Source of the DNA: Actinomycetes bacterium
GTDB taxonomy: Bacteria; Actinomycetota; Acidimicrobiia; Acidimicrobiales; Ilumatobacteraceae
NCBI GenBank assembly: GCA_025358125.1
Contig: JANYKS010000023.1
Location: 1-64,000, forward strand
Direction: 5' to 3'
Length of the DNA stretch: 64,000 nucleotides
Shown: piece after piece, positions 1-64,000 of the stretch
Position numbering within the stretch: the first letter of the stretch is position 1
Layout: each line of letters starts with the position of its first letter
Notes under the pieces: generated by a model
The model's database searches: none
Seen by the model: only the letters and a program-made list of their open reading frames with translations
Told to the model about the DNA's origin: nothing
Program-made: the position numbers and the translations under genes

Positions 1-207
1 GACAAACACCACCACCACAAATTTGGTGTCACCGGCAACGCCGACATCGCCGGCGGCCTCCAATTTCGTGACGAACGGGGCCGGATCATCGCCGCATCCG
101 CCCAACCCAACCCGCCAAACAGGCCACCCCCACCACCACCCAAACCGTACCCCCACCCCACCGGTGAGACGATGCACACCAAATGGCTCCACTTCCACAA
201 CGCCTGA
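1..207 (+). CDS. C-terminal end of an HNH endonuclease-like (DUF222/13E12 type) protein, partial
   Basis: An open frame runs from base 1 to a TGA at 205-207 and gives the last 68 residues of a protein whose start lies outside the window. It opens with a run of four histidines followed by KFGVTGNAD and a proline-rich stretch, then ends with a Trp/His-containing tail. The tail resembles the ends of the DUF222/HNH (13E12-type) proteins that are multicopy in actinobacteria. The His cluster would be the end of the HNH metal site. The family assignment is from memory of the pattern. The gene converges on the FHA-protein gene, and the 68 bases between them hold nothing recognisable. Confidence 0.5.
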   Translation, partial: DKHHHHKFGVTGNADIAGGLQFRDERGRIIAASAQPNPPNRPPPPPPKPYPHPTGETMHTKWLHFHNA

Positions 208-275
208 CCAGACCGCCGCGCCCACCGCTGCCCGTCCGGTTGATCGACGACGACAGGCGCGCCGCAAGTTCGGCG

Positions 276-1544
276 TCAGCCCTTCTGGCGCGCCGACGAC
301 TCGAACGTGGCGGTCAGCCGTCCGAACGCAACGTGTGAGCCGGGCGAGAGCAGCACCGGCTGATTCGGTGTCAGTCGATCCCATTGCTGGCGGTCGTTCG
401 ACCAGACGAAGCTGCCGTTGGTCGAGCCGTGATCGACGATGTGCACGTCCCATTCCACAGCGCGGATCTCGGCGTGGACGCGCGAGATCGTGTTGCCCGG
501 ATCGATCAGGGTTACCCCCTGGGCGCGTCCCTCGCGAACCTCGGGATCATCGTCGGGGTCGCGTCCGAAGACGAGGCTCGTCACCAGTGTGTGGTATGCC
601 CCGTCGCTCATCACGAGCACGCCGAGCGGAGGCCGCACGTCGTCGCTGAGAATGAAGCTGGTCTGATGCATCGCGATGCCACACGTTGCGCAGAAGCGGG
701 TGCGCGGGTCATTGAAGTGACCGCGGCTGCACACGAGCCCCTTGACCTTCACCGGTTGGGGCCCCGACGCTGACAACGCCGCGGGAGCAGAGGCGCGGTG
801 TGGTGCGGCGGCGGCCGGCATCGCCGCGGTGTCCGCCAGAGCGGGTGCCAGAGCGGGGGCTGGGGCTGGTGCAGGGGCAGGGGCGGGTTGCGCGGGGGAT
901 GGTACCGGTGCCGCGGCGGCTGCCGCCGGCGCGGCCACCAGGATCGGCAACGGCTCGGCCGGTGGAAGGTCATCGTTGCCGGGCTCGCGGAGCGACACCA
1001 TCGCCTTCGCGGCAGGCACAGCACCGGCTGGGGCCGCGGGAGCTGCCACGGGCTGGCTCGCCGCACCTGGCGTAGGACCCCATGGCAGCACAGTCACGGT
1101 TTTGGCCCGCAGGCTGAAGCCATCGGCGGCGATCACACCGTCGTTGATCGTGAGCAGCGGATCCACGGACGAGTCACCGAAGAGGAGGTCGAGCGCCGAG
1201 ATGTCGCGCAGCTGTGTCTGGAACGCCCCAAGGCCGCTCGCGCCGATCGGCTCGGCGCCGCTCGAGCGCTGCACCATCAGCGGCACGCCACCCTGGACGA
1301 GCACGTCGACCGATTCGTCGCCGATCAGGATCGCGCAGAACGGACCGAGCGCAGCACCGCCGTTCGCGAGGCGGGCCAGTTCGCCCATCACCTCCGACGT
1401 CGGCCGGTCGCCGACGAGGCGGCACCATCCAACGAGGGTGGACGCGGCAGCGGCATCCCCTGCCGAGTAGACGATGGTGTTGCCCATCCGGACCAACCGA
1501 CCACGGCCGGCGCCATGTTGGGGAATGAGGGTGAAGTTCTGCAT
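276..1544 (-). CDS. FHA-domain protein with a zinc ribbon and a long Pro/Ala linker
   Basis: 422 residues. An N-terminal domain of unknown fold (about 1-175) is followed by a Pro/Ala-rich low-complexity linker (about 175-260), a short zinc ribbon (about 270-290, CSRGH then CATCG) and a C-terminal FHA domain (about 310-415) with GRD, SRVHAE and STNGS, the residues that bind phosphothreonine in this family. The start at 1544 has a GGAGGAC ribosome site 6-7 bases upstream and lies one base after the kinase stop, so translation is probably coupled. It is the last gene of a minus-strand operon with two Ser/Thr kinases and is the obvious candidate reader of their phosphorylation. No signal peptide or membrane segment is seen. 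Confidence 0.9.
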   Translation of the reverse strand: MQNFTLIPQHGAGRGRLVRMGNTIVYSAGDAAAASTLVGWCRLVGDRPTSEVMGELARLANGGAALGPFCAILIGDESVDVLVQGGVPLMVQRSSGAEPIGASGLGAFQTQLRDISALDLLFGDSSVDPLLTINDGVIAADGFSLRAKTVTVLPWGPTPGAASQPVAAPAAPAGAVPAAKAMVSLREPGNDDLPPAEPLPILVAAPAAAAAAPVPSPAQPAPAPAPAPAPALAPALADTAAMPAAAAPHRASAPAALSASGPQPVKVKGLVCSRGHFNDPRTRFCATCGIAMHQTSFILSDDVRPPLGVLVMSDGAYHTLVTSLVFGRDPDDDPEVREGRAQGVTLIDPGNTISRVHAEIRAVEWDVHIVDHGSTNGSFVWSNDRQQWDRLTPNQPVLLSPGSHVAFGRLTATFESSARQKG

Positions 1545-1545
1545 G

Positions 1546-2373
1546 TCATTGTCCTCCGAGGGAATCGATGAGTTCGCCGACCTCAAGCGCGGTCTGGGGA
1601 CGGCGCTCTGGCGCAACGTCGGTGCAGGCGAGGATGAGGTCCGCTTCGCCAGGCGTCAACAGATCACGCTGTACGTGGGGGGCATTGCGGAGCACGGAGC
1701 GAACGGCCATCATCGGATCCGCCCCATCGACACCGGGATGGATGTGCGCGCCGGTCAACACCCAGTGCAGGATCGCGCCGAGTGAGTAGATGTCGGTGGC
1801 GCGGCTTGCGCTGTCGCCCATGATCAGCCTCGGATCGACGAAACCGACCGAGGCCATCGGCGCCATCGACGTGACCGAACCTGTACCGAGTTGGGCCAGG
1901 CCGAGGTCGCCGAGGCAAGCCGACCCGTCGCCGCGGAGCAGGATGTTCCCCGGCCGTAGGTCTCTGTGGGCGATGCCGGCCTGATGCAGATCATCGACGG
2001 CCCTGGCCGCGTCTGCCACGGCATGCAGCTTGGCCGCCCTCGTCAGCTCGGTGGTCGGCTCGGCGAGCGTGCCGCCCTGGCACCACTCCATCGAGTAGAA
2101 GAAGAAGTCCTCGTGTTGGCCGGCGTCGTACAGCTCGACCAGGTACTTGCTCTTGACCCGCGCGAACAGCTTGAGTTCACGCGTGAAGCGGCGGAACCCG
2201 GCTTCCTGCGATCCGCCGACGACCTTGATCACGACGGAATCGGCGAGGCCGAGGCGCTGCGGTGGCGTGGCCAGATAGAAGCGTCCGTGCCCGCCCTCGC
2301 TGAACGATCGCAGGATCGCGTAATCCCCGAGCATCGAGGGGATTTCGGTTGAAGAGTCGCGTTCACCGTCCAT
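1546..2373 (-). CDS. Small Ser/Thr protein kinase (single catalytic domain)
   Basis: 275 residues, almost entirely one Hanks-type kinase domain. Visible are a glycine loop (SEGGHGRFY), the VVIKVV lysine, the catalytic HRDLRPGN loop and DLG in place of DFG, followed by an activation segment ending near a VDPR element. No transmembrane or sensor domain follows the catalytic domain, so it should be soluble. The ATG at 2373 was chosen because the preceding membrane-protein gene ends at 2376; the in-frame extension upstream has shadow-like composition. Gaps to both neighbours are 1-2 bases, so it belongs to a tight operon with the FHA protein, its likely target or partner (inference). Confidence 0.88.
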   Translation of the reverse strand: MDGERDSSTEIPSMLGDYAILRSFSEGGHGRFYLATPPQRLGLADSVVIKVVGGSQEAGFRRFTRELKLFARVKSKYLVELYDAGQHEDFFFYSMEWCQGGTLAEPTTELTRAAKLHAVADAARAVDDLHQAGIAHRDLRPGNILLRGDGSACLGDLGLAQLGTGSVTSMAPMASVGFVDPRLIMGDSASRATDIYSLGAILHWVLTGAHIHPGVDGADPMMAVRSVLRNAPHVQRDLLTPGEADLILACTDVAPERRPQTALEVGELIDSLGGQ

Positions 2374-2375
2374 CG

Positions 2376-2837
2376 TCAGAAGAAGATCCGGCCGCCGCGG
2401 AAACGCCAACGAATGAACAGCACCTTGATCGGCCCGAGGACGAACAACCACATCACCATCCATGTGGAAACGACGTGCCACCAGAACGTCGCGTTCGTCG
2501 CGGTCGCACCGAACTTCGTGTCGAGGTCGAGCGCTTTGAACACGACGAAGGCGACGATCGCCTCGTTGATCACTTCGAAAAAGGTGAACATCACCGGCCA
2601 GTCCTTCTCCCACCGGAACTGTTGGAGGAGGTGATAGATCCACTCCCAGAACAACACGCCGAGGGCGAGCACGATCCCGAGCACGGTGAAGGTGGTCTTG
2701 TAGGTGTCAAACAGCGAACCGTCGGTGAGGTCGCGCTGGTTTGGCAGGAGCGGTGTGATGATCAGCGTCCACGGGATGCCGACGAAGAGGATCAGCCAGA
2801 TCCGGGTCTGGATCCGGCCGCTGAGTGTTGGAATCAT
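2376..2837 (-). CDS. Four-helix integral membrane protein of unknown function
   Basis: 153 residues with four strongly hydrophobic segments near residues 12-32, 50-72, 88-108 and 120-145. Charged loops lie between them and the tail is Arg-rich (RWRFRGGR). No catalytic or cofactor motif is recognised. The ATG at 2837 has GGGAG about 8 bases upstream. It sits 77 bases after the FAD-type protein gene and two bases before the small kinase gene, so it is co-transcribed with signalling genes. It could be a membrane anchor or sensor for the soluble kinase, but nothing in the sequence shows this directly. Confidence 0.75.
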   Translation of the reverse strand: MIPTLSGRIQTRIWLILFVGIPWTLIITPLLPNQRDLTDGSLFDTYKTTFTVLGIVLALGVLFWEWIYHLLQQFRWEKDWPVMFTFFEVINEAIVAFVVFKALDLDTKFGATATNATFWWHVVSTWMVMWLFVLGPIKVLFIRWRFRGGRIFF

Positions 2838-2914
2838 TGCGTGCTCCCGAAGTGAATGGACTGAGATGTCATTGCTCTGTTGCGTTGATCGTGGTTCGTC
2901 CGCAAGCGCTGGTT

Positions 2915-4495
2915 CTAGATCGGCGTGTGGCGGAACCATTTCCACCAACTGCCGACCGAACGGGCGATGCCGATCCGTTTGAGGAAGCCCTGCGCGGCGA
3001 GGTCGTCGGTGATGCGTTGGGCGGAGAGCTGCAGGCCGAGGAACGTGTCGACACCCTGGAAGTAGCCGCCGTATGTTGCCGCTCCCGATCCGTACATTCG
3101 CCCGGGGCCGCTGCGCGTCCCGCGTATCTCGAAGCTCGGGTCGACGTCGAGTCGCCCGAGCGGGTTGCGCCCGGCGCCGGAGTGGTCGAGCAGGTCGGCG
3201 AGCATCCGGTGCTCGCGGATGTCGGCTTCGAGGCCGGTGCAGTCGATGATGACGGATGCCTCGAGCGTTGCCATGCTGGCATTCTTCTGCTTGATGGTGG
3301 TGATGACGCCGTCGGTACCGGGTCGTACGTCGGTCACCTCACCCTGATACGTGGTGTACCACCCAGCTTGGCGGGCGAGCTTCATCTGATCGAGCCACAG
3401 CTTTCGATACGGCGTGTGGGCCCCGCCGGTGAGCTCGTACAGATCCTTGCGGGCCGTGCCCTCGAGCTTGAGCATCTGATCGATGTGCTGGCCGCCCCAG
3501 GCGCTCTTGGGCGCATTGAAACCCTGGAACGCAAAGCCGTACGCGCCGCGGCGCTTGGCGAATCCCCACTTGTTGTGGCGGCCCGAGTAGTAGGTCCGGA
3601 AGAGGTGGAGGATCTCGGTCTGCGCGCCCTTGTTGATCCGGTCCTCCATCAGCCGCTGGAGCACGCGTGATGCCACGACACCGCCACCGCGAACCAAGAC
3701 TTTGCCAGGCTTGCGGAGCAGGCTCTCGTAGACGTGCTCGTGGGGCTCGTAGGCATTGACCGTACGCGCGAGATCGTTGTACTTCGTGCGGTACTCCTGC
3801 AGGTCCGGCAAGAACTTCAAACCGGGATAGCCGATGGCGAGATGCACGAATTGGCTGCGGTACGCGATCCGGCGGGTGGCGCTCGCGCCGGGGGGCGGTG
3901 TCAGGATCGTGAAGTAGCCGCCATCGGCACGGCGTCGCACCATCCGGACCTGTCCGGTGACGAGCATCTCGCGGTAGCGGATCCGTGCCGCTTCCTTCTC
4001 CATCGTTGCGAAGACCGTGCCGGCCAATGGTGTCCAGTAGTCCGCGAGCACCGGTTCGCTGAGCACGTTCCAGATCGGATGCAGCCGCTTGTCGCGGCGA
4101 GCCTCGTGCAAGGCGTAACTCGGGAAGCCCCACAGGCAGTCGGGCCTGCTCTGCGAGTCGCTGCGCAGCCGGGCGTCACGCGGGATCTGGCTGACCTTGG
4201 TGAGGTACTCGTAGGTCTGCCATGGGTAGTCGAGGTTTGACAGCACCCGGATCTGAGAGGTGTCCGCGCCCGCGACCCGGAGGTAGTTGGTGAAGACGAA
4301 CGAACCCATGCCGCCGCCGCAGGTGACGATTGGGACGTCGACGATCGGAATCCCGGCGCGCTGCACCATGTCGTCGGTCCACGAGTCTGTCGTGATCAGT
4401 TCGTCGTTGAGATCTCCAGGCATGGGCGCGGGCGGCGCCGTCTCGATTGCCTCGCCCAGCACACTGCCCGGCGTACTGATCATGTCGTTGGGCAC
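2915..4495 (-). CDS. FAD/NAD(P)-binding-type protein of unknown substrate
   Basis: 526 residues. A dinucleotide-binding start lies at about residue 60 (VDVPIVTCGGGMGSF, a variant GxGxxG Rossmann loop), and a second Gly-rich strand-loop near the middle (KVLVRGGGVVASRVLQ) looks like a second nucleotide site, as in two-dinucleotide-domain flavoproteins. A late IIDCTGLE strand resembles the conserved TG motif of flavin monooxygenases. The GTG at 4495 is preferred because GAGGAG lies five bases upstream; upstream ATGs have no such site. The gene lies between two kinase-related genes, an unusual setting for an oxidoreductase. Substrate and even activity are unknown. Confidence 0.7.
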   Translation of the reverse strand: MPNDMISTPGSVLGEAIETAPPAPMPGDLNDELITTDSWTDDMVQRAGIPIVDVPIVTCGGGMGSFVFTNYLRVAGADTSQIRVLSNLDYPWQTYEYLTKVSQIPRDARLRSDSQSRPDCLWGFPSYALHEARRDKRLHPIWNVLSEPVLADYWTPLAGTVFATMEKEAARIRYREMLVTGQVRMVRRRADGGYFTILTPPPGASATRRIAYRSQFVHLAIGYPGLKFLPDLQEYRTKYNDLARTVNAYEPHEHVYESLLRKPGKVLVRGGGVVASRVLQRLMEDRINKGAQTEILHLFRTYYSGRHNKWGFAKRRGAYGFAFQGFNAPKSAWGGQHIDQMLKLEGTARKDLYELTGGAHTPYRKLWLDQMKLARQAGWYTTYQGEVTDVRPGTDGVITTIKQKNASMATLEASVIIDCTGLEADIREHRMLADLLDHSGAGRNPLGRLDVDPSFEIRGTRSGPGRMYGSGAATYGGYFQGVDTFLGLQLSAQRITDDLAAQGFLKRIGIARSVGSWWKWFRHTPI

Positions 4496-4567
4496 TCGCG
4501 CTCCTCGCTGATGTCGCATTGCTACTGTTACATACATTGATGATTCGAAAGTTCACAGTAGGAATCC

Positions 4568-6475
4568 TCAGCCGTAGTACGCCAGTTCGGCGTGGAGCCG
4601 GTCGAGGGCCTGCTGGGCGATCAACATCGCCGCTCGCGCGCTGAACGGGATCCGTCCGGTGTTTTCGAGGACGCGCCATCCGGTGCTCGTCGATTGCACG
4701 GCTGCCTGCAGCGCGGCGGCGTCGGCGTCGATAGCCAGGCCGAGCCGTCTGGCCGGTTCGGGATGGATCAGCAGCCGTGCCAACTCTGCCCGCAACCAAC
4801 GGGGCAGGGTTGCCCGGCCGGAAACGATCTCGCGCAGCAGCTCCAATTCGACGAGCAGCGGCAACTCGTGCTGCAGCGCCTCGATCCGGTCGAGCAGTTC
4901 GGTCCTACCGCTGCCGCTCGGTGCCGTCTTCATCGCGAGTTGGACGAGACGAAGACCCGATGTCGCACGGAACGCGACGCCGCGCACGTCGGCCAGGTTC
5001 GTTGCGAACGCGTGCAGCCTTGCGATCGTTGCGGGTGTCGCAGCGCTGAGCTCGGGGATCAGCGTCAGACCCGCTGGACTGGCCAGGACCTCTTCAATGA
5101 CGCGTTGTGGATTCTCGCCGGGCGCCGCTGTGACGAGTGCTTCGACAGCGTAGGGGCCGGCATCGGCGGCCTTGATGATCGCGAGCAGCTCGTCGATCGT
5201 GGCGAGCGGCTCACGTTCAGCACTCGCGAACAACAGGACCACGAGGTCGCTGCTCGCGACCTTGGGATGGCTGATCGATCCGACGTGTTCGACCGACATG
5301 TCGTCGCGGGCCCGCAGCCCGGCCACGACGGCGAACGCGTCGGAGTTCATCGGGCCGACAACGGCAGTCGTGAACGGACGAACGAGGCGAGCCTGGGCCG
5401 CGACGGCGACCGGCGCATCGTTGAGCAGAAATTTGGAACCCGTGATCAGGTCGTTGACGCGCCCAGCCGCACCCGTCAACGCGAGTACCACCGGTGGCCT
5501 GGTCGGCGGGGGCGGCGGTGGCAGCAACACTCCCGTCGGAGAGGCGATTGCTGTCGTCTTGTCGGCGGGGGGCGGCATCGCCCGGATTGGGACCGGGGCG
5601 TGTGGAAGGAAAGCGGCGAGCGCGTCACCGAGCGCGTAACACGAGTCGTAGCGGTCGTCGGGCAGGCGGGCCATTCCTTTGGCCAACACGTCGCTCAGGG
5701 CTCGGGGCAGATCGGGGCGGATCTCGAACAGCGGCTGGGCGGTTGATTCAGCGCGGCTGCGGCGAACACCCGACAGCGTCTCGGAAGCGAACGCCGGATG
5801 GCCGGCGAGCAGCTCGTACATCACGGCTGTCGCCGCGAACACATCCACCCGGCGGTCGATGACAGCGGTCGGGTGGGCCTGCTCCGGCGCCATGTAGGCG
5901 GGCGTTCCGGCGGCGAGCGTGAACCCGCTCGCGACGGCGAGATCCTTGGCCAACCCGAAGTCGCCGATCATGACCGCGTCGTCGCCGATGAACCGCCCGG
6001 CGCGCCGCGCCGCTTCGCGTTCGTGGTTGCGGACCGAGCGGAACAAGATGTTGCTCGGCTTGATGTCTCGATGGACGACGCCGAAATCATGCACGATCGA
6101 CAACGCCTCGCAGATCTCGAGCCCGAGCCGAAGCGCGACCTCGGTGTCCATCGGCTGACCCTTTGGCAGCTCCTCGATCTTGTCGTGGAGCGTTCCCCGA
6201 TCGGCGACGGCCATCACGAAGTACGGCCGGCCGTCGGGCAGTTCGTCCACGTCGTGGACGCGCACGACACGATCATGATCGATGCGCCGCAGCAGCCGCG
6301 CTTCTTCGATGAATCGGCGGCGGATGTCGACATTGCGGGCCCAGTTGTCGGCGAGCACCTTGATCGCCACGTGCACTTCCAGCAACTCGTCGGACGCGAG
6401 CCAAACGGTGGCGAAACTGCCGGCGCCGAGCGCCCGCTCCGCGAGGTACTTACCGATCCGATGGGGATTCGCCAC
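4568..6475 (-). CDS. Large Ser/Thr protein kinase with a C-terminal degenerate dynamin/GTPase-like half
   Basis: About 635 residues. The N-terminal kinase domain (about 5-270) is complete: GAGSFATVW loop, VAIKVL lysine, HRDIKPSN, DFGLAK and TPAYMAPEQ. A Pro-rich linker (about 290-330) leads to a roughly 300-residue C-terminal region. That region has an alpha/beta start (FTTAVVGPMNSDAF, then SSDLVVLLF) laid out like a GTPase P-loop and switch but lacking GxxxxGKS, followed by a long helical part. This may be a dead dynamin-like GTPase domain (inference). No membrane helix is seen. The GTG at 6475 is preferred because a GATACT -10-like element lies just upstream; an ATG at 6511 is possible. First gene of the signalling operon. 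Confidence 0.85.
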   Translation of the reverse strand: MANPHRIGKYLAERALGAGSFATVWLASDELLEVHVAIKVLADNWARNVDIRRRFIEEARLLRRIDHDRVVRVHDVDELPDGRPYFVMAVADRGTLHDKIEELPKGQPMDTEVALRLGLEICEALSIVHDFGVVHRDIKPSNILFRSVRNHEREAARRAGRFIGDDAVMIGDFGLAKDLAVASGFTLAAGTPAYMAPEQAHPTAVIDRRVDVFAATAVMYELLAGHPAFASETLSGVRRSRAESTAQPLFEIRPDLPRALSDVLAKGMARLPDDRYDSCYALGDALAAFLPHAPVPIRAMPPPADKTTAIASPTGVLLPPPPPPTRPPVVLALTGAAGRVNDLITGSKFLLNDAPVAVAAQARLVRPFTTAVVGPMNSDAFAVVAGLRARDDMSVEHVGSISHPKVASSDLVVLLFASAEREPLATIDELLAIIKAADAGPYAVEALVTAAPGENPQRVIEEVLASPAGLTLIPELSAATPATIARLHAFATNLADVRGVAFRATSGLRLVQLAMKTAPSGSGRTELLDRIEALQHELPLLVELELLREIVSGRATLPRWLRAELARLLIHPEPARRLGLAIDADAAALQAAVQSTSTGWRVLENTGRIPFSARAAMLIAQQALDRLHAELAYYG

Positions 6476-6568
6476 GTCAGTATCTTGGCCGGTGGGCGCG
6501 GCGAGCGCCATCAACGCCGTGAAGGGCGCCGGCCGAAGCCGACGCCCTCCCCACGGCACTTCTTGTCG

Positions 6569-7834
6569 TCAGAGCCCGATCTTGGGGTCGAGGAACTGAT
6601 TGGTGACGATGTCTTCAGCCTTCAGGCCGGCCTTGGGCGGGCTGTCCTGAGCGGTGTAGACCGGAATCGCCTTGGCGATCAGGTCGTTGACCCGGGCGAT
6701 GTCGAACTTGCTCATCACACCGTCGGGACCGTTGGCGACGAGCTTGTCCTTGGCGATCGTGGCCGCGGCGTAGTCGGCAGCGCCCTGGTTGTACGTCCAC
6801 CCGAATGCCGCGCCGAACTTGGCAACCGCGTCGAGGATGACCGTGTTCGCCGTTGCGGGAGCTTTGGTGTAGTCGATCGTCGCCTGCTGGATGATCGGCA
6901 CGAGCTTTTTGAAGCAGTCACCGTACTTGGTGATGTTGGACGGGATCGTCGCGATCGACTCGGCGTAGTTGCCCCAACCGATGTCGTTGATGTACTGGTA
7001 CTTGACCGGCTTCTTCCAGTTCGGGATCTCGTGCTCGTACAGGTATGGCTCGGCCGAGCCGAATCCCTGCTGGGCGGACTTGCCCTCGTCAGCGACGAAC
7101 AGGCTGGGGTCGCCCTTGTACGAACCGTCGACCTGATCCTTGGACAGAATGCCGGTCGAGGTCAGGTAGTCCATGTACGCGGCACCACCGAAGTAGCGCA
7201 CCTTGACCTTCTTCGTGCCGAGGTCCTTGATACCGGTGACGTCGGGATACGTGGCCGGATCCCACATGATCATCTGCGGGTTCTTGTTGTAGCCGGAAGC
7301 AATCGCGACCGTCGGGAACTTGGCGGAGTTCTGGATCGCCTCGTCGGTGTACACGAAACCCAGCAGAATGCTGGTGTCGGCGTACATCAGCGAGGTGTCA
7401 CTCGCAAAGCCTGTGGCAGCGCCACCCGAGAGCACGGTGATCTTGACACCGGTGTCGACGGTGCCTGCCATCAGCGGTCCGGTGACACTGGCCTTGGTGG
7501 AGTTGATCGTGTAGCCCTTGCCGATCATCTGATACAGGAAGCCGTGCTCGGCCTCGGGTACCCAGTCGGTTTGGATCTTGATCTCGGCCGGGCAGATGTC
7601 CTTGAGCGCGCCGGCGGTGATCGGTGCACCGCCGGTGCTGGCGCTCGTCGCGGTCGTACCGGACGTGGCTGTAGTCGCTGATCCGGCGGTGGTGCCGGAT
7701 GTCGCAGCAGTGCTCGCGGGGGTACTCGCGGCGGATGTCGTTGCTGTCTTCGTGGCGTCGCTGCCGCAGGCGGCGAGGATCAATCCCGCTGCCATGGCTC
7801 CGGCGAACAGCGACTGAGTGCGTCGTTGTTGCAT
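6569..7834 (-). CDS. ABC transporter substrate-binding lipoprotein (SsuA/NMT1-like)
   Basis: 421 residues. A lipoprotein signal (LILAAC, lipobox Cys about residue 23) is followed by a Thr/Ser/Ala-rich linker (about 25-70) and an NMT1/SsuA-type periplasmic-binding fold beginning at about 85. The linker is typical of exported actinobacterial lipoproteins tethered through the peptidoglycan. A GGGAG ribosome site precedes the ATG. The gene is the last of a minus-strand operon with a permease and an ATPase of the nitrate/sulfonate/taurine class. The ligand cannot be read from sequence. The upstream LLM monooxygenase and amidohydrolase suggest a small organic N- or S-compound. Confidence 0.85.
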   Translation of the reverse strand: MQQRRTQSLFAGAMAAGLILAACGSDATKTATTSAASTPASTAATSGTTAGSATTATSGTTATSASTGGAPITAGALKDICPAEIKIQTDWVPEAEHGFLYQMIGKGYTINSTKASVTGPLMAGTVDTGVKITVLSGGAATGFASDTSLMYADTSILLGFVYTDEAIQNSAKFPTVAIASGYNKNPQMIMWDPATYPDVTGIKDLGTKKVKVRYFGGAAYMDYLTSTGILSKDQVDGSYKGDPSLFVADEGKSAQQGFGSAEPYLYEHEIPNWKKPVKYQYINDIGWGNYAESIATIPSNITKYGDCFKKLVPIIQQATIDYTKAPATANTVILDAVAKFGAAFGWTYNQGAADYAAATIAKDKLVANGPDGVMSKFDIARVNDLIAKAIPVYTAQDSPPKAGLKAEDIVTNQFLDPKIGL

Positions 7835-7916
7835 TGTTGCTCTCCCTTGTTGGTTGGTTGTTCACGCTGTGTTGCGAGGATCCGAGGAGCCTCTGGGTGG
7901 ATAGAAGTTTGTCGGG

Positions 7917-8798
7917 TCAGCCCGTCTTGCGGGTGGACTCGTACCACTTGCCGGTGACCCGTTTGGCCAACCATCCGAACATGAGGAACATCGCGATGCC
8001 GAGCGCGGCGGCGATGATCAGGCCGCCGAAGGTCTGCGGGTAGATTCCCTTCGTACGGTACTCCTCCATCACGATGCCGATCCCGGGCTTGCTGCCCTGG
8101 CGGAAGAACTGCTCGCCGACGACTGCGCCGATGACCGACAGCCCGGCCGAGATCCGAAACCCGGTGAAGATCGCCGGCATCGCCGACGGCAGCTGGAGCT
8201 TGACCAGGCGGGTCCACCGGGAGGCCTTGCGAAGGGTGAACAGGTCGTGTTGGCCGACATCGGCCGATATCAGGCCGAACAGCGTGTTGGTCACGATCGG
8301 GAAGATCGAGATCATCACGCACACGAACAGCCGCGAGTTCAGACCGCCACCGAACACCGAGCTGATCACCGGCACGATCGCCAGCACCGGAATGGCCTGG
8401 AGTGCGACCAGATACGGATAGGTGGAACGCTCGACCCATTTCGCCTGGGCCATCAGAACGGCCAGCGAGACACCGATGATGATCGAGATCGCGAGGCCGC
8501 CGAGCGAGACGAGGGTGGTCCACTTCAAGCCGTTCAGCAACTTCGCGCGGGCCAACGGATTGCGGAATGATTGGTTGACGACATCGCCCGGCGATGGCAG
8601 CAGGAACCCCGGTTTGTCGAAGATGTGGCGCATTCCCCACCCGTGCATGAATCTCCACAACAGGATGAACAGCACGAAGATGACCGTCGGGCCGATGATT
8701 CGGCTCCATTCGAAGCCCTGACGTTTGTTGTCCTGTGGGCCAACGAGCTCGAGCCCGACGTCCGGTGGGGTGACGGCGAGGGCTGTTTCGCGGTTCAT
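7917..8798 (-). CDS. ABC transporter permease (SsuC/TauC type)
   Basis: 293 residues with about six membrane helices, the first near residues 28-48. The cytoplasmic EAA loop of BPD-type permeases is visible (LRKASRWTRLVKLQLPSAMPAI, about 190-210, conserved Leu-Pro-Ala part). Length fits the SsuC/TauC/NrtB family. The start overlaps the end of the ATPase gene by four bases, indicating translational coupling. An 81-base gap separates it from the binding-protein gene downstream. Together the three genes form one complete importer. Confidence 0.9.
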   Translation of the reverse strand: MNRETALAVTPPDVGLELVGPQDNKRQGFEWSRIIGPTVIFVLFILLWRFMHGWGMRHIFDKPGFLLPSPGDVVNQSFRNPLARAKLLNGLKWTTLVSLGGLAISIIIGVSLAVLMAQAKWVERSTYPYLVALQAIPVLAIVPVISSVFGGGLNSRLFVCVMISIFPIVTNTLFGLISADVGQHDLFTLRKASRWTRLVKLQLPSAMPAIFTGFRISAGLSVIGAVVGEQFFRQGSKPGIGIVMEEYRTKGIYPQTFGGLIIAAALGIAMFLMFGWLAKRVTGKWYESTRKTG

Positions 8799-9604
8799 GA
8801 ATGCGCTCCGCGCAAGGAGTGCGAGACGCGCCCGGCGAGTTCGGCAAACGCCGGCTCGAAGCGCAGGTCGGGCGAGCGCGGGTAGGCGAACGGCACCGCG
8901 AAGTCGTCGACGATCCGGCCAGGGCGGGCGCTCATCACGAGCACGCGGGTCGACAAGAACACGGCCTCGCTGATCGAGTGGGTGATGAACAGACCGGCAA
9001 AGGCGTTGAGCTGGAACAACTTGATGACCTCGTCGTTGAGCCGTTCACGGGTGATCTCGTCGACGGCTCCGAACGGCTCGTCGAACAAGAAAACATTCGG
9101 GTTGAGCACGAGCGACCGGGCGAGCGAGACCCGCATCTTCATCCCGCCGGAGAGTTGCTTGGGGTACTTGTCCTCGACCCCGCTCAGCCCAACCAACTCG
9201 ATCGCTTCGAGGGCCCGCCGGCGGCGTTCGGCCTTCGGGATGCCCTCCAATTCGGCCATCAGCTCGACGTTGCGCAACACGTTGCGCCACTGCAGCAGCG
9301 TGGCGTCCTGAAACACGTAGCCGAGGCTGCTCCGGTCGACCGTGACACTGCCCGTCGTCGGTCGGTTCAGGCCGGAGGCGATGCGGAGCAGCGTGCTCTT
9401 GCCACAACCCGATGGACCAACGACCGTGACGAACTCGCCCGGATGCACCTGGAAGCTGGTGTCGCCGAGCGCGTGCGTTCCGTCGGGAAACGTCATCGAA
9501 ATCCCGGCAAAGCTGAGCGCTGGTTGCGGATCGGCGCCGGGGGGGTTGTGGGTCATGGGGCCAAACGTAGTGTTCGAGCTTGTTGTGGTCGTAGTCTGGG
9601 TCAT
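8795..9604 (-). CDS. ABC transporter ATP-binding protein (SsuB/TauB type)
   Basis: 269 residues. Walker A GPSGCGKST, Q-loop FQDATLLQW, signature LSGGMKMR, Walker B NVFLFDEPF and the switch histidine in FITHSI are all present in the expected order. It therefore looks fully active, in contrast to the damaged paralogue at 36536-37321. The ATG at 9604 has AGGA upstream; a second ATG about 16 codons later is also possible because the first residues are a Thr/Ser-rich low-complexity run. It overlaps the permease start and follows the SDR gene by 23 bases. Confidence 0.9.
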   Translation of the reverse strand: MTQTTTTTSSNTTFGPMTHNPPGADPQPALSFAGISMTFPDGTHALGDTSFQVHPGEFVTVVGPSGCGKSTLLRIASGLNRPTTGSVTVDRSSLGYVFQDATLLQWRNVLRNVELMAELEGIPKAERRRRALEAIELVGLSGVEDKYPKQLSGGMKMRVSLARSLVLNPNVFLFDEPFGAVDEITRERLNDEVIKLFQLNAFAGLFITHSISEAVFLSTRVLVMSARPGRIVDDFAVPFAYPRSPDLRFEPAFAELAGRVSHSLRGAHS

Positions 9605-9627
9605 GGTCGCGTCCTGCTGAGCCGGGC

Positions 9628-10404
9628 TCAGTGCATCACCATTCCGCCGGAGACGTTCATCGCCTGGCCGGTGCAATAGCTGGCATCGTCGGAAGCGAGA
9701 AAGAGGGCCATCTTGGCGACGTCGGCGGTGTCGGCGAGCCGTCCGAGCGGTGACCTGGCCGACCACGCCTGCACCATTTCCGGGGTTCGTGTCGCGGCCC
9801 CCATCTCGGTCAGTACGTAGCCGGGGCAGATGCAGTTGACGGTGACGTTGTGAGCACCGAGCTCCATCGCCGACACACGCGTGAACGCGATCACGGCGGC
9901 TTTGGAGGCCGCGTAGTGGGCCTGGTTCGGCGAGCCGATCTTGCCGGCCATGCTCGCCATGTTGATGATCGTGCCCCGGCCATTGGCGCACATCTCCCTC
10001 CCGGCGATCTGGGTGGTGACGAACATCGCCCGCACGTTGATGTCGAATGTGAGGTCCCAGTTCTCGATCGTCATCTCGAGGATCGGCGCCATCTTCAGAA
10101 TGCCGGCGTTGTTGACCAGGATGTCGATCCCGCCGAGCAGCTCGATGGCCTCGGTCGTTGCGGCTGCCGTTGCGGCTGCGTCGGCGAGGTCGGCCACCAC
10201 CGATTCGGCCTCCAGCGCTTTGGCGAGCTCGCGGACTTCATCCGCGGCGATGTCGATCAGCACGAGTTCAGCACCCTCGTCGCGAAACGTGCGCGCGATC
10301 TCGGCGCCGATACCGCGGGCGGCCCCGGTGACGACGGCCCGGCGCCCGGCGAGGCGCCCAACGGCAGTGCTCGGTGTAGTCGGCTCGCTCCCCATGTTGG
10401 GCAA
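9628..10404 (-). CDS. SDR-family NAD(P)-dependent oxidoreductase
   Basis: 258 residues of classical short-chain dehydrogenase. TGAARGIG cofactor loop (about 26-33), NNAG strand end, catalytic Ser in the NMASMAG segment, YAASK catalytic Tyr/Lys and the PGYVLT loop are visible. It should oxidise or reduce an alcohol/ketone, but the substrate is not evident. It lies in a minus-strand operon between an amidohydrolase and the ABC ATPase, so it probably acts on a catabolic intermediate of the imported compound (inference). The start may be three codons further in. Confidence 0.9.
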   Translation of the reverse strand: MPNMGSEPTTPSTAVGRLAGRRAVVTGAARGIGAEIARTFRDEGAELVLIDIAADEVRELAKALEAESVVADLADAAATAAATTEAIELLGGIDILVNNAGILKMAPILEMTIENWDLTFDINVRAMFVTTQIAGREMCANGRGTIINMASMAGKIGSPNQAHYAASKAAVIAFTRVSAMELGAHNVTVNCICPGYVLTEMGAATRTPEMVQAWSARSPLGRLADTADVAKMALFLASDDASYCTGQAMNVSGGMVMH

Positions 10405-10444
10405 ATACTAGAGCATTGGCTGGACCGCCCCGCCCTGGCGAGCG

Positions 10445-11656
10445 TTAACAGTTGATTTCGTCTTGGGGTGAAGAACCGCTGACGACACGTCCTTGGTGGA
10501 TCACGGTCCGACCGCCCGGTGCGAACGCGATGGCCTCCCGAACGGTGGCAGCCGGGATCGCGACGAGTTCGCCTGGTTGGCCGGGCGCGATCCGCCGACC
10601 ACTGCCGACGAGCGCGCCACGTGCACACCCGGAAACGGTGTCGAACGCCGCCTGGGGGAGCAGATGGGCGGCCATCACCATCAGCGCCGCGGTTTCCAGC
10701 GGGTCGGCGCGGCCCATCGGATTGAACGGGTCCTGGAGATTGTCGGCGCCGGCACAGAGGTTGACTCCCGCGCTCGTGAGTGCCTTGACGGCAGTGAGCG
10801 CACGTGGCATCGCGTGCTGATGTTCGCGGCCCTGCAGGAAGAGGTTGGTGTGCGGAAGGGCGACGACGCTGATGCCGGCCTCTGCGACGAGTTCCGCGAC
10901 ATGACGTTGGCGGATCTCGGGCTGCATTCCGAGACTGACGCAGTGGCTGGCCGTGACCCGGTGCGGGAATCCGGTGGCGATGATCCGGTTGGCGAGGTCC
11001 TCGAGCGACAGCTTGTTCGAGTCCAAGGTCTCGTCGGTGTGCAGATCCACGTCGCGGCCGGCGTCGCCAGCTATGCCGAGCAGGACTTCGTTCGCCTCGT
11101 GCGGGTCGTCGTCGAGATGGGGGCAGCCACCGACGATGTCGGCGCCGGCATCCAGTGCGTCGCGCAGGAGTGCCCGGTTGTCGGCGCCGGCCGCTCCGGT
11201 GACCGGCCAACTGACGAGCGACACGATCTGAAGGTCGCAGATGTCGGCGACCCGGCTTCGCACCTCGGCCAGCGCCTGCACTGACATCAAGCCATTCTCG
11301 ATGGTGGTGTCTGCGTGGGATCGAATGAGGGTCGCGCCGTTGGCGACCATCAGCCGCACCGCCCGCTCGGCCCGTTCGACGGTGTCGGCATAGGTGATCA
11401 GATGGCGATGGCCGGCCATCGCGATGATCGCGCCCATCAGATCCCCGGTCGGGTTGGCGATCCGCTCGGACAGGAACGCCTTGTCGAGGTGGGCGTGTGG
11501 CTCGGCCATCGCGGTCAGCAGCAACTGGCCGTCGAGATCCAGCACGGTTTCGCCGTCCTGCGCGCTCAATGCCGGTTCGACAGATTCGATGACGTCGCCG
11601 CGCAGGCGGACATCGACGACCCGCCCGTCGTCGAGCGTCGCCGAACGCAGCAGCAC
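10445..11656 (-). CDS. Amidohydrolase, cytosine-deaminase/CodA-like
   Basis: 403 residues. Metal-dependent amidohydrolase with EPHAHLDK (HxH site, about 53), HTDET, a TASHC histidine and a late GADNLQDPF aspartate, the layout of the cytosine deaminase subgroup. Likely reaction: hydrolytic deamination or ring/amide cleavage of a heterocyclic or amine substrate. A GTG start at 11656 lies two bases after the LLM monooxygenase stop, so the two are co-translated. Following an oxidative enzyme with this hydrolase suggests an oxidation-then-hydrolysis route for an N-containing compound (inference). Confidence 0.85.
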   Translation of the reverse strand: MLLRSATLDDGRVVDVRLRGDVIESVEPALSAQDGETVLDLDGQLLLTAMAEPHAHLDKAFLSERIANPTGDLMGAIIAMAGHRHLITYADTVERAERAVRLMVANGATLIRSHADTTIENGLMSVQALAEVRSRVADICDLQIVSLVSWPVTGAAGADNRALLRDALDAGADIVGGCPHLDDDPHEANEVLLGIAGDAGRDVDLHTDETLDSNKLSLEDLANRIIATGFPHRVTASHCVSLGMQPEIRQRHVAELVAEAGISVVALPHTNLFLQGREHQHAMPRALTAVKALTSAGVNLCAGADNLQDPFNPMGRADPLETAALMVMAAHLLPQAAFDTVSGCARGALVGSGRRIAPGQPGELVAIPAATVREAIAFAPGGRTVIHQGRVVSGSSPQDEINC

Positions 11657-11658
11657 GG

Positions 11659-12849
11659 CTAGACGAGCGGAGTGCCGGTGAGCGGGCGTCGCTCGATCGG
11701 CTCCCCGAGGCGCGGGAACACTTCCTCTGCGACGAGGTGCATCTGCTCGTTCATATCGTCGCGGGTCAGGCCGGGATAGTCGAAGAAGAAGCAGATGTGC
11801 TTCAGATCGAGCAGGTCACGCCAGTATCCGATGGCATCGACTGCGTCGTCGATCGATCCGACGATCTGGATCTTCTGGGCGTTGCTCTCCTCCACGGTCG
11901 GGCAGTGATCGAACGCGACCTTTGAGCCGTCCGGGTTCCGGTAGCTGCTGAAGCGGCCGTAGGGCGACAGGAACTTGTTGAATTCGTCCTGGCCCGGGCG
12001 GCCCTTGACGAGCGCCTGCTCGTAGGTCTGGGCGAGATGCAGGTTGAGCACGAGGCAGCGATCCTCGCCCGGCGCGACGGGCCGGCCGATTTCCTCGCGG
12101 ATCGCGGCGTAGCGATCCCACTTCTGCTTCTGGCTGTCGGCGTTCTGCAGCCAGTACACGGCCTTGTGCCCGGCGCGGGGCACGTACTCGATCGTCTCCG
12201 GCGAGGTGACCGGCTGATAGATGTCGACGACGCGGCGCGGCCTGGGGACGAGGGTGAGATGGTCCACCATGGTGCCGCGATCGGGAACGTCGTCGGGTGG
12301 CAGTACGAACTGCTTGCCCCGATAGGAGAAGGTCTCGTTGTACCAGGCCGACTTGATGATCTCCATCGACTCCTCGAAGACCTCGCGGTTGACCCGGTCG
12401 TGCTCGGCGCTCATCGCGTTGTCGCCGCTGGCGACGACGGTGCCGAGCGCCCACGCCTCGCGCGGCACCGTGCCGCGGCCGACACCGAACTCCATCCGAC
12501 CGCCGGTGAGAATGTCGGCCAGCGCGAAGTCCTCGGCGAGGCGCAGCGGATGCCACTGCGGGACCACGTTGAACATCTGCCCCAAGCGCAATTCCTTGGT
12601 CAGGTGGGCGAGGTGCAGACCGAATTGGATCAGGTTCGGCAGGACCTCGTAGCCCTCGTGCTGGAAGTGGTGTTCGGTGAGCCACATCGTGTCGAAGCCG
12701 AGCGAATCCGCTGTCCTCGCCCAATCGATGAGGTTCTCGTAGCAGGCGATGACGGCGTCGTTGCCGTAGCGGCGGGCGGTGGCCGCCACTGTCGGGTCAC
12801 CGGCGTCGGGCATCGCTACGGTGCAGAAGTAGTTGGAGTCGACTCGCAT
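11659..12849 (-). CDS. LLM-class flavin-dependent oxidoreductase (luciferase-like monooxygenase)
   Basis: 396 residues of bacterial luciferase-like TIM barrel. Characteristic are the N-terminal strand, the WLTEHHF segment (about 57-63) and a PQWHPLRLAEDFALADILTGGR-type region (RLAEDFA). These enzymes use FMNH2 and oxygen, usually supplied by a separate flavin reductase. The ATG is preceded by TAACCT plus six bases, so the operon promoter lies directly on the start and the mRNA would be leaderless. First gene of the run LLM, amidohydrolase, SDR, ABC ATPase, permease, binding protein. Confidence 0.88.
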   Translation of the reverse strand: MRVDSNYFCTVAMPDAGDPTVAATARRYGNDAVIACYENLIDWARTADSLGFDTMWLTEHHFQHEGYEVLPNLIQFGLHLAHLTKELRLGQMFNVVPQWHPLRLAEDFALADILTGGRMEFGVGRGTVPREAWALGTVVASGDNAMSAEHDRVNREVFEESMEIIKSAWYNETFSYRGKQFVLPPDDVPDRGTMVDHLTLVPRPRRVVDIYQPVTSPETIEYVPRAGHKAVYWLQNADSQKQKWDRYAAIREEIGRPVAPGEDRCLVLNLHLAQTYEQALVKGRPGQDEFNKFLSPYGRFSSYRNPDGSKVAFDHCPTVEESNAQKIQIVGSIDDAVDAIGYWRDLLDLKHICFFFDYPGLTRDDMNEQMHLVAEEVFPRLGEPIERRPLTGTPLV

Positions 12850-12861
12850 GAGTGGAGGTTA
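12850..12861 (-). promoter_or_regulatory. Leaderless promoter of the LLM/amidohydrolase/ABC operon
   Basis: On the minus strand TAACCT (12861-12856) is followed by six bases and the ATG at 12849. This places the start site on or next to the initiation codon; no Shine-Dalgarno sequence is present. Confidence 0.55.
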
Positions 12862-12911
12862 CTGCTCGTTCCGGCGCTGACGAGAACGCGACGACTCCGG
12901 GCCGCAGATGT

Positions 12912-14492
12912 TCATAGCCCGGCAACGGAACCGACGCGCGCCCGCGGGTCGGCCGCGCCCGACAGCATGCCGCCCGGTTCGATGACGATCGCGTGGGCAT
13001 GGCCGAACGCACTGTCGTACGGTGCGGCCACGTCGACGACGTGGCCGCGCTCGACGAGTCCATCGCGCCACTGCTCGGCGATCTGGCCCTCCACGATCAC
13101 GTGCGGACCTTCAGGCGCCGTCCACGTGTCGAAGCCGGTGGCCGGGCCGCGCAGCAACCACCGCCCGGCGTTGATCGCGACGGCGGGGCTCTCCCCGTGC
13201 AGGAACAGGCGCGCAGCCACCTGGAGCAGGATCTGTGGTTGCCCGTCGCCGCCCATCGTGCCGAACACGCCGGCGAGTGAGCCGTCGAGGTTGGTCGCGA
13301 GCGCAGGGGACAGCGTGTGCGGCGGCCGGCGACCCGGCGCGAGTTCACCCGGATGGCCCTGCGCAAGTGAAAAGCCGAGGCCGCGGTTGTGGAGGTTGAT
13401 CTCGGTGTTCGGCTCTACGAGCCATGATCCGAAGCCGGATGCGTTCGACTGGATCAGCGAAACGCCCATCCGCTGATCATCGACGGTGCACAGGTAGGTG
13501 GTGTCACCGTCGAACGTCGGCGTGACACGCCGCGACGCCGTGTCGCGGCCGACATCGCCGAGGCGTGCCGCGATTGCTGCCAACAGCGCAGCGCCGTCGG
13601 CGCGATCGTGGAGCACCTCGGGCCTGTCGTGTCCGGCCACGGTGGCCGCTTCGATCAACAGATGGGCCCACTGCGGGTCGTCGCGGTCGCCGGGAAGGCC
13701 GAGCCGATCCGCGAGCGCTGCTGCGCCGAGCACGAGGTAGCCCTGCGAATTCGGTGGGATCGTGTGCAGCACCTTCCCGAACGCCGGCTGCGAGAGCGAC
13801 GCCACCCATTCCGGGCTCGCAGTCGCGAGGTCTTGGGCGCTGAACAGGCCGCCTCCGAGCTGGCGCAGGCCGTCGCCGAACTCGCCGCGGTAGAACCCGT
13901 CACGGCCATGCGCCGCGATCGCACGCAGGGCCCGGGCCGCGCCCGGTCTGCGGACACGGGCGCCGGGTCGCAGAGCCTGACCGGCCAACTCGTGCAGCGA
14001 TTCCCTGGCGCGCTCGTCGAGCATGGCGACGGTGGCGACGAGCAACGGTGAGGCCGGGAAGCCCTGCTCGGCGAGGCGGACGGCGGGCGCCAGCAGTTGC
14101 GCCAGCGGCAGCCGCCCGAACTTCGCGTGCAACGCGCACCAACCGTCGACGCAGCCGGGCACCGTCACCGCCCGGACGTCGTGGCGGAACGGCATCTCGG
14201 TCAAACCTTGGGCGCGCAGGACGGCCGCATCGCTCCCCGATCCGGCGCGGCCGGTGGCATTGAGCGCATGCACGCCATGGCCGTCGTGGACGAGCGCGAA
14301 CAGATCGCCGCCCATCCCGCAAAGATGTGGCGCGGTGATCGCGATGGCCGCATTCGTCGCGATCGCAGCGTCGACCGCGTTGCCGCCCCTGGCCAGGATG
14401 CTCATGCCTGCCTGCGTCGCGAGTTGGTCGGCGGAGGCGACCATTGCTCCCGGCGCCCTCGTCGATGTGAACGGTGCTGCGTTGGCGGACAT
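12912..14492 (-). CDS. Gamma-glutamyltransferase family protein
   Basis: 526 residues, Ntn-hydrolase of the gamma-glutamyltranspeptidase family. The N-terminal signature GGNAVDAAIATN and CGMGGD, and the TTYLCTVD segment (about residue 340) with the autoprocessing Thr nucleophile at the start of the small subunit, are visible. No clear signal peptide is present, so a cytoplasmic hydrolase/transpeptidase of gamma-glutamyl or similar acyl-amide bonds is likely. It lies 62 bases upstream of the LLM gene, same strand, with its own -10 element overlapping that of the divergent gene at 14515. Confidence 0.85.
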   Translation of the reverse strand: MSANAAPFTSTRAPGAMVASADQLATQAGMSILARGGNAVDAAIATNAAIAITAPHLCGMGGDLFALVHDGHGVHALNATGRAGSGSDAAVLRAQGLTEMPFRHDVRAVTVPGCVDGWCALHAKFGRLPLAQLLAPAVRLAEQGFPASPLLVATVAMLDERARESLHELAGQALRPGARVRRPGAARALRAIAAHGRDGFYRGEFGDGLRQLGGGLFSAQDLATASPEWVASLSQPAFGKVLHTIPPNSQGYLVLGAAALADRLGLPGDRDDPQWAHLLIEAATVAGHDRPEVLHDRADGAALLAAIAARLGDVGRDTASRRVTPTFDGDTTYLCTVDDQRMGVSLIQSNASGFGSWLVEPNTEINLHNRGLGFSLAQGHPGELAPGRRPPHTLSPALATNLDGSLAGVFGTMGGDGQPQILLQVAARLFLHGESPAVAINAGRWLLRGPATGFDTWTAPEGPHVIVEGQIAEQWRDGLVERGHVVDVAAPYDSAFGHAHAIVIEPGGMLSGAADPRARVGSVAGL

Positions 14493-14514
14493 TGTCGTAA
14501 CCTACGCTGTCGAC
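14493..14514. promoter_or_regulatory. Back-to-back leaderless promoters with overlapping -10 boxes
   Basis: Minus strand: TAGGTT (14504-14499), six bases, ATG at 14492. Plus strand: TACGCT (14503-14508), six bases, GTG at 14515. The two -10 hexamers share bases 14503-14504, so simultaneous occupancy by two polymerases is not possible. Confidence 0.6.
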
Positions 14515-15006
14515 GTGCGTTGGCAGGAACACCGGCAACATCTCCGCCAACATCTCCGCCAACATCTGCGTAAACAACTTGGCCCGGCCGTGATGACGGT
14601 CGGGGCGGTCGTTGCGATCCTCGCATCGTTGCTGCGCTGGGTCCGTTCGGGGGCCGTGAGCAGGTCGAGCTATCAGATCCTGGGACTCGTCCACCGACTC
14701 GGCTTCGCCCCGGACGGCCCGGTCCGAATCGCGGTGAAGGCCTGGCCGCTGATGCCGCTGACGATCACGGCCGCGGTGGTGGCGGCCTGGTGGGGATGGC
14801 GCCTCGCCGCCGTCGTGCTCGGCCTCACGGGCGGGCTGTATGCGGGAATCCTCGGCGGCCTGGTAGCGGCTGCGGCACCCGCATCGGGGGAAGTGGGCGT
14901 GTCCAATGCTCCCGCTGCGACAGCCGTCGGGGCGGCGGTCGTCGTCGTCGGCTCGCTGCTGTGCGTGTTCGTTCGCGAACCCTGCCGAGATGTCGACTCG
15001 CGCTGA
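14515..15006 (+). CDS. Small membrane protein of unknown function
   Basis: 163 residues from a GTG placed six bases after a TACGCT -10 box. The N-terminus carries a near-perfect 12-base triplication (about 14537-14572) that encodes QHLRQHLRQHLR, a basic/His-rich cytoplasmic tail. At least three hydrophobic segments follow (about 22-40, 78-125, 140-158). No known domain is recognised. It is divergent from the gamma-glutamyltransferase gene and convergent with the GDPD gene, so it forms its own unit. Confidence 0.6.
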   Translation: MRWQEHRQHLRQHLRQHLRKQLGPAVMTVGAVVAILASLLRWVRSGAVSRSSYQILGLVHRLGFAPDGPVRIAVKAWPLMPLTITAAVVAAWWGWRLAAVVLGLTGGLYAGILGGLVAAAAPASGEVGVSNAPAATAVGAAVVVVGSLLCVFVREPCRDVDSR

Positions 15007-15039
15007 TCGTCTCGCGAACGACTCGACGAACGGTAGGAG

Positions 15040-15789
15040 TCAGGCCCACTGGTTGCGCGCCTGGAGCACGTCGCGCAGGACGGTCGGGCGATCGGTCATG
15101 ATCCCGTCGACACCGAGGTCGAGCAGCCGGGCGATCTCGACCGGGTCATCGATCGTCCAAACATGCACGCCCAGGCCGAGGCGGTGGGCCCGGTCGATGA
15201 AGCGCTCGTTGACCACGAGCAGTGGCCCCTGGCGCACCGGCACCTGAGCCGTGCGGGCCGACGTCTTGCCCATCCGCCCGTAACGGAGTCGGGCGACGCC
15301 GAAAGGCCCGAGCGCCGAGCACAGCGCGGGGCCGACGATCGAACGCAGCTTGCGGATCCGCGCGTCGCTGAACGCTCCGACGCAGACGCGGTCGAGTGAG
15401 TTCGTCCGCCGCAGCGCCGACACCAATGCCGCGACCGCATCATCGCTCTTGCAGTCGATGTTGACCCGCACCTCGGGCCATGTGCCGAGCAGATCTTCCA
15501 GCGTCGGGATCGGAGCGATTCCGTCGACACGCGCCGCACTCACCTCGGCCCATGTCATCTCGGCCAGCTTGCGATCGATGCCGCACGTTCGGCCGAGGTT
15601 GTCGTCGTGGAATGCGACGAGTACGCCGTCCGAAGTCACCTGCACGTCCGTCTCGATGTAGCGATAGCCGAGGTCGATCGCGTACTCGAACGCCGGCATC
15701 GTGTTCTCCGGGGCGTCGCTAGCGCCGCCGCGATGTGCGAACGGGATCGGGTGCGGCCAGTCGACATAGGGGTGCGAGGCATTCGGCAC
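15040..15789 (-). CDS. Glycerophosphodiester phosphodiesterase
   Basis: 249 residues. GDPD TIM barrel: AHRGGA start (about 18-23), PENT, ETDVQ metal-binding Glu/Asp and FHDDNLGRT, the signature metal and catalytic residues of the family, all intact. It hydrolyses glycerophosphodiesters to glycerol-3-phosphate and an alcohol. No signal peptide, so it should be cytoplasmic. The GTG at 15789 was chosen because a GATACT -10 box lies seven bases upstream and the further in-frame extension runs antisense through the aldehyde dehydrogenase gene. Confidence 0.88.
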   Translation of the reverse strand: MPNASHPYVDWPHPIPFAHRGGASDAPENTMPAFEYAIDLGYRYIETDVQVTSDGVLVAFHDDNLGRTCGIDRKLAEMTWAEVSAARVDGIAPIPTLEDLLGTWPEVRVNIDCKSDDAVAALVSALRRTNSLDRVCVGAFSDARIRKLRSIVGPALCSALGPFGVARLRYGRMGKTSARTAQVPVRQGPLLVVNERFIDRAHRLGLGVHVWTIDDPVEIARLLDLGVDGIMTDRPTVLRDVLQARNQWA

Positions 15790-15841
15790 GGTTCCGAGTA
15801 TCGCGGATCGCGTGCTGCGGATCGCAAGTATCGTCGAGAGC
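15790..15841. promoter_or_regulatory. Divergent leaderless promoter region, GDPD / aldehyde dehydrogenase
   Basis: The 52-base gap holds a minus -10 (GATACT, 15802-15797, seven bases before GTG) and a plus -10 (TATCGT, 15829-15834, seven bases before ATG). GCGGATCGC occurs twice as a direct repeat at 15803-15811 and 15817-15825, a possible binding site between the two promoters. Confidence 0.5.
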
Positions 15842-17269
15842 ATGTCAGACGTACACCCCATCCCTCTCGCCGGTGAGCGGTTCACCTCTGCCGATTCGAT
15901 CGAGGTGAGGTCACCGTTCGACGATGCGCTCATCGGCAGGATCCCGGCGTGCACCCCGGCCGATGTCGATCGTGCCGTCGCGGTTGCCAAGGCTGCGTTC
16001 GGGGCAGGGCCGCTGCCGCTGTGGAAGCGGGCCGAGATCCTGGACAGAGCGGCGGCCCGATTGACACAGCGGCGCGAAGAGTTCGCGCAGATCATCTGCC
16101 GTGAGGCGGCCAAGCCGATCAAGACGGCTCGGGTCGAGGCCGAGCGCGCGGTCGGCACGTTCCAGTTCGCGGCCGCAGAAGCGCGCAAGCTCGGTGGGGA
16201 GATGATTCCGCTCGATGCGATTCCCGCTGGTGAGGGCAAGCTCGGCTTCACCCTCCGAGTGCCGATCGGTGTGATCGGCGCGATCGCGCCGTTCAATTTC
16301 CCGCTCAACCTCGTCGTCCACAAGGTTGCGCCGGCGATCGCTGCCGGCTGCCCGGTCGTGCTCAAACCTGCATCGCAGACGCCGTTCAGTTCGATCGTGT
16401 TGGCCGAGATGTTGATCGACGAGTGCGGGCTCCCCGCCGAATACCTGCAGGTCGTCACCGGTAGTGGCAGCACGGTCGGCAACGCGATCGTCGATCATCC
16501 CGACATCGCCCTGATCACGTTCACGGGATCCCCCGACGTCGGTTGGGGCATCAGGTCCCGTGCCCCGCGCAAGCGGGTCGGGCTCGAGCTCGGCAACAAC
16601 GCGCCGGTCATCATCGAGCCCGATGGCAACTGGCGCGTCGCCGCCGACAAGATCAAGATGGCCGGGTTCAGCCATGCCGGCCAGAGCTGCATCAGCACCC
16701 AACGGATCTTCGTCCACACCTCGATCCTCGCCGCCTTCACCGAGGCGCTGGCCAAGAACGTCGAGTCACTCGTCGTCGGTGATCCTCTCGACGAAAAGAC
16801 CGATGTGTCGGCTCTGATCTCGCGTAGCGAACGCGACCGGGTCAAGAGCTGGATCGACGAAGCGGTCGCCGGGGGAGCCGAGGTCGTTGTCGGCGGCGAC
16901 GTCGGCGACGACGGTGTGCTGCGCCCGACGGTGCTCGCCAATGTCAGCCACGACATGAAGGTTTGTGCCGGCGAGGTCTTCGGACCGGTCGTCGCAATCG
17001 CGGCATACGACGATCTCGACGATGCGCTGCGGATGGCCAACGACACGGCCTACGGTCTGCAGGCGGCGATCTTCACGAGCGACATCGGCAAGGGTCTCAA
17101 GGCGGTGCGCACGCTCGACTTCGGTGGTGTGCTTGTCAACGAGGTGCCGACGTGGCGGGCGGATCAACAGCCGTACGGCGGGCTCCGCGACAGCGGCAAC
17201 ACGCGCGAAGGCCCCGCCTACAGCGTCAAGGAGATGACCGAGATCCGGATGGTCGTGATCAGCGGGTAG
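15842..17269 (+). CDS. NAD(P)-dependent aldehyde dehydrogenase
   Basis: 475 residues. Aldehyde dehydrogenase superfamily with APFNFPLN (cofactor/oxyanion Asn), FTGSPDVG, ELGNNAPVI (general-base region) and the SCIST segment carrying the catalytic Cys. It oxidises an aldehyde to the acid. The ATG at 15842 is seven bases after a TATCGT -10 element, so the message is probably leaderless. It ends 21 bases from the convergent acyl-CoA synthetase gene. Substrate is not evident. Confidence 0.9.
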   Translation: MSDVHPIPLAGERFTSADSIEVRSPFDDALIGRIPACTPADVDRAVAVAKAAFGAGPLPLWKRAEILDRAAARLTQRREEFAQIICREAAKPIKTARVEAERAVGTFQFAAAEARKLGGEMIPLDAIPAGEGKLGFTLRVPIGVIGAIAPFNFPLNLVVHKVAPAIAAGCPVVLKPASQTPFSSIVLAEMLIDECGLPAEYLQVVTGSGSTVGNAIVDHPDIALITFTGSPDVGWGIRSRAPRKRVGLELGNNAPVIIEPDGNWRVAADKIKMAGFSHAGQSCISTQRIFVHTSILAAFTEALAKNVESLVVGDPLDEKTDVSALISRSERDRVKSWIDEAVAGGAEVVVGGDVGDDGVLRPTVLANVSHDMKVCAGEVFGPVVAIAAYDDLDDALRMANDTAYGLQAAIFTSDIGKGLKAVRTLDFGGVLVNEVPTWRADQQPYGGLRDSGNTREGPAYSVKEMTEIRMVVISG

Positions 17270-17290
17270 CCGGTCAACCGGCGTCCCCGG

Positions 17291-18841
17291 TCAGATGCTG
17301 CGGCCGGCGTCTTTCCAGAACTCGTCCTTGAGCAGACGCTTGTAGAGCTTGCCGGTCGGATGGCGGGGCAGTTCGGTGCGGAAGTCGATGGTGCGCGGGC
17401 ATTTCACGTCGGCGAGTTCGCTCTTGCAGAACTGAATCAGCTCGCCCGCCAGCGCATGTGCCTCCTCTTCGGATGCCGGCATCGTGACCGGTTGGACAAC
17501 GGCTTTGACCTCCTCGCCGAAGTCGTCGTTTGGCACGCCGAACACGGCGACATCGACCACCTTCGGATGGGTGACCAATACGTTCTCGGCCTCCTGCGGG
17601 TAGATGTTCACGCCACCCGAGATGATCATGTAGGCCTTGCGGTCGGTGAGATACAAGAAGTCGTCGTCATCCAGATAGCCGACGTCGCCGAGCGTGCTCC
17701 ACCCTTTCGGATGGCGCGAGCCCGCGGTCTTCTCCGCGTCGTTGTGATACTCGAACTCGGCGCCACCCTCGAAGAACACGGTGCCGCTCTCATACCGCGC
17801 CAACTCCTCGCCGTCGTCGCCACAGATGTGTACGGTGCACGCGATCGCCGTGCCGACGGTGCCCTCGTGGGCCAGCCACATCTCGCTGTTGCAGTAGACG
17901 AAGCCGTTGCCCTCCGTGCCTGCGTAGTACTCGTGCACGATTGGGCCGAACCATTCGATGATGGCCTTCTTGACAGGAATCGGGCACGGAGCAGCGGCAT
18001 GGATGATGCATTTCATCGAGTTGACGTCGTACCTGGCGCGAACCTCGGCCGGCAGCTTCACCAACCGCACGAACATCGTCGGCACCACCTGGCTGATGTT
18101 TGCCCGGTGGCGTTCGATCAGCGCGAGGTACTCCTCCGGGTCGAAGTGCTCCATCACGATCACGGTGCCGCCAAGGGCGTGCACCGACATCGAGAACCGC
18201 AACGGCGCGGCATGGTACAGCGGTGCGGGGGACAGGTAGACCGAGTCCGAGGAACCGCCGAACAACAGCCCGAGCAGCCCGGTCACCGACACCGGGGTCT
18301 CGAGCAGGCTGCGCGGCTCGAACGTGGCGGTCACGCCCTTGGGCCGGCCGGTCGTTCCGGAGGAGTACAGCATGTCGGCGCCGGCAATGCGCACTGCCAG
18401 GGGCACCGCCGGCTGGCCGGCCACAGCGGCCTCGTAGCTCTCGTAGCCGTCGATCGCGCCGTCGAGCATCAGGCGCAGCTCCACACTCAGGGTGTCGGCG
18501 ACGATCTCGGCCGCCTGGTCGGCCTTGTAGCGGCTGGTGATGAACACCCTTGCGGCGCAGTCGTTGAGGATGTAGCACAGCTCAGAACTCGTCAGCCGGC
18601 TGGAACAGGCCGTGTATACCAACCCGGCGTAGTGACAACCCCACAGCACCTCGAAGTAGCGGGGATGGTTCTCGATGCAGATCGCAACGTGGTCACCGGG
18701 TCGTAGCCCGGCGGCGTACAGCACCTGGCTGAGCCGATTCGCGGCTGCGTCGAGCTCGGCGAACGTCTGCACCTCGCCGGTGGAGGCCATGATGACCGCC
18801 GGCTTGTCCGGGGTGATTGCGGCAAAAGAGCCTGGGAACAT
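17291..18841 (-). CDS. Acyl-CoA synthetase (AMP-binding, ANL superfamily)
   Basis: 516 residues. Visible are the ATP-binding loop YSSGTTGRPKG (about 165-175), AGTEGNG, the STLGDVGYLDDD segment with the ribose-binding Asp, a DRKAYMIISGG hinge and the C-terminal catalytic Lys in PTGKLYKR. It activates a carboxylic acid to its CoA thioester, intact, unlike the pseudogene at 43017. The ATG was chosen because the gene region shared with the divergent SirB1-like gene is only 34 bases. It likely supplies substrates to the nearby acyl-CoA dehydrogenase (inference). Confidence 0.88.
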   Translation of the reverse strand: MFPGSFAAITPDKPAVIMASTGEVQTFAELDAAANRLSQVLYAAGLRPGDHVAICIENHPRYFEVLWGCHYAGLVYTACSSRLTSSELCYILNDCAARVFITSRYKADQAAEIVADTLSVELRLMLDGAIDGYESYEAAVAGQPAVPLAVRIAGADMLYSSGTTGRPKGVTATFEPRSLLETPVSVTGLLGLLFGGSSDSVYLSPAPLYHAAPLRFSMSVHALGGTVIVMEHFDPEEYLALIERHRANISQVVPTMFVRLVKLPAEVRARYDVNSMKCIIHAAAPCPIPVKKAIIEWFGPIVHEYYAGTEGNGFVYCNSEMWLAHEGTVGTAIACTVHICGDDGEELARYESGTVFFEGGAEFEYHNDAEKTAGSRHPKGWSTLGDVGYLDDDDFLYLTDRKAYMIISGGVNIYPQEAENVLVTHPKVVDVAVFGVPNDDFGEEVKAVVQPVTMPASEEEAHALAGELIQFCKSELADVKCPRTIDFRTELPRHPTGKLYKRLLKDEFWKDAGRSI

Positions 18842-18875
18842 ACCGAGCGACGGTAGTCGCGGATACCTTGCACCC
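18842..18875. promoter_or_regulatory. Divergent promoter region, acyl-CoA synthetase / SirB1-like gene
   Basis: Plus strand: TACCTT (18864-18869), six bases, GTG at 18876. Minus strand: TACCGT (18855-18850), eight bases, ATG at 18841. No ribosome site for either gene, so both are probably leaderless. Confidence 0.5.
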
Positions 18876-19565
18876 GTGGATTCGAACGACACGAAAGCGC
18901 GGTTCAGGGCCGAGCTGGATCTGCACGGAGACATACCAGAGCTCGATCTGCTCTGCTATCTCATCTGCCGACTGGGTGGTTACACCGTCGACATCGCCGA
19001 GTCGCGGCGCAAGATGGACGAGGCGGCGAAGGTCATGACGCCGACTTTCGAGGGAGTCATCGAAGCGCTCTTCGTCGGCCCCGGGGCGCTGCGCGGCAAC
19101 ACCGAGGACTACTACGGCGTGCGCAATTCGATGCTGTGTGCCGTGCAGACTTCGGGTGCGGGAATTCCGATCACGCTGTCGGTGCTGGCGCTAGAGCATG
19201 CGCGGCGGATCGACGTACCGATGGTCGGCATCGGTTTGCCGGGCCACTTCATCGTCGGCAGCGGCACGAATCACGGTCTGTTCGCCGACCCGTTCAACGG
19301 CGGCCGGCTTCTGGACCGCGACGGTGTGCGCGAGCTGCACCGACGGGTCACCGGCCGACGCGATTCGTGGCGCGAGTCCAACCTTGCGCCCGTGTGCCAG
19401 CGCGACATCGTGTTCCGCATCCTCACCAACATCAAGGTCGCCTGCACGAAGAACTTCGCCGAGCGCACCAACCTGGCATGGGTCCTCGAGCTGCTCAGCT
19501 GGTTCCCGCAGGGTGCCGCGTTCGACGCGCGGGTAGCGGCGCGCGCCCTCGCGCTGTTCAACTAG
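18876..19565 (+). CDS. SirB1-family transglutaminase-like protein
   Basis: 229 residues. Resembles the SirB1 N-terminal transglutaminase-like fold: NSMLCAVQTSGAGIPITLS (nucleophile-region Cys), VGLPGHF-type histidine segment (GIGLPGHFIVG) and an FADPFNGG aspartate segment give a Cys-His-Asp set. Known relatives are uncharacterised; the family is often annotated as regulator or protease-like. The GTG at 18876 follows a TACCTT -10 box by six bases. The flavin-reductase-like gene starts 11 bases downstream, so the two are co-transcribed. Confidence 0.75.
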   Translation: MDSNDTKARFRAELDLHGDIPELDLLCYLICRLGGYTVDIAESRRKMDEAAKVMTPTFEGVIEALFVGPGALRGNTEDYYGVRNSMLCAVQTSGAGIPITLSVLALEHARRIDVPMVGIGLPGHFIVGSGTNHGLFADPFNGGRLLDRDGVRELHRRVTGRRDSWRESNLAPVCQRDIVFRILTNIKVACTKNFAERTNLAWVLELLSWFPQGAAFDARVAARALALFN

Positions 19566-19576
19566 CCGGACCGCCA

Positions 19577-20161
19577 ATGATCGATCCGACCATCAAGCGC
19601 AGCCTCGGTCAGATGATGAAGGGTGTCCAGATCGTCGGATCCGCTCACGACGGCGTTGCCCGCGCGTACTGCAGTCACTGGGTCTGCCAGCTCAGCTTCG
19701 ACGAGCCGATCGTGATGGCGAGCGTTTCGCCCAAGCACGACACCCACCGGCTGATCGTCGCCGCGGGGCAGTTCACCGTCTCGATCCTCGCCGGCGATCA
19801 GGTCGACGTCGGCCAGTACTTCTCCTACCCCGGGCGCCGGTTCCGCTACGTCTGCGACGATTACCTCGAGTTCCTGCCGGGCGGCCTGCCCGTCGCCAAG
19901 AACGCGATTGCCTGGTTGCGCTGCGAGACGTTCGAGATCAAGCCGATGTTCGACCACGAGCTGTTCTTCGCCCGAGTCGTCGAGGTCGGGGCGGGCCGGC
20001 TGAGAGAACCGCCGCTTCTGTACAGCAGCCGGCTCGGTTGGCGGATCACCGGCGCCAAGGCCCGCGAGCCCGGGGTCAGCATCCGCGACAAACTGCTCGA
20101 GCGCCTGGCTGCGGCCGGCTTCGACGACGCAGTGACGACGCGGAGTGACGACGCGGAGTGA
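19577..20161 (+). CDS. Flavin reductase-like FMN-binding protein
   Basis: 194 residues. The N-terminal half looks like the flavin reductase split-barrel fold: a VASVSPKHDTHRLI segment in the position of the FMN-binding strand/loop and a FTVSILAGDQ strand. Such proteins provide reduced flavin for monooxygenases, and an LLM monooxygenase lies in the window at 11659, but they are not in one operon. The last codons contain a 13-base direct duplication (GTGACGACGCGGA type, 20135-20163) that extends the C-terminus, a likely recent slip event. Confidence 0.7.
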   Translation: MIDPTIKRSLGQMMKGVQIVGSAHDGVARAYCSHWVCQLSFDEPIVMASVSPKHDTHRLIVAAGQFTVSILAGDQVDVGQYFSYPGRRFRYVCDDYLEFLPGGLPVAKNAIAWLRCETFEIKPMFDHELFFARVVEVGAGRLREPPLLYSSRLGWRITGAKAREPGVSIRDKLLERLAAAGFDDAVTTRSDDAE

Positions 20162-20271
20162 CGACTGACACAACCCCCGCCGACTTGGCTCGGTAGCTGA
20201 GCCATTCCCGACTTTCGGTAGCGTCATAGCCGTTCCGTGAATTCGTTCACACTCCCGGGGGTTGCGCCACA
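20162..20271 (+). promoter_or_regulatory. Regulatory gap before the acyl-CoA dehydrogenase gene
   Basis: Contains a hairpin TGGCTC-(7)-GAGCCA near 20185-20203 that could end the upstream transcript, a TAGCGT -10-like hexamer near 20218, and a small perfect stem-loop GTGAA-TTCG-TTCAC at about 20236-20249 upstream of the CGGGGG ribosome-site-like run. The stem-loop could be an operator or an RNA element. Confidence 0.35.
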
Positions 20272-21513
20272 ATGACCGTTACAGAATCCGTGCAGACTGC
20301 CGACGACCAACGTGTCGACCAACGTGACGAGCAGCGTGACGACCGGCGCGTCGACGATCTCGTCACCGAGTTGCTCCACAACTACCCGCCGTCGAGCACC
20401 GATCCGGCCACGTTCCTCGGCGCCCAGTTCGATGCCGGGCTGGCGTGGGTCCACTTCCCGGTCGGCCACGGAGGCCTCGGCCTCAACCCGAAGTTGCAAA
20501 AGCTCGTCAACGAGCGGGTGTTCGCGGAGGGTGCGCCGAACGCCGGCGCGCGCAATCCGATCGGCTACGGCATGTGCGGCCCGACCGTTGCGGTGTGGGG
20601 AACAGAGGCGCACAAGACCCGCTATCTGCGCCCGCTGTTCACTGGCGAGGAGATCTGGTGCCAGTTGTTCAGCGAGCCCGGCGCCGGCTCTGACTTCGCC
20701 GGGCTGTCGTCGAAGGGCGTCCGCGACGGCGATGAGTGGATCTGTAATGGCCAGAAAGTGTGGACCACACTCGCCCATGTGTCGCGCTGGGGCCTGCTCG
20801 TCGTTCGCACCGACTCCGAGGCCGTCAAGCACGCCGGTCTCACCGCGTTCGTCGTCGACATGCACGCGCCGACCGTCGAGGTGCGCCCGCTGCGTCAGAT
20901 CACCGGCGATGCCGAGTTCAACGAGGTGTACTTCACCGACACCCGCATCCCCGAGAGCCAGATGTTGGGCAAGCCGGGCGACGGCTGGCGGGTGTCGCTG
21001 ACCACTCTGATGAACGAGCGGGTGTCGATCGGTGGCGCGATCCCTGCCAAGGGTTCGGGGGTCATCCGCGATCTCGTCAAGACCTGGCAGGCGCTGCCGG
21101 CCGATCGCCGAGATCCTGCTCGCCGTGATGACGTGATGAAGCTGTGGAGCAGGGCCGAGATCCTGCGGCTCACGAACATCCGCGCCAACCAGAACCGCAA
21201 GATGGGCGATCCGGGTCCGGAAGGCTCGATCGGCAAGGGCGCCTCGGCCGAGTTGAACAAGGATGTCTACAACCTGATCGTGAACCTGATGGGCGCCGAG
21301 GGCATGCTCTACGGCAGCTACGAGATGACCCGGCCGTCCGGTGCGATGAATTTCGAGACGATGCAGAAGGCATTCCTGCGGATGCGCGCCAACTCGATCG
21401 AGGGTGGCACCACCGAGGTCATGAAGAACATTCTCGGCGAGCGGGTCCTCGGCCTCCCCGGCGACGTCCGTGTCGATCGCGAGCGCCCGTGGAGCGAAGT
21501 CCCGCGCAACTGA
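20272..21513 (+). CDS. Acyl-CoA dehydrogenase
   Basis: 413 residues. FAD-dependent acyl-CoA dehydrogenase fold: the QLFSEPGAGSDFAGL flavin/substrate segment (about 130), a WTTLAHV strand and the C-terminal EGGTTEVMKN segment characteristic of long-chain and actinobacterial FadE-type enzymes. The first ~35 residues contain a VDQRDEQRDDR repeat-like polar run not typical of the family, so the true start could be later. It forms an alpha,beta-double bond in an acyl-CoA. Convergent with the CopD-like gene, one base apart. Confidence 0.88.
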   Translation: MTVTESVQTADDQRVDQRDEQRDDRRVDDLVTELLHNYPPSSTDPATFLGAQFDAGLAWVHFPVGHGGLGLNPKLQKLVNERVFAEGAPNAGARNPIGYGMCGPTVAVWGTEAHKTRYLRPLFTGEEIWCQLFSEPGAGSDFAGLSSKGVRDGDEWICNGQKVWTTLAHVSRWGLLVVRTDSEAVKHAGLTAFVVDMHAPTVEVRPLRQITGDAEFNEVYFTDTRIPESQMLGKPGDGWRVSLTTLMNERVSIGGAIPAKGSGVIRDLVKTWQALPADRRDPARRDDVMKLWSRAEILRLTNIRANQNRKMGDPGPEGSIGKGASAELNKDVYNLIVNLMGAEGMLYGSYEMTRPSGAMNFETMQKAFLRMRANSIEGGTTEVMKNILGERVLGLPGDVRVDRERPWSEVPRN

Positions 21514-21514
21514 C

Positions 21515-21934
21515 CTACCGTCCGGTGTGGAGCAGGATGCCGAGGAATACAGCCGCAATCGATGCGAGTCCACCGATTGCGCCACCGAGCGCGAGCGCAA
21601 GCTTGCTCCGTGCCGCGATGTGGACCGCAGATGCGGCGCCGGCAACGATCGCGACGGCGATCTTGACGAACACGGTGACCTGATACACGGTTGGCTGCTG
21701 GGTGACGTCGACGGCGACGAGGTTCCACATGCCCGTCAGCACCAGGACCGCGAAGGCCGGCCACGCCAACCGGTTGAACGCCCGAGCCGCCTGCTTGGCG
21801 AGGCCCTCGTGGGTCCGCAATACCGGCAGGAGTCCGGCGAGCGTGAACTGGCCGCCGACCCAGATGGTCGCGGCGAGTACGTGCAGGGTGAGTCGGATGG
21901 TGGCAGCAGTAGGGGACAGCACATCGGCCAGCAT
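21515..21934 (-). CDS. CopD-like small membrane protein
   Basis: 139 residues with four predicted helices (about 12-35, 55-75, 85-108, 115-135). The HVLAATIWVGGQFTLAG helix with conserved His and Trp, and the second LTGMWNL helix, resemble the CopD/YcnJ membrane domain that occurs alone or fused in copper handling. No copper genes are near. The stop codon abuts the stop of the acyl-CoA dehydrogenase gene on the other strand. Confidence 0.65.
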   Translation of the reverse strand: MLADVLSPTAATIRLTLHVLAATIWVGGQFTLAGLLPVLRTHEGLAKQAARAFNRLAWPAFAVLVLTGMWNLVAVDVTQQPTVYQVTVFVKIAVAIVAGAASAVHIAARSKLALALGGAIGGLASIAAVFLGILLHTGR

Positions 21935-21966
21935 GCCACCCGCGGTCCCCCGACCGAATGCTCCCT

Positions 21967-22066
21967 GACCGATCGAACGCCGCCTGACCCGACCGAACGT
22001 CGCCGCCTGACAGGCCGACCGAACGTCGCCGCCTGACAGACCGACCGAACGTCGCCACCTGATGTA
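21967..22066. repeat. Four tandem ~26-bp repeats
   Basis: Units begin at 21967 (degenerate, 24 bp), 21991, 22017 and 22043. The unit is GACCGAACGTCGCCGCCTGA plus six variable bases. The array leads straight into the hairpin at 22060 and lies upstream of the CopD-like gene and downstream of the DUF559 gene. Confidence 0.8.
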
Positions 22067-22102
22067 ACGCCGTGGCAGTCACGCTGCCACGGCGTTACAT
22101 CA
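22060..22102. terminator. Perfect 19-bp hairpin (repeat family copy A)
   Basis: Arms 22060-22078 and 22084-22102 (TGATGTAACGCCGTGGCAG and its exact complement) with a five-base loop. The stop codon of the DUF559 gene is the tip of one arm, so the hairpin is the end of that transcript. The outer arm TGATGTAACGCC recurs at 23072-23163. Confidence 0.75.
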
Positions 22103-23026
22103 AGCGTTCGTCTTGGCTGTGACGCGGGCGATGTGGCCGCGAACCGATGCCACGACGGCGTCCGGGCCGTCGATCACGTCCGCGGTGAGGAACTCGATCA
22201 CTACGAATCCGTCCGCCTGGAGTTCGTTGCGGCGCTGAGCATCCCGCCCCCGGTCCACCTCGCTGACGTGCCGGCGCCGGCCGCTGACTTCGACGACGAG
22301 CGGGAGAGGCGCAAACTCGAAGTCGACCCGGGCGAACGTCCTGGCGCGGCGACGATGGATCACCTGACACAGCGGTCTCGGAAGGCCGGCTTCACGCATC
22401 AATCGCAAGAAACGTCGCTCGAGGAAGCTGTGACCACCGCTGTCGATGAGCAGTTCGTCGAGCCGTCGAACTCCGTGTACTCCCGGACCGCGCAACGCCG
22501 TCAACCGCCTCCGCAGGTATGCCGGTGAGCTGAGTCCGTCTCGCACCGCCGAGTCGATCGCGTTGGCGAGCATCGTTGCCGATACCAGGGTCGCCGCCAG
22601 GTCGATGATCGTCCGCGACGCTGCCGTGCACGCGAACGCCTCTTCAATCGTCGTGCGATCCAGCGGTGAACGGCGCCTCGTCGTGTGGACGGTCGCGAAC
22701 GACGTGGAGGCGCGGCGTGTTGCCGGGATCGTGAACTCCGTCGGGCCCTCGTGGAAACCGTCGAACCGGTGCAGCGCGGCCGCCGCGTGGTGGCTCACCA
22801 GTGCCTCGTCGCCGAAGGTGAGCAAGCCCGCGAACAGTCGCATCCGCCAGGTGACGGGTGCGCCCCCGATTCGATACGCGCGGGGCCCGATCGGCACGAG
22901 CAGCCCTCGCTCGGTACGTCCGCGAATTTGACCTCTGCCGCCGCCGAGGGTTCGGAATTGGGCATGAGAGATCACGCCGAACTGGGTGTCGGCCAGTTCG
23001 GCGATCTTCAGGTCGAGACCGGTCAT
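22100..23026 (-). CDS. AbiEi-like N-terminal / DUF559 C-terminal protein
   Basis: 308 residues. The N-terminus (about 1-60, FGVISHAQFRTLGGGRGQI) looks like the winged-helix AbiEi antitoxin-type domain seen in type IV toxin-antitoxin proteins. The C-terminus (about 215-300) looks like a DUF559/Vsr-type nuclease fold, with the FEFAPLPLVVEV core strands and RRNELQADGF. Such two-domain proteins are common, multicopy and functionally uncharacterised in actinobacteria. The ATG at 23026 has AGGAGG upstream. Both ends are bracketed by copies of the same inverted repeat, suggesting movement as a cassette (inference). Confidence 0.7.
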   Translation of the reverse strand: MTGLDLKIAELADTQFGVISHAQFRTLGGGRGQIRGRTERGLLVPIGPRAYRIGGAPVTWRMRLFAGLLTFGDEALVSHHAAAALHRFDGFHEGPTEFTIPATRRASTSFATVHTTRRRSPLDRTTIEEAFACTAASRTIIDLAATLVSATMLANAIDSAVRDGLSSPAYLRRRLTALRGPGVHGVRRLDELLIDSGGHSFLERRFLRLMREAGLPRPLCQVIHRRRARTFARVDFEFAPLPLVVEVSGRRRHVSEVDRGRDAQRRNELQADGFVVIEFLTADVIDGPDAVVASVRGHIARVTAKTNA

Positions 23027-23071
23027 GTCCTCCTGAGTGCTTCGAGCGCGCCGGAAATGGAAAATCTCGTG

Positions 23072-23163
23072 TGATGTAACGCCATGGCAGCCGATCAGCC
23101 GCTGCATTACCCCAAGCGGAAATTCGCCCCGGAGCGCAGCCGACCAGCCGCGGCGTTACATCA
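23072..23163. repeat. Inverted-repeat family copy B, interrupted hairpin after ispH
   Basis: TGATGTAACGCC at 23072-23083 pairs with GGCGTTACATCA at 23152-23163. The 68 bases between contain an imperfect direct duplication: 23089-23119 resembles 23138-23168, both ending in AAGCGG. It lies just downstream of ispH, matching the position of copy A after the DUF559 gene. Confidence 0.7.
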
Positions 23164-23183
23164 AGCGGGAATGCAACCCGAGT

Positions 23184-24215
23184 TCAGGTGCCGAGCGCGG
23201 CGAGCACTTCGCTCGCTGGAACAGCCCGGTCGTCGATCGAAGCGGCGTCGGAAGACGCACCGAGCAGAACTGCTGCGGCGCGGCTGATTGCCGTCTGGAG
23301 ATCACGGATGTTGCGCGGCGGCGGGAAGTACTCGTCCTCCTCCGTGGCACGGACCGTCTCGACACCGTTGCGGGGAGCGAGATGGCGCAGGACTGCCTGG
23401 ACGAGATCCTCGGGGGCCGAAGCGCCCGCAGTGACGCCGACGACGCCGAACAGATCGCCGGGCAGCTCCTCGACGTCGTTGATCCGGAACACGCGCGGGC
23501 ACCCCGCCTCGATCGCCAGCTTCTCCAGCGCCCGAGTGTTGGACGAGTTCGCCGAACCGATCACGATCAGCGCGTCGACCCGCGGTGCGATGCTCATCAG
23601 CGCGGACTGGCGGTTGGTCGTCGCGAAACAGAGGTCGCTCCTTCCCGGTGACCAGACATCGGGATAGCGGTCGCGGACGGCGACCGCGACACCCTCCCAG
23701 TCGCGGTGCGACAGCGTCGTCTGGGCGAGGAGGGCAACGGGCCCGTCGAAATGCGGTAGCGCGGCGACTTCGGCAACTGATTCGACGCGGCTGATCGAGG
23801 TCGGCGCGACGGCCATCGTGCCGACGGCCTCCTCGTGACCCTCGTGGCCGACATAGACGATTCGGTAGCCCTTGTTGGCCCGCACCTTGACCTCGTGGTG
23901 GACCTTCGTGACGAGCGGACAGACCGAGTCGACCACGTAGCTGCCCCGATCGCGGGCTGCAGCAACGACCTCCGGAGCGGAACCGTGGGCGGACAGCATG
24001 ATCGGGCTGCCGAGCGGCACATCGGAGATGTCGTCGACGAAGACGACGCCCTGTGCCTCGAACTGCTCGACGATCAGTTTGTTGTGAACGATCTCGTGAT
24101 AGCAGTACACCGGCGCCGGAAAACTGCGGACCATGAACGCCAACGCCTTGATCGCCATCTCGACACCGGCGCAGAAACCACGCGGCTCGGCGAGCAGGAC
24201 CCGGTCGACATCCAC
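23184..24215 (-). CDS. ispH: 4-hydroxy-3-methylbut-2-enyl diphosphate reductase
   Basis: 343 residues, full-length IspH of the methylerythritol phosphate pathway; reduces HMBPP to IPP and DMAPP with a [4Fe-4S] cluster. The three cluster cysteines are in RGFCAGVEMA, DSVCPLVTK and SDLCFATTNRQ, and the substrate-binding GSANSSNT loop is intact. A GTG start is chosen because TAGCCT lies exactly six bases upstream (leaderless). The end of the gene is followed by a hairpin repeat. Divergent from the DUF512 gene, 80 bases away. Confidence 0.95.
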   Translation of the reverse strand: MDVDRVLLAEPRGFCAGVEMAIKALAFMVRSFPAPVYCYHEIVHNKLIVEQFEAQGVVFVDDISDVPLGSPIMLSAHGSAPEVVAAARDRGSYVVDSVCPLVTKVHHEVKVRANKGYRIVYVGHEGHEEAVGTMAVAPTSISRVESVAEVAALPHFDGPVALLAQTTLSHRDWEGVAVAVRDRYPDVWSPGRSDLCFATTNRQSALMSIAPRVDALIVIGSANSSNTRALEKLAIEAGCPRVFRINDVEELPGDLFGVVGVTAGASAPEDLVQAVLRHLAPRNGVETVRATEEDEYFPPPRNIRDLQTAISRAAAVLLGASSDAASIDDRAVPASEVLAALGT

Positions 24216-24295
24216 GAGTGCAGGCTACCGGCGGCCGCCGCCCCTACTTGGCTCCCGGCCCGCTCCAATCCGGCTCACGGTAGCCTTGACGGGCT
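24216..24295. promoter_or_regulatory. Divergent promoter region ispH / DUF512-der
   Basis: Both promoters use the same TAGCCT -10 hexamer: minus strand 24227-24222, six bases before the ispH GTG; plus strand 24281-24286, nine bases before ATG 24296. Neither gene has a ribosome site. Confidence 0.55.
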
Positions 24296-25723
24296 ATGTC
24301 GCTGCCCATCGTCACTATCGTCGCGCCCGGCTCACCAGCCGAGCGGGCCGGCCTCCTGGCCGGTGACGAAGTGCTCCGCCTGAACGGGCAGGTGCCCCGC
24401 GACATCATCGAATGGCGGTTCCTCGTCGATGAGGCCGAAATCGACGTAGACATTCGCCGTGGCAACGTCGAGTTGACGCTCGAGATCGCCAAGCGCGCTG
24501 GCGTTCCGCTCGGGGCCGAGGTCGAGAGCGCGGTGTTCGATCGCGTTCGCACGTGCGACAACCACTGCGAATTCTGCTTCATCTACCAACTGCCCAAGGG
24601 TTTGCGCAAGAGCCTGTACCTCAAGGACGACGACTACCGGCTCAGCTTCCTGTACGGCAACTTCACGACGCTCACCCGGTTCACCGAAGCCGATCTCGAG
24701 CGGGTCATCACCGAACGTCTGTCGCCGCTCAACGTCAGTATCCACGCCACCGATCCGGAGATCCGCAACCGAATGCTGCGCAACCCGCGGGGCGGGATGA
24801 GCCTGCGCTGGCTGCGGGCCCTGCTCGACCACGGCATCACGGTGCACGGCCAGATCGTGGTCTGCCCGGGCGTCAATGACGGGGCAGTGCTCGACGACAC
24901 GCTTGCGGGCGTGCTCGATCAGTATCCCGAACTCGCATCGGTCGCGTGCGTGCCACTCGGTCTGAGCCGCTTCAACACCGAATCGGCGATGCGAATGCAC
25001 ACCCGCGACGAGGCCAATGCGGTTCTCGACACCGTCAATGACTGGCAGGACATCTTCCTCACCGTGGTCGGCCACCGGATGGTTCTCGCCGCCGACGAAT
25101 ACTACCTGATGACCGGACGGCCGTTTCCTCCGGCCGAGGACTACGCGGGCTTCGACATGCACGAAGACGGCATCGGCATGGCGCGCACGTTCGCGATGGA
25201 GTTCACCGGCGAGGTCGATACGCCCGTCGGCCCGCAGAGCGGTTTCTTCGCGTGGGTCGACGGCGCCCCGGCTGCTGGTTACCGGGCGCCGCGCAACCCG
25301 GCCGGCGATACCGGGCTTCACGGCTGCTCGGCGGGCGCCGCCGACGAAGCGGGCACGGTGCTGCTGCGGCCGCGGCCCTCGGCCCCGATCGGCATCCTGA
25401 CCGGCGAGTTCGGTGCCCAGGTGCTGCAGCCATTGGTCGCAGATCTCGGGCGCGACGACGTGCGGATCATCCCCGTGCGCAACGAGTTCTTCGGCGGCAA
25501 CACCGCCGTCACCGGCCTGCTGGTCGGCGAGGACATCGCACGGGTGCTCGGCAACGAACCGCTGTCGCACCGTTACCTGCTGCCCGATGTCTGCCTCAGC
25601 GAGGGGCGCTTCCTCGACGGGACCACGATCGGTTCGCTGCCGCGTTCCGTTGAGGTGGTTCCCACCAACGGCATCTCGTTGCGCAATGCGCTTGAGACCA
25701 AGACTGCGCAGTCTCGCCGATGA
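24296..25723 (+). CDS. DUF512 protein: PDZ + radical-SAM-like cysteine motif
   Basis: 475 residues. An N-terminal PDZ-like segment (about 5-60, SPAERAGLLAGDEVLRLNG) is followed by CDNHCEFCF (CX3CX2C, about 88-96), a radical-SAM-type cluster motif, then TIM-barrel-like strands (LNVSIHATDPEIRN) and a C-terminal DUF512 region with GNTAVTGLLVGED. The family is conserved next to Der GTPase in several bacterial groups, but its reaction is not known; an rRNA or ribosome role is often supposed from context. Four-base overlap with der indicates coupling. Confidence 0.85.
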   Translation: MSLPIVTIVAPGSPAERAGLLAGDEVLRLNGQVPRDIIEWRFLVDEAEIDVDIRRGNVELTLEIAKRAGVPLGAEVESAVFDRVRTCDNHCEFCFIYQLPKGLRKSLYLKDDDYRLSFLYGNFTTLTRFTEADLERVITERLSPLNVSIHATDPEIRNRMLRNPRGGMSLRWLRALLDHGITVHGQIVVCPGVNDGAVLDDTLAGVLDQYPELASVACVPLGLSRFNTESAMRMHTRDEANAVLDTVNDWQDIFLTVVGHRMVLAADEYYLMTGRPFPPAEDYAGFDMHEDGIGMARTFAMEFTGEVDTPVGPQSGFFAWVDGAPAAGYRAPRNPAGDTGLHGCSAGAADEAGTVLLRPRPSAPIGILTGEFGAQVLQPLVADLGRDDVRIIPVRNEFFGGNTAVTGLLVGEDIARVLGNEPLSHRYLLPDVCLSEGRFLDGTTIGSLPRSVEVVPTNGISLRNALETKTAQSRR

Positions 25724-27072
25724 CCGACGACCAACAGACGATCCAGTTGCCGACGGTGGTCATCGTCGGGCGGCCAAACGTCGGCAAGAGCACACTGTTC
25801 AACCGCATCATCGGTGAACAGGTTGCGATCGTCGAGAACCGCCCCGGCGTCACCCGCGACCGCAAGGAGGTCGAGGCCGAATGGCTCGGTCGCCCATTCC
25901 TGCTCGTGGACACCGGCGGTTGGCTGCCGGGCGGGACGGATCTCGATGCGAAGGTCAGCCGCCAGGTCGAGGCGGCGGTCAAGTCGGCCGATCTCGTGCT
26001 GTTCCTCGTCGACGGCGCCGTCGGCGTCACCGAAGACGACGAGTCCATCGCGATCTGGCTGCGCCGGATCAAATCGCCGGTGCTGCTCGTCGCCAACAAG
26101 GCCGACAACGATCGACGCGAGGGTGAGCGCTGGGAGTTTTTGGCGCTCGGCCTCGGCGATCCGATACCGGTCAGCGCGCTCCACGGTCGCCGCGCCGGCG
26201 ACTTGCTTGACGAGGTCATCGCCCGCATCGCCGATGTCAGTGCGGCCGGTATTGCCGATGCCGAAGAGGCCGAGCAAGATTGGGTTCCGCCGGAGATCGC
26301 GCCGCCTCGCGTTGCCGTCGTCGGCCGCCCGAACGTCGGTAAGAGCACGCTGTTCAACCGGCTCGTCGGCGAGGACCGCTCCGTCGTGCACGACATGCCG
26401 GGCACGACGAGAGACGCGATCGACACCCTGGTCGAGACCGAGGACGGGCCGATCGTGTTCGTCGACACCGCCGGCATGCGCCGGCGGAGCAAGATCGACG
26501 ACGCGGCCGAGTACTACTCGTTCGTGCGTGCCCTGCGGGCCATCGACGACGCCGACATCGCACTGTTCGTCATCGACGCAACCGAAGGTGTCACTGGCCA
26601 GGATCAGCGCCTCGCCGAGCGTGTCGACGCAGCAGGCTGTCCGATCGTGTTGATGCTCAACAAGTGGGAACTGATCGACGACGCCGACCGACGGCTCGAC
26701 GTGATCGCCGACGTGAAACGCAAGCTCGGCTTCATCGGCGACGCGCCGATCCTCAAGATCTCGGCGTTGACCGGGATGGGCGTGCACAAGCTGCGCCCGG
26801 TGCTGCAGGATGCGATCGAGCAGTACCACCGGCGCGTCCCGACCCGCGATGTCAACAAGGTCATCGCAGCCGCGCAGCAGAAGCAGCCGGCACCTGGGGG
26901 AACCCGCGTGCTGTACGCGATGCAGGGGGCAACCGACCCGCCGACGTTCACGCTGTTCGTCAACCGCGAGTTGCCGCACACGTATCTGCGCTATCTCGAA
27001 CGCAGCATCCGCGAGGCGTTCGACTTCGGATCGACGCCGATCAAGCTGCGCGTCCGGCGCCGCACAGAGTAA
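25720..27072 (+). CDS. der: Ribosome-associated GTPase Der (EngA)
   Basis: 450 residues. Two consecutive Era-like GTPase domains (about 8-170 and 192-360), each with GRPNVGKST, DTxG (DTGGW and DTAGM) and NKxD (NKADN; NKWEL in the second), then a KH-like C-terminal domain (about 365-445). Known role: late 50S subunit assembly. The ATG overlaps the DUF512 stop (ATGA). Followed after nine bases by a small zinc-ribbon gene, so DUF512-der-zinc ribbon is one operon. Confidence 0.95.
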   Translation: MTDDQQTIQLPTVVIVGRPNVGKSTLFNRIIGEQVAIVENRPGVTRDRKEVEAEWLGRPFLLVDTGGWLPGGTDLDAKVSRQVEAAVKSADLVLFLVDGAVGVTEDDESIAIWLRRIKSPVLLVANKADNDRREGERWEFLALGLGDPIPVSALHGRRAGDLLDEVIARIADVSAAGIADAEEAEQDWVPPEIAPPRVAVVGRPNVGKSTLFNRLVGEDRSVVHDMPGTTRDAIDTLVETEDGPIVFVDTAGMRRRSKIDDAAEYYSFVRALRAIDDADIALFVIDATEGVTGQDQRLAERVDAAGCPIVLMLNKWELIDDADRRLDVIADVKRKLGFIGDAPILKISALTGMGVHKLRPVLQDAIEQYHRRVPTRDVNKVIAAAQQKQPAPGGTRVLYAMQGATDPPTFTLFVNRELPHTYLRYLERSIREAFDFGSTPIKLRVRRRTE

Positions 27073-27081
27073 AGGCACACG

Positions 27082-27339
27082 ATGCCGTGGTGTGAGGACT
27101 GCGCCAAATACTTTGCCCCTTCCGCAATGTCGCAAGACGGCAGGTGCCCAACGTGTCACCGTCTGCTCGAAGCGCCCACGCCCGCGGTGGTCACGGCCAA
27201 GAACCTCGACCTGCGCAAGCTGGCCGCCGGCGGCAATGCCGGCGACGACGATGACGCTAGGACGCCGTGGCATTTCAAGCTGTTGATGGTGTTGCTCGTG
27301 CTGTATTTCATCTGGCGGATCATCGACCTGTTCCGCTGA
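27082..27339 (+). CDS. Small zinc-ribbon membrane-anchored protein
   Basis: 85 residues. A four-cysteine zinc ribbon at the N-terminus (CEDC ... CPTC, residues 4-26), an acidic spacer (GDDDDA) and a single C-terminal helix (about 63-82, KLLMVLLVLYFIWRIIDLF). A tail-anchored zinc-ribbon protein of unknown role, in the der operon. No homologous function is known to me. Confidence 0.75.
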   Translation: MPWCEDCAKYFAPSAMSQDGRCPTCHRLLEAPTPAVVTAKNLDLRKLAAGGNAGDDDDARTPWHFKLLMVLLVLYFIWRIIDLFR

Positions 27340-27404
27340 GCGCCGATTGCCAAACCCGTTGGGGTCTCCCCAGGCCCGCCGCTAGGCTGGCGATTCCGTA
27401 ACAA

Positions 27405-27481
27405 CGGGCTGTAGCGCAGCTTGGTAGCGCACTTGTCTGGGGGACAAGGGGTCGCAAGTTCAAATCTTGTCAGCCCGACCA
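27405..27481 (+). tRNA. tRNA-Pro (anticodon GGG)
   Basis: 77 bases. Acceptor arms CGGGCTG (27405-27411) and CAGCCCG pair fully, followed by A and an encoded CCA. The anticodon stem CTTGT/ACAAG closes loop 27437-27443 with anticodon GGG at 27439-27441. T arm carries GTTCAAAT. Reads CCC. The accessory region starts directly downstream. Confidence 0.93.
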
Positions 27482-27492
27482 AAGAACACCAG

Positions 27493-27524
27493 GTCAGAGC
27501 CGGTCCGCAAGGGCCGGCTCTGAC
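27493..27524 (+). terminator. Terminator after tRNA-Pro
   Basis: 14-bp stem (27493-27506 with 27511-27524, one G-U pair) closed by a GCAA tetraloop, 11 bases after the tRNA 3' end. No T-run follows. Confidence 0.6.
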
Positions 27525-27908
27525 AATGGGAAGTGAAATGTCTTCGCCGATGTGCTACGCAGACCGGCGGATGCGGATGACCGGCGGATGCTCTTCCCCC
27601 GGTTCAGCGGGCACGCCGAACGTCCCGTTCCTCCGCCGGCGCAGATCGCCGGTTACCTGGAGCCCGGTTTGGGGTGTCTACGACGTAGCTGGTGAAGGAT
27701 TTCGGTTGTGTTGTTGACGCGTTCTCTGGGCCGACAGACGTGTTCTCGCTCGGCGGGACTGAACGTTCTGCGCTCTGGCATTTGGCACGCCCGTTCCGCT
27801 CGGTTCGCATATGTCCGGGTGTGTGTGCCGATCGAAGTTCGAATCAGTCGATGTCGAGCACGGCCAGGAGCACGTCGTCTCCATGAGCGACGCCACGGCA
27901 AGCAGCGA
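27525..27908. other. Gap without a recognisable gene
   Basis: No convincing gene. The 13-base GACCGGCGGATGC repeats at about 27562 and 27578. Open frames on both strands are Arg/Pro-rich and mutually antisense. A minus-strand GCGCAGAACGTTC element near 27766 resembles those in the repeats at 30076 and 30727. Confidence 0.4.
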
Positions 27909-27948
27909 TGACGGAGCGCTCGAGTACGGCGACTCGAGCGCTCCGTCA
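27909..27948. terminator. Strong hairpin terminator of the subtilase gene
   Basis: Perfect 17-bp inverted repeat: arms 27909-27925 and 27932-27948 (TGACGGAGCGCTCGAGT and its complement) with a six-base loop, 11 bases past the subtilase stop. Confidence 0.75.
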
Positions 27949-27959
27949 ACATCAATGTT

Positions 27960-29459
27960 TCAGCTGACAGCGCTGAGTGCGTTGATCTGCCCGTGTCCGT
28001 TGAACGAGTTGTATCCGGCGCCGCCTTGGCATACCTGCGCAGCGCCGTTGTCGACGGCCGGGAAGAACGAGTAGATGGACACGTCGGGCGGGCACGGGAT
28101 CGGGTCGGCTGAATTGTCGAGCGCTGCCCGCACGGCACCAGGCGACTTGACTCCCTGGCTCATGATCAGGGCTGCAACACCTGCAGCGTGAGGTGACGCC
28201 ATCGAGGTTCCCTGCAGATAGCAGTACGTCGCGCCGCTCGCGTCGATCACCTTGCGCCGGCACGTTTTGATCAGCGACGCAGGGTAGGTCGAGAGCACAC
28301 GTCCATTCGGGGCTGCCGCGGTGCGCTGCAGCACCGAGTCACCGCCCGGGGCGACGACGTCGGCTGATCCGACTCCGTAGCTCGAATAGAACGACTTGAA
28401 ACCGAGGTTGCCGTTCGCGGTGACTCCGATGACGCCAGGCACTTCGGTGGGGACGACCGCACAGTCGTTGGAGATCTGTCGCACGACCGGATTCGTGTCG
28501 TCGGGACTGGTGGCATCAGCCGTTGGGTGGGCGAGATCGTCGGCTTGGTTGCCCTCGGCCGCGACGACGACGACACCCTGCTTCATCGCGTAGTCGATCG
28601 CGCGCCGCTCGGCCGTCCAGATCGCTCGCTGTTCGGCATCGTTGCGGCAGTTGAACAGCCACGGGTCTGCGAAATAGCTGTTGTTCGTCACCTGCATGTG
28701 GTGCGAACCGGCCCACATGAATGCGCACACGACAGCTTCGGGGAAGAAGAACCCGGCGGCGTTGCCGGCTTTGATACCCGCGATCTTCACGTTCGGAGCG
28801 ACGCCCACGATTCCGATGCCGTTCGAAGCCGCAGCAATCGTTCCGGCCGTGTGTGTGCCGTGACCGTTGTCGTCCATCCAGGCGGCGGGTGATGTGTCGG
28901 CGACGCCACCGACGCATGACACGCTGTTCGCGAAGTCGACGTTCGGTGCGAGATCCGGATGGGTGTAGTCGAGACCGGTGTCGATGTCCCCGACGAGGAC
29001 CCCGGGGCTGCCACCCGTGATGGCATGTGCTTGCGGTGCGTGGATCTGCACCATGTCCCATTGCAGACCGGACAACGAGTCCGAGTTGGTTGCCGGCGCG
29101 CTGCCGGGGAGCGGCGTACTGTCCGCGACGGAGTCGTCGCCGAGTGCCGTTGCGAATCCGGCTGTCGATGCCGCACCGTCGACGCCCGTGTTGCTCGCCA
29201 CAGCATCACGGAAACCGCTGCTACTCGATCGGGCGATCACCACGCCGATCTGCGGGTATGTCGCAACGATGGTGCCGCCGGCAGTCGTGACAGCTTTCGC
29301 GTCGGCTGAGGAAACGGCGCTGCCTTTGAAGAGCACGACGTAGTTCTGGCTGACGCCAGATGCGGCGGCCGTGGACGTTGGTGCTGCCGGCACCACTGCT
29401 GACACCCCACTGGCAGCCGCCAAGGCTGTCATGCAGACGAATGATTTGCGGAATCTCAT
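27960..29459 (-). CDS. Secreted subtilisin-like serine protease (S8 family)
   Basis: 499 residues. N-terminal signal peptide (basic MRFRK, hydrophobic ALAAASGVSAVVPAAP) followed by an inhibitor-like propeptide (about 38-110). Catalytic triad: Asp160 in DIDTGLD, His203 in NGHGTHTAG, Ser419 in GTSMASPHAAG; the oxyanion Asn is in VTNNSY (about 259). Several cysteines (182, 245, 271, 333, 400, 413) suggest disulfides in the secreted enzyme. The ATG at 29459 has GGAGGAC upstream. It is the only fully intact gene in the first part of the accessory region and ends at a strong terminator. Confidence 0.92.
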   Translation of the reverse strand: MRFRKSFVCMTALAAASGVSAVVPAAPTSTAAASGVSQNYVVLFKGSAVSSADAKAVTTAGGTIVATYPQIGVVIARSSSSGFRDAVASNTGVDGAASTAGFATALGDDSVADSTPLPGSAPATNSDSLSGLQWDMVQIHAPQAHAITGGSPGVLVGDIDTGLDYTHPDLAPNVDFANSVSCVGGVADTSPAAWMDDNGHGTHTAGTIAAASNGIGIVGVAPNVKIAGIKAGNAAGFFFPEAVVCAFMWAGSHHMQVTNNSYFADPWLFNCRNDAEQRAIWTAERRAIDYAMKQGVVVVAAEGNQADDLAHPTADATSPDDTNPVVRQISNDCAVVPTEVPGVIGVTANGNLGFKSFYSSYGVGSADVVAPGGDSVLQRTAAAPNGRVLSTYPASLIKTCRRKVIDASGATYCYLQGTSMASPHAAGVAALIMSQGVKSPGAVRAALDNSADPIPCPPDVSIYSFFPAVDNGAAQVCQGGAGYNSFNGHGQINALSAVS

Positions 29460-29830
29460 GAACCGTCCTCCGTTCGGGCAAGTCGCGCCGCCAGTTCTGG
29501 CGACACGGGAGATCCGGGCACATGCCACTCGACACTGGCGAGGACCCCGCGCGGAACAATAACTCACTCCAGGAACACGGTTGGACGAGACACTCCAGAT
29601 GCCGGATTGCGGGATCACGTCAGTCCGGTCTCGGCATCGAACAGTACCTCGACACGGTCGGGCGGGCGATCGCCGACCCGCCTCCGGACCGTGCCGAGCG
29701 CGCCGAGTTCTCCGCGTTCGCCCGCGAACGCCGACTGACCAGCGCGGGCTCTACTGCGTTGTCGTGCCTCGTGCCGGCAGCGAGGGTGTCGGGATGACAG
29801 GGTCGTTGTCCTGTTGCTCCACCCAGTCTG

Positions 29831-29973
29831 TTGCTGTCGGCGTTCGTCGGGTTCCAGTTCCCGCCGGAGGTCATCCCGTTGTCGGTGCGCTGCTATCTGC
29901 GATTCGGGCTCTCGCACCGCGACCTCGAGGAACTCCTCGCCGAACGCGGCATCGAGGTCGATCACCTTCGATG
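29831..29973 (+). mobile_element. IS6-family transposase N-terminal remnant
   Basis: About 47 codons read FVGFQFPPEVIPLSVR, then YLRFGLSHRDLEELLAERGI and EVDH, closely matching the start of IS6-family DDE transposases. After EVDH the frame leaves the family (expected TIYRW), so the catalytic part is missing. No terminal repeats were found. The rest of 29460-30177 holds no gene that can be supported. Confidence 0.75.
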
Positions 29974-30075
29974 CGCCCCGGGTCGTGTGGAGACCTCGGA
30001 ACAATCACCATGTTCGGACACCTCGACGTTGTACGCGAACGGCTCGCTGGATCTCCCCGGGATCGGTGGCAGCTC

Positions 30076-30130
30076 TGAACCGCCCCCGTCCTGGAGAGTA
30101 CGCGCGCAGAACGTTCGGCCCAGAACGACG
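30076..30130. repeat. Dispersed repeat R1
   Basis: 55 bases starting TGAACCGCCCC and ending CAGAACGACG, imperfectly matching R2 at 30727-30782. Lies just beyond the 3' end of the GNAT pseudogene, as R2 lies beyond the DUF6226 gene. Confidence 0.6.
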
Positions 30131-30177
30131 CTCAGACCCGAGCGGCCGAGAGCGCAGATCGCATCCTCTGTGTGCGC

Positions 30178-30649
30178 TCAGGCTTTGCGTTCGTAGGTCG
30201 TAACCGTGACGTCGTCTGCAATCTCGCATTCTCCGGTTTGCGTGAAGCCGAGGAGTTCGTACAGCTGACGCGCCGGAAAGTTCTTCGTGCCGGTTGAGAC
30301 AGTGATCGTGTCGTGTCCGAGTAGATGACTGACGAGTCGGTCGGCCGTGGCCACGTCTCGCGAACCGAGGGTGCACAGCAAGGCGATCGATGTCGCAGAC
30401 GCCATTGGCGATCGTCCAGCCGATGATGCGAGCCAGAATCTGATCCTCAAAAGAACCGATCCAATACAGCGGCCGGCTGCGGACATCGTCGACGGTCTCG
30501 AGCAGTGGCGGAATCCCGTCGAAGCCGATTATGTCAGCCTCGACCCGATACGCAGCGTACTGAATCTCGACAACTCGTTCGGCCACTGCGACATCATCCA
30601 GATCGATTGACCTCAACACCGCGGCGAGGCTATCGGCGGGCTTCGGCAC
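30178..30649 (-). pseudogene. GNAT-family N-acetyltransferase, frameshifted
   Basis: From ATG 30649 the frame gives an acetyltransferase start (YAAYRVEADIIGFDGIPPL, a central IGWTIANGVCDIDRLAVHP strand, the acetyl-CoA-binding beta4 region). Near 30350-30360, inside the expected RxxGxA/G loop, the protein continues in another frame (VSHLLGHDTITVSTGT, NFPARQLYELLGFTQTGE) to a stop at 30178. One base was gained or lost at the cofactor loop. The reconstructed length (~157 residues) is normal for GNAT. Either a true pseudogene or a sequence error. Confidence 0.8.
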
Positions 30650-30726
30650 GAAAACCGCCAGCCCCAGGGATCGACATTGCGGGCTCTGATCCGGCCGGCG
30701 ACGACGTGGTCCTCCTCACGACACGT

Positions 30727-30782
30727 TGAACCGCCCCGGCTTTGGTGAATGCAGAGCACAGAACGCGCGGCGCAGAACGACG
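30727..30782. repeat. Dispersed repeat R2
   Basis: 56 bases, about 70% identical by eye to R1 (30076-30130), same orientation. Lies in a 296-base gap (30650-30945) in which no gene could be supported. The TGAACCGCCCCGG start recalls some actinobacterial IS ends (memory only). Confidence 0.55.
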
Positions 30783-30945
30783 GCGGCCGCGCTGCCGACG
30801 AGCGCACCGAACGGCGTCTCGGCGTTTGCGCCTGGAGCGCCGCTGCAGTGGGGATGGCTGCGCTGTCCCGGCTCAGTCCGAATGGTTGGCTCTGGAACAT
30901 CCCTGGTCGGAGCGCGCTGTTGATGGCGAGTGCCGGACCGAGCCG

Positions 30946-31531
30946 TCATTGTTCGGTGAGCCAGGACGGTCCGGAGTAGTCGAGCCAGCCGGAAGGATTG
31001 GCGAGGATGGATTGGACTTCACCGTCGCGGAAGATTCCGGAGGTGTGCATTGCGTCGCCGTTACCAACGACGATGATTTCGCGTTCGCCAGAGAGCCACA
31101 ACGGCCGCGACTCACCTGACACAACGCCAAGGGATGTAGCGGTCGAGCTCGTCGAGAACGTCTTGGGAACCGCTGTCGCACGCATCGCATCCGCAGTCCG
31201 GGATCCATCCAACGCACACGGCCGGATGGCCCACGCCGAGCGTAACTCCGGCGTCGTCCACGGTCCCGAGCCGGCTACGAGCCACGATCAGCGGGAGCGC
31301 GGTCGACACGTACGGCGTGACGCACGTACAGCGGGACAGTACTGTCTTGGGCGGCAGCCGCCAGTCGACGTGCCCAGTGGCTTCGACGGCGGCGAGTTCG
31401 GTTTTGTCCAGCGCCGTGAGCCACGAATCGGCCCGGGCTCCGACGATCCGCCACTTTGTCGGATCGGACACCCGCGAATACTCCTCATCGCTTGGTTGTC
31501 GGTCTGGGTGAGGGTCGGTCCAGCTCGGCAT
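30946..31531 (-). pseudogene. DUF6226-like protein, single-base insertion
   Basis: From 31531 the frame encodes a DUF6226-like protein (DPHPDRQPSDEEYSRVSDPT, GVGHPAVCVGWIPDCGCDAC, DELDRYI) and then stops early at 31112. The continuation VVSGESRPLWLSGE ... ANPSGWLDYSG lies in the next frame to 30946. Removing one G from the GGG at 31131-31133 restores a continuous protein of ~194 residues. Family name is from recognition of the CGCDACDSGSQD core; function unknown. The upstream 244 bases (31532-31775) hold nothing recognisable. Confidence 0.7.
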
Positions 31532-31775
31532 CGCCTGCGCCGTGGTCGCGAACGCTCCGTCGACCCGCGATCAGCTCATGTTCGGTGACCATTCCGCCAT
31601 GATGGTCGGCCACGCCCCAATCGGCGCCCGACCATCGTCAACGGGATTCACAGATCAGCGAATGGTGACGAACAAGGGAGGAAGGAGCGGCGTTGCCAAT
31701 TGCAAGCGCCGGACGGCACCACTTCGAACGTCGGGCGGATGCCGCTGCTGGGGGCCCTCGCCAAAGATGTTCGGC

Positions 31776-32203
31776 CTATTTCCGGACCGCGTGTCGCACG
31801 TTTGTCCCGACGAGTTTGGCTCTGAGCGACTCCAACGTCTGCAGCCTTGCCGGGATCCTTCTCTCGGTTCGGCCGATTCGAACGTGCTGATGCTCGGGCC
31901 CTGTCATCCGAGGCTCGTGCTCGTGGCCGGGATGACAGTCGTGTCGCCAAACGAGTGATGGTTCGTTGCGGACGTCGAATCGGTAGCTACGAACATCCAC
32001 TGTGCCGTCGCCCTCGAACAGCTGCAGGGACCCGGGCAGCCGAACCCCTATGAGATCAGAACGCCGTTTACTGTCACCTCCGTGATGCCGTCGTCGCGGT
32101 CGGCTGCGTCCACCGGAATGTCACCCGGTAGGGAGGATGCCCAACGACCGATCTCGACGAGTGCTTCGTCGATGGTCGTCGCCCACTCGAACAACGCGTC
32201 TGC
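31776..32203 (-). pseudogene. Probable TumE/DUF6516-like toxin gene, frameshifted
   Basis: Directly after the HTH gene, in frame with its stop, lies ALFEWATTIDEALVEIGRW ... DGITEVTVNGVLIS and a TAG. About 32055 the reading passes to another frame: LPGSLQLFEGDGTVDVRSY, RFDVR, SLVWRHDCHPGHEHEP, EHQHV, ending at 31776. The strand-rich core followed by an H-x-H-rich motif is the style of TumE-like (DUF6516) toxins, whose partner is an HTH antitoxin. Whether both parts were one gene is inferred. No clear start codon of its own is visible. Confidence 0.4.
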
Positions 32204-32719
32204 TCAGACCCTGGATGCGCGGCGCACGGTCGGGCGCTCGTCGGTGATCGCGCTCGCCGGCCCGCGTACTCGACGGCGAGCGATCACGACGTGGTCCGTC
32301 GGCAGCTGCTCAGCCAGTTCGACCAAGTTTCCGGCGCGGAACTGGGCGATCCGATCTGGGTCGGCTTCCAGCCAGCGGACGAGCACTGTGTCGTTGATGC
32401 CACGATGGTGCGCTTCTGAGGTAAAGCGGCCAATGGCAGCTGGGACGGCGCCGTCGACGAGTTGCCAGAGCGGGTAGCGGACACCTTGCTCGTCGGCGAT
32501 GTGGAGCAGTGTGCCGCGGGCAGCGCGTTGTTGGATGTTCTGTTTCGATGTCCCGAGGATGCGGGCCATCGTTGCGCCGTTCGGATATTCATCATTGGCG
32601 GTTTCAGCGCGTGCGGCGCGAACCATTGCCTCGGCGACCCGATCGGCGTCCTCGGCTGCGAACGTTGGTCCAATGGTTGCCGCGACTCGATCGAGGACCT
32701 CGCGAAGGGTTGCTGACAT
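32204..32719 (-). CDS. Helix-turn-helix DNA-binding protein, antitoxin-like
   Basis: 171 residues. A helix-turn-helix at about 48-72 (NGATMARILGTSKQNIQQRA) is followed by LLHIADEQGVRYPLWQLVDG and GINDTVLVRWLEADPD, the layout of Xre/MbcA-ParS-type antitoxins: HTH then a small partner-binding domain. The gene has its own leaderless promoter with a direct-repeat operator upstream, fitting autoregulation. A toxin-like, frameshifted reading frame follows immediately, so this may be an orphaned antitoxin (inference). Confidence 0.65.
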   Translation of the reverse strand: MSATLREVLDRVAATIGPTFAAEDADRVAEAMVRAARAETANDEYPNGATMARILGTSKQNIQQRAARGTLLHIADEQGVRYPLWQLVDGAVPAAIGRFTSEAHHRGINDTVLVRWLEADPDRIAQFRAGNLVELAEQLPTDHVVIARRRVRGPASAITDERPTVRRASRV

Positions 32720-32753
32720 GCGACCAACCTATCAGAACGTCAACTCTGGTCAA
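32720..32753 (-). promoter_or_regulatory. Promoter and direct-repeat operator of the HTH gene
   Basis: Minus strand: -35 TTGACC (32753-32748), 16-bp spacer, -10 TAGGTT (32731-32726), six bases, ATG at 32719. The -35 region contains AGTTGAC twice, 10 bp apart, i.e. one helical turn, suited to binding of an HTH dimer. Confidence 0.6.
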
Positions 32754-32817
32754 CTCGATCCGGCGGATTCGCTGTCAGGCTCGAATGCTCTGAGCAACGC
32801 GATCGCTGACGAATCGC

Positions 32818-32865
32818 GAACAACGTTCCACGAAGCAGCGGCTCGCGGCTGCCGACCTTCTTCGA
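32818..32865 (-). repeat. 48-bp repeat, copy 1 (DUF6788-type gene fragment)
   Basis: Differs from 42458-42505 at one base. On the minus strand both encode SKKVGSREP(L/M)LRGTLF, the start of a small Cys-rich DUF6788-like protein. Here it is abruptly joined to the 3' side of the VOC gene remnant. Confidence 0.85.
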
Positions 32866-33098
32866 CCACGTACATCCCGACGGTGCGCCGTCCGGCCTCG
32901 CTGGCCGCGGTCTGCTCGCCGATCGAGAAGAACGCGATGTCGTGGTGGTTCGCCGACGCTTGAGCACGCATGAACACGTACCCGCCAGTGGGGTGGTCGA
33001 TGATCGTGGGAGAAGCCGAGGACCTCTTCGTAGAACTGTTGCGTGCGCCGTGCATCACGCACGTACAACACTGCATGGTTCATGCCAGTGATTGGCAC
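32866..33098 (-). pseudogene. VOC-family (glyoxalase-like) protein, truncated and frameshifted
   Basis: From GTG 33098 (GAGGAG upstream) the frame begins ITGMNHAVLYVRDARRTQQF and YEEVLGF, a typical VOC first beta-alpha-beta unit. It then shifts near 33010 to IIDHPTGGYVFMRAQA ... HHDIAFFSIGEQTA and GMYVVEEG before being replaced by the 48-bp repeat. The second VOC half is missing. The promoter region upstream is intact and carries two operator-like palindromes. Confidence 0.75.
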
Positions 33099-33116
33099 AT
33101 TGCTCCTCTTGGACTG

Positions 33117-33168
33117 ATGGTCAGACCATAGCCAACGTGAGGGGGTGCGCAAGCTTTGGTCAGACCAA
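33117..33168 (-). promoter_or_regulatory. Paired GntR/FadR-type operators upstream of the VOC remnant
   Basis: Two perfect palindromes, ATGGTCAGACCAT (33117-33129) and TTGGTCAGACCAA (33156-33168). The TGGTNNNACCA core is the half-site pattern of FadR-subfamily GntR repressors. A minus-strand promoter TTGCGC-(16)-TATGGT fits between them, its -10 overlapping the proximal operator. No GntR gene lies in the window. Confidence 0.65.
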
Positions 33169-33181
33169 GTCTGCGCGCCTG

Positions 33182-34255
33182 TTAGATGAAGATGTTGCGG
33201 GCGATGCCGGCGTGACAGCCGAGGGTGCCGTCGACCACCTGGGTGACGCCGAGGTCCATCGCCACCGACGACAGCGAGTATGCATCGTCAGCGCTGAGGC
33301 CGAGGTGGGTCTGCATCAGCCAGAGCATCTGCTCGGCCGCCATCGTCATCGCCTCATCGAGGTCGGGGCCGAAGCCATGCGTGTACCAGTGGCTGGCGGC
33401 CTCCAGCAGTGGAGCAGTGTTGCCGATGCCCTTCAGCACCGACACCTGGATGGTGGCGTCGAGTGATGCCTCGATGGCGGTGCCGCAGATCTCGCCGTCG
33501 CCCTGGGCGAAGTGCGGGTCGCCGACGAACAGGTTGCCGCCGGGGGCGAGCACCGGGTAGCACATCGTGGCTCCGGGCCCGACCCGCCAGTTGTCGACGT
33601 TGCCGCCGAAGACGCCGGGTGGGATCGACGACAGGCGGCCGCTCTCGGCAGGGGCCACGCCCATCACCCCGAAGTGCGGGCGCACCGGCACACTGACCGC
33701 ACGGCTGAAGGGTTGACGAGCCGCTGGATCGGGCTCGCTGATCACGCCGGGAAGGTCGTACATCGGCCGCGCGGTGAAGTCGAACGCGAACCTGGGGTGG
33801 GCATGCGCGCAGAAGTCGGGGCCCATCTCGTCGAGCCCGTAGATGGTGATCCGCTCCTTGGCGAAGGTCTTGTAGAGCAGACCCCAGTTGGCTGCACAGT
33901 TAGACCCGTGCGCGAGGCGCGGCTTCATGTCGAGGATGCGCACCACCAGCGTGTCACCGACCTCGGCGCCTTCGACAGCGACGGGCCCAGTGAGGATGTG
34001 CACACCCGGACCACGATCGGCTTCGTCGATTCCGGCCCAGATCGCGCGGATGCCGTCGTCCATCAGCAGATCAGGCGCGTCGCCCGCGTGATGGGTGATG
34101 GCTTCGATCTCGATGATGTCACCGCTGCGCACCGTCAGGCGCGGCGGCTCGTCGCGATCGATGTAACCCCAGTACACGGTCTCCGGCGTGGCCGGCAGAT
34201 GGTGACGGGCGCCAGACGCACGCGGGGGCACAGCAGCAGTGATGTCGAGGGGCAT
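33182..34255 (-). CDS. Acetamidase/formamidase family protein
   Basis: 357 residues, full length for the FmdA/AmdA family. Visible are GPGVHILTGPVAVEGAEVGD, PHFGVMGVAPAE, GGNVDNW and GDPHFAQGDGEICGTAIE, the conserved core and metal-site His/Asp/Glu residues of formamidase. Expected reaction: formamide or acetamide to ammonia plus the acid. Context of a formate/nitrite-type channel and urease genes supports a formamide/urea nitrogen role. The ATG is six bases after a TACCTT -10 box. Apparently intact among damaged neighbours. Confidence 0.9.
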   Translation of the reverse strand: MPLDITAAVPPRASGARHHLPATPETVYWGYIDRDEPPRLTVRSGDIIEIEAITHHAGDAPDLLMDDGIRAIWAGIDEADRGPGVHILTGPVAVEGAEVGDTLVVRILDMKPRLAHGSNCAANWGLLYKTFAKERITIYGLDEMGPDFCAHAHPRFAFDFTARPMYDLPGVISEPDPAARQPFSRAVSVPVRPHFGVMGVAPAESGRLSSIPPGVFGGNVDNWRVGPGATMCYPVLAPGGNLFVGDPHFAQGDGEICGTAIEASLDATIQVSVLKGIGNTAPLLEAASHWYTHGFGPDLDEAMTMAAEQMLWLMQTHLGLSADDAYSLSSVAMDLGVTQVVDGTLGCHAGIARNIFI

Positions 34256-34267
34256 CGCGTCAAGGTA
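34256..34267 (-). promoter_or_regulatory. Leaderless promoter of the formamidase gene
   Basis: TACCTT (34267-34262), six bases, ATG 34255; no ribosome site. Confidence 0.55.
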
Positions 34268-34292
34268 GAAGGATCATGTGAACGTGGTGTTT

Positions 34293-35168
34293 CTACGTGT
34301 TTCGATCTGGAGAACGTGACTCATCGGATGGGCGGAGGTAGTCAAACCAGTAGGTGAGTCCGACGAGCAGCCCGCCACCGACGATGTTGCCGAGCGTGAC
34401 CGGGGCCGGTTTGCGGGTGATGAACCGCGATCAGGTGATGGCTCTGTACTGATCTGCCGTCGTCGAGCTGTCGTTCCAGAAGCTCTGCCGAGCGAACAGC
34501 CGATGGAACAACGCCACCGGGACGAAGTAGAGGTTGGCGATGCTGTGCTCGAATCCAGCGGCGACGAAGGCCGCGACCGGTGGCACGACGGCGACGACCT
34601 TGTCGGTGACCGACCGCGCCGACATCGACATCCACACGGCGAGGCAGACCAAGGCGTTGGCGAGGATGCCCGAGACGAACGCATCGGGGACAGCCAGCGC
34701 TGTCTTGGCGCTCGCAATGTCCAGCGCACGCAGACCAACCGACCCATCGCCCGCCTCGAGCCGCCTGGACAGCACCACCAGCAACGCTGTCCCCACCGCG
34801 CCGACGACGTTGCCGGCGTACACGATGACCCAGTTCCGCAGCAGCCGCGTCACACGTACCCGACGACTGGCGAAGGCGATGACGAGGGTGTTGCCGGCGA
34901 ACAACTCGGCACCGCCGACCACCACCAGGATGAGGCCGAGCGCGAACACGGTGCCGCCGAGCAGCCGACTGACGCCCGGCGCGAGACCGCCGCCGGCGGT
35001 CACGACCGTGGAGAACAGCGCGCCAAGAGCGATGAAGGCCCCCGCCAGTACGGCGAGGGCGAACAGCCGGAGAAACTCCATGTCGGTCTTGGCAACCCCG
35101 AGATCCACTGCCTTTCGGGCAATCGCAGCGGGCACCAAGGCGTCGAGACTTGCGTTCGGGGATTCCAT
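34293..35168 (-). pseudogene. Formate/nitrite transporter (FNT) family channel with an in-frame stop
   Basis: From ATG 35168 the frame gives five of six expected FNT helices: FLRLFALAVLAGAFIALGAL, the GAELFAGNTL loop of FNT channels, NWVIVYAGNVVGAVG, then FEHSIANLYF. A TGA at 34433-34431 follows YRAIT. The same frame continues without a shift as SRFITRKPAPVTLGNIVGGG and LLVGLTYWFDYLR, the missing sixth helix, to TAG at 34295-34293. A TGG-to-TGA change (family often has Trp here) is the simplest explanation. Without the last helix the pentameric channel is probably non-functional. It would have moved formate or nitrite. Confidence 0.85.
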
Positions 35169-35231
35169 GCATGTGATCGTGTCCGCATCGGCGATCAGCC
35201 GGAAGGGACCTGCGTCACAAGCTGCGAGACG

Positions 35232-35754
35232 TCAGAACTCGATCATGATCTTGCCGAAGAAGTTGCCGTGCTGCATTGCCCGCCGCGCATCGAGCAGTCG
35301 CTCGAACGGCCACACGCTGTCGACCACCGGCTGCGAGCTGCCAGCAGCAGCCATCGCCGCCAGCATCAGTGGGAAGTCAGCGGCTTGATAGCCGCCGGCG
35401 CCGATCAGCGAACGACCCCAGTGGTACACATCAGTCAGCGACAGCATGGCCTCGTTGCCGGTGGTGGTGCCGCAGAACACCATCCGCCGGCCGATCGCCA
35501 GCGAGGCGATCGATTAGCGGAACAGCGCCGGGCCGACGTGGAGCCGATGGTGCGCAGGTTCTCGCAGTACGGGGCGAGTCCTTTGGCGCAGCGCTCGCAC
35601 ACACCGCAGGCGCTCACCGGATCGACCAGCACCCGGGCTCCGAGCGGCGGCCCCGCCGTGGGCGCCAGATCATCGGCGCGCGCACCACCACACCGGACAC
35701 ATCCATCCCGGCGATGTGCGGCAAACCGCGCTGGACGAATGCTCTCAACTGGCG
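35232..35754 (-). pseudogene. Zinc-type alcohol dehydrogenase (MDR) remnant
   Basis: Fragments in three frames: LRAFVQRGLPHIAGMDVSGV near 35690-35754, the structural zinc lobe CGVCERCAKGLAPYC near 35560-35620, and the C-terminal IGAGGYQAADFPLMLAAMAA ... GNFFGKIMIEF ending at 35232. The start, the cofactor-binding centre and several connecting stretches are missing. Clearly dead. Joined at its 5' side to the binding-protein remnant with a few bases of overlap. Confidence 0.8.
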
Positions 35755-36515
35755 GGCCAGATGACCTTGCCGTCGGCGCCGTACAGCGACTTGGCGAGTG
35801 CCGCGTCGTAGTACTTTGCGTCGGTCGGTGCTCCGTCGGGCCACACGCCCGCTGCCACATACGCGGCGTACTCGTTGTCGAACACGGCGGGATCGATCAG
35901 ACCGACCGGCTAGCCCGTTGGGGTGCTCTCCTGCACGACCGCGAGCTCAGCCTTCCAGCGGAACAACTCGCCCTGCTCGGTGAGGTAGTTCTGGTTGCCG
36001 GCCGCATCGATGGCCTTGACCGAGATCGCAACAGCGCCTGCGGGATCAGCGATGGCGTCTTCCATGCCGTGCAGCGCGGCGCGGGTGAAGTCCTCCACCG
36101 CAGTGGGGTGCTCGGCCGCGAACGACTTCGAGGTGTAGATCAGACCGAAGCTGAGTGGAAGCACGGCGCGCTCGATGAAGCGAGAGTGGGCAATGACCGT
36201 GGCCGCGACCAGGGCGAGGACGAACGCAATCGCGAACCCGAGGAAGGCCTCCCACATGGTGGTGCGCGCGTTGCGGATGTAGAACGACTTGTCACCGTTG
36301 ATGCTGGACAGGATGTCCGATGGCCGCGGCAGGACGTACTTCTTGATGTCGAACACCTTCACCCCGAACTGCCAGATCAGGAAGAACGCGACCACGCCGA
36401 TGACCGGCGCCGCGATGGCCATGATCCGTCGGCCGTTCGAGCGCGGTGCCGCGGGATCTGGCCCGGCATCTGGGCCGGCATCGGACGAGAAAGTGGCGGC
36501 GCCGAGCGATGCCAT
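35745..36515 (-). pseudogene. Fused remnant: ABC permease N-terminus joined to ABC binding-protein C-terminus
   Basis: Residues 1-120 from ATG 36515 are the start of a SsuC/TauC-type permease (helix 1 IAAPVIGVVAFFLIWQFGV; VLPRPSDIL; helix 2 FLGFAIAFVLALVAATVIA). At about 36155 the frame passes without a shift into an NMT1/SsuA-type binding protein (GLIYTSKSFAAEHPTAVEDF). It meets TAG at 35912-35910, then continues in frame (GLIDPAVFDNEYAAYVAAGV ... GKVIWPAS) to 35745. A deletion removed the end of one gene and the start of the next, and a nonsense codon followed. Confidence 0.85.
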
Positions 36516-36535
36516 GCGAGGGATGTCGCCGACGC

Positions 36536-37321
36536 TCAGCGCTCGTGATGTGCTCTCAGATCGGCGCGCAGCACTCGGACGATCTCGTGGAACTCGGCCG
36601 AGTCCTCCATCTCCGGTGTGCGCGGTCGGGCGAGTGCGACCTCGCGCTCGCTGGCGATGCGACCCGGGCGGGCGGCCATCACCACGACTCGATCCGACAA
36701 GATCGCCGCTTCCGTCACGGAATGCGTGACGAACACGACGGTGGAGTTGATCCGGCCCCACAGCTCGAGCAGCAGGTAGCGCATGTCGGCGCGCGTGATC
36801 TCGTCGAGCGCCGCGAATGGTTCATCCATCAACAGGATCGGCGCGCCGAGCGCGAACGCGCGCACCAGCGAGGCCCGCTGCTGCATGCCGCCCGACAGCT
36901 CGTGCGGGTAGGCCCTGGCAAAGGCCGACAGCCCGACGGCCGAGAGCAGGCCATCGATCTCGTCGTCGCTCGTCACCGGGTGGGTGGCGGCCCCGCGGTG
37001 CAGCCTGGTGAGGAAGCGAACGTTCTGGGCAACGGTCCGCCACGGCACCAACGCAGAGACTGCGGGACTAGGCCGTACTGCTTCGCGGCGCGGGCCGTGT
37101 TCGGCGTCGGGCCCGTTGACGGTCACGGTAGCTGTCGACGACTCGTGCAGGCCGTCGATGATGCGCAGCAGAGTGGACTTGCCGCAGCCGCTGGGACCGA
37201 GCAGGCTGACGAACTCGCCGCGCCGGATGTCGAGATCCACGTGCTCCAGCGCCTGGACCCGGCGGCCCCGCTGGTGGAACGTCTTGGTCACGTCGCGCAC
37301 GGAGACGAGTGAGTCGGACAT
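36536..37321 (-). CDS. ABC transporter ATP-binding protein with a scrambled Q-loop
   Basis: 261 residues. Walker A GPSGCGKST, LSGGMQQRASL, LLMDEPF and FVTHSV are intact. Between Walker A and the signature the protein reads EHGPRREAVRPSPAVSALVP. The next frame over gives ARAAKQYGLVPQS, the expected Q-loop. Deleting one G in the CACGGCC near 37095 and adding one base near 37060 restores the family sequence. Two compensating indels have therefore replaced the Q-loop Gln. Partner permease and binding protein are fused remnants downstream, so the importer is dead. Confidence 0.75.
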   Translation of the reverse strand: MSDSLVSVRDVTKTFHQRGRRVQALEHVDLDIRRGEFVSLLGPSGCGKSTLLRIIDGLHESSTATVTVNGPDAEHGPRREAVRPSPAVSALVPWRTVAQNVRFLTRLHRGAATHPVTSDDEIDGLLSAVGLSAFARAYPHELSGGMQQRASLVRAFALGAPILLMDEPFAALDEITRADMRYLLLELWGRINSTVVFVTHSVTEAAILSDRVVVMAARPGRIASEREVALARPRTPEMEDSAEFHEIVRVLRADLRAHHER

Positions 37322-37346
37322 CGCTATGGGTTCTATCAATGAATTC

Positions 37347-38105
37347 TCACGTCGGGGTCTCGGGTTCGTCAATTGCGCAGCTGCCCATACCGAGGTCGGC
37401 GAGCGCTCGGCGGGCGACGTCCAGCGAATCCGCGAGGGCGATCCACGCCGTACACGTGGGCGAGATCGGGTAGCGGACAACTCGGTGATCGGATTCGATC
37501 ACAGCCGCCGATGTTCGGGCGGGTCGGCCGATCAGGACACCGGTCACAGCGATCCGACCGCTTCCGTGGCGCCCTGTGCCGGCCGTTGCTGGACCGAACG
37601 CCACCGTGTGGTGCAGCACGGGAGACCCACCGACCGTGATCCGCTGTTGCATGGTCAGTCGCCCGCCGGCCTCGTCGTGGCGGCCGAGCACCACCTCATC
37701 CACCCAGCGCACGGTCGCCGAATCGTCGGCGATCTGCACGGTGGTGATCTGGGTGTGATCGCTGCCCATCACCGACACCAGCGGCTCTGGCCACCAGTCC
37801 AGCGTTGCCCCACCGGCGACCTCGGCGGTGACAGAGGCGCGAGACGCTGACGCGCAGCACGTGCCCGGTTGCACCAGCGTGGCCGCCACCGAGCGCATCG
37901 CGAGCGCGGCACCCGGGCCGACGGCCACCGACAGATCGAGCCGGTCGCCGCCCAGAGGGCCGGCCGCGCCGCCTACCAGATGCACCTGCAGGCGCCTGCC
38001 GGCTTCGGTAACGCGCATGAGCAGTGGCGCTTCGCCGCGCAATGTGCTCGGCACGGTGTGGCCGCGCCCGTCGAGGCCCACCACCAGGCGCGCGGCTGCA
38101 TCCAT
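37347..38105 (-). CDS. ureD: Urease accessory protein UreD
   Basis: About 252 residues from the ATG at 38105, which overlaps the ureG stop. The UreD fold is recognisable by GPLGGDRLDLSVAVGPGA and the later RWVDEVVLGRHDEAGG strand pair. UreD scaffolds apo-urease for nickel delivery with UreF and UreG. In-frame codons upstream lie inside ureG and are less likely. Last gene of the urease operon; 25 bases separate it from the ATPase gene start. Confidence 0.85.
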   Translation of the reverse strand: MDAAARLVVGLDGRGHTVPSTLRGEAPLLMRVTEAGRRLQVHLVGGAAGPLGGDRLDLSVAVGPGAALAMRSVAATLVQPGTCCASASRASVTAEVAGGATLDWWPEPLVSVMGSDHTQITTVQIADDSATVRWVDEVVLGRHDEAGGRLTMQQRITVGGSPVLHHTVAFGPATAGTGRHGSGRIAVTGVLIGRPARTSAAVIESDHRVVRYPISPTCTAWIALADSLDVARRALADLGMGSCAIDEPETPT

Positions 38106-38809
38106 CAGCGCCAGGCGGCGAGCCGGGCAAGCACCCACTCGGCCACCGCGGTGGCGCCGTCGGGCTGGACCAATGACGTGAACGCGATCGGCAGTTCGCC
38201 ACGCCGGGCGCGTGCATCGCGATCCATCACACTGAGATCGGCGTGTACGAGGGGTGCGAGATCGGTCTTGTTGATCACCAGCAGATCGGCCGTGGTCACG
38301 CCGGGTCCGCCCTTGCGCGGCACCTTGTCGCCACCCGCGACATCGATGACGAACACCTGTTGATCGACGAGGGCCCGGGAGAAGATCGCGGTGAGGTTGT
38401 CGCCACCGCTCTCCAGCAGGCTGAGCTCCACGCCCGGGTGCGCTGCCTCGAGCTGCTCGAGCGCGTCGAGGTTGGCCGAGATGTCATCGCGGATCGCGGT
38501 GTGCGGACAGGCCCCGGTCTCCACGGCCACGATGCGGTCGTCGGCCAGCACAGCCATCCGCCGCAAGGCCTCGGCATCTTCGGTAGTGAAGATGTCGTTG
38601 GTGACCACCACCATCGAGACCCGCTCGGCGAGCAGGCGGCAGAGTGCAGCCACCAGCGCCATCTTGCCGCTGCCGACCGGCCCGCCGATGCCGATTCGCA
38701 ACGGCCGGCCGCGCGGATCGGCGGGCGTCTCGAGATGTTCGTGGTCGTGATGATGGTGATGCTGGTGCCCGCCGAGATCGGTGGACGATGGTTGGTGATC
38801 AGGAGGCAA
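38105..38809 (-). CDS. ureG: Urease accessory GTPase UreG, P-loop Thr changed to Met
   Basis: 234 residues. A His-rich N-terminus ([13 protein letters not shown], about 13-25) probably stores nickel in place of the missing UreE. SIMIBI-class GTPase: P-loop GGPVGSGKM (about 42-50), [11 protein letters not shown], the [13 protein letters not shown] metal-site CPH motif, ESGGDNL and NKTD. The P-loop normally ends GKT; the codon here is ATG, one C-to-T change from ACG. That Thr coordinates Mg2+ in P-loop GTPases, so GTP hydrolysis and urease maturation may fail (inference). Confidence 0.9.
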
Positions 38810-39488
38810 AGAGCCTCACCTCCCAGGTGCTGTGGTGCTCGGCGAGCACGTCGTTGAGGAGTGCGACATCGGCCGGCAGTTCTGCCGGATCGACGTCGGC
38901 GGTGGTGGCCGCGAGCGCGGCCAGGCGTTCCAGTTCCGGAACGAGAGCGGCCCCGAATGCGGCGATCTCGAACGGGTCGAGCCCGAGCAGGCGCACCCCG
39001 GCCGAGGTCAGCGAGCCAACCAGGTGGTGCAGCTCGCACAGCGCGGCTTCGGCGGCTGCGCAGCCGGCTGCCGCGGCGATGATGCCCATCACGATCGGCT
39101 GCGGGATCGAGGTGCCGAGAGCGGCCACTGCTTCCTCGGCGCGCGCTGACGGAAAGGCCCGCTGTCCGCCGCGCAACAGCTGCCGGCCAAGGGTTCGGCT
39201 GGCCGTGCGCAGGCGCGGCGACCCGGTGCGGGCCAGGTACTCGGCCTCCAACTGCGACCACGGCACGATGCCGTCACCGGCGCAGCGAGCGCATACCGCT
39301 GCTGCGAACGCTGCATCGACGAGACCGTTGGTCTGCAGCCGGCCGAGCACGAACTCGCGCAGCGATGCCTGATCGTTGATGTCACCGACGCCCACCGCTG
39401 GCTCGGCACCCGCTGAGTGGGCGTGCCCGCCCGATGGGAAGCGGCCGTCGGCCAACAACAGCAGCGCTGCATTCATGCCCGTGGCCAT
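38799..39488 (-). CDS. ureF: Urease accessory protein UreF
   Basis: 229 residues from the ATG overlapping the ureC stop (TGATG). UreF hallmarks: [18 protein letters not shown] at the start and the C-terminal VRLFAS. All-helical regulator of the UreG GTPase in nickel insertion. It overlaps ureG by 11 bases. A start four codons later (MNAALLL) is possible. Confidence 0.9.
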
Positions 39489-41212
39489 CAGAACAAGAAG
39501 TAGCGCTGGGCGAGCGGCAGCTCGGTGGCGGGGTGTTCTTCGATGACCTCTCCATCGATGCGCACCGTGAACGAATCGGGGTCGACTGTGATCTGCGGGC
39601 GGGCATCGTTCTCGGGCAGATCGTTCTTGGTGAGCGCTCGGGTGTTCTCCACGGCAACGAGCCGGCGGCCGAGACCGAGCCGTTCGGACAGGCCGTCGTC
39701 GAGCGCGGCCTGGGAGACGAATGTGAGGCTCGATGCGGCTGCGACACGCGGGCTCGCACCGAACATCGGCCGCGGGAACACCGGCTGGGGCGTGGGGATC
39801 GAGGCATTGGCATCGCCCATCTGGGCCCAGGCGATCATCCCGCCCTTGAGCACGGCATGGGCGCGCACCCCGAAGAAGCGTGGATCCCACAGCACCAGAT
39901 CGGCCAGCTTGCCGATCTCGATCGAGCCGACCTCGCCCTGCAGACCGTGGGCGACCGCCGGACAGATCGTGTACTTGGCCACGTAGCGACGGGCACGGTA
40001 GTTGTCTGCCTCGCCATCGCCGGTGAGCGCGCCGCGGCGATCCTTCATCACGTGCGCGGTCTGCCAGGTGCGCATGATCACCTCGCCGACGCGGCCCATG
40101 GCCTGGGAATCGCTGCCGATGATCGAGATCGCACCCATGTCGTGCAGCACGTCTTCGGCTGCGATGGTGGACGGACGAATCCGGCTCTCCGCGAACGCGA
40201 GGTCCTCGGGCACGCTCGAGTTGAGGTGGTGGCAGACCATCAGCATGTCGAGGTGCTCGGCCAGGGTGTTCACCGTGTGCGGGCGGGTGGGATTGGTGGA
40301 CGACGGCAACACGTTGAGGTGCGAGGCAACCGTGATGATGTCCGGCGCGTGGCCGCCACCGGCACCCTCGGTGTGGTACGTGTGAATGGCCCGCCCGGCG
40401 ATGGCCGCCATCGTCGATTCCACGAACCCGGCCTCGTTGAGCGTGTCGGTGTGGATCGCCACCTGCACCCCGGACTGATCGGCCACGGTCAAGCAGGCAT
40501 CGATCACCGCTGGCGTGGTGCCCCAGTCCTCGTGCAGCTTGAAGCCGCCGGCCCCGCCGCGCAACTGCTCCCACATGCCCTCGGCCGAGACGGTGTTGCC
40601 CTTGCCGAGGAGCAGGAAGTTCATCGGCCAGCCATCGAGCGCGTAGTGCATGCGTTCGAGGTACCACGCCCCGGGCGTGACGGTCGTGGCCTTGGTGCCG
40701 TCGGCCGGCCCGGTGCCGCCGCCGACCATCGTGGTGATGCCCGACGCCAGGCCCTCTTCGATGATCTGCGGGCAGATCAGGTGGACGTGGTAGTCGATCG
40801 CGCCGGCCGTCACGATCTTGCCGTTGCCCGACATGATCTCGGTCGACGGGCCGATCACGAGCGCTGGGTCCACACCGTCCATCGTGTCCGGGTTGCCCGC
40901 CTTGCCGATGCCGACGATGCGGCCATCGCGCACGCCGATGTCGGCTTTGATGATCCCCCAGTGATCGAGGATCACCACGCCGGTGATGACGAGATCGGGC
41001 GTGCCCGGCTCGGTGGCCGTGCCGGCGCGAGTGCGCGTCGACTGGCCCATCGACTCGCGGATCACCTTGCCGCCGCCGAACACTGCCTCTTCCCCGCCGA
41101 AGCACAGATCGCGCTCGACTTCGATGACAAGGTTGGTGTCGGCCAGGCGCACCCGGTCTCCGGCTGTGGGCCCATAGAGCCGGCGGTAACGCTGACGATC
41201 GATCTCAACCAT
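39488..41212 (-). CDS. ureC: Urease alpha subunit
   Basis: 574 residues, standard length. Nickel and catalytic residues are all present: HVHLICPQ (Ni-binding HxH), [16 protein letters not shown] (carbamylated Lys), [24 protein letters not shown] and the flap MVCHHLN (Cys/His). The structural subunit thus appears intact although its maturation GTPase is altered. The ATG at 41212 overlaps the ureB end by eight bases. Hydrolyses urea to ammonia and carbamate in the cytoplasm. Confidence 0.96.
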
Positions 41213-41549
41213 GATCGTCCCCCACCCGGTCCAGTGGCCCGGCGACCTGGTTGCGCAGGCCGGCCACGATTCTCGCCCCACGCAGCGGGATGAGATCCAC
41301 GGTCCGGCCGATGCCCGGCTCGAAGCGCACCGAGGTGCCGGCCGGGATGTCGAGACGCCGGCCGTACGCAGCATCGCGATCGAATGACAGCCCGGGGTTG
41401 GCCTCGGCGAAGTGGTAGTGCGAGCCCACCTGGATCGGGCGGTCGGCGGTGTTCATCACGGCCACCTGCACGGCGACCGCCCCGGCGTTGAGCACGAGCG
41501 TGCCCACCGGGCCGAAGATATCGCCCGGGATCATCGGATCGGCCTTCAT
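41205..41549 (-). CDS. ureB: Urease beta subunit
   Basis: 114 residues. MIPGDIFGP start, the [15 protein letters not shown] motif and [17 protein letters not shown] are the family signature. Separate gamma and beta genes, as usual in bacteria outside Helicobacter. Four-base overlap with ureA. Confidence 0.96.
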
Positions 41550-41848
41550 CGGATCGGCTGGTGCAGCGTGACCAGCTTGGTGCCGTCGGGGAAGGTTGCT
41601 TCGATCTGCACCTCGTCGATCAGTTCGGCAACGCCATCCATCACATCGGCCCGGGTCAGCACTCGAGTACCGGCATCCATCAAGTCCACCACGGTGCGAC
41701 CGTCACGGGCAGCCTCGTACACCCACGAGGTCAGGATGGCGACCGCTTCGGGGTGGTTCAGGCGGAGGCCGCGGGCCTGGCGGGCCAGCGCGACCTGGGC
41801 CGCAACGTGCACGAGCAGACGCTCTTGTTCATGCGGGGAGAGCAGCAT
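41546..41848 (-). CDS. ureA: Urease gamma subunit
   Basis: 100 residues. [16 protein letters not shown] start, [20 protein letters not shown] and [20 protein letters not shown] end are typical. First urease gene; only 18 bases separate it from the MFS remnant upstream, so the original operon promoter is not evident and expression may depend on read-through from rearranged DNA. Confidence 0.96.
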
Positions 41849-41866
41849 GCTGCGATCATACGAGTG

Positions 41867-42541
41867 TCATGTTTCAGCCCTGTTTCCTGATTCCGGCCGC
41901 CCAGATTCCACCTGTTCCGGCCGGGCCGCCTGGGTCAGCGCGACAAGACCGAGTGCGGCGCCGAGAATGCACACCGTTCGCCAGCCTCTGTGGTCGTAGG
42001 CGAACGCGCCACCGGCCGAACCCAGTGCCCCGCCGATGAAGTAGGTCGTCATGTAGACCCCGTTGATCCGGCTGCGTGCCCCGGGGACGAGCTCGTAGAG
42101 GGTGCTCTGGTTGAGCACCTGCACGCCCTGCACGCCGACGTCGAGCACGAGCACCCCGACGATGGCCAGGACGATCGAGCTGCGCCCCAACCAGAGGATG
42201 CCGAACGATCCGGCGATCGATGCCGCCGCGCCGATGCGCTCGATGCGGGCCAGGCCGCGATCAGATAACCGTCCGGCGACGCTTGCGCAGAGCGCACCTG
42301 CCGCGCCCGCCAGGCCGAGCAGCCCGATCGCCGAATCGCCGTACCGGAACGGCGCATCGCTCAGCAGGAACGCGACGGGGAACGCCAAAGCAGGGCTCTC
42401 ATGCGTCTCGCCGTTGACACACCGGCAGGTCGGCTTGCCGCACTTGCGGCGCATCGTGAACAACGTTCCACGAAGCATCGGCTCGCGGCTGCCGACCTTC
42501 TTCGAAGCACCGCCCAACCACGACCTCGCTCGAGCCCTCAA
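41867..42541 (-). pseudogene. Chimera: DUF6788-like N-terminus joined to the C-terminal half of an MFS transporter
   Basis: One open frame of 224 residues. Residues 14-54 (SKKVGSREPMLRGTLF, CGKPTCRC, GETHESPALAF) are the start of a small Cys-rich DUF6788-like protein common around transposons. From about residue 55 (position ~42380) it turns into PVAFLLSD ... YGDSAIGLLGLAG, the second half of an MFS transporter with about six helices. The first MFS half is missing. The frame is open across the join, but the product is unlikely to transport. Lies just upstream of ureA. Confidence 0.75.
42458..42505 (-). repeat. 48-bp repeat, copy 2 (DUF6788-type gene fragment)
   Basis: One mismatch to copy 1 at 32818-32865, 9.6 kb away, same orientation. 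Both copies sit at a join between unrelated gene remnants. Confidence 0.85.
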
Positions 42542-42627
42542 AGATAAAACCGCAGGTCGCTACGCACCTTCACAACAGCCGCACCCAAATGAATCTCGAC
42601 AAGCTCTGACGCTTCCAGCCGACCCGC

Positions 42628-42845
42628 CCCTGAGCCGCCCGTACGGGGTTGCGTTCGATGGCATCAACATCTGGGTCACCAACGGCGGCGGCAACGCGGT
42701 GTCCAAGATCAACCCGAACGGGGTCGCACCGGGCACACCGACCAACGACACCACCGGCACCGGCCCGAGAGGGGTCGCGTTCGATGGCACCAACATCTGG
42801 GTCGCCAACTACGGCAGCAACACCGTCTCCAAAATCATCCCATGA
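42628..42845 (+). pseudogene. Beta-propeller (NHL/Vgb-like) repeat remnant
   Basis: Two tandem blades: PYGVAFDGINIWVTNGGGNA and PRGVAFDGTNIWVANYGSNT, each followed by VSKI, then a stop. These are the last ~72 residues of a propeller protein of the streptogramin-lyase/NHL type; the rest is absent. Bases 42542-42627 hold nothing recognisable. Confidence 0.7.
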
Positions 42846-43016
42846 ACCTCGGCTAGGTTCGGGCTTGGTTGACGCCTGGTTGCCCGGCGGACTCCAGGTC
42901 ACGTTTCCCGCGAGGTTTCGTCGGGCCAACATCCCGAAGGGACGGCGCCCCGTCGCTCGCCCTGCTCGTGTTACATTCACCAAACCGGTGAGCGATGGGC
43001 TGCTCCCGAGAGGGGG
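42846..43016 (+). promoter_or_regulatory. Promoter region of the acyl-CoA synthetase pseudogene
   Basis: TACATT near 42974 is a plausible -10; GAGAGGGGG lies 6-8 bases before ATG 43017. No gene. Confidence 0.3.
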
Positions 43017-44307
43017 ATGGCCATGATGTTGACCGTCTCGCACACCTCGGGTCGAGCCGAGCCGCCGCTCCGCGACGACACGATTGGCGAACTCCTCGCC
43101 TGGGCGGCCGAACGGGCACCGGACCATGTCGCGCTGGTCACCGGCACCCGCGATCCGTCGGCGTCCCGGCAGTGGACCTACGCCGAGCTCCACGCCGACG
43201 CGCTGCGCACCGCACGCGCGCTAGCACAGAGGTTCGCGCCTGGCGAGCGCCTCGCGGTCTGGGCACGGAACATTCCGGAGTGGGTCGTCCTCGAGTTCGG
43301 TGCAGCGATGGCCGGATTGGTGCTCGTGACCGTGAACCCGGCGTTCCGGGCGAGTGAGCTCGAGTACGTGCTGAACCAGTCCCGAGCTGCCGGCATCGTC
43401 GTGATCCCGGAGTTCCGTGGCAACCCGATGCTGGCAACCGTTGAGGGAGGTGATGCAGAGCTGCCCTGAGCTGCGCGGCGTGATCCGGTTCGATCAGTGG
43501 GACGAGTTCGTGGCCGCTGGCGACGATCCCACGATCAAGCTTCCGGACATCGATCCGCTCGATGCGGTGATGATCCAGTACACGTCGGGGACCACCGGGT
43601 TCCCGAAGGGTGCCGTGCTCCACCATCGCGGCCTCGTCAACAACGGTGCCCACGTCCTCGAACGCGCGGGTGTACGCGACGGCGATGTCACGTTGACCGC
43701 GATGCCGCTGTTCCACACCGCCGGCTGCGTCCTCTGCGTGCTCGGGGCGGTGTCGAAGCTGGCGACGCAGGTGCTCGTCGAGGCGTTCGAACCCGGATTG
43801 GTGCTCCAAGTCATGGAGCGTCACGGCGTGCACGCCCTCATGGTGGTGCCAACCATGCTCGTCGCACTGCTCGAACACCCGGAATCGACGTCAGCGGCGA
43901 TCGATGCCGATGGCTGGTTGCACACCGGGGATCTGTGTGCGATGGACGAACGCGGCTACCTCACCGTCGAGGGCCGCCTGAAGGACATGATCATCCGTGG
44001 CGGTGAGAACATCTACCCGCGCGAACTCGAAGAGGTGCTGTTCGCTCATCCCGCCGTAGGCGACGTTGCCGTGGTCGGCATCCCTGATGACAAGTGGGGA
44101 GAACAGGTCGGCGCGTTCATCCGCGCCGCTCCCGGCATGACCATCGTCAAGGCCGAACTGTTCGAGTACGTGCGCGAGCACCTCGCACCTCACAAAGCGC
44201 CCCGTCACTGGTACGTGGTCGAGCAGTTCCCACTCACCGGCTCGGGGAAGATCCAGAAGTTCAAGCTGCGCGAGATGTCGATGACGGGCGCTGTCGAGGA
44301 GATCTGA
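43017..44307 (+). pseudogene. Acyl-CoA synthetase with a frameshift and an internal deletion
   Basis: From ATG 43017 the frame reads DDTIGELLAWAAERAPDHVA ... NPAFRASELEYVLNQSRAAG and then, near 43441, loses frame by one base; the protein resumes as REVMQSCPELRG. The YTSGTTGFPKG ATP loop is present. At about 43885 LVALLEHPE is joined in frame to AAIDADGWLHTGDLC, skipping the ~150-residue A4-A7 part of the adenylation domain. GENIYPRELEE and the C-terminal GSGKIQKFKLRE Lys are present. Two independent lesions, so a real pseudogene. Confidence 0.88.
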
Positions 44308-44511
44308 CGCGACGTGTTCTCCCGGTCCGAGAGGGGGCGCCGGCTGCTGCCGACCGGCGCGGAACCGATCGGCGACGCACCTCTCAGCCGCCCGGTGCGA
44401 TCCGTCGTCACCGGCGACATCGGCAAGCAAATCGTTCGGCTGATCCGCGCCGACCCCAGGGCGCCCCAATGTGGACTCTCAGCAGTCCGTGGATCCCGGC
44501 TCGAAGAGGGG

Positions 44512-45894
44512 CTACGGAGCCGGTGGCTGCAGCGGCAGCCGCAGCGCGAGCCGGGCGCCACCGATCGTCGACCGCGCCGCGACGACATGGCCGCCCATCG
44601 CCTCGACGAGTTCTTTGACGATCGCCAGGCCGAGGCCGCTCGAGCTCTCCCGGCGCGATGGCTGCGACCTTGCCACGTACAGGCGATCGAAGACGTGGGC
44701 GAGATCGGCAGCATCGATGCCGGGACCATCATCGTCGACGGAAAGCACTGCCCACAGACCGTCCTGCGACGTCGTCACCAAGACTTCGGTCCGCGCGTAT
44801 TTGAGAGCGTTCTCGAGCAGGTTCGCTGCCACCTGAGCGAGCCGGTCGTGATCCGCCGACACGGCGAGATGACCGCCGCCAACTCGCTCGATCCGAATAT
44901 TGCGCTCGTCGGCGTCGATTTGGAAGCCGTCGCTCGCCACAGCGGCGAGCGCCACGAGGTCCAGTCGTTCTGGGCGCAGTGAGAAAGATTTGGCTCGCAG
45001 CTTGGCGAGATCGAGCAAGTCGGCCACGAGACGCTCCAGCCGGCGGGCCTCGCCCCGGATGATCGCCGCCGATCGCTGCGGATCGGCCGCTCCATCGCTG
45101 ATCGCCTCCGCATATCCGCGGATCGAGGTCAGCGGGGTACGCAGGTCATGGGAGACCGAAAGCAGGAACTGCTGCTCGAGCACCCGCGCCCGTTCGAGCT
45201 CGGTCGCCATCGCGTTCACCGAGCGGGCAAGCTCGGACAGTTCGTCGTGGTTCTGCGGTGGCGGTTGTGGCAGGCGCGTCGAGAGCTCGCCGCGTGCGAT
45301 TCCCATTGCGGCCTCGCTGGCCTCGCGGATCGGTCGCGCGAGGCGACGTCCGAGGATGACCGCCACGCCGACGCCGATCGCCAATGTCGCAAGCCCTGCC
45401 AGGATGAACGTTCGCAGCGATGCCGTGAGCCCGGAGTTGGCCTGCCGTGAGACCACGACCACGATCACACCCCCGTTCGGCAACCGTGCGGGGGCGGCTG
45501 CGAACACGAGGTTGCCGCTGTTGCCGCTGACGGGATGCAGGTTCGCGAGGCGCCCGACGGGCAGTTGATCGAGGGTCAGCCCGCCAGGGAGGTCGTCGCC
45601 AGTGAGCGTTCCGTCGTTGCGAACGGTCAAGAAGGCGAGACCGTCGAGCTTGAGCGCCCTGCGGAAGCCGTTCAACAGCCTCAGCCGTCTCCGCAGTGCG
45701 GCCGGATTGTCGGTGGTGGTGCTGTTGTCCAGCACCTGATCGAGGTTGGTGGCGACTTCGGTCGCCTGGCGACGTAGCTCAACTTCGGTCGTGTGCCTCG
45801 CCCGTACATTGCCGACAACGATCGTGCCGAGACCCGCGAGCACGAGGGTGGCGATCACGACGGACGCGATCACCAAAACGAGCCGACGGGTCAT
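44512..45894 (-). CDS. Sensor histidine kinase
   Basis: 460 residues. Helix 1 (about 5-27), a ~135-residue extracytoplasmic sensor region, helix 2 (about 165-188), HAMP (about 190-245), HisKA with SVSHDLRTPLTSIRGY (phosphorylated His ~252) and an HATPase domain with LLENALKYA, DDDGPGI and SSGLGLAIVKEL. Classical OmpR/BaeS-type sensor. It is downstream of its response regulator (38-base gap). Bases 44308-44511 between it and the convergent synthetase pseudogene hold nothing recognisable. Confidence 0.93.
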   Translation of the reverse strand: MTRRLVLVIASVVIATLVLAGLGTIVVGNVRARHTTEVELRRQATEVATNLDQVLDNSTTTDNPAALRRRLRLLNGFRRALKLDGLAFLTVRNDGTLTGDDLPGGLTLDQLPVGRLANLHPVSGNSGNLVFAAAPARLPNGGVIVVVVSRQANSGLTASLRTFILAGLATLAIGVGVAVILGRRLARPIREASEAAMGIARGELSTRLPQPPPQNHDELSELARSVNAMATELERARVLEQQFLLSVSHDLRTPLTSIRGYAEAISDGAADPQRSAAIIRGEARRLERLVADLLDLAKLRAKSFSLRPERLDLVALAAVASDGFQIDADERNIRIERVGGGHLAVSADHDRLAQVAANLLENALKYARTEVLVTTSQDGLWAVLSVDDDGPGIDAADLAHVFDRLYVARSQPSRRESSSGLGLAIVKELVEAMGGHVVAARSTIGGARLALRLPLQPPAP

Positions 45895-45932
45895 AGCAGT
45901 TCTCAGCCTCGCTGGTTGATGTGAGGAAAGTG

Positions 45933-46610
45933 TTATCCGAGCCGGTAGCCGATGCCCCAGACCGTTGCGAGGGGCAGGTCGTCGCCGAGCTTTCTCCGCA
46001 GTTGGCGTACGTGCACATCCACGGTGCGGTCATCGCCGTACCAGTCGGCGCCCCACACGCTGTCGAGCAGTTGCTGACGTGATAGGGCGAGGCCCTGGTT
46101 GTGGGCAAGATGGGCAACCAAGTCGAATTCGCGAGTCGCGAGTCCGACCGGCTCACCCTTGACGCGAACCTCACGGCGTGAGAGATCGACCTCGAAATCG
46201 TCGCCGATCTTGAGCACCGTTGCGTCAGAGGGCGCCGGCGACTCGCCTCTGCGCAGGATGGCCTTGACGCGAGCAACGACCTCCCTCGGCGAGAACGGTT
46301 TGGTGACGTAGTCGTCTGCTCCGAGTTCGAGACCGAGAACACGGTCGATCTCGCCGTCGCGCGCGGTGAGGAACAGCACCGGCATGGCGGCCCGCTCTCG
46401 GATCCGGCGACAGACGTCGAAACCATCCATGCCCGGCAGACCGATGTCGAGGATCGCGAGCACCGGCGAGTGCTGGTCGATCAGTTCGAGGCCACGCTCA
46501 CCCGACGGCGCGAGCAGTACCCGGAACCCGGCGGTGCGCAGATATGTGTCCAGCAAATCGGCAATGTTCTCGTCGTCTTCGATGACGATCAGCGTTTGTT
46601 CAGCGACCAC
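45933..46610 (-). CDS. OmpR/PhoB-family response regulator
   Basis: About 225 residues. Receiver domain: EDDEN acidic pair, phosphorylated Asp in ILDIGLPGMDG, Lys in VTKPFSP. C-terminal winged helix with TVDVHVRQLRRKLGDD. The start is uncertain: GTG at 46610 is used (VVAEQTLIVIEDDE); in-frame GTGs at 46616 and 46634 are alternatives. Divergent from trpC, sharing ~100 bases of upstream DNA, but nothing links the regulator to trp. Confidence 0.9.
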   Translation of the reverse strand: MVAEQTLIVIEDDENIADLLDTYLRTAGFRVLLAPSGERGLELIDQHSPVLAILDIGLPGMDGFDVCRRIRERAAMPVLFLTARDGEIDRVLGLELGADDYVTKPFSPREVVARVKAILRRGESPAPSDATVLKIGDDFEVDLSRREVRVKGEPVGLATREFDLVAHLAHNQGLALSRQQLLDSVWGADWYGDDRTVDVHVRQLRRKLGDDLPLATVWGIGYRLG

Positions 46611-46711
46611 GCACACATCGTTGCACTCGGTCACGTTTGTACTGGCATCGACTGTTCGATGTTTCGCACGGCAGGCCACCTGGATGTTCGCGGAGATAGC
46701 GTCGGACCCGC

Positions 46712-47497
46712 ATGGTCACCTACCTGGACCGGATCCTCGATCGCCACCGCGAGATCGCGGCAGCGGATTGCCGTTCGTTGCCCGGCCTCATCGAAGCCGC
46801 GTCGGGCCGCCCGCCGGTGCGTCCGTTCGCCGCCTCGCTGCGCCGCGCCGCCGACCTCGGCGAGCTCGCGGTGATCAGCGAGATCAAGCGACGTTCGCCG
46901 TCCAGGGGTGCGCTCGACGCGGAGCTGGATCCAGCCCGGCTTGCGACGGCGTACGAGCAGGGCGGCGCTGCCGCGATTTCTGTGCTGACCGACGAAGAGT
47001 TCTTCGCCGGGTCGGTTGCCGACCTCCAGGCGGCCAGGTCTGTCGTGTCTCTCCCGGTGCTGCGCAAGGACTTCACCGTGAGTCCGCACGATGTGTGCGA
47101 CGCGCGCCTGATGGGCGCGGATTGCGTACTATTGATCGCCGCCGCGCTGTCTCCCGCCGAGCTCATCGATCTGCACGCACTCGCGGATCGGGTTGGGATC
47201 GAGGTGCTCGTCGAGATCCACGATGAAGCCGAGCTCGCCGCCGCCGTCGCAGCCAGTGCCCGGATGATCGGCGTGAACCAGCGCGACCTGATCAGCTTCC
47301 AGGTCGATCACGAGCGCGCGTCGCGGATGGCCAGACTCATTCCCGATCATCTCGTGAGGGTCGCCGAGAGCGGTGTCCGCGATGCCGCCGACGCCCGCGC
47401 GCTGCATGCGGCCGGGTATCACGCGGTCCTCGTCGGCGAGACACTGGTGACCGCCGCAGATCCGGCCGGGGTTCTGCGCGAAATGCGCATCGGTTGA
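46712..47497 (+). CDS. trpC: Indole-3-glycerol-phosphate synthase
   Basis: 261 residues. TIM barrel with EIKRRSPSRG (substrate Lys), LRKDFTV, IGVNQRDL and AESGVRDAAD. Fifth enzyme step of tryptophan synthesis. A TAGCGT -10-like box nine bases before the ATG suggests a very short leader. First of trpCFBA; trpE, trpG and trpD are not in the window. A 60-base gap with its own -10 candidate separates it from trpF. Confidence 0.95.
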   Translation: MVTYLDRILDRHREIAAADCRSLPGLIEAASGRPPVRPFAASLRRAADLGELAVISEIKRRSPSRGALDAELDPARLATAYEQGGAAAISVLTDEEFFAGSVADLQAARSVVSLPVLRKDFTVSPHDVCDARLMGADCVLLIAAALSPAELIDLHALADRVGIEVLVEIHDEAELAAAVAASARMIGVNQRDLISFQVDHERASRMARLIPDHLVRVAESGVRDAADARALHAAGYHAVLVGETLVTAADPAGVLREMRIG

Positions 47498-47557
47498 CGC
47501 GCTCTGCACGATGTAAAGCTGAGATTCACCCCGCCGCAGCGGTACCGTGCAGTCCGA

Positions 47558-48214
47558 ATGTTCGTCAAGATCTGCGGTATCACCAACGAAGACGATGCCC
47601 TGCTCGCGATCGCGATGGGCGCCGACGCTGTCGGCTTCGTCTTCGCGCCTTCCACGCGCCAGATCGCTGCCCAACAGGTGTACGACATCACCCGCCGGCT
47701 CCCGCGGGAGATCCTGACCGTCGGCGTCTTTCGCGACGATCACCCGAGCAGGGTGATCGATCTTGTCAATCGGTCAGGCGTCCGCGCGGCGCAGCTCGAC
47801 GGCCACGAGACTTCTGACGATGTCGCTGAGGTTGCCGCGCACGTGCGTTGGGTCATCAAGGGCTTCGCGGCGGGTACTGCCGATGCGCGTCGCGCCGATC
47901 AGTTCGGCACCGATCTGATCCTCGTCGGCGCCGCCATACCGGGGTCGGGCCAGATGTTCGACTGGTCGTTGGCCGGCGAGGTCCCCGATGGTCCGCGGCT
48001 CATTCTGGCCGGCGGGTTGACACCGGACAACGTGGCCGCTGCGGTGCAGCAGGTGCAGCCGTGGGGTGTCGACGTGTCGAGTGGCGTCGAGAAATTGCCC
48101 GGTAAGAAGGACGCGCTCAAGGTGAAAGCGTTTATCGAGCGTGCCCGCCGGGCGGCGCCGGTGCAGTATGTGGGCCAGGATGAAATGCCCTACGACTGGG
48201 CCGACGACGAATAG
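47558..48214 (+). CDS. trpF: Phosphoribosylanthranilate isomerase
   Basis: 218 residues. KICGIT start (catalytic Cys), FAPSTRQI, VGVFRDD, AQLDGHE and LAGGLTPDNV, GVDVSSGVE at the end. Amadori rearrangement of PRA to CdRP. A stand-alone trpF, not a PriA, so histidine and tryptophan isomerases are presumably separate here. A TACCGT box lies nine bases before the ATG. Confidence 0.95.
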   Translation: MFVKICGITNEDDALLAIAMGADAVGFVFAPSTRQIAAQQVYDITRRLPREILTVGVFRDDHPSRVIDLVNRSGVRAAQLDGHETSDDVAEVAAHVRWVIKGFAAGTADARRADQFGTDLILVGAAIPGSGQMFDWSLAGEVPDGPRLILAGGLTPDNVAAAVQQVQPWGVDVSSGVEKLPGKKDALKVKAFIERARRAAPVQYVGQDEMPYDWADDE

Positions 48215-48244
48215 CTCCGCCCGGAGACTGTGAAAGGACGCCCT

Positions 48245-49417
48245 GTGCAAGGACGAATGGTTTCGATCATGGCGGAGCCCTCTGCCGAGGGTCGCTTTGG
48301 CGAGTTTGGTGGACGGTTCGTGCCCGAGACACTGGTGCCGGCGTGCCAGGAGCTCGAGCTGGCGTTCCGCAACGCGTGGTCCGATCCATCGTTCCGATCG
48401 GAGCTGGATCACCTCCTGCGCGACTATGCGGGGCGCCCCAGCATCATCACCGAGTGCCACAACCTCGGTCGTCGGCTCGGCTTGAGGCTGCTGCTCAAGC
48501 GCGAGGACCTCAATCACACTGGTTCGCACAAGATCAACAACGTGCTCGGACAGGCGCTGCTCGCCAAGCGGATGGGCAAGACGCGTCTCGTCGCCGAGAC
48601 CGGCGCCGGTCAGCACGGCGTCGCAAGCGCCACGGCTGCTGCGCTGTTGGGTATGACGTGCAAGGTCTATATGGGTGCCGTCGATGTCGAACGCCAGGAG
48701 CTCAACGTGTTCAGGATGAAGCTGCTCGGGTCCGAGGTCGAGGCCGTTCAGAGTGGCAGCCGCACGCTCAAGGACGCTGTGAACGAGGCGATGCGCGACT
48801 GGGTGGCCAGCGTCGGTGAAACCCACTACTGCCTCGGGTCGGTGATGGGCCCGCACCCGTATCCGTGGATGGTGCGCGAGTTCCACCGCGTTGTGGGCGA
48901 CGAGGCCTACCGGCAGTGCCAGGAGTTGCTCGGCGGCGTGCCCGACGCGGTCGTTGCCTGCGTCGGCGGTGGCTCCAACGCAATCGGCATCTTCAGCGGC
49001 TTCGTCGACACGCCGGCCCGCCTCGTCGGGGTCGAGCCGGCGGGCGGCGCGGCGGTCGGGCGTGGTGTGCCAGGTGTGGTCCACGGCATGCGCAGCTATC
49101 TGATGCAGGACGAGTACGGCCAGGTGCAGGAGGCCGCGTCGATCTCTGCCGGACTGGACTATCCAGGCGTCGGCCCCGAGCACTCCTACCTTTCCTCGAT
49201 CGGCCGTGCGGAGTACCCGTGCGTCACCGACGCCGAAGTCATCGACGCGTTCCAGATGTTGGCCCGATCGGAGGGCATCATCCCTGCGCTCGAATCAGCG
49301 CATGCGCTCGCTTGGATCGTTCGCGAGGCACCTTCGTTGCGCGGCGACGTGGTGCTGATGAACCTTTCAGGGCGGGGCGACAAGGACGTCGATCAGATGA
49401 TGGAGATCCTGGGCTGA
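48245..49417 (+). CDS. trpB: Tryptophan synthase beta chain
   Basis: 390 residues. PLP Lys in HTGSHKINN, phosphate loop [16 protein letters not shown] and LSGRGDKD end. The GTG at 48245 has AAAGGA six bases upstream; GTG 48230 and ATG 48257 are alternatives. Overlaps trpA by one base set (TGATG), so the alpha and beta chains are co-translated. Confidence 0.95.
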
Positions 49418-50190
49418 TGGGTTTCGGGACGATGGAAACCGAGTTCCGGGCGAAGCGTGCTGATCGACGGAAGTTGTTGGTGCCCTACATCACCGGCGGG
49501 CTGAACGGCTGGCAGCAGGCCATCCGGGCCGCTGCGAATGCCGGTGCTGACGCGATCGAGATCGGGTTGCCGTTTTCGGATCCGGTGATGGACGGTCCGG
49601 TGATTCAGGAGGCGTCGCAGCGCGCACTCGAGGCCGGCGTCAACATCAACACCATCTTCGACGGGGCGCGCGAGTTGGATGTCGGGATCCCGCTGGCTGT
49701 CATGTGTTACTACAACACCGTTCATCACGCCGGCCACGAGCGGTTCGCCCATCTCCTCAACGCCGCCGGCATCTGTGCGGCGATCGTGGCGGACCTGCCG
49801 CTCGAGGAGTCCGGACCGTGGTGCGCGGCAGCGGACGCCGCCGGGATCGAGACCGTGATGCTCGCGGCGCCGACCGCGCCGGACGAACGGCTGCCCCGGA
49901 TCACCGCTCGGGCCCGCGGTTTCGTGTATTCGGTCGGCCTTCTCGGCGTGACCGGCGAGCGCGATTCGCTGGCCGCTTCGGCAACGACTCTGGCCGGCCG
50001 GCTGAAGAAGATCACCGACGTGCCCGTACTCGTCGGCGTCGGCGTGTCGAACGCGGCTCAGGCGGCTCAAGCCGTCACCGTGGCCGACGGAGTGATCCAA
50101 GGCGCGAGCGTCGTGCGTCGTCTGATGGATCACGGCCCAGATTCAGTCGGCGACTATGTCGCGGAAGTGCGAGCAGCCATCCAACTTTGA
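49417..50190 (+). CDS. trpA: Tryptophan synthase alpha chain
   Basis: 257 residues. Catalytic Glu in AIEIGLPFSDPVMDGP, Asp in VADLPLEE, and YSVGLLGVTG. Cleaves indole-3-glycerol phosphate. Last gene of trpCFBA. Confidence 0.95.
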   Translation: MGFGTMETEFRAKRADRRKLLVPYITGGLNGWQQAIRAAANAGADAIEIGLPFSDPVMDGPVIQEASQRALEAGVNINTIFDGARELDVGIPLAVMCYYNTVHHAGHERFAHLLNAAGICAAIVADLPLEESGPWCAAADAAGIETVMLAAPTAPDERLPRITARARGFVYSVGLLGVTGERDSLAASATTLAGRLKKITDVPVLVGVGVSNAAQAAQAVTVADGVIQGASVVRRLMDHGPDSVGDYVAEVRAAIQL

Positions 50191-50304
50191 CGCGTGGATG
50201 TGAGGGTCTCGTCAGCAGAGCAGCCCCGACGGTACAGGTCGTTCTAGGCTTGCGGTCGGCACGCCATGCAACCAGCCGATGCCTACTTCGGAGTCGAACA
50301 ACAC

Positions 50305-50622
50305 ATGCGACCAAACGACTGTGATCTGTGTGAAGCCGCCCGCCTCACGCGGTGGTTCTACGAGGACGACGTGTGCTGGATCGCGGAGTGCGAGATCTGC
50401 GCCGTGCCGATGGTGGTCTGGCGAGAGCACAGCAACGCGCCGTCAGACGACGTGAAGGCGTATCTACATCGACATCTCGCGACAGTGGTGGCGGCGCATT
50501 TCGGTTTCGACCACTACGTCGACGACGTCATGCGCAACATTCCGAATCACTATCACGCCCACGCTCGGCCTCGTGGGGGCTTCTTCGGTCACGGTCCCAG
50601 GCTTCAGGATCGGAACGCATGA
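50305..50622 (+). CDS. Small Cys/His-rich conserved protein, HIT-like end
   Basis: 105 residues. Three cysteine pairs or singles in the first half (CDLCEAA, VCWIAECEIC) that could bind zinc, a VPMVVWREHS strand, and a C-terminal HYHAHARPR that recalls the H-x-H-x-H of HIT-type hydrolases. Similar proteins occur in actinobacteria; function unknown to me. A TAGGCT -10-like box lies near 50246. The start at 50305 skips an upstream in-frame ATG at 50266. Confidence 0.6.
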   Translation: MRPNDCDLCEAARLTRWFYEDDVCWIAECEICAVPMVVWREHSNAPSDDVKAYLHRHLATVVAAHFGFDHYVDDVMRNIPNHYHAHARPRGGFFGHGPRLQDRNA

Positions 50623-51070
50623 ACGACGAAGGAAGTACCGGAAACCTTCTCAATCAGCAGGGACGAACGAGGATGCCACGCATGAGTGGGGAACCTTTCA
50701 ATTAGTACAGACAGTTCGGGATGATGAGCTTGGAATCGGATGGATCAGCAAGGGCGAACGAGGATACCACGCATTGTGTTATTCCTTTCCGTGGGAAGTT
50801 CAACACTTTCAGTGAGATTGGATCAACGGCGGCAAACGAACAGGGGACTCATTTTGAACCCCACACTCGCCGGAACCGCCGTCACGCCTTGTCAACGAGT
50901 GTATTTATATCACATCTCTCTTTGTTTCACAAGAGGGCAAGACTCGAAAGATTTCGCGAACTTCTACCACTCTCCGTCACTCCGTCACGCAAGGTGGTCG
51001 AGATTGCGTTGTTGCAGACAAACGCGGCACAGTCAGGACGGCTCGAGCAATGCGGGTAACCTCGATCACC
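50623..51070. repeat. 448-bp gene-free stretch with three degenerate repeats, low GC
   Basis: Markedly richer in A/T than its surroundings. An element like ATCAGCAGGGACGAACGAGG followed by ATGCCACGCA occurs near 50653, again near 50743 with 3-4 changes, and more weakly near 50823. Each is followed by a GGGGAACC- or GGGAAGTTC-like stretch. Overlapping short open frames show no protein-like composition. Confidence 0.5.
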
Positions 51071-51136
51071 ATGCTCACTCCCGGTGATATCGTTCCCACG
51101 GCAGAACTGCTCGATCTCGACGCTGCCAAGCCATGA
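51071..51136 (+). CDS. 21-residue ORF overlapping the fabZ start (possible leader peptide)
   Basis: ATG at 51071 opens 21 codons (MLTPGDIVPTAELLDLDAAK then P) whose TGA overlaps the fabZ ATG (ATGA). A TAACCT -10-like box lies eight bases before it, so it would be the first thing translated on a leaderless message. The sequence LTPGDI resembles the usual N-terminus of FabZ, so it may be a displaced duplicate of that start rather than a regulatory peptide. Confidence 0.45.
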   Translation: MLTPGDIVPTAELLDLDAAKP

Positions 51137-51561
51137 CCGGTCTGCCGCAGCCGCGCGATGTCATCGCCCATCGGCCGCCGTTCCTCTTCGTCGATGAGGT
51201 TGTGTCACTCGAACCGGGTGTGCGCGCGAGTGGACTGTGGCGCCTGAGTGGCACGGAATGGTTCTTCGCCGGGCACTTTCCGGGGCGCCCCACGCTGCCG
51301 GGAGTCTTGATGTGCGAAGCGATTGCCCAGATGGGCGCGATCGCACTGTTGACCGATGAGCGCTTTGCCGGCAAGCTGCCGCTATTCGGCGGGCTCGATC
51401 GTGCCCGGTTCCGTCGTCAGGTCGTTCCAGGCGACACGCTCGAACTCAGCGTCGAACTCGGCCGGATGTCGGCGCGTGCCGGCAAAGGGAGCGGGAAGGC
51501 CGCGATCAACGGGGCAACAGCGTGCGAATGCGAGCTGATGTTCGTTCTCGTCGACGCGTAG
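51133..51561 (+). CDS. fabZ: 3-hydroxyacyl-ACP dehydratase FabZ-like
   Basis: 142 residues, hot-dog fold. IAHRPPFLFVDEV, catalytic His in GHFPGRPTLPGVLMCEAIAQ with the Glu seven residues after the PGV turn. Dehydrates 3-hydroxyacyl-ACP. It converges on the fabF end of the opposite-strand fatty acid operon and completes that pathway together with it. Start overlaps the small ORF before it. Confidence 0.88.
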   Translation: MTGLPQPRDVIAHRPPFLFVDEVVSLEPGVRASGLWRLSGTEWFFAGHFPGRPTLPGVLMCEAIAQMGAIALLTDERFAGKLPLFGGLDRARFRRQVVPGDTLELSVELGRMSARAGKGSGKAAINGATACECELMFVLVDA

Positions 51562-51685
51562 CGAGGGGCGTGTGCTGGCAACGGACAAGGATCTCGCCGG
51601 CCTCGAGGACTCGCCGAGGATCCATCGGCGACCGAACCCCGTTTGCACGCCGGTCCAAGCTGGGCAGTCGACGCGGGTGCTCCGG

Positions 51686-52870
51686 CTACTCACCCGTCCC
51701 GATGATGACCGAGCCGTTATGTCCACCGAAGCCGAAGTTGTTGGAAAGCGTGGGCCCCGGCTCCCAATCCCGCGGTGTCTGCATGACGACGTCGATCCGC
51801 ATGCCCTCGGAGAGCTCGGTCGTTCCGGCCGTCGGCGGAATCACCCGGTGCTGGATAGAAAGCAGTACCGCTGCGGCTTCCAATGCCCCGGCGGCGCCCA
51901 GTGGGTGGCCCGTGACACCTTTGATGCTGGTGATCGGTGGGCCATCTGGCCCGAACACGGCTTCGACCGCTTCCGCCTCGGCAGCATCGTTGAGCGGAGT
52001 CGATGTCCCGTGCGCGTTGACCTGGCGGATGTCGCCCGGTTGGAGACCGGCATCGTCGAGGGCCAGACGCATGCAATGAATCGCGCCCGTGCCACCCGGG
52101 GATGGTGCGGTGATGTGATGGGCATCAGCGGTGCTGGCGGCGCCGAGGACTTCGCCGTAGATGGTTGCGCCGCGGGCCTGAGCCACCTCCCACGCCTCGA
52201 GAATGAACGTTGCCGAGCCCTCGCCCATCACGAAGCCATCGCGGTGCTTGTCGAACGGCCGGCTGGATCTCGAGGTCGAGAGAGCTGTCATGTTGTTGAA
52301 GCCAGCCAGCGAGGTGAGCGTGCCGGCGGCCTCGGAGCCCCCGGTCACCACCGCATCGCAGCGGTCCCAGGAAATGAGTCGTGCCGCGTAGCCGATCGCG
52401 TGTGTGGCAGCGGCGCAGGCCGTGCAGATCGTTTCGTTCGGTCCCTGGAGGCCGTAGCGCATCGAGATGGCAGCGCCGGATGCGTTGCCCATCATCATCG
52501 GAACGAGGAATGGAGACACACGGCGTTCGCCCTTGGCGAGACGCAGCTCGACCTGTTCTTCGAGCGTGCGCAGGCCCCCGATTCCGGTGCCGTAGATCAC
52601 CCCGAAGCGACGGGGGTCGACGTCGGCCCGGCCGGCGTGTTGGAACGCTTCCATCGCCGAGGCAACTGCGAATTGCTCGACGGGATCAGCACGGCGAGAG
52701 TCCTTCGGGCTGTCGAAGTAGGGCGAAGGATCCCAATCGGCGAAGGTGACCGATTTCGTGCCGGTGATGGCAGGGCCCAGGAGGCCCTGCCAAAACGCTT
52801 CCTTTCCGATTCCGCAGGGCGCGACCACTCCGAAGCCGGTGATGGCGACGCGCCGTCCACGCCCTTGCAT
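51686..52870 (-). CDS. fabF: Beta-ketoacyl-ACP synthase II
   Basis: 394 residues, slightly short for FabF. Catalytic Cys in CTACAAATHAIG, His in NAHGTSTPLND and His in NNFGFGGHN. Elongating condensing enzyme. One-base overlap with acpP. Last gene of fabD-fabH-fabG-acpP-fabF. Confidence 0.93.
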   Translation of the reverse strand: MQGRGRRVAITGFGVVAPCGIGKEAFWQGLLGPAITGTKSVTFADWDPSPYFDSPKDSRRADPVEQFAVASAMEAFQHAGRADVDPRRFGVIYGTGIGGLRTLEEQVELRLAKGERRVSPFLVPMMMGNASGAAISMRYGLQGPNETICTACAAATHAIGYAARLISWDRCDAVVTGGSEAAGTLTSLAGFNNMTALSTSRSSRPFDKHRDGFVMGEGSATFILEAWEVAQARGATIYGEVLGAASTADAHHITAPSPGGTGAIHCMRLALDDAGLQPGDIRQVNAHGTSTPLNDAAEAEAVEAVFGPDGPPITSIKGVTGHPLGAAGALEAAAVLLSIQHRVIPPTAGTTELSEGMRIDVVMQTPRDWEPGPTLSNNFGFGGHNGSVIIGTGE

Positions 52871-53106
52871 CAGAGCTTGCCGACGACCAGCTCGTAGGCC
52901 TGGCCGACGGTGTCGATGCCTTCCAGCTCCTCTTCGGGAATCTCGACCCCGAACTCCTCTTCGAGCGCCATGACGAGCTCGACGACATCGAGGCTGTCGG
53001 CGTCGAGATCGTCCGCGAACCTGGCTTCCGGCACCACCTGTTCAGGCGACACCGACAACACGTCGACTGCGCACTTCTTGAATCGCTCGAACTTTTCCTG
53101 GTCCAC
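52870..53106 (-). CDS. acpP: Acyl carrier protein
   Basis: 78 residues, acidic. Phosphopantetheine Ser in [21 protein letters not shown] start at 53106 with GGAGA upstream. Sits between fabG (65-base gap) and fabF. Confidence 0.95.
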
Positions 53107-53171
53107 TTGTTGTCTCCATCGTGTTTGTTGAGTATGGGGCTGTCTGGCCCCGGTTGCATTGCAAGTATTGG

Positions 53172-53876
53172 TCAGTGACCCATACCGAGGCCGCCATCAA
53201 CGGGAATGACCGCCCCTGTGATGTAGGCCGCGTCGTCGGATGCCAGAAAGGCTACGACTCCGGCGACTTCTTGCGGTGTTGCCATCCGCCCGAGTGGCAC
53301 GGCCCCGGTGAGCTCGGCCAATCGCTTCTCGCCGAGCGCAGCGGTCATGTCGGTTGCGACCGGGCCGGGCGCGACGACGTTGGCAGTGATGCTGCGTGAG
53401 CCGAGTTCGCGTGCGAGTGATCGGGCAAGGCCGACAAGGCCAGCTTTGCTCGCGGCGTAGTTGGCCTGACCGGCGGAACCGAGCAGCCCGACGACCGACG
53501 ACATGAAGATCATCCGGCCCGCACGGGCGCGAAGCATTCCGTGCGCGGCGCGCTTCGCGACGCGGTACGCAGCGTTCAAGTTGGCGTCGATGACGCTGGT
53601 GAAGGAATCTTCGCTCATCCTCAGCAACAGCCCGTCGTTCGTCAGCCCGGCGTTGGAGACCAGCACCTGCACCGGTCCGAAGGTGTTCTCGGCGAATGCG
53701 AACGCGGCATCGACATCGGCAGTGGAGGTGACGTCGCATTTGACAGCGGCGAGCCCGGTCGGCGGAGCAGAACTGTTGTACGTGATCACGACCTGATCGC
53801 CGAGCGCGACGAATCGTTGGGCGCACGCGAGACCGATCCCACGCGACCCGCCCGTAATCAGAACCGTTCGGCTCAC
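53172..53876 (-). CDS. fabG: 3-oxoacyl-ACP reductase
   Basis: 234 residues. SDR with [12 protein letters not shown], catalytic Ser in FMSSVVG and YAASKAG; C-terminal [17 protein letters not shown] is the FabG-type end. NADPH-dependent reduction of 3-ketoacyl-ACP. GTG start overlaps the fabH stop (GTGA), marking coupling. Confidence 0.93.
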
Positions 53877-54829
53877 TGCTCGTCGCCGCCCCATCGGAGC
53901 AACGCGCTGGCAGCTGTCATCCCGGCGCCGAAGCCGACGAGCAGAACGAGATCGCCCTTCTTGACGCGACCGGCGTCGAGTGCGTCGTTCATCGCCAGCG
54001 GTATCGAAGCCGACGATGTGTTGCCGGTGTAGTGGAGCACCGTCGCGGCCTTCTCGATCGGGATGCCGAGGCGGTCGCAGGCGGCTGAGATGATCCGGAT
54101 GTTGGCCTGATGAGGAACGACGAGCGCGATCTCGTCGGCGGTGACGCCGGCGTGGTCCATCGACTTCGTTGCCGAATCGACCATGATCCGCACCGCGCGG
54201 CGGAAGACCTCTTTGCCCTCCATCTGGATGAAACCCCCGGTTTCGGCATAGAGGAAGCGCTCGGCGGACCCGTCGGCGTCGAGATCCCAGCCGAGCAATT
54301 GGCCGCCACCCTCCACGTTCTCGAGCACGACCGCGCCTGAACCGTCGGCGAAGAGGATCGCGGTGTTGCGGTCGGTCCAGTCGGTGATGCGGGCCAACGT
54401 GTCCGTACCGATGCAGAGCACCTTCTTGGCGCCCATCGCGATCAGACCGTGCCCGACGACGAGGCCATAGACGAAGCCGGAGCACGCGGCGTTGATGTCG
54501 AACGCGCCGCAGCGAAGGCCGAGTTCGTTCTGGACGGCCGCCGACGACGCTGGCACGGCACGGTCAGGGGTGGTCGTCGCGAGTATGAGGGCGTCGATCT
54601 CGCCGGGATCGATCCCGGCCATCTCGATCGCCCGGCGGCCCGACTCGATCGAGAGGCCGACCGTCGTGCCGCCGACGCGGCGTTCGCGGATGCCCGTGCG
54701 GTCGACGATCCATTCGTCGGAAGTCTCGAACATCTGCTCAAGGTCTCGATTCGTGAGGACTTTCGGCGGCAGTGCAGAACCCCACCCTGTGATGACTGCT
54801 CCGCGTGCACCCCTCGGGATGTTGGGCAT
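53873..54829 (-). CDS. fabH: Beta-ketoacyl-ACP synthase III
   Basis: 318 residues. Catalytic Cys in INAACSGFVYGL, His in VPHQANIRI and Asn in GNTSSASIPLA. Starts fatty acid chains from acyl-CoA and malonyl-ACP. One base separates it from fabD. Confidence 0.95.
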   Translation of the reverse strand: MPNIPRGARGAVITGWGSALPPKVLTNRDLEQMFETSDEWIVDRTGIRERRVGGTTVGLSIESGRRAIEMAGIDPGEIDALILATTTPDRAVPASSAAVQNELGLRCGAFDINAACSGFVYGLVVGHGLIAMGAKKVLCIGTDTLARITDWTDRNTAILFADGSGAVVLENVEGGGQLLGWDLDADGSAERFLYAETGGFIQMEGKEVFRRAVRIMVDSATKSMDHAGVTADEIALVVPHQANIRIISAACDRLGIPIEKAATVLHYTGNTSSASIPLAMNDALDAGRVKKGDLVLLVGFGAGMTAASALLRWGGDEQ

Positions 54830-54830
54830 T

Positions 54831-56006
54831 TCAGACCGTCCTTAACCATGCAATGGGTTGGCGCAAAGTAGTTCGTTCGCCGGTGACTGCAATGTAACTC
54901 TGCAGGATCCCTGCGAACGGGGACCGGACCTCGGCCTCGCCGACGTGGCCGAGAACTGTGCCAACCGTGATCGAACTACCGTCGGCGATACCGGACAGCG
55001 GCGTGAACACACCGGCTGCCGGGCTGACGACGAGTCGTTCGACCGCGAACAGGTGCTCGCCCTCGAGTTGCGAAGCGCCGCGTGGCGACCCGGCGTTGAC
55101 CCATTCGATCAACTTGTCGAGTTCTTCCGGGGTCGAGACCGAAATCGTCCGGGCTGAGTCGACCGTGCGCTTGGCCATGCCCGTCAGCACTGCGCCAGGG
55201 CCAAGTTCGGCGAAGCCGGTGACGCCCAGGTCGGCGAGGGTCAGCAGGCATTGCTTCCATCGCACCGGGCTGCTGAGTTGGGCCGACAGCAGGCTCGACC
55301 AAGCCTGGCCGGTGTCGTGTGCGAGTGCGTCGACATTGGACACCACCGGCACGTCGGTGTCGCGCGGATTCGCCTCCGCGATGGCCTTGCGCAGGCGGTC
55401 TCGCGCGGGGACCATGAATGGTGTGTGGAATGCGCCGCTGACTTGGAGTGCGATGACCTTCTTCGCGCCGAGTTCTCTGGCAACGGCGCTCGCTGCGCCA
55501 ACGCCGTCGGCAGAACCGGCAATCACGACCTGACCGGGAGCGTTGAAGTTGGCAACCCAGACTTCGCTGTCAGCCCGTCGGCACGCCACCTCGACGAGGT
55601 CGTCGTCGAGCCCGAGCACGGCTGCCATCGTCCCCGGATTGTCGAGTCCGGCCTGATGCATCGCGTCGGCGCGTTCGCAGACGAGGCGGACTCCGTCTTC
55701 GAAGCTGAGCGCGCCGCTCGCTGTCAGCGCGGTGTACTCGCCGAGGCTGTGCCCGGCGCAGAAGCTGGGTTCGAGGCCGAGCCGCTCGACCGCGTCCAGC
55801 ACCATCAAGCTCGAGACGAAGGTGGTCAGTTGGGCGTTGCGAGTATCGCGAAGCTCTTCGGCGTCGGCATCGAGTAGGAGGCTGGCGACGTCGCGTTCAG
55901 CGTACGTCGATGCCTCCTCGACGAGCTCCCAGCTTTCGTGATCTGCCCACGGGCGCCCCATGCCCGGCCGTTGTGACCCCTGGCCGGGAAAGGTGAAGGC
56001 AAGCAT
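54831..56006 (-). CDS. fabD: Malonyl-CoA:ACP transacylase with a C-terminal lipoyl-like domain
   Basis: 391 residues, about 80 more than usual FabD. The transacylase part (1-~300) has FPGQGSQ, the nucleophile in GHSLGEYTA (Ser~88), and the SGAFHTPFM His. Residues ~320-391 look like a biotinyl/lipoyl barrel-sandwich: VSPAAGVFTPLSGIADGSSI, then VRSPFAGILQSYIAVTGERT. The hairpin that normally carries the modified Lys (MKM-like) is absent, so it cannot be biotinylated or lipoylated there. First gene of the fab operon; TAGCCT -10 at 56051-56056 and GAGGAG at 56021. Confidence 0.88.
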   Translation of the reverse strand: MLAFTFPGQGSQRPGMGRPWADHESWELVEEASTYAERDVASLLLDADAEELRDTRNAQLTTFVSSLMVLDAVERLGLEPSFCAGHSLGEYTALTASGALSFEDGVRLVCERADAMHQAGLDNPGTMAAVLGLDDDLVEVACRRADSEVWVANFNAPGQVVIAGSADGVGAASAVARELGAKKVIALQVSGAFHTPFMVPARDRLRKAIAEANPRDTDVPVVSNVDALAHDTGQAWSSLLSAQLSSPVRWKQCLLTLADLGVTGFAELGPGAVLTGMAKRTVDSARTISVSTPEELDKLIEWVNAGSPRGASQLEGEHLFAVERLVVSPAAGVFTPLSGIADGSSITVGTVLGHVGEAEVRSPFAGILQSYIAVTGERTTLRQPIAWLRTV

Positions 56007-56060
56007 GGTTGGTGTTCGGTCTCCTCGTGCGGGTGATCCCCTTCGCCCAGAGGCTAGACC
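56007..56060 (-). promoter_or_regulatory. Promoter and leader of the fabD operon
   Basis: TAGCCT (56056-56051), then ~38 bases of leader with GAGGAG (56026-56021) 14 bases before the ATG. A leadered promoter, unlike most in the window. Confidence 0.5.
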
Positions 56061-56187
56061 CTCGAGAACGCTTGCGCGTCACTACGCACCGGTAGTTGCG
56101 GCCATCGGTAGTTGCGGCCACCGGTAGCTACCGACGATTCGCGAGGCGCGCACGGATGGTCGTGGCTACAATGACGCCCGCCTACTT

Positions 56188-56270
56188 GCCCGAGTGGCGG
56201 AATGGCAGACGCGGAGGACTCAAAATCCTTTGTAGGGAACTACGTGTGGGTTCGAGTCCCACCTCGGGCA
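56188..56270 (+). tRNA. tRNA-Leu (anticodon CAA)
   Basis: 83 bases with a long variable arm (class II). Acceptor GCCCGAG/CTCGGGC pairs fully; anticodon loop CTCAAAA gives CAA, reading TTG. T arm GGGTTCGAGTCCC. CCA is not encoded, unlike tRNA-Pro. Confidence 0.93.
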
Positions 56271-56299
56271 CAACTCCTTGGACTTCAGTCCAACAACAT

Positions 56300-56341
56300 C
56301 ACGACCAGTCCGAGACTCGGGAACTTTCCCGAACGGTCGTG
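56300..56341. other. Nested inverted repeat downstream of tRNA-Leu
   Basis: Outer arms ACGACC/GGTCGT and an inner perfect hairpin CGGGAA-CT-TTCCCG. Could terminate the tRNA transcript or mark an island boundary. Confidence 0.4.
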
Positions 56342-56424
56342 TGGAGGACATCTCCGGTGACGGTGACGCCGTCGAAGAGATCTGCCAGGAGGTTCCGCGG
56401 CTGCCGGCGCCGACAAAGCCTGAA

Positions 56425-56745
56425 GGACCCAAGTACACAGCAGGTACCTCCACGAGATCAAGCGCAACCATGAAGCGTTCGTCCGCCACGCCCGTCAGGC
56501 TCGGAAGGCGCCAGCGTCGAAGCTGGCGCCGCTTCTGCACGACTTGACCCAAGGCGATCTGCTCACGCTCGGAGCGGTCAGCATCGTCGGTCGCGGGCAG
56601 ACACCTGTCGTCTGCGCCGCCGGCGGAACACGCGTGCGAATAGAGATCTGGTCAGTCACCATCGAAACCAACCTCGGCTGGTACGTCATCGTCTCGGGAG
56701 CATGCGACATCGTCCGTGACCCGTCTACCGAACCATGCTGTGGCA
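56425..56745 (+). pseudogene. Remnant of a gene often seen in defence/accessory islands
   Basis: Open frame without a start codon: YLHEIKRNHEAFVRHARQ ... PLLHDLTQGDLLTLGAVSIV ... NLGWYVIVSGACDIVRDPST and EPC, after which similarity stops. The pattern WYVIVSQxCDIVR is familiar from uncharacterised accessory-region proteins (memory, not searched). 56271-56424 and 56746-56951 hold no recognisable gene. Confidence 0.4.
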
Positions 56746-56951
56746 ACTCCTTGTTCATCGGATGGGAGCGGCCGACCGCCGGTGACTACACCATTGCGCT
56801 GTACGACGGGGGTTCGGGAAATGGTAGAGGACTACCCTCGACAAAACCTACGGGGAATCGCATCACCCCCTGTGAAAGTGAGAGGTGCGGGCCTTTCAAA
56901 GCCCTGGCGAAATACTGGGCAAGGTGCCGAAATACTGGCATCATAGTGGGT

Positions 56952-57602
56952 ATGGACCTTCAGCACCCGCTCCGCTCCCTTGTGCCTTCGCGCGACTGGG
57001 TAGTACTCGAGGTGCTCGCCTCCACACAGTCAGGCCTTGGCGCGAGCCAGATTGCCCGGCTGTCCCACGAAGGGTCACGCTCTGGTCAAGCCCCCATCCT
57101 CGATCGCCTCGTGGAGCAGGGTCTGGTCATCGCGGAACCAGCCAATCATGGTTTCCTCTACCGGCTCAACCGTGACCACTTGCTCGCTCCCGCTGTCCTG
57201 CACGCTGCCGGGCTGCGTGCCCAGTTGCTCAAGCGCTTGGGCGAACAGGTTGCACAGCTGACGCCAGCACCTGTGCACGCCTCCGTGTTCGGCTCGTTTG
57301 CGCGCGGCGAGGCCAACGACGAGAGTGACATCGACATCCTGCTGATCGCAGACAGCGACCAAGACGTTGCGGACTGGGACACTCAGATCGACCTACTCCA
57401 AGAGCGCGTCCAGCTCTGGACAGGTAACCGCTGCTCCTGCGTGGCGTTCAGCGTGGAACGGGCACAACAGCTCGTCGCGCAAGAGGAACCAATCGTCGAC
57501 AACTGGGTCAAGGACGCCTTGGTGCTGATCGGCGACCCGCTGCAGCGCATCCTCGACATTCCAGCGAAGGCAGGGGTACGGCGTGCCACTGTTCGCAGGT
57601 AG
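56952..57602 (+). CDS. MNT-type nucleotidyltransferase with an N-terminal winged helix
   Basis: 216 residues. The N-terminal half (about 1-85) looks like a winged helix (VVLEVLASTQSGLGASQIAR, LVEQGLVIAEPANHG). The second half is a minimal nucleotidyltransferase fold: SVFGSFARGEANDESDIDILL, i.e. GSF plus DxD. MNT proteins act as AMPylating antitoxins to HEPN toxins. The ATG is just after a CATAGT -10-like box. The HEPN-like gene starts six bases after its stop. Confidence 0.75.
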   Translation: MDLQHPLRSLVPSRDWVVLEVLASTQSGLGASQIARLSHEGSRSGQAPILDRLVEQGLVIAEPANHGFLYRLNRDHLLAPAVLHAAGLRAQLLKRLGEQVAQLTPAPVHASVFGSFARGEANDESDIDILLIADSDQDVADWDTQIDLLQERVQLWTGNRCSCVAFSVERAQQLVAQEEPIVDNWVKDALVLIGDPLQRILDIPAKAGVRRATVRR

Positions 57603-57608
57603 GCCGCG

Positions 57609-58007
57609 ATGAGTCCGAAGAAGCTGCAGACGAAGAAGACGCAGCCAGGTGAGGGCCGGGGACGGCGTCAGGTCGCAGAGAAGTACCTTGAAGTCGCCAA
57701 ACTCATCGACTCCGAGGACGGCGCCGCCATCAACGTGTGCGTGGGCGTCGCCGCCCTCGCTGGGATCGCAGCCGGGGACGCGATCTGTGCTGCGGCACTC
57801 GGAGAACGCTCTTCCGGACAGGACCATGAGGCTGCCGCTGACGTTCTCGCCCGTGTCGACCGGAAGCTCGGCAAGCTCCTCCGGGATCTGGTCACGCTCA
57901 AGAGCATGAGCCACTACGGGTTCGGCTTGCTGAGCCCAGCGCAACGAAAGACAGCACTGCGCGGTGCGACTGCCTTGGTGGCTGATGCTCGTATTCGTCA
58001 GCCATAG
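57609..58007 (+). CDS. HEPN-like small helical protein, partner of the MNT gene
   Basis: 132 residues, predicted all-helical. INVCVGVAALAGIAAGDAIC and then RSSGQDH, which fits the R-x(4-6)-H motif of HEPN RNases, and a long amphipathic helix to the end. Directly behind an MNT gene, the arrangement of HEPN/MNT toxin-antitoxin loci. Assignment as toxin is inferred from motif and context. Confidence 0.6.
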   Translation: MSPKKLQTKKTQPGEGRGRRQVAEKYLEVAKLIDSEDGAAINVCVGVAALAGIAAGDAICAAALGERSSGQDHEAAADVLARVDRKLGKLLRDLVTLKSMSHYGFGLLSPAQRKTALRGATALVADARIRQP

Positions 58008-58300
58008 CGCACCCGACATCGCGGCGTGACCAGGTAACGACGAAGGTGCTGCTCCAGGTCGATTTCCCAGGTGCAGTTTTCGCATCAATCGCAGACTTCT
58101 GAAGCCGAACAGGCCGCCCTTGCGCGACCACCCTGCGTGCTGGCCACCATTGAACGACCGTTGGGCGTCAGTGGGCAGTTTCTTCTGGCCACCAACAGAA
58201 GAGTTCGCCAGCGGCGAGGAGAGGGGCAGCGCTTTCTTTGAGCCGTCACCCTCAGCGAAGTGAAGAACCGGTTCGTGGTCAGCGAGAGCACGATCCGAGT
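58008..58300. other. 293-bp gap without a supported gene
   Basis: A minus-strand open frame crosses the gap but continues antisense through the HEPN-like gene, so it is not called. No repeats or hairpins stand out. Confidence 0.4.
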
Positions 58301-59992
58301 TCACATCGACGACGGGATGTGCACGTCATCGATCGACAGCGGGAGCCGTCGTCGCCAATTGGGCTGATCGGTGGTGCCCGGATGGTTCGGGCGTTCGGTG
58401 GCCGCGCAGAGGTCGTCCATCGACATCAGTCGCAGGCTGGCCGGCGATCGGAGGAGGGCCGCGTGGACCGCCGCGACCGCCTGTTCTGCGGTATCGGCCG
58501 CTGTGACTGCGGCGAGGCGATGTCTCTGCTGCGCGTCGCCGTCGGTGCCGTTGAACACGCCCGTGATCGTCGGCAGGTCGTGTGTCGTGATCGTGGCCAA
58601 CGAGTTGGTGGCCCAGCCGCCAGGATGCTGGTCTTCGAACCACAGCACTTTCGTGCTGGCAATGCTGCACGCCGCAAGCCGTTCACGCACGCGGGGTTCG
58701 ACAGTGCCGAGGTCTTCCCCGACGACGAACGCCCCGGCGCGGGTCACCTCGAGGCAGACGAGAGCGAGCATTTCGTCGGCCGGGAGATGCACGTATGCGC
58801 CGGTTGCCGGTGGTTCGCCGGCGGGAATCCAGAACTGGCGGAACAGGCCCATGACGTGATCGATGCGCAAGCCGTGGACCCCACGCAGGGAGGCCCGCAG
58901 GGTCGCGATGAACGGTTCGTACAGCGCATTGCGGAGCCGCCACGGAACGAACGGTGGGATGCCCCACTCCTGCCCGTGCTCGCTGAATGGGTCAGGCGGT
59001 GCACCGATCCGCAGGTCGAGCGCGAGGAGTTCCTGGAACTCCCATGCGTCTGCACCGTGAGGCGAGAAACCGAGCGCGAGATCGCCGACGAGGCGGATGC
59101 CCGTCGAGCTGACCCGCTCCAACTGCTCGCCGACGACGAGCTGACACCACTGATGAAAGACCGCCCGGCGGGCGAATGTCGGATCGTCGCGGAACTTGTC
59201 CGCGACCGCTTCCCGATCGCAACGGCTGAGCACCTCCGGCCAACTCTGCCAGACCGGACCGTACTCGTCGCACAGCGCATTCCAGACAGCCACGAGGTCC
59301 GCCAACGCGGGAAGGGTCGTCGACTTGGCGAAGACCTCCTCGAGCGCGACCCGTTTGGCCATCCAGGCTTCGTTGCGATCGATCAACTCTCCCGGCTCGC
59401 AGATGAGGTGCGACGCGGGTGGTTCCTCGAAGCCGATCAACAATGGGTTCCATGCGCGGCGGCTGCTCGGGTAGTAGGGGCTGTCTTCCTGCGGCAGCGA
59501 TGGCGCCGGTTGGTGGAGGGGGCTCACGAGAACGGCTCGTCCGCCTGCCTGAACGAGTTTGGCGGCAACGGTCGCGAGATCGGCGAGATCGCCGATACCC
59601 CACGACCGCTCGCTCCACAACGAATAGATCTGGGCCGAGATGCCCCACGCCTCGGGGATGGGCGGGCACGACGTGGGATGGATGACCAGCCGCGTGGTGG
59701 GTCCGCCGCCCCGAGGCGTCAGGTCGTGATAGCCGATCGGCAGATCGCCCGGCAGTTCGCCGATGTCACCTCGATCGGTGCCATCCTCGAGCACGAGCCG
59801 GCATGGGTTCCACAGCGCATGTTCGGCGCCGACGGGTACGAACCACAGCGGTGGGCCGGCGATCGGGCTGCCCATGCTCGTGCGCAGTCGCTCGCGGGTG
59901 TCGTCCGATGTCGGATGCCACGCCCCGGCAACGTCGAAGAATCCGTCGGTGATGCCCCACTCGTCGTGCACGTCGGCCAGTCTGGCGCGCAT
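58301..59992 (-). CDS. malQ: 4-alpha-glucanotransferase (amylomaltase)
   Basis: 563 residues, GH77. SPYYPSSRRAWNPLLI, GDLALGFSPHGADAW, LRIDHVMGLFRQFWIP (nucleophile Asp), VVGEDLGTVEP (acid/base Glu) and TTHDLPTITG are the conserved regions. Transfers glucan segments between maltodextrins. The ATG at 59992 is used because upstream in-frame codons overlap the divergent gene; its promoter is not clear. No other glycogen genes are nearby. Confidence 0.92.
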   Translation of the reverse strand: MRARLADVHDEWGITDGFFDVAGAWHPTSDDTRERLRTSMGSPIAGPPLWFVPVGAEHALWNPCRLVLEDGTDRGDIGELPGDLPIGYHDLTPRGGGPTTRLVIHPTSCPPIPEAWGISAQIYSLWSERSWGIGDLADLATVAAKLVQAGGRAVLVSPLHQPAPSLPQEDSPYYPSSRRAWNPLLIGFEEPPASHLICEPGELIDRNEAWMAKRVALEEVFAKSTTLPALADLVAVWNALCDEYGPVWQSWPEVLSRCDREAVADKFRDDPTFARRAVFHQWCQLVVGEQLERVSSTGIRLVGDLALGFSPHGADAWEFQELLALDLRIGAPPDPFSEHGQEWGIPPFVPWRLRNALYEPFIATLRASLRGVHGLRIDHVMGLFRQFWIPAGEPPATGAYVHLPADEMLALVCLEVTRAGAFVVGEDLGTVEPRVRERLAACSIASTKVLWFEDQHPGGWATNSLATITTHDLPTITGVFNGTDGDAQQRHRLAAVTAADTAEQAVAAVHAALLRSPASLRLMSMDDLCAATERPNHPGTTDQPNWRRRLPLSIDDVHIPSSM

Positions 59993-60013
59993 GTCGACCC
60001 CGCCGTCGCTTCC

Positions 60014-60025
60014 TAGACTGCGACC
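60014..60025 (+). promoter_or_regulatory. Leaderless promoter
   Basis: TAGACT (60014-60019), six bases, GTG at 60026. Confidence 0.6.
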
Positions 60026-60310
60026 GTGGGAAATTGGTTGCTCGAACGACGCCTCAAGCAGATCAGTGTGCGCCTGAGGGGACTTCGCGAGGAGTTGGGT
60101 GTCATCGACGAGCAGCTTGCGCAGCTCGCCGACGAGGCCGGCGACATGGGAATCCGCTCGCTCGTCGCCGAGACCCCCGGTGCTGCGTATGAATATCACC
60201 ACGCCCAGGCCCACGCCGACGCGATGGCCAAACATCGCGCCCATGTCGTGGCATCGATCGCCGAGCTGGAGAGTCGTCAGGATCAGTTGCTCGACCGCAT
60301 GGTCGGCTGA
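60026..60310 (+). CDS. Short coiled-coil protein of unknown function
   Basis: 94 residues, mostly helical with heptad-like Leu spacing (LLERRLKQISVRLRGLREEL; AELESRQDQLLDRM). No cysteine or catalytic motif. The GTG start follows a TAGACT -10 by six bases. Conserved small coiled-coil genes occur in actinobacteria, but no role is known to me. Co-directional with the ANTAR regulator 70 bases on. Confidence 0.7.
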   Translation: MGNWLLERRLKQISVRLRGLREELGVIDEQLAQLADEAGDMGIRSLVAETPGAAYEYHHAQAHADAMAKHRAHVVASIAELESRQDQLLDRMVG

Positions 60311-60380
60311 CCCGACCCGCAGCAACCGAATTGCATGGTTGAATGTGGCAGCGGCCAACCCGTATTCGAAAGGACCGTTC

Positions 60381-60974
60381 GTGACCATCCGTGTGGTGAT
60401 CGCCGAAGATGAAGCCATCATCCGGCTCGACTTGAAAGAGACCCTCGAGGAAGAGGGCTATGACGTCGTCGGCGAGACCGGGCGCGGCGACAAGGCGGTC
60501 GATTTGGTCCGCGAGCTGAAGCCGGATCTTGCCATTCTCGATATCAAGATGCCCGGTATGGACGGCCTCGAAGCTGCGGCCATCATCAATGCCGAACGGT
60601 TGTGCGGTGTGCTGATCCTGACGGCTTTCAGCCAGCGCGAGATCATCGAGCAGGCCCGAGACTCCGGCGCGCTGGCCTACCTGGTCAAGCCCTACCAGAA
60701 GAGTGATCTGATCCCTGCGATCGAGGTCGCGATCGGGCGGTTCCGTGAGTTGCGGTCATTGAGCGGCGAGGTCGACGCCCTGGGCGAACAACTCGAGTCG
60801 CGCAAGCTGATCGATCGGGCCAAGGGCATCCTGTCCGACGAATGCGGGATGAAAGAGCAGGAAGCGTTCACGTTCCTGCAGCGGACGGCGATGAGCGAGC
60901 GGGGCAGAATGCGCGATGTCGCCGAGCGAGTGATCGCCGGGACGCTTCGACCGCCAGAACACCCCGATCGTTAG
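60381..60974 (+). CDS. ANTAR-domain response regulator
   Basis: 197 residues. Receiver domain (1-~120) with EDEAI, phosphorylated Asp in ILDIKMPGMDG and Lys in VKPYQ. C-terminal ANTAR (about 130-190: LIDRAKGILSDECGMKEQEA ... FLQRTAMSE) binds dual-hairpin RNA to prevent termination. The GTG has AAAGGA six bases upstream. It is located six bases before polA, with which it is co-transcribed. Equivalent to PdtaR of mycobacteria by domain layout. Confidence 0.92.
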   Translation: MTIRVVIAEDEAIIRLDLKETLEEEGYDVVGETGRGDKAVDLVRELKPDLAILDIKMPGMDGLEAAAIINAERLCGVLILTAFSQREIIEQARDSGALAYLVKPYQKSDLIPAIEVAIGRFRELRSLSGEVDALGEQLESRKLIDRAKGILSDECGMKEQEAFTFLQRTAMSERGRMRDVAERVIAGTLRPPEHPDR

Positions 60975-60980
60975 TGCATA

Positions 60981-63641
60981 GTGGCCAAACTGCTGATTCT
61001 CGACGGCAACTCGCTGGCGTATCGGGCTTTCTTCGCGTTGCCGACGGACATGGCGACCGCGAGTGGCCAGGTCACGAATGCGGTGTTCGGTTTTACCTCG
61101 ATGTTCATCAATCTCGTGAAGGAACACAAGCCGGACGGCGTGCTCGTCGCGTTCGACCGGCCCGAACCGACGTTTCGTCACTTCGCCAACCCGGGGTACA
61201 AGGCCCAGCGCGAAGCAGCACCTGACATCCTCCGCCAGCAGATGGGACTCGTTCGCGAGGTCCTCAACGCGCTCGACGTGACCACGATCGAACTCCAGGG
61301 GTTCGAAGCCGACGACCTCATCGGCACGGCAGCCTTGATGGGCAAGCAACGCGGTGACGACGTGATCATCGTCACCGGCGACCGCGACAGCTATCAACTC
61401 GTCAGCGATCCACATGTCCGTGTGCTGTACAACAAACGCGGCGTCAGCGAATACGCGTTGTACGACGAGGCGGGCATCTTCGAAAAGACCGGCGTCACAC
61501 CGGCCCAATACCCCGAATACGCCGCGCTGCGCGGCGATACGAGCGACAACCTTCCCGGAGTGCCGGGTGTCGGCGAGAAGACTGCCGCGAAGCTGATCGC
61601 GAACTACGGCGGGCTCGACGGCGTCTTCGCCCACGTCGATGAGCAGACACCGAAGTTGAGGGCGTCGCTGATCGAGCACGAGGCAACGGCCAGGCTGAAC
61701 CATGAGCTGATGGTGGTCGACTGCAATGCCCCGATCGAGATCGACCTCGACTCGCTCGGCTTCACCCCGAATGCCGCCGAGGTCCAGCGGCTGTTCGAGT
61801 TCCTCGAGTTTCGCAGTCTGCTCGACCGGCTCAATGACGCGCTCGGAGCCGTAGGTGTCGCGAGCGGGCCGTCTTCGTCTGCTGAGGTGCTCGAAGCGGA
61901 GGTGTCAACGAGTGAGTCGCCGGGCGACAGCGCGGCGCTGATCAGTGGTCTCGATCGTGTCGACCTCGCCGCCCGCTGGGCCGGCGAGCCCGGTCGCAGT
62001 GAGCTCATCGGCATCGCCGTTTTGAGCGATGCGGCGTCATCGGAGTGCGTGTGGATCCCTGCTGCCCACCTGCTCGACGCCGATGTCGGGGCGTCGCTCG
62101 GTTCGCACGGCAACGTCAGAGGGCACAACGTCAAGGCGTTGATGCGCTGGTTGATGGCCAACGATCTCGACCTCCATGGACTCGTGCTCGACACGGCGAT
62201 CGCGGCCTACCTCATCGATCCGGCCGAGTCGCGCTACGCGATCCGTGATCTGCTCGAGAAGTACACGCCCTTCCGGTTCCCCGCCGACGAACCGGGCTCG
62301 AAGGGCCAACTCGACTTCGGCGACAGCGGGATCGACGAGGCCAAACGCGGTGGGCGCGAGGTGCTCGCCGGGTCGCGGCTCGCCGACGCCGTCGAACTGG
62401 CGCTCGACAAGCAGGGCATGGCCGAGCTGTACGCGACGATCGAGAACCCACTCGTTCGGGTCCTCGCCAAGATGGAGCACGTCGGCATCGCTGTCGACGC
62501 AATCGAGCTGCGCAAGCTGAGCAACCGCCTCGCGGCCGAAGTGCAACGCCTGAGCGGTGTACTGCAGGAAGTCGTCGGTCGACCGTTCAACCTGAACTCG
62601 CCGATTCAGCTGCGCGAGATCCTGTACACCGAACGCGGCCTCGCGCCGGGCAAGAAGACCAAGACGGGCTTCTCCACTGATGCCGCCACGCTCGAGAAGC
62701 TGCGCAGCGAATGGCCCGAGTTCATCGATCCGCTGCTGCAGTACCGCGAGGCCGAGAAGCTGCGTAGCACCTACGGAGAGGGGCTGCTGAACGAAGTCGC
62801 CGCTGACGCACGGATCCACGCCACGTTCAACCAGACCGTTGCCAGGACCGGCCGGCTGAGCAGCGATCAACCGAACCTGCACAACATTCCGGTGCGGTCC
62901 GAACAGGGCCGCCAGTTCCGCCGGGCGTTCGTCCCGGGGCCTGGTTGCACCCTGCTCGTGGCCGACTACAACCAGATCGAGCTGCGCTGCATCGCCCATC
63001 TTGCCGCCGATCCTGGCCTGATCGAAGCGTTCGCGACGGGACAAGACATCCACAACGCCACCGCTGCGCGGGTCTTCAACGTCGATCCGGCCGACGTCAA
63101 GTTGGATCAGCGATCGAAGGCCAAGATGGTTTCGTACGGGCTGGCGTACGGGATGGAGTCCTACGGTCTCGGTCAGCGCCTCGGCATACCCACAGAAGAG
63201 GCGGCCGTCATCCTCGACGCCTACTTCGCCGCCTTTCCCACGGTGCGCGCGTACATGGAGGCGACGGTCAAAGAGGCGCGAATGCGCGGCTACACCGAAA
63301 CGTTGTTCGGGCGGCGCCGGCCGATACCCGAGCTGAGCAACTCGAACTTCCGGATTCGTCAAGCCGGCGAGCGCCAAGCGATGAACGCCGGTATCCAAGG
63401 CCTCGCCGCGGACATCTTCAAGGTCGCGCTCGTGCGAATCGATGAAGCGCTCGAAGCCGGCGGTTACGACAGTCGGCTCATCCTCCAGGTTCATGACGAA
63501 GTCCTGGTCGAGGTGCCGACGGCCGAGATCGATGTCGTCGGGCCACTCGTCATCGAGATCATGCGCAACGCTGCCAAGCTCGATGTTCCGCTCGAAGTCA
63601 ACGTCAGCTGGGGCAGTACCTGGGCAGCGGCCAAGGGCTGA
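60981..63641 (+). CDS. polA: DNA polymerase I, degenerate proofreading domain
   Basis: 886 residues. The 5' nuclease domain (1-~290) has LLILDGNSLAYRAFF, ATASGQVTNAVFGF and the GVPGVGEKTAAKL helix-hairpin-helix. The central domain (~310-480) lacks the DxE exonuclease metal residues (LIGIAVLSDAAS in their place), so no proofreading. The polymerase domain has motif A VADYNQIELR, motif B RSKAKMVSYGLAYGME and motif C LQVHDEVLVEV. GTG start six bases after the ANTAR gene. Confidence 0.95.
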   Translation: MAKLLILDGNSLAYRAFFALPTDMATASGQVTNAVFGFTSMFINLVKEHKPDGVLVAFDRPEPTFRHFANPGYKAQREAAPDILRQQMGLVREVLNALDVTTIELQGFEADDLIGTAALMGKQRGDDVIIVTGDRDSYQLVSDPHVRVLYNKRGVSEYALYDEAGIFEKTGVTPAQYPEYAALRGDTSDNLPGVPGVGEKTAAKLIANYGGLDGVFAHVDEQTPKLRASLIEHEATARLNHELMVVDCNAPIEIDLDSLGFTPNAAEVQRLFEFLEFRSLLDRLNDALGAVGVASGPSSSAEVLEAEVSTSESPGDSAALISGLDRVDLAARWAGEPGRSELIGIAVLSDAASSECVWIPAAHLLDADVGASLGSHGNVRGHNVKALMRWLMANDLDLHGLVLDTAIAAYLIDPAESRYAIRDLLEKYTPFRFPADEPGSKGQLDFGDSGIDEAKRGGREVLAGSRLADAVELALDKQGMAELYATIENPLVRVLAKMEHVGIAVDAIELRKLSNRLAAEVQRLSGVLQEVVGRPFNLNSPIQLREILYTERGLAPGKKTKTGFSTDAATLEKLRSEWPEFIDPLLQYREAEKLRSTYGEGLLNEVAADARIHATFNQTVARTGRLSSDQPNLHNIPVRSEQGRQFRRAFVPGPGCTLLVADYNQIELRCIAHLAADPGLIEAFATGQDIHNATAARVFNVDPADVKLDQRSKAKMVSYGLAYGMESYGLGQRLGIPTEEAAVILDAYFAAFPTVRAYMEATVKEARMRGYTETLFGRRRPIPELSNSNFRIRQAGERQAMNAGIQGLAADIFKVALVRIDEALEAGGYDSRLILQVHDEVLVEVPTAEIDVVGPLVIEIMRNAAKLDVPLEVNVSWGSTWAAAKG

Positions 63642-63649
63642 GGGCGGCT

Positions 63650-64000
63650 ATGGCCGGCGATCCCGACCTGCGAACTGAGAAGCATCGCGGGCACTGGTTC
63701 GAGCCGGTCGCCGATCATCTCGGGGCCGCCTATCTGCGTTACTCGTTCACCAAGGGCACGGTGCAGGAGGTCGATTTCCTGCTCGGCGAGCTCGGTCTCG
63801 AACCGGGTATGCGCGTACTCGACGTCGGCTGTGGCCCGGGGCGGCACGCCAACGAGTTGGCGCGACGCGGCATCGAAGTCCACGGCATCGACATCAGTCA
63901 GACGTTCATCGATCTCGCGATCGCCAGCGCGCCGCCGCTGGCCACGTTCGAGCGCCTCGACGCGCGATCGCTGCCGTGGAGCGAAGAGTTCGACGCCGTC
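63650..64000 (+). CDS. SAM-dependent methyltransferase, partial
   Basis: 117 residues to the window edge. Class I methyltransferase: motif I RVLDVGCGPGRHANELARRG (about 63-82), then GIDIS acidic loop and LDARSLPW. Substrate unknown. Eight bases after polA, so part of the same transcript. Confidence 0.85.
   Translation, partial: MAGDPDLRTEKHRGHWFEPVADHLGAAYLRYSFTKGTVQEVDFLLGELGLEPGMRVLDVGCGPGRHANELARRGIEVHGIDISQTFIDLAIASAPPLATFERLDARSLPWSEEFDAV

Follow-up and report, generated by a model that had tools for sequence, protein, structure and literature searches.

In Escherichia coli, the flavoprotein KefF gates KefC, a glutathione-gated K+ efflux antiporter (PMC2920069). In Mycobacterium tuberculosis, Rv1747 is encoded together with the kinase PknF, and its FHA I domain binds the phosphorylated universal stress protein Rv2623 (PMC3908365, PMC5549992). 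Here we describe an actinobacterial gene set that brings together a flavoprotein of an unnamed family (FLAV), a four-helix membrane protein (TM), an FHA protein, Hanks-type kinases and, at many loci, an ion transporter. It was analysed in a stretch of 64,000 nucleotides (the window) from a member of the Ilumatobacteraceae (assembly GCA_025358125.1, contig JANYKS010000023.1). We give a probability of about 0.45 to the reading that the window holds most of a locus for transporter control that is regulated by a flavoprotein and by phosphorylation, such that redox state and kinases would switch cation/proton exchange. A limited literature search returned no paper joining an FHA domain, a cation proton antiporter and a protein kinase.

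Organization of the locus

A sequence-only reading of the window had described five minus-strand genes, some of them 1–2 bases apart, that encode two Hanks-type kinases, an FHA reader with a zinc ribbon, a four-helix membrane protein and a FAD/NAD-type protein. Our analysis placed all five open reading frames (K1, FLAV, TM, K2 and FHA) at the same coordinates (Table 1). The genes are separated by 2 bp (TM–K2) and 1 bp (K2–FHA), with looser gaps of 30 bp between K1 and FLAV (counted from the FLAV start at 4537) and 77 bp between FLAV and TM. The protein assignments were also borne out: the kinases and the FHA domain by Pfam profiles, the zinc ribbon by its conservation in an alignment, the membrane protein by the four helices of its model and the FAD/NAD-type protein by the two-dinucleotide-domain fold of its predicted structure.

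The window begins at a contig end (base 1 of contig C63 of the source genome, G000). Its first 231 bases, which lie 45 bp past the FHA stop codon, are a repeat with copies on contigs C27 (96% identical) and C68 (99%) of the same genome. This repeat is probably the reason that the assembly breaks off just beyond the FHA gene; given the contig end and the repeat on two other contigs, the locus may be incomplete here. On the other side, upstream of K1, positions 6569–12849 of the minus strand carry ABC uptake-like genes (binding protein, permease and ATPase) and genes for a short-chain dehydrogenase, an amidohydrolase-like protein and a luciferase-like monooxygenase. This unit is separate from the locus, with a distance of 93 bp to K1.

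Table 1 Features of the five-gene locus (positions in the window; FLAV residues are numbered from residue 1 at base 4501)
Feature	Position	Strand	Description and evidence
Contig-end repeat	1..231	.	Also present at two other contig ends (C27, C68)
FHA protein	276..1544	-	Zinc ribbon and C-terminal FHA domain; PF00498, E 4e-10
FHA protein, C-terminal FHA domain	~321-530	-	PF00498, E 4e-10
FHA protein, zinc ribbon	~681-731	-	C-x3-H-x8-C-x2-C, conserved in alignment
FHA protein, N-terminal domain	~1098-1544	-	Unknown fold; alignment
K2	1546..2373	-	Compact Hanks-type kinase; Pkinase, E 1.9e-28
TM	2376..2837	-	Four-helix membrane protein, 153 aa; alignment and model
FLAV	2915..4537	-	FAD/NAD(P)-type flavoprotein, unnamed family; fold model
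FLAV motif	Residues 62-67		GGGxGS
FLAV motif	Residues 254-278		H-E-H-x-Y-E...GKVLVRGGGxVAS
FLAV motif	From residue ~417		IIDCTGLEADI
K1	4568..6475	-	Hanks-type Ser/Thr kinase; Pkinase, E 6e-38
K1, C-terminal region	4571-5530	-	~320 aa, after a proline-rich linker
K1, kinase domain	~5648-6442	-	Pkinase, E 6e-38

Recurrence across Actinomycetota

A scan of genome contigs returned 135 relatives of FLAV, and the 80 loci kept from it were all actinobacterial by title. Plasmid records gave a single match, from Nonomuraea, with no annotation under the matched stretch. Among 91 FLAV loci, we based linkage counts on the 74 with at least 6.5 kb of downstream sequence. Rather than standing mostly alone, FLAV was accompanied by TM in 73 of these 74 loci and by FHA in 67. 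K2 was found near FLAV in 33/74 and any kinase within 8 kb in 36/74. The question raised by the sequence-only reading, whether kinase and FHA genes recur beside the flavoprotein, was thus answered for FHA by a consistent linkage across the phylum and for kinases by a frequent one. An ion transporter was present in 33/74 (30 with a CPA2 antiporter, 3 with a TauE-type exporter; the TauE type occurs in six loci in all), and transporter-linked loci span 25 of 37 genus-level groups. The FLAV gene set is therefore widespread in Actinomycetota, beyond Acidimicrobiia.

The composition of the set varies. Nocardia, which contributes about one-quarter of the locus set, has FLAV–TM–FHA only, and Actinomadura, Frankia and others similarly lack an antiporter or K2 nearby, so that the three-gene core may act alone or on other targets. 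In Planomonospora, one locus consists of FLAV–TM alone and a second is a complete FLAV–TM–FHA–antiporter–K2 set. Antiporter-linked and unlinked loci are intermixed in the FLAV tree and TauE-linked loci branch deeply, in a tree made by a quick method in which deep forks are weak and long branches meet.

TM and FLAV occur in the identical 12 of 396 genomes of the phylum. The chance of such a coincidence is 1/C(396,12) = 4e-23 if genomes are treated as independent, which they are not. Even where the two genes lie at least 0.8 Mb apart (G374), both are still present. FLAV and TM are the near-obligatory pair of the locus, and the strict partner of FLAV is TM, not a kinase.

The same pattern was observed in a second branch of flavoproteins, represented by distant homologues in five genomes (L132, L133, L137, L138 and L139; hhalign probability 99.3 for L133). 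A TM homologue is the next gene in all five (profile comparison probability 90.6; phmmer among the five), with FHA nearby in four and a kinase in two; one of the five, L137, has a CPA2 antiporter, Usp tail included, immediately upstream. The linkage pattern recurs on either side of a deep split in the tree.

The flavoprotein and its membrane partner

Neither Pfam nor NCBIfam gave FLAV a family match of meaningful score; there were only weak matches to Trp_halogenase and FAD_oxidored. An AlphaFold model built from a 36-sequence alignment (pLDDT 85.8) has a two-Rossmann FAD/NAD(P) fold that is matched over most of the protein (residues ~52–511). In a Foldseek search of the PDB, the best matches were ornithine and other N-hydroxylases (PvdA, 6.6e-18; SidA; SsDesB). 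VIA-align gave Z 25.6 over ~316 residues for YpdA and Z 24–25 over ~390 residues for N-hydroxylating and flavin-containing monooxygenases; scores within 1 Z of each other count as equal, and of the two the N-hydroxylase type gives the longer alignment. The glycine-rich motifs of both dinucleotide-binding regions and the IIDCTG motif are kept across the 36 sequences, and we take IIDCTG to be analogous to the ATG motif of the N-hydroxylase/FMO superfamily. As modelled, FLAV is a flavoprotein by fold, which leaves it without an enzyme classification. A role as a thiol-disulfide reductase was considered, since YpdA ranks with the closest structures, and rejected, because no cysteine is present in all members (position 421 is Cys in 25/36 and position 507 in 23/36). 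In a separate observation, the metagenome-assembled genome (MAG) 340R_metabat_22 carries FLAV on two contigs (L019 and L020), 80% and 82% identical to FLAV of the window, which are either paralogues or a strain mixture.

TM is likewise without a meaningful match in Pfam or NCBIfam, and neither sequence comparison nor a fold search with its model (four helices, pLDDT 89.9) produced a significant relative in the PDB. Its alignment contains a strongly conserved pattern, WExxYH...QFRWEKDWP...E...GP...RWR.GG, with conserved residues W64, E65, Y68, H69, R75, W76, K78, D79, W80, P81, E92, G135, P136, R145 and G149. We found no support for TM as a bis-His haem protein, as H69 is its sole conserved histidine and the second (position 121) is present in 36 of 86 sequences.

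FHA protein and kinases

In the FHA protein, the N-terminal domain is followed by a variable Pro/Ala-rich linker. Across 28 homologues, C271, H275, C284, S353 and H356 are invariant and C287, R327 and N375 nearly so. The phosphothreonine-reader residues G326, R327, S353, H356, N375 and G376 are all invariant or nearly invariant in the family, which has one to three matches per genome. In Nonomuraea (G400, C12:258813-260303), the FHA homologue was matched as two adjoining pieces, and this copy may be frame-shifted, split or misassembled.

Both kinases have the Pkinase domain of Hanks-type kinases, and K2 of the window retains the catalytic Lys (VIK), HRD and DLG. K2 belongs to a distinct ortholog group, as its profile scores 336–402 bits for orthologs versus at most 153 for other kinases. 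The HRD Asp is kept in 28/38 K2 homologues and lost in 10/38 (L004, L006, L008, L042, L077 and L082 among those affected), which suggests, from sequence, that some lineages hold K2 pseudokinases and that kinase activity is not essential everywhere. The C-terminal region of K1 had no Pfam match, and its best PDB match was at chance level (E 0.26). Apart from the window, the complete K1 architecture was seen in the related MAG (L020) alone. Some other loci have extra kinases nearby, in which a hydrophobic segment is accompanied by an additional C-terminal domain.

A linked ion transporter

K2 is closely associated with the transporter. Of 30 K2 genes flanked by 3 kb of sequence on both sides, 23 lie within 3 kb of a transporter gene. 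In two genomes (G402 and G403), K2 lies apart from FLAV yet adjoins an antiporter, and in G374 TM, K2, FHA and the antiporter remain together, apart from FLAV.

Fifteen linked antiporters were searched against Pfam (E 0.01). PF00999 (Na_H_Exchanger) was found in 15/15 and a Usp match in the cytoplasmic tail in 5/15; these were the only domains found, and a KTN/RCK (TrkA_N) domain was not among them. The proteins also match the CPA2 model TIGR00932, below its cut-off. Against known structures, the antiporter profile matched 4bwz, 5bz2 and 5bz3 (E 2e-33) and, at a lower level, KefC (E 9e-8). No conserved threonine in the antiporter tail stood out as a phospho-site.

In the related MAG whose FLAV is 82% identical to that of the window (L020), the antiporter gene follows the FHA stop codon at a distance of ~10 bp. 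In the window, no transporter adjoins the five genes, and the contig ends just past FHA. A CPA2 antiporter homologue is present on contig C118 of the source genome, 67% identical to that of L020. In L100 (C118:12472-17223), an Hsp70-like gene whose product has a C-terminal membrane segment immediately precedes this homologue. A linked antiporter copy of the window may have moved, been lost or lie across the assembly gap. Judged by gene content elsewhere, the usual member missing from the window set is a predicted ion/proton antiporter.

Possible functions

The sequence-only reading had proposed a redox-linked phosphosignalling module. The linkage to FHA and kinase genes agrees with this proposal, which overlooked the strict partner TM and the transporter (33/74). 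Among loci with long flanks, nearly half include an ion transporter (usually a CPA2 antiporter), which the window, ending at a contig break, does not show; the target of such signalling is therefore probably a transporter. A working scheme can be outlined, in which the linkage is directly seen and the mechanism draws on KefF–KefC and PknF–Rv1747 as precedents. TM would anchor FLAV at the membrane beside the transporter. A threonine, either in the tail of the transporter or in a partner protein, would be phosphorylated by K2 (in some lineages also by a further kinase, for instance K1), and the FHA adaptor would bind this phosphothreonine and thereby hold or release the FLAV–TM complex. Use of FAD and NAD(P)H by FLAV would make the gate redox-dependent, as the FLAV fold suggests, so that both redox state and kinase signals would switch cation/proton exchange. 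We tentatively propose, with less than even confidence, a previously undescribed class of multi-protein ion-transport controller of Actinomycetota, in which FLAV docked on TM would gate the antiporter while K2 and the FHA adaptor would set the assembly, so that redox and phosphorylation signals would meet at a single transporter.

The fold of FLAV is nearest to N-hydroxylating and flavin-containing monooxygenases, and FLAV–TM is the sole near-obligatory pair. The pair might instead be a membrane-bound, NAD(P)H-dependent, class-B-like monooxygenase or dehydrogenase, with TM holding a membrane-embedded or quinone-like substrate; the polar TM residues E65, H69 and E92, in or near the helices, could form a site, and many loci have neither transporter nor kinase. 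We consider this rather unlikely, and equally so the accompanying idea that the kinase and FHA regulate the enzyme while the antiporter is a co-regulated helper in pH or ion balance. Two unrelated transporter families recur at the loci, K2 adjoins the antiporter even when away from FLAV, and clustering of neighbours yielded no constant biosynthetic gene.

A different possibility is a general hub for redox-linked phosphosignalling, in which FLAV would sense the NAD(P)H/FAD state and signal to FHA and the kinases, with many targets including the antiporter. This would fit the linkage of FHA to FLAV–TM in 67/74 loci as against 33/74 for the transporter, as well as the extra kinases with a hydrophobic segment and C-terminal domain. 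It is nevertheless improbable in our view, because of the close association of K2 with the transporter, which holds even apart from FLAV, and because about half of the loci have no kinase nearby.

A chance neighbourhood of common signalling genes was rejected as very improbable: although kinases are plentiful in large actinobacterial genomes (6 to 81 in genomes of 4–12 Mb, roughly one per 150–700 kb, so that one would fall within 16 kb of FLAV by chance in only a few to ~10% of loci), orthologous TM and FHA genes accompany FLAV in 73/74 and 67/74 loci with an FHA family of only one to three members per genome, FLAV and TM share the same 12/396 genomes, the linkage survives rearrangements and the second flavoprotein branch repeats it.

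If control of a transporter by FLAV, kinase and FHA is the correct reading, flavoprotein-assisted antiport resembling KefF–KefC and kinase/FHA control resembling PknF–Rv1747 would be combined in one conserved locus across many actinobacterial families, and the locus would offer a direct test of how bacteria couple ion and pH homeostasis to redox state. As both FLAV and TM fall outside Pfam, a widely conserved pair has gone unannotated.

Comparison with known systems

The transporter domain of the linked antiporters resembles that of the Na+/H+ antiporters 4bwz, 5bz2 and 5bz3, in a profile match that excludes the Usp-like tail. FLAV shares its overall fold and two dinucleotide-binding regions with class B monooxygenases (PvdA, SidA, SsDesB and FMO) and with YpdA. 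It differs from them in sequence (~11–15% identity), in matching no Pfam or NCBIfam model, in its strict linkage to a membrane protein and in having no cysteine common to all members.

Unlike KefC–KefF, the linked antiporters end in a Usp-like tail and gave no match to a KTN/RCK domain; FLAV has a two-Rossmann FAD/NAD(P) fold, whereas KefF is of the quinone-reductase type; and the locus adds TM, FHA and kinase proteins. Compared with PknF–Rv1747, the FHA domain here is on a separate, unfused zinc-ribbon protein, whereas Rv1747 is an FHA-bearing ABC transporter; the linked transporters are of the PF00999 or TauE type; the Usp-like tail is fused to the antiporter; and the FLAV–TM pair is present. 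Given the lack of a KTN domain, the different flavoprotein fold and the unfused FHA, we file the locus under neither system. It nonetheless shares with KefC–KefF the combination of a CPA2-type antiporter (PF00999 in 15/15 linked antiporters) and a soluble, putatively regulatory flavoprotein, and with PknF–Rv1747–Rv2623 the association of a kinase and an FHA reader with a transporter and a universal stress element.
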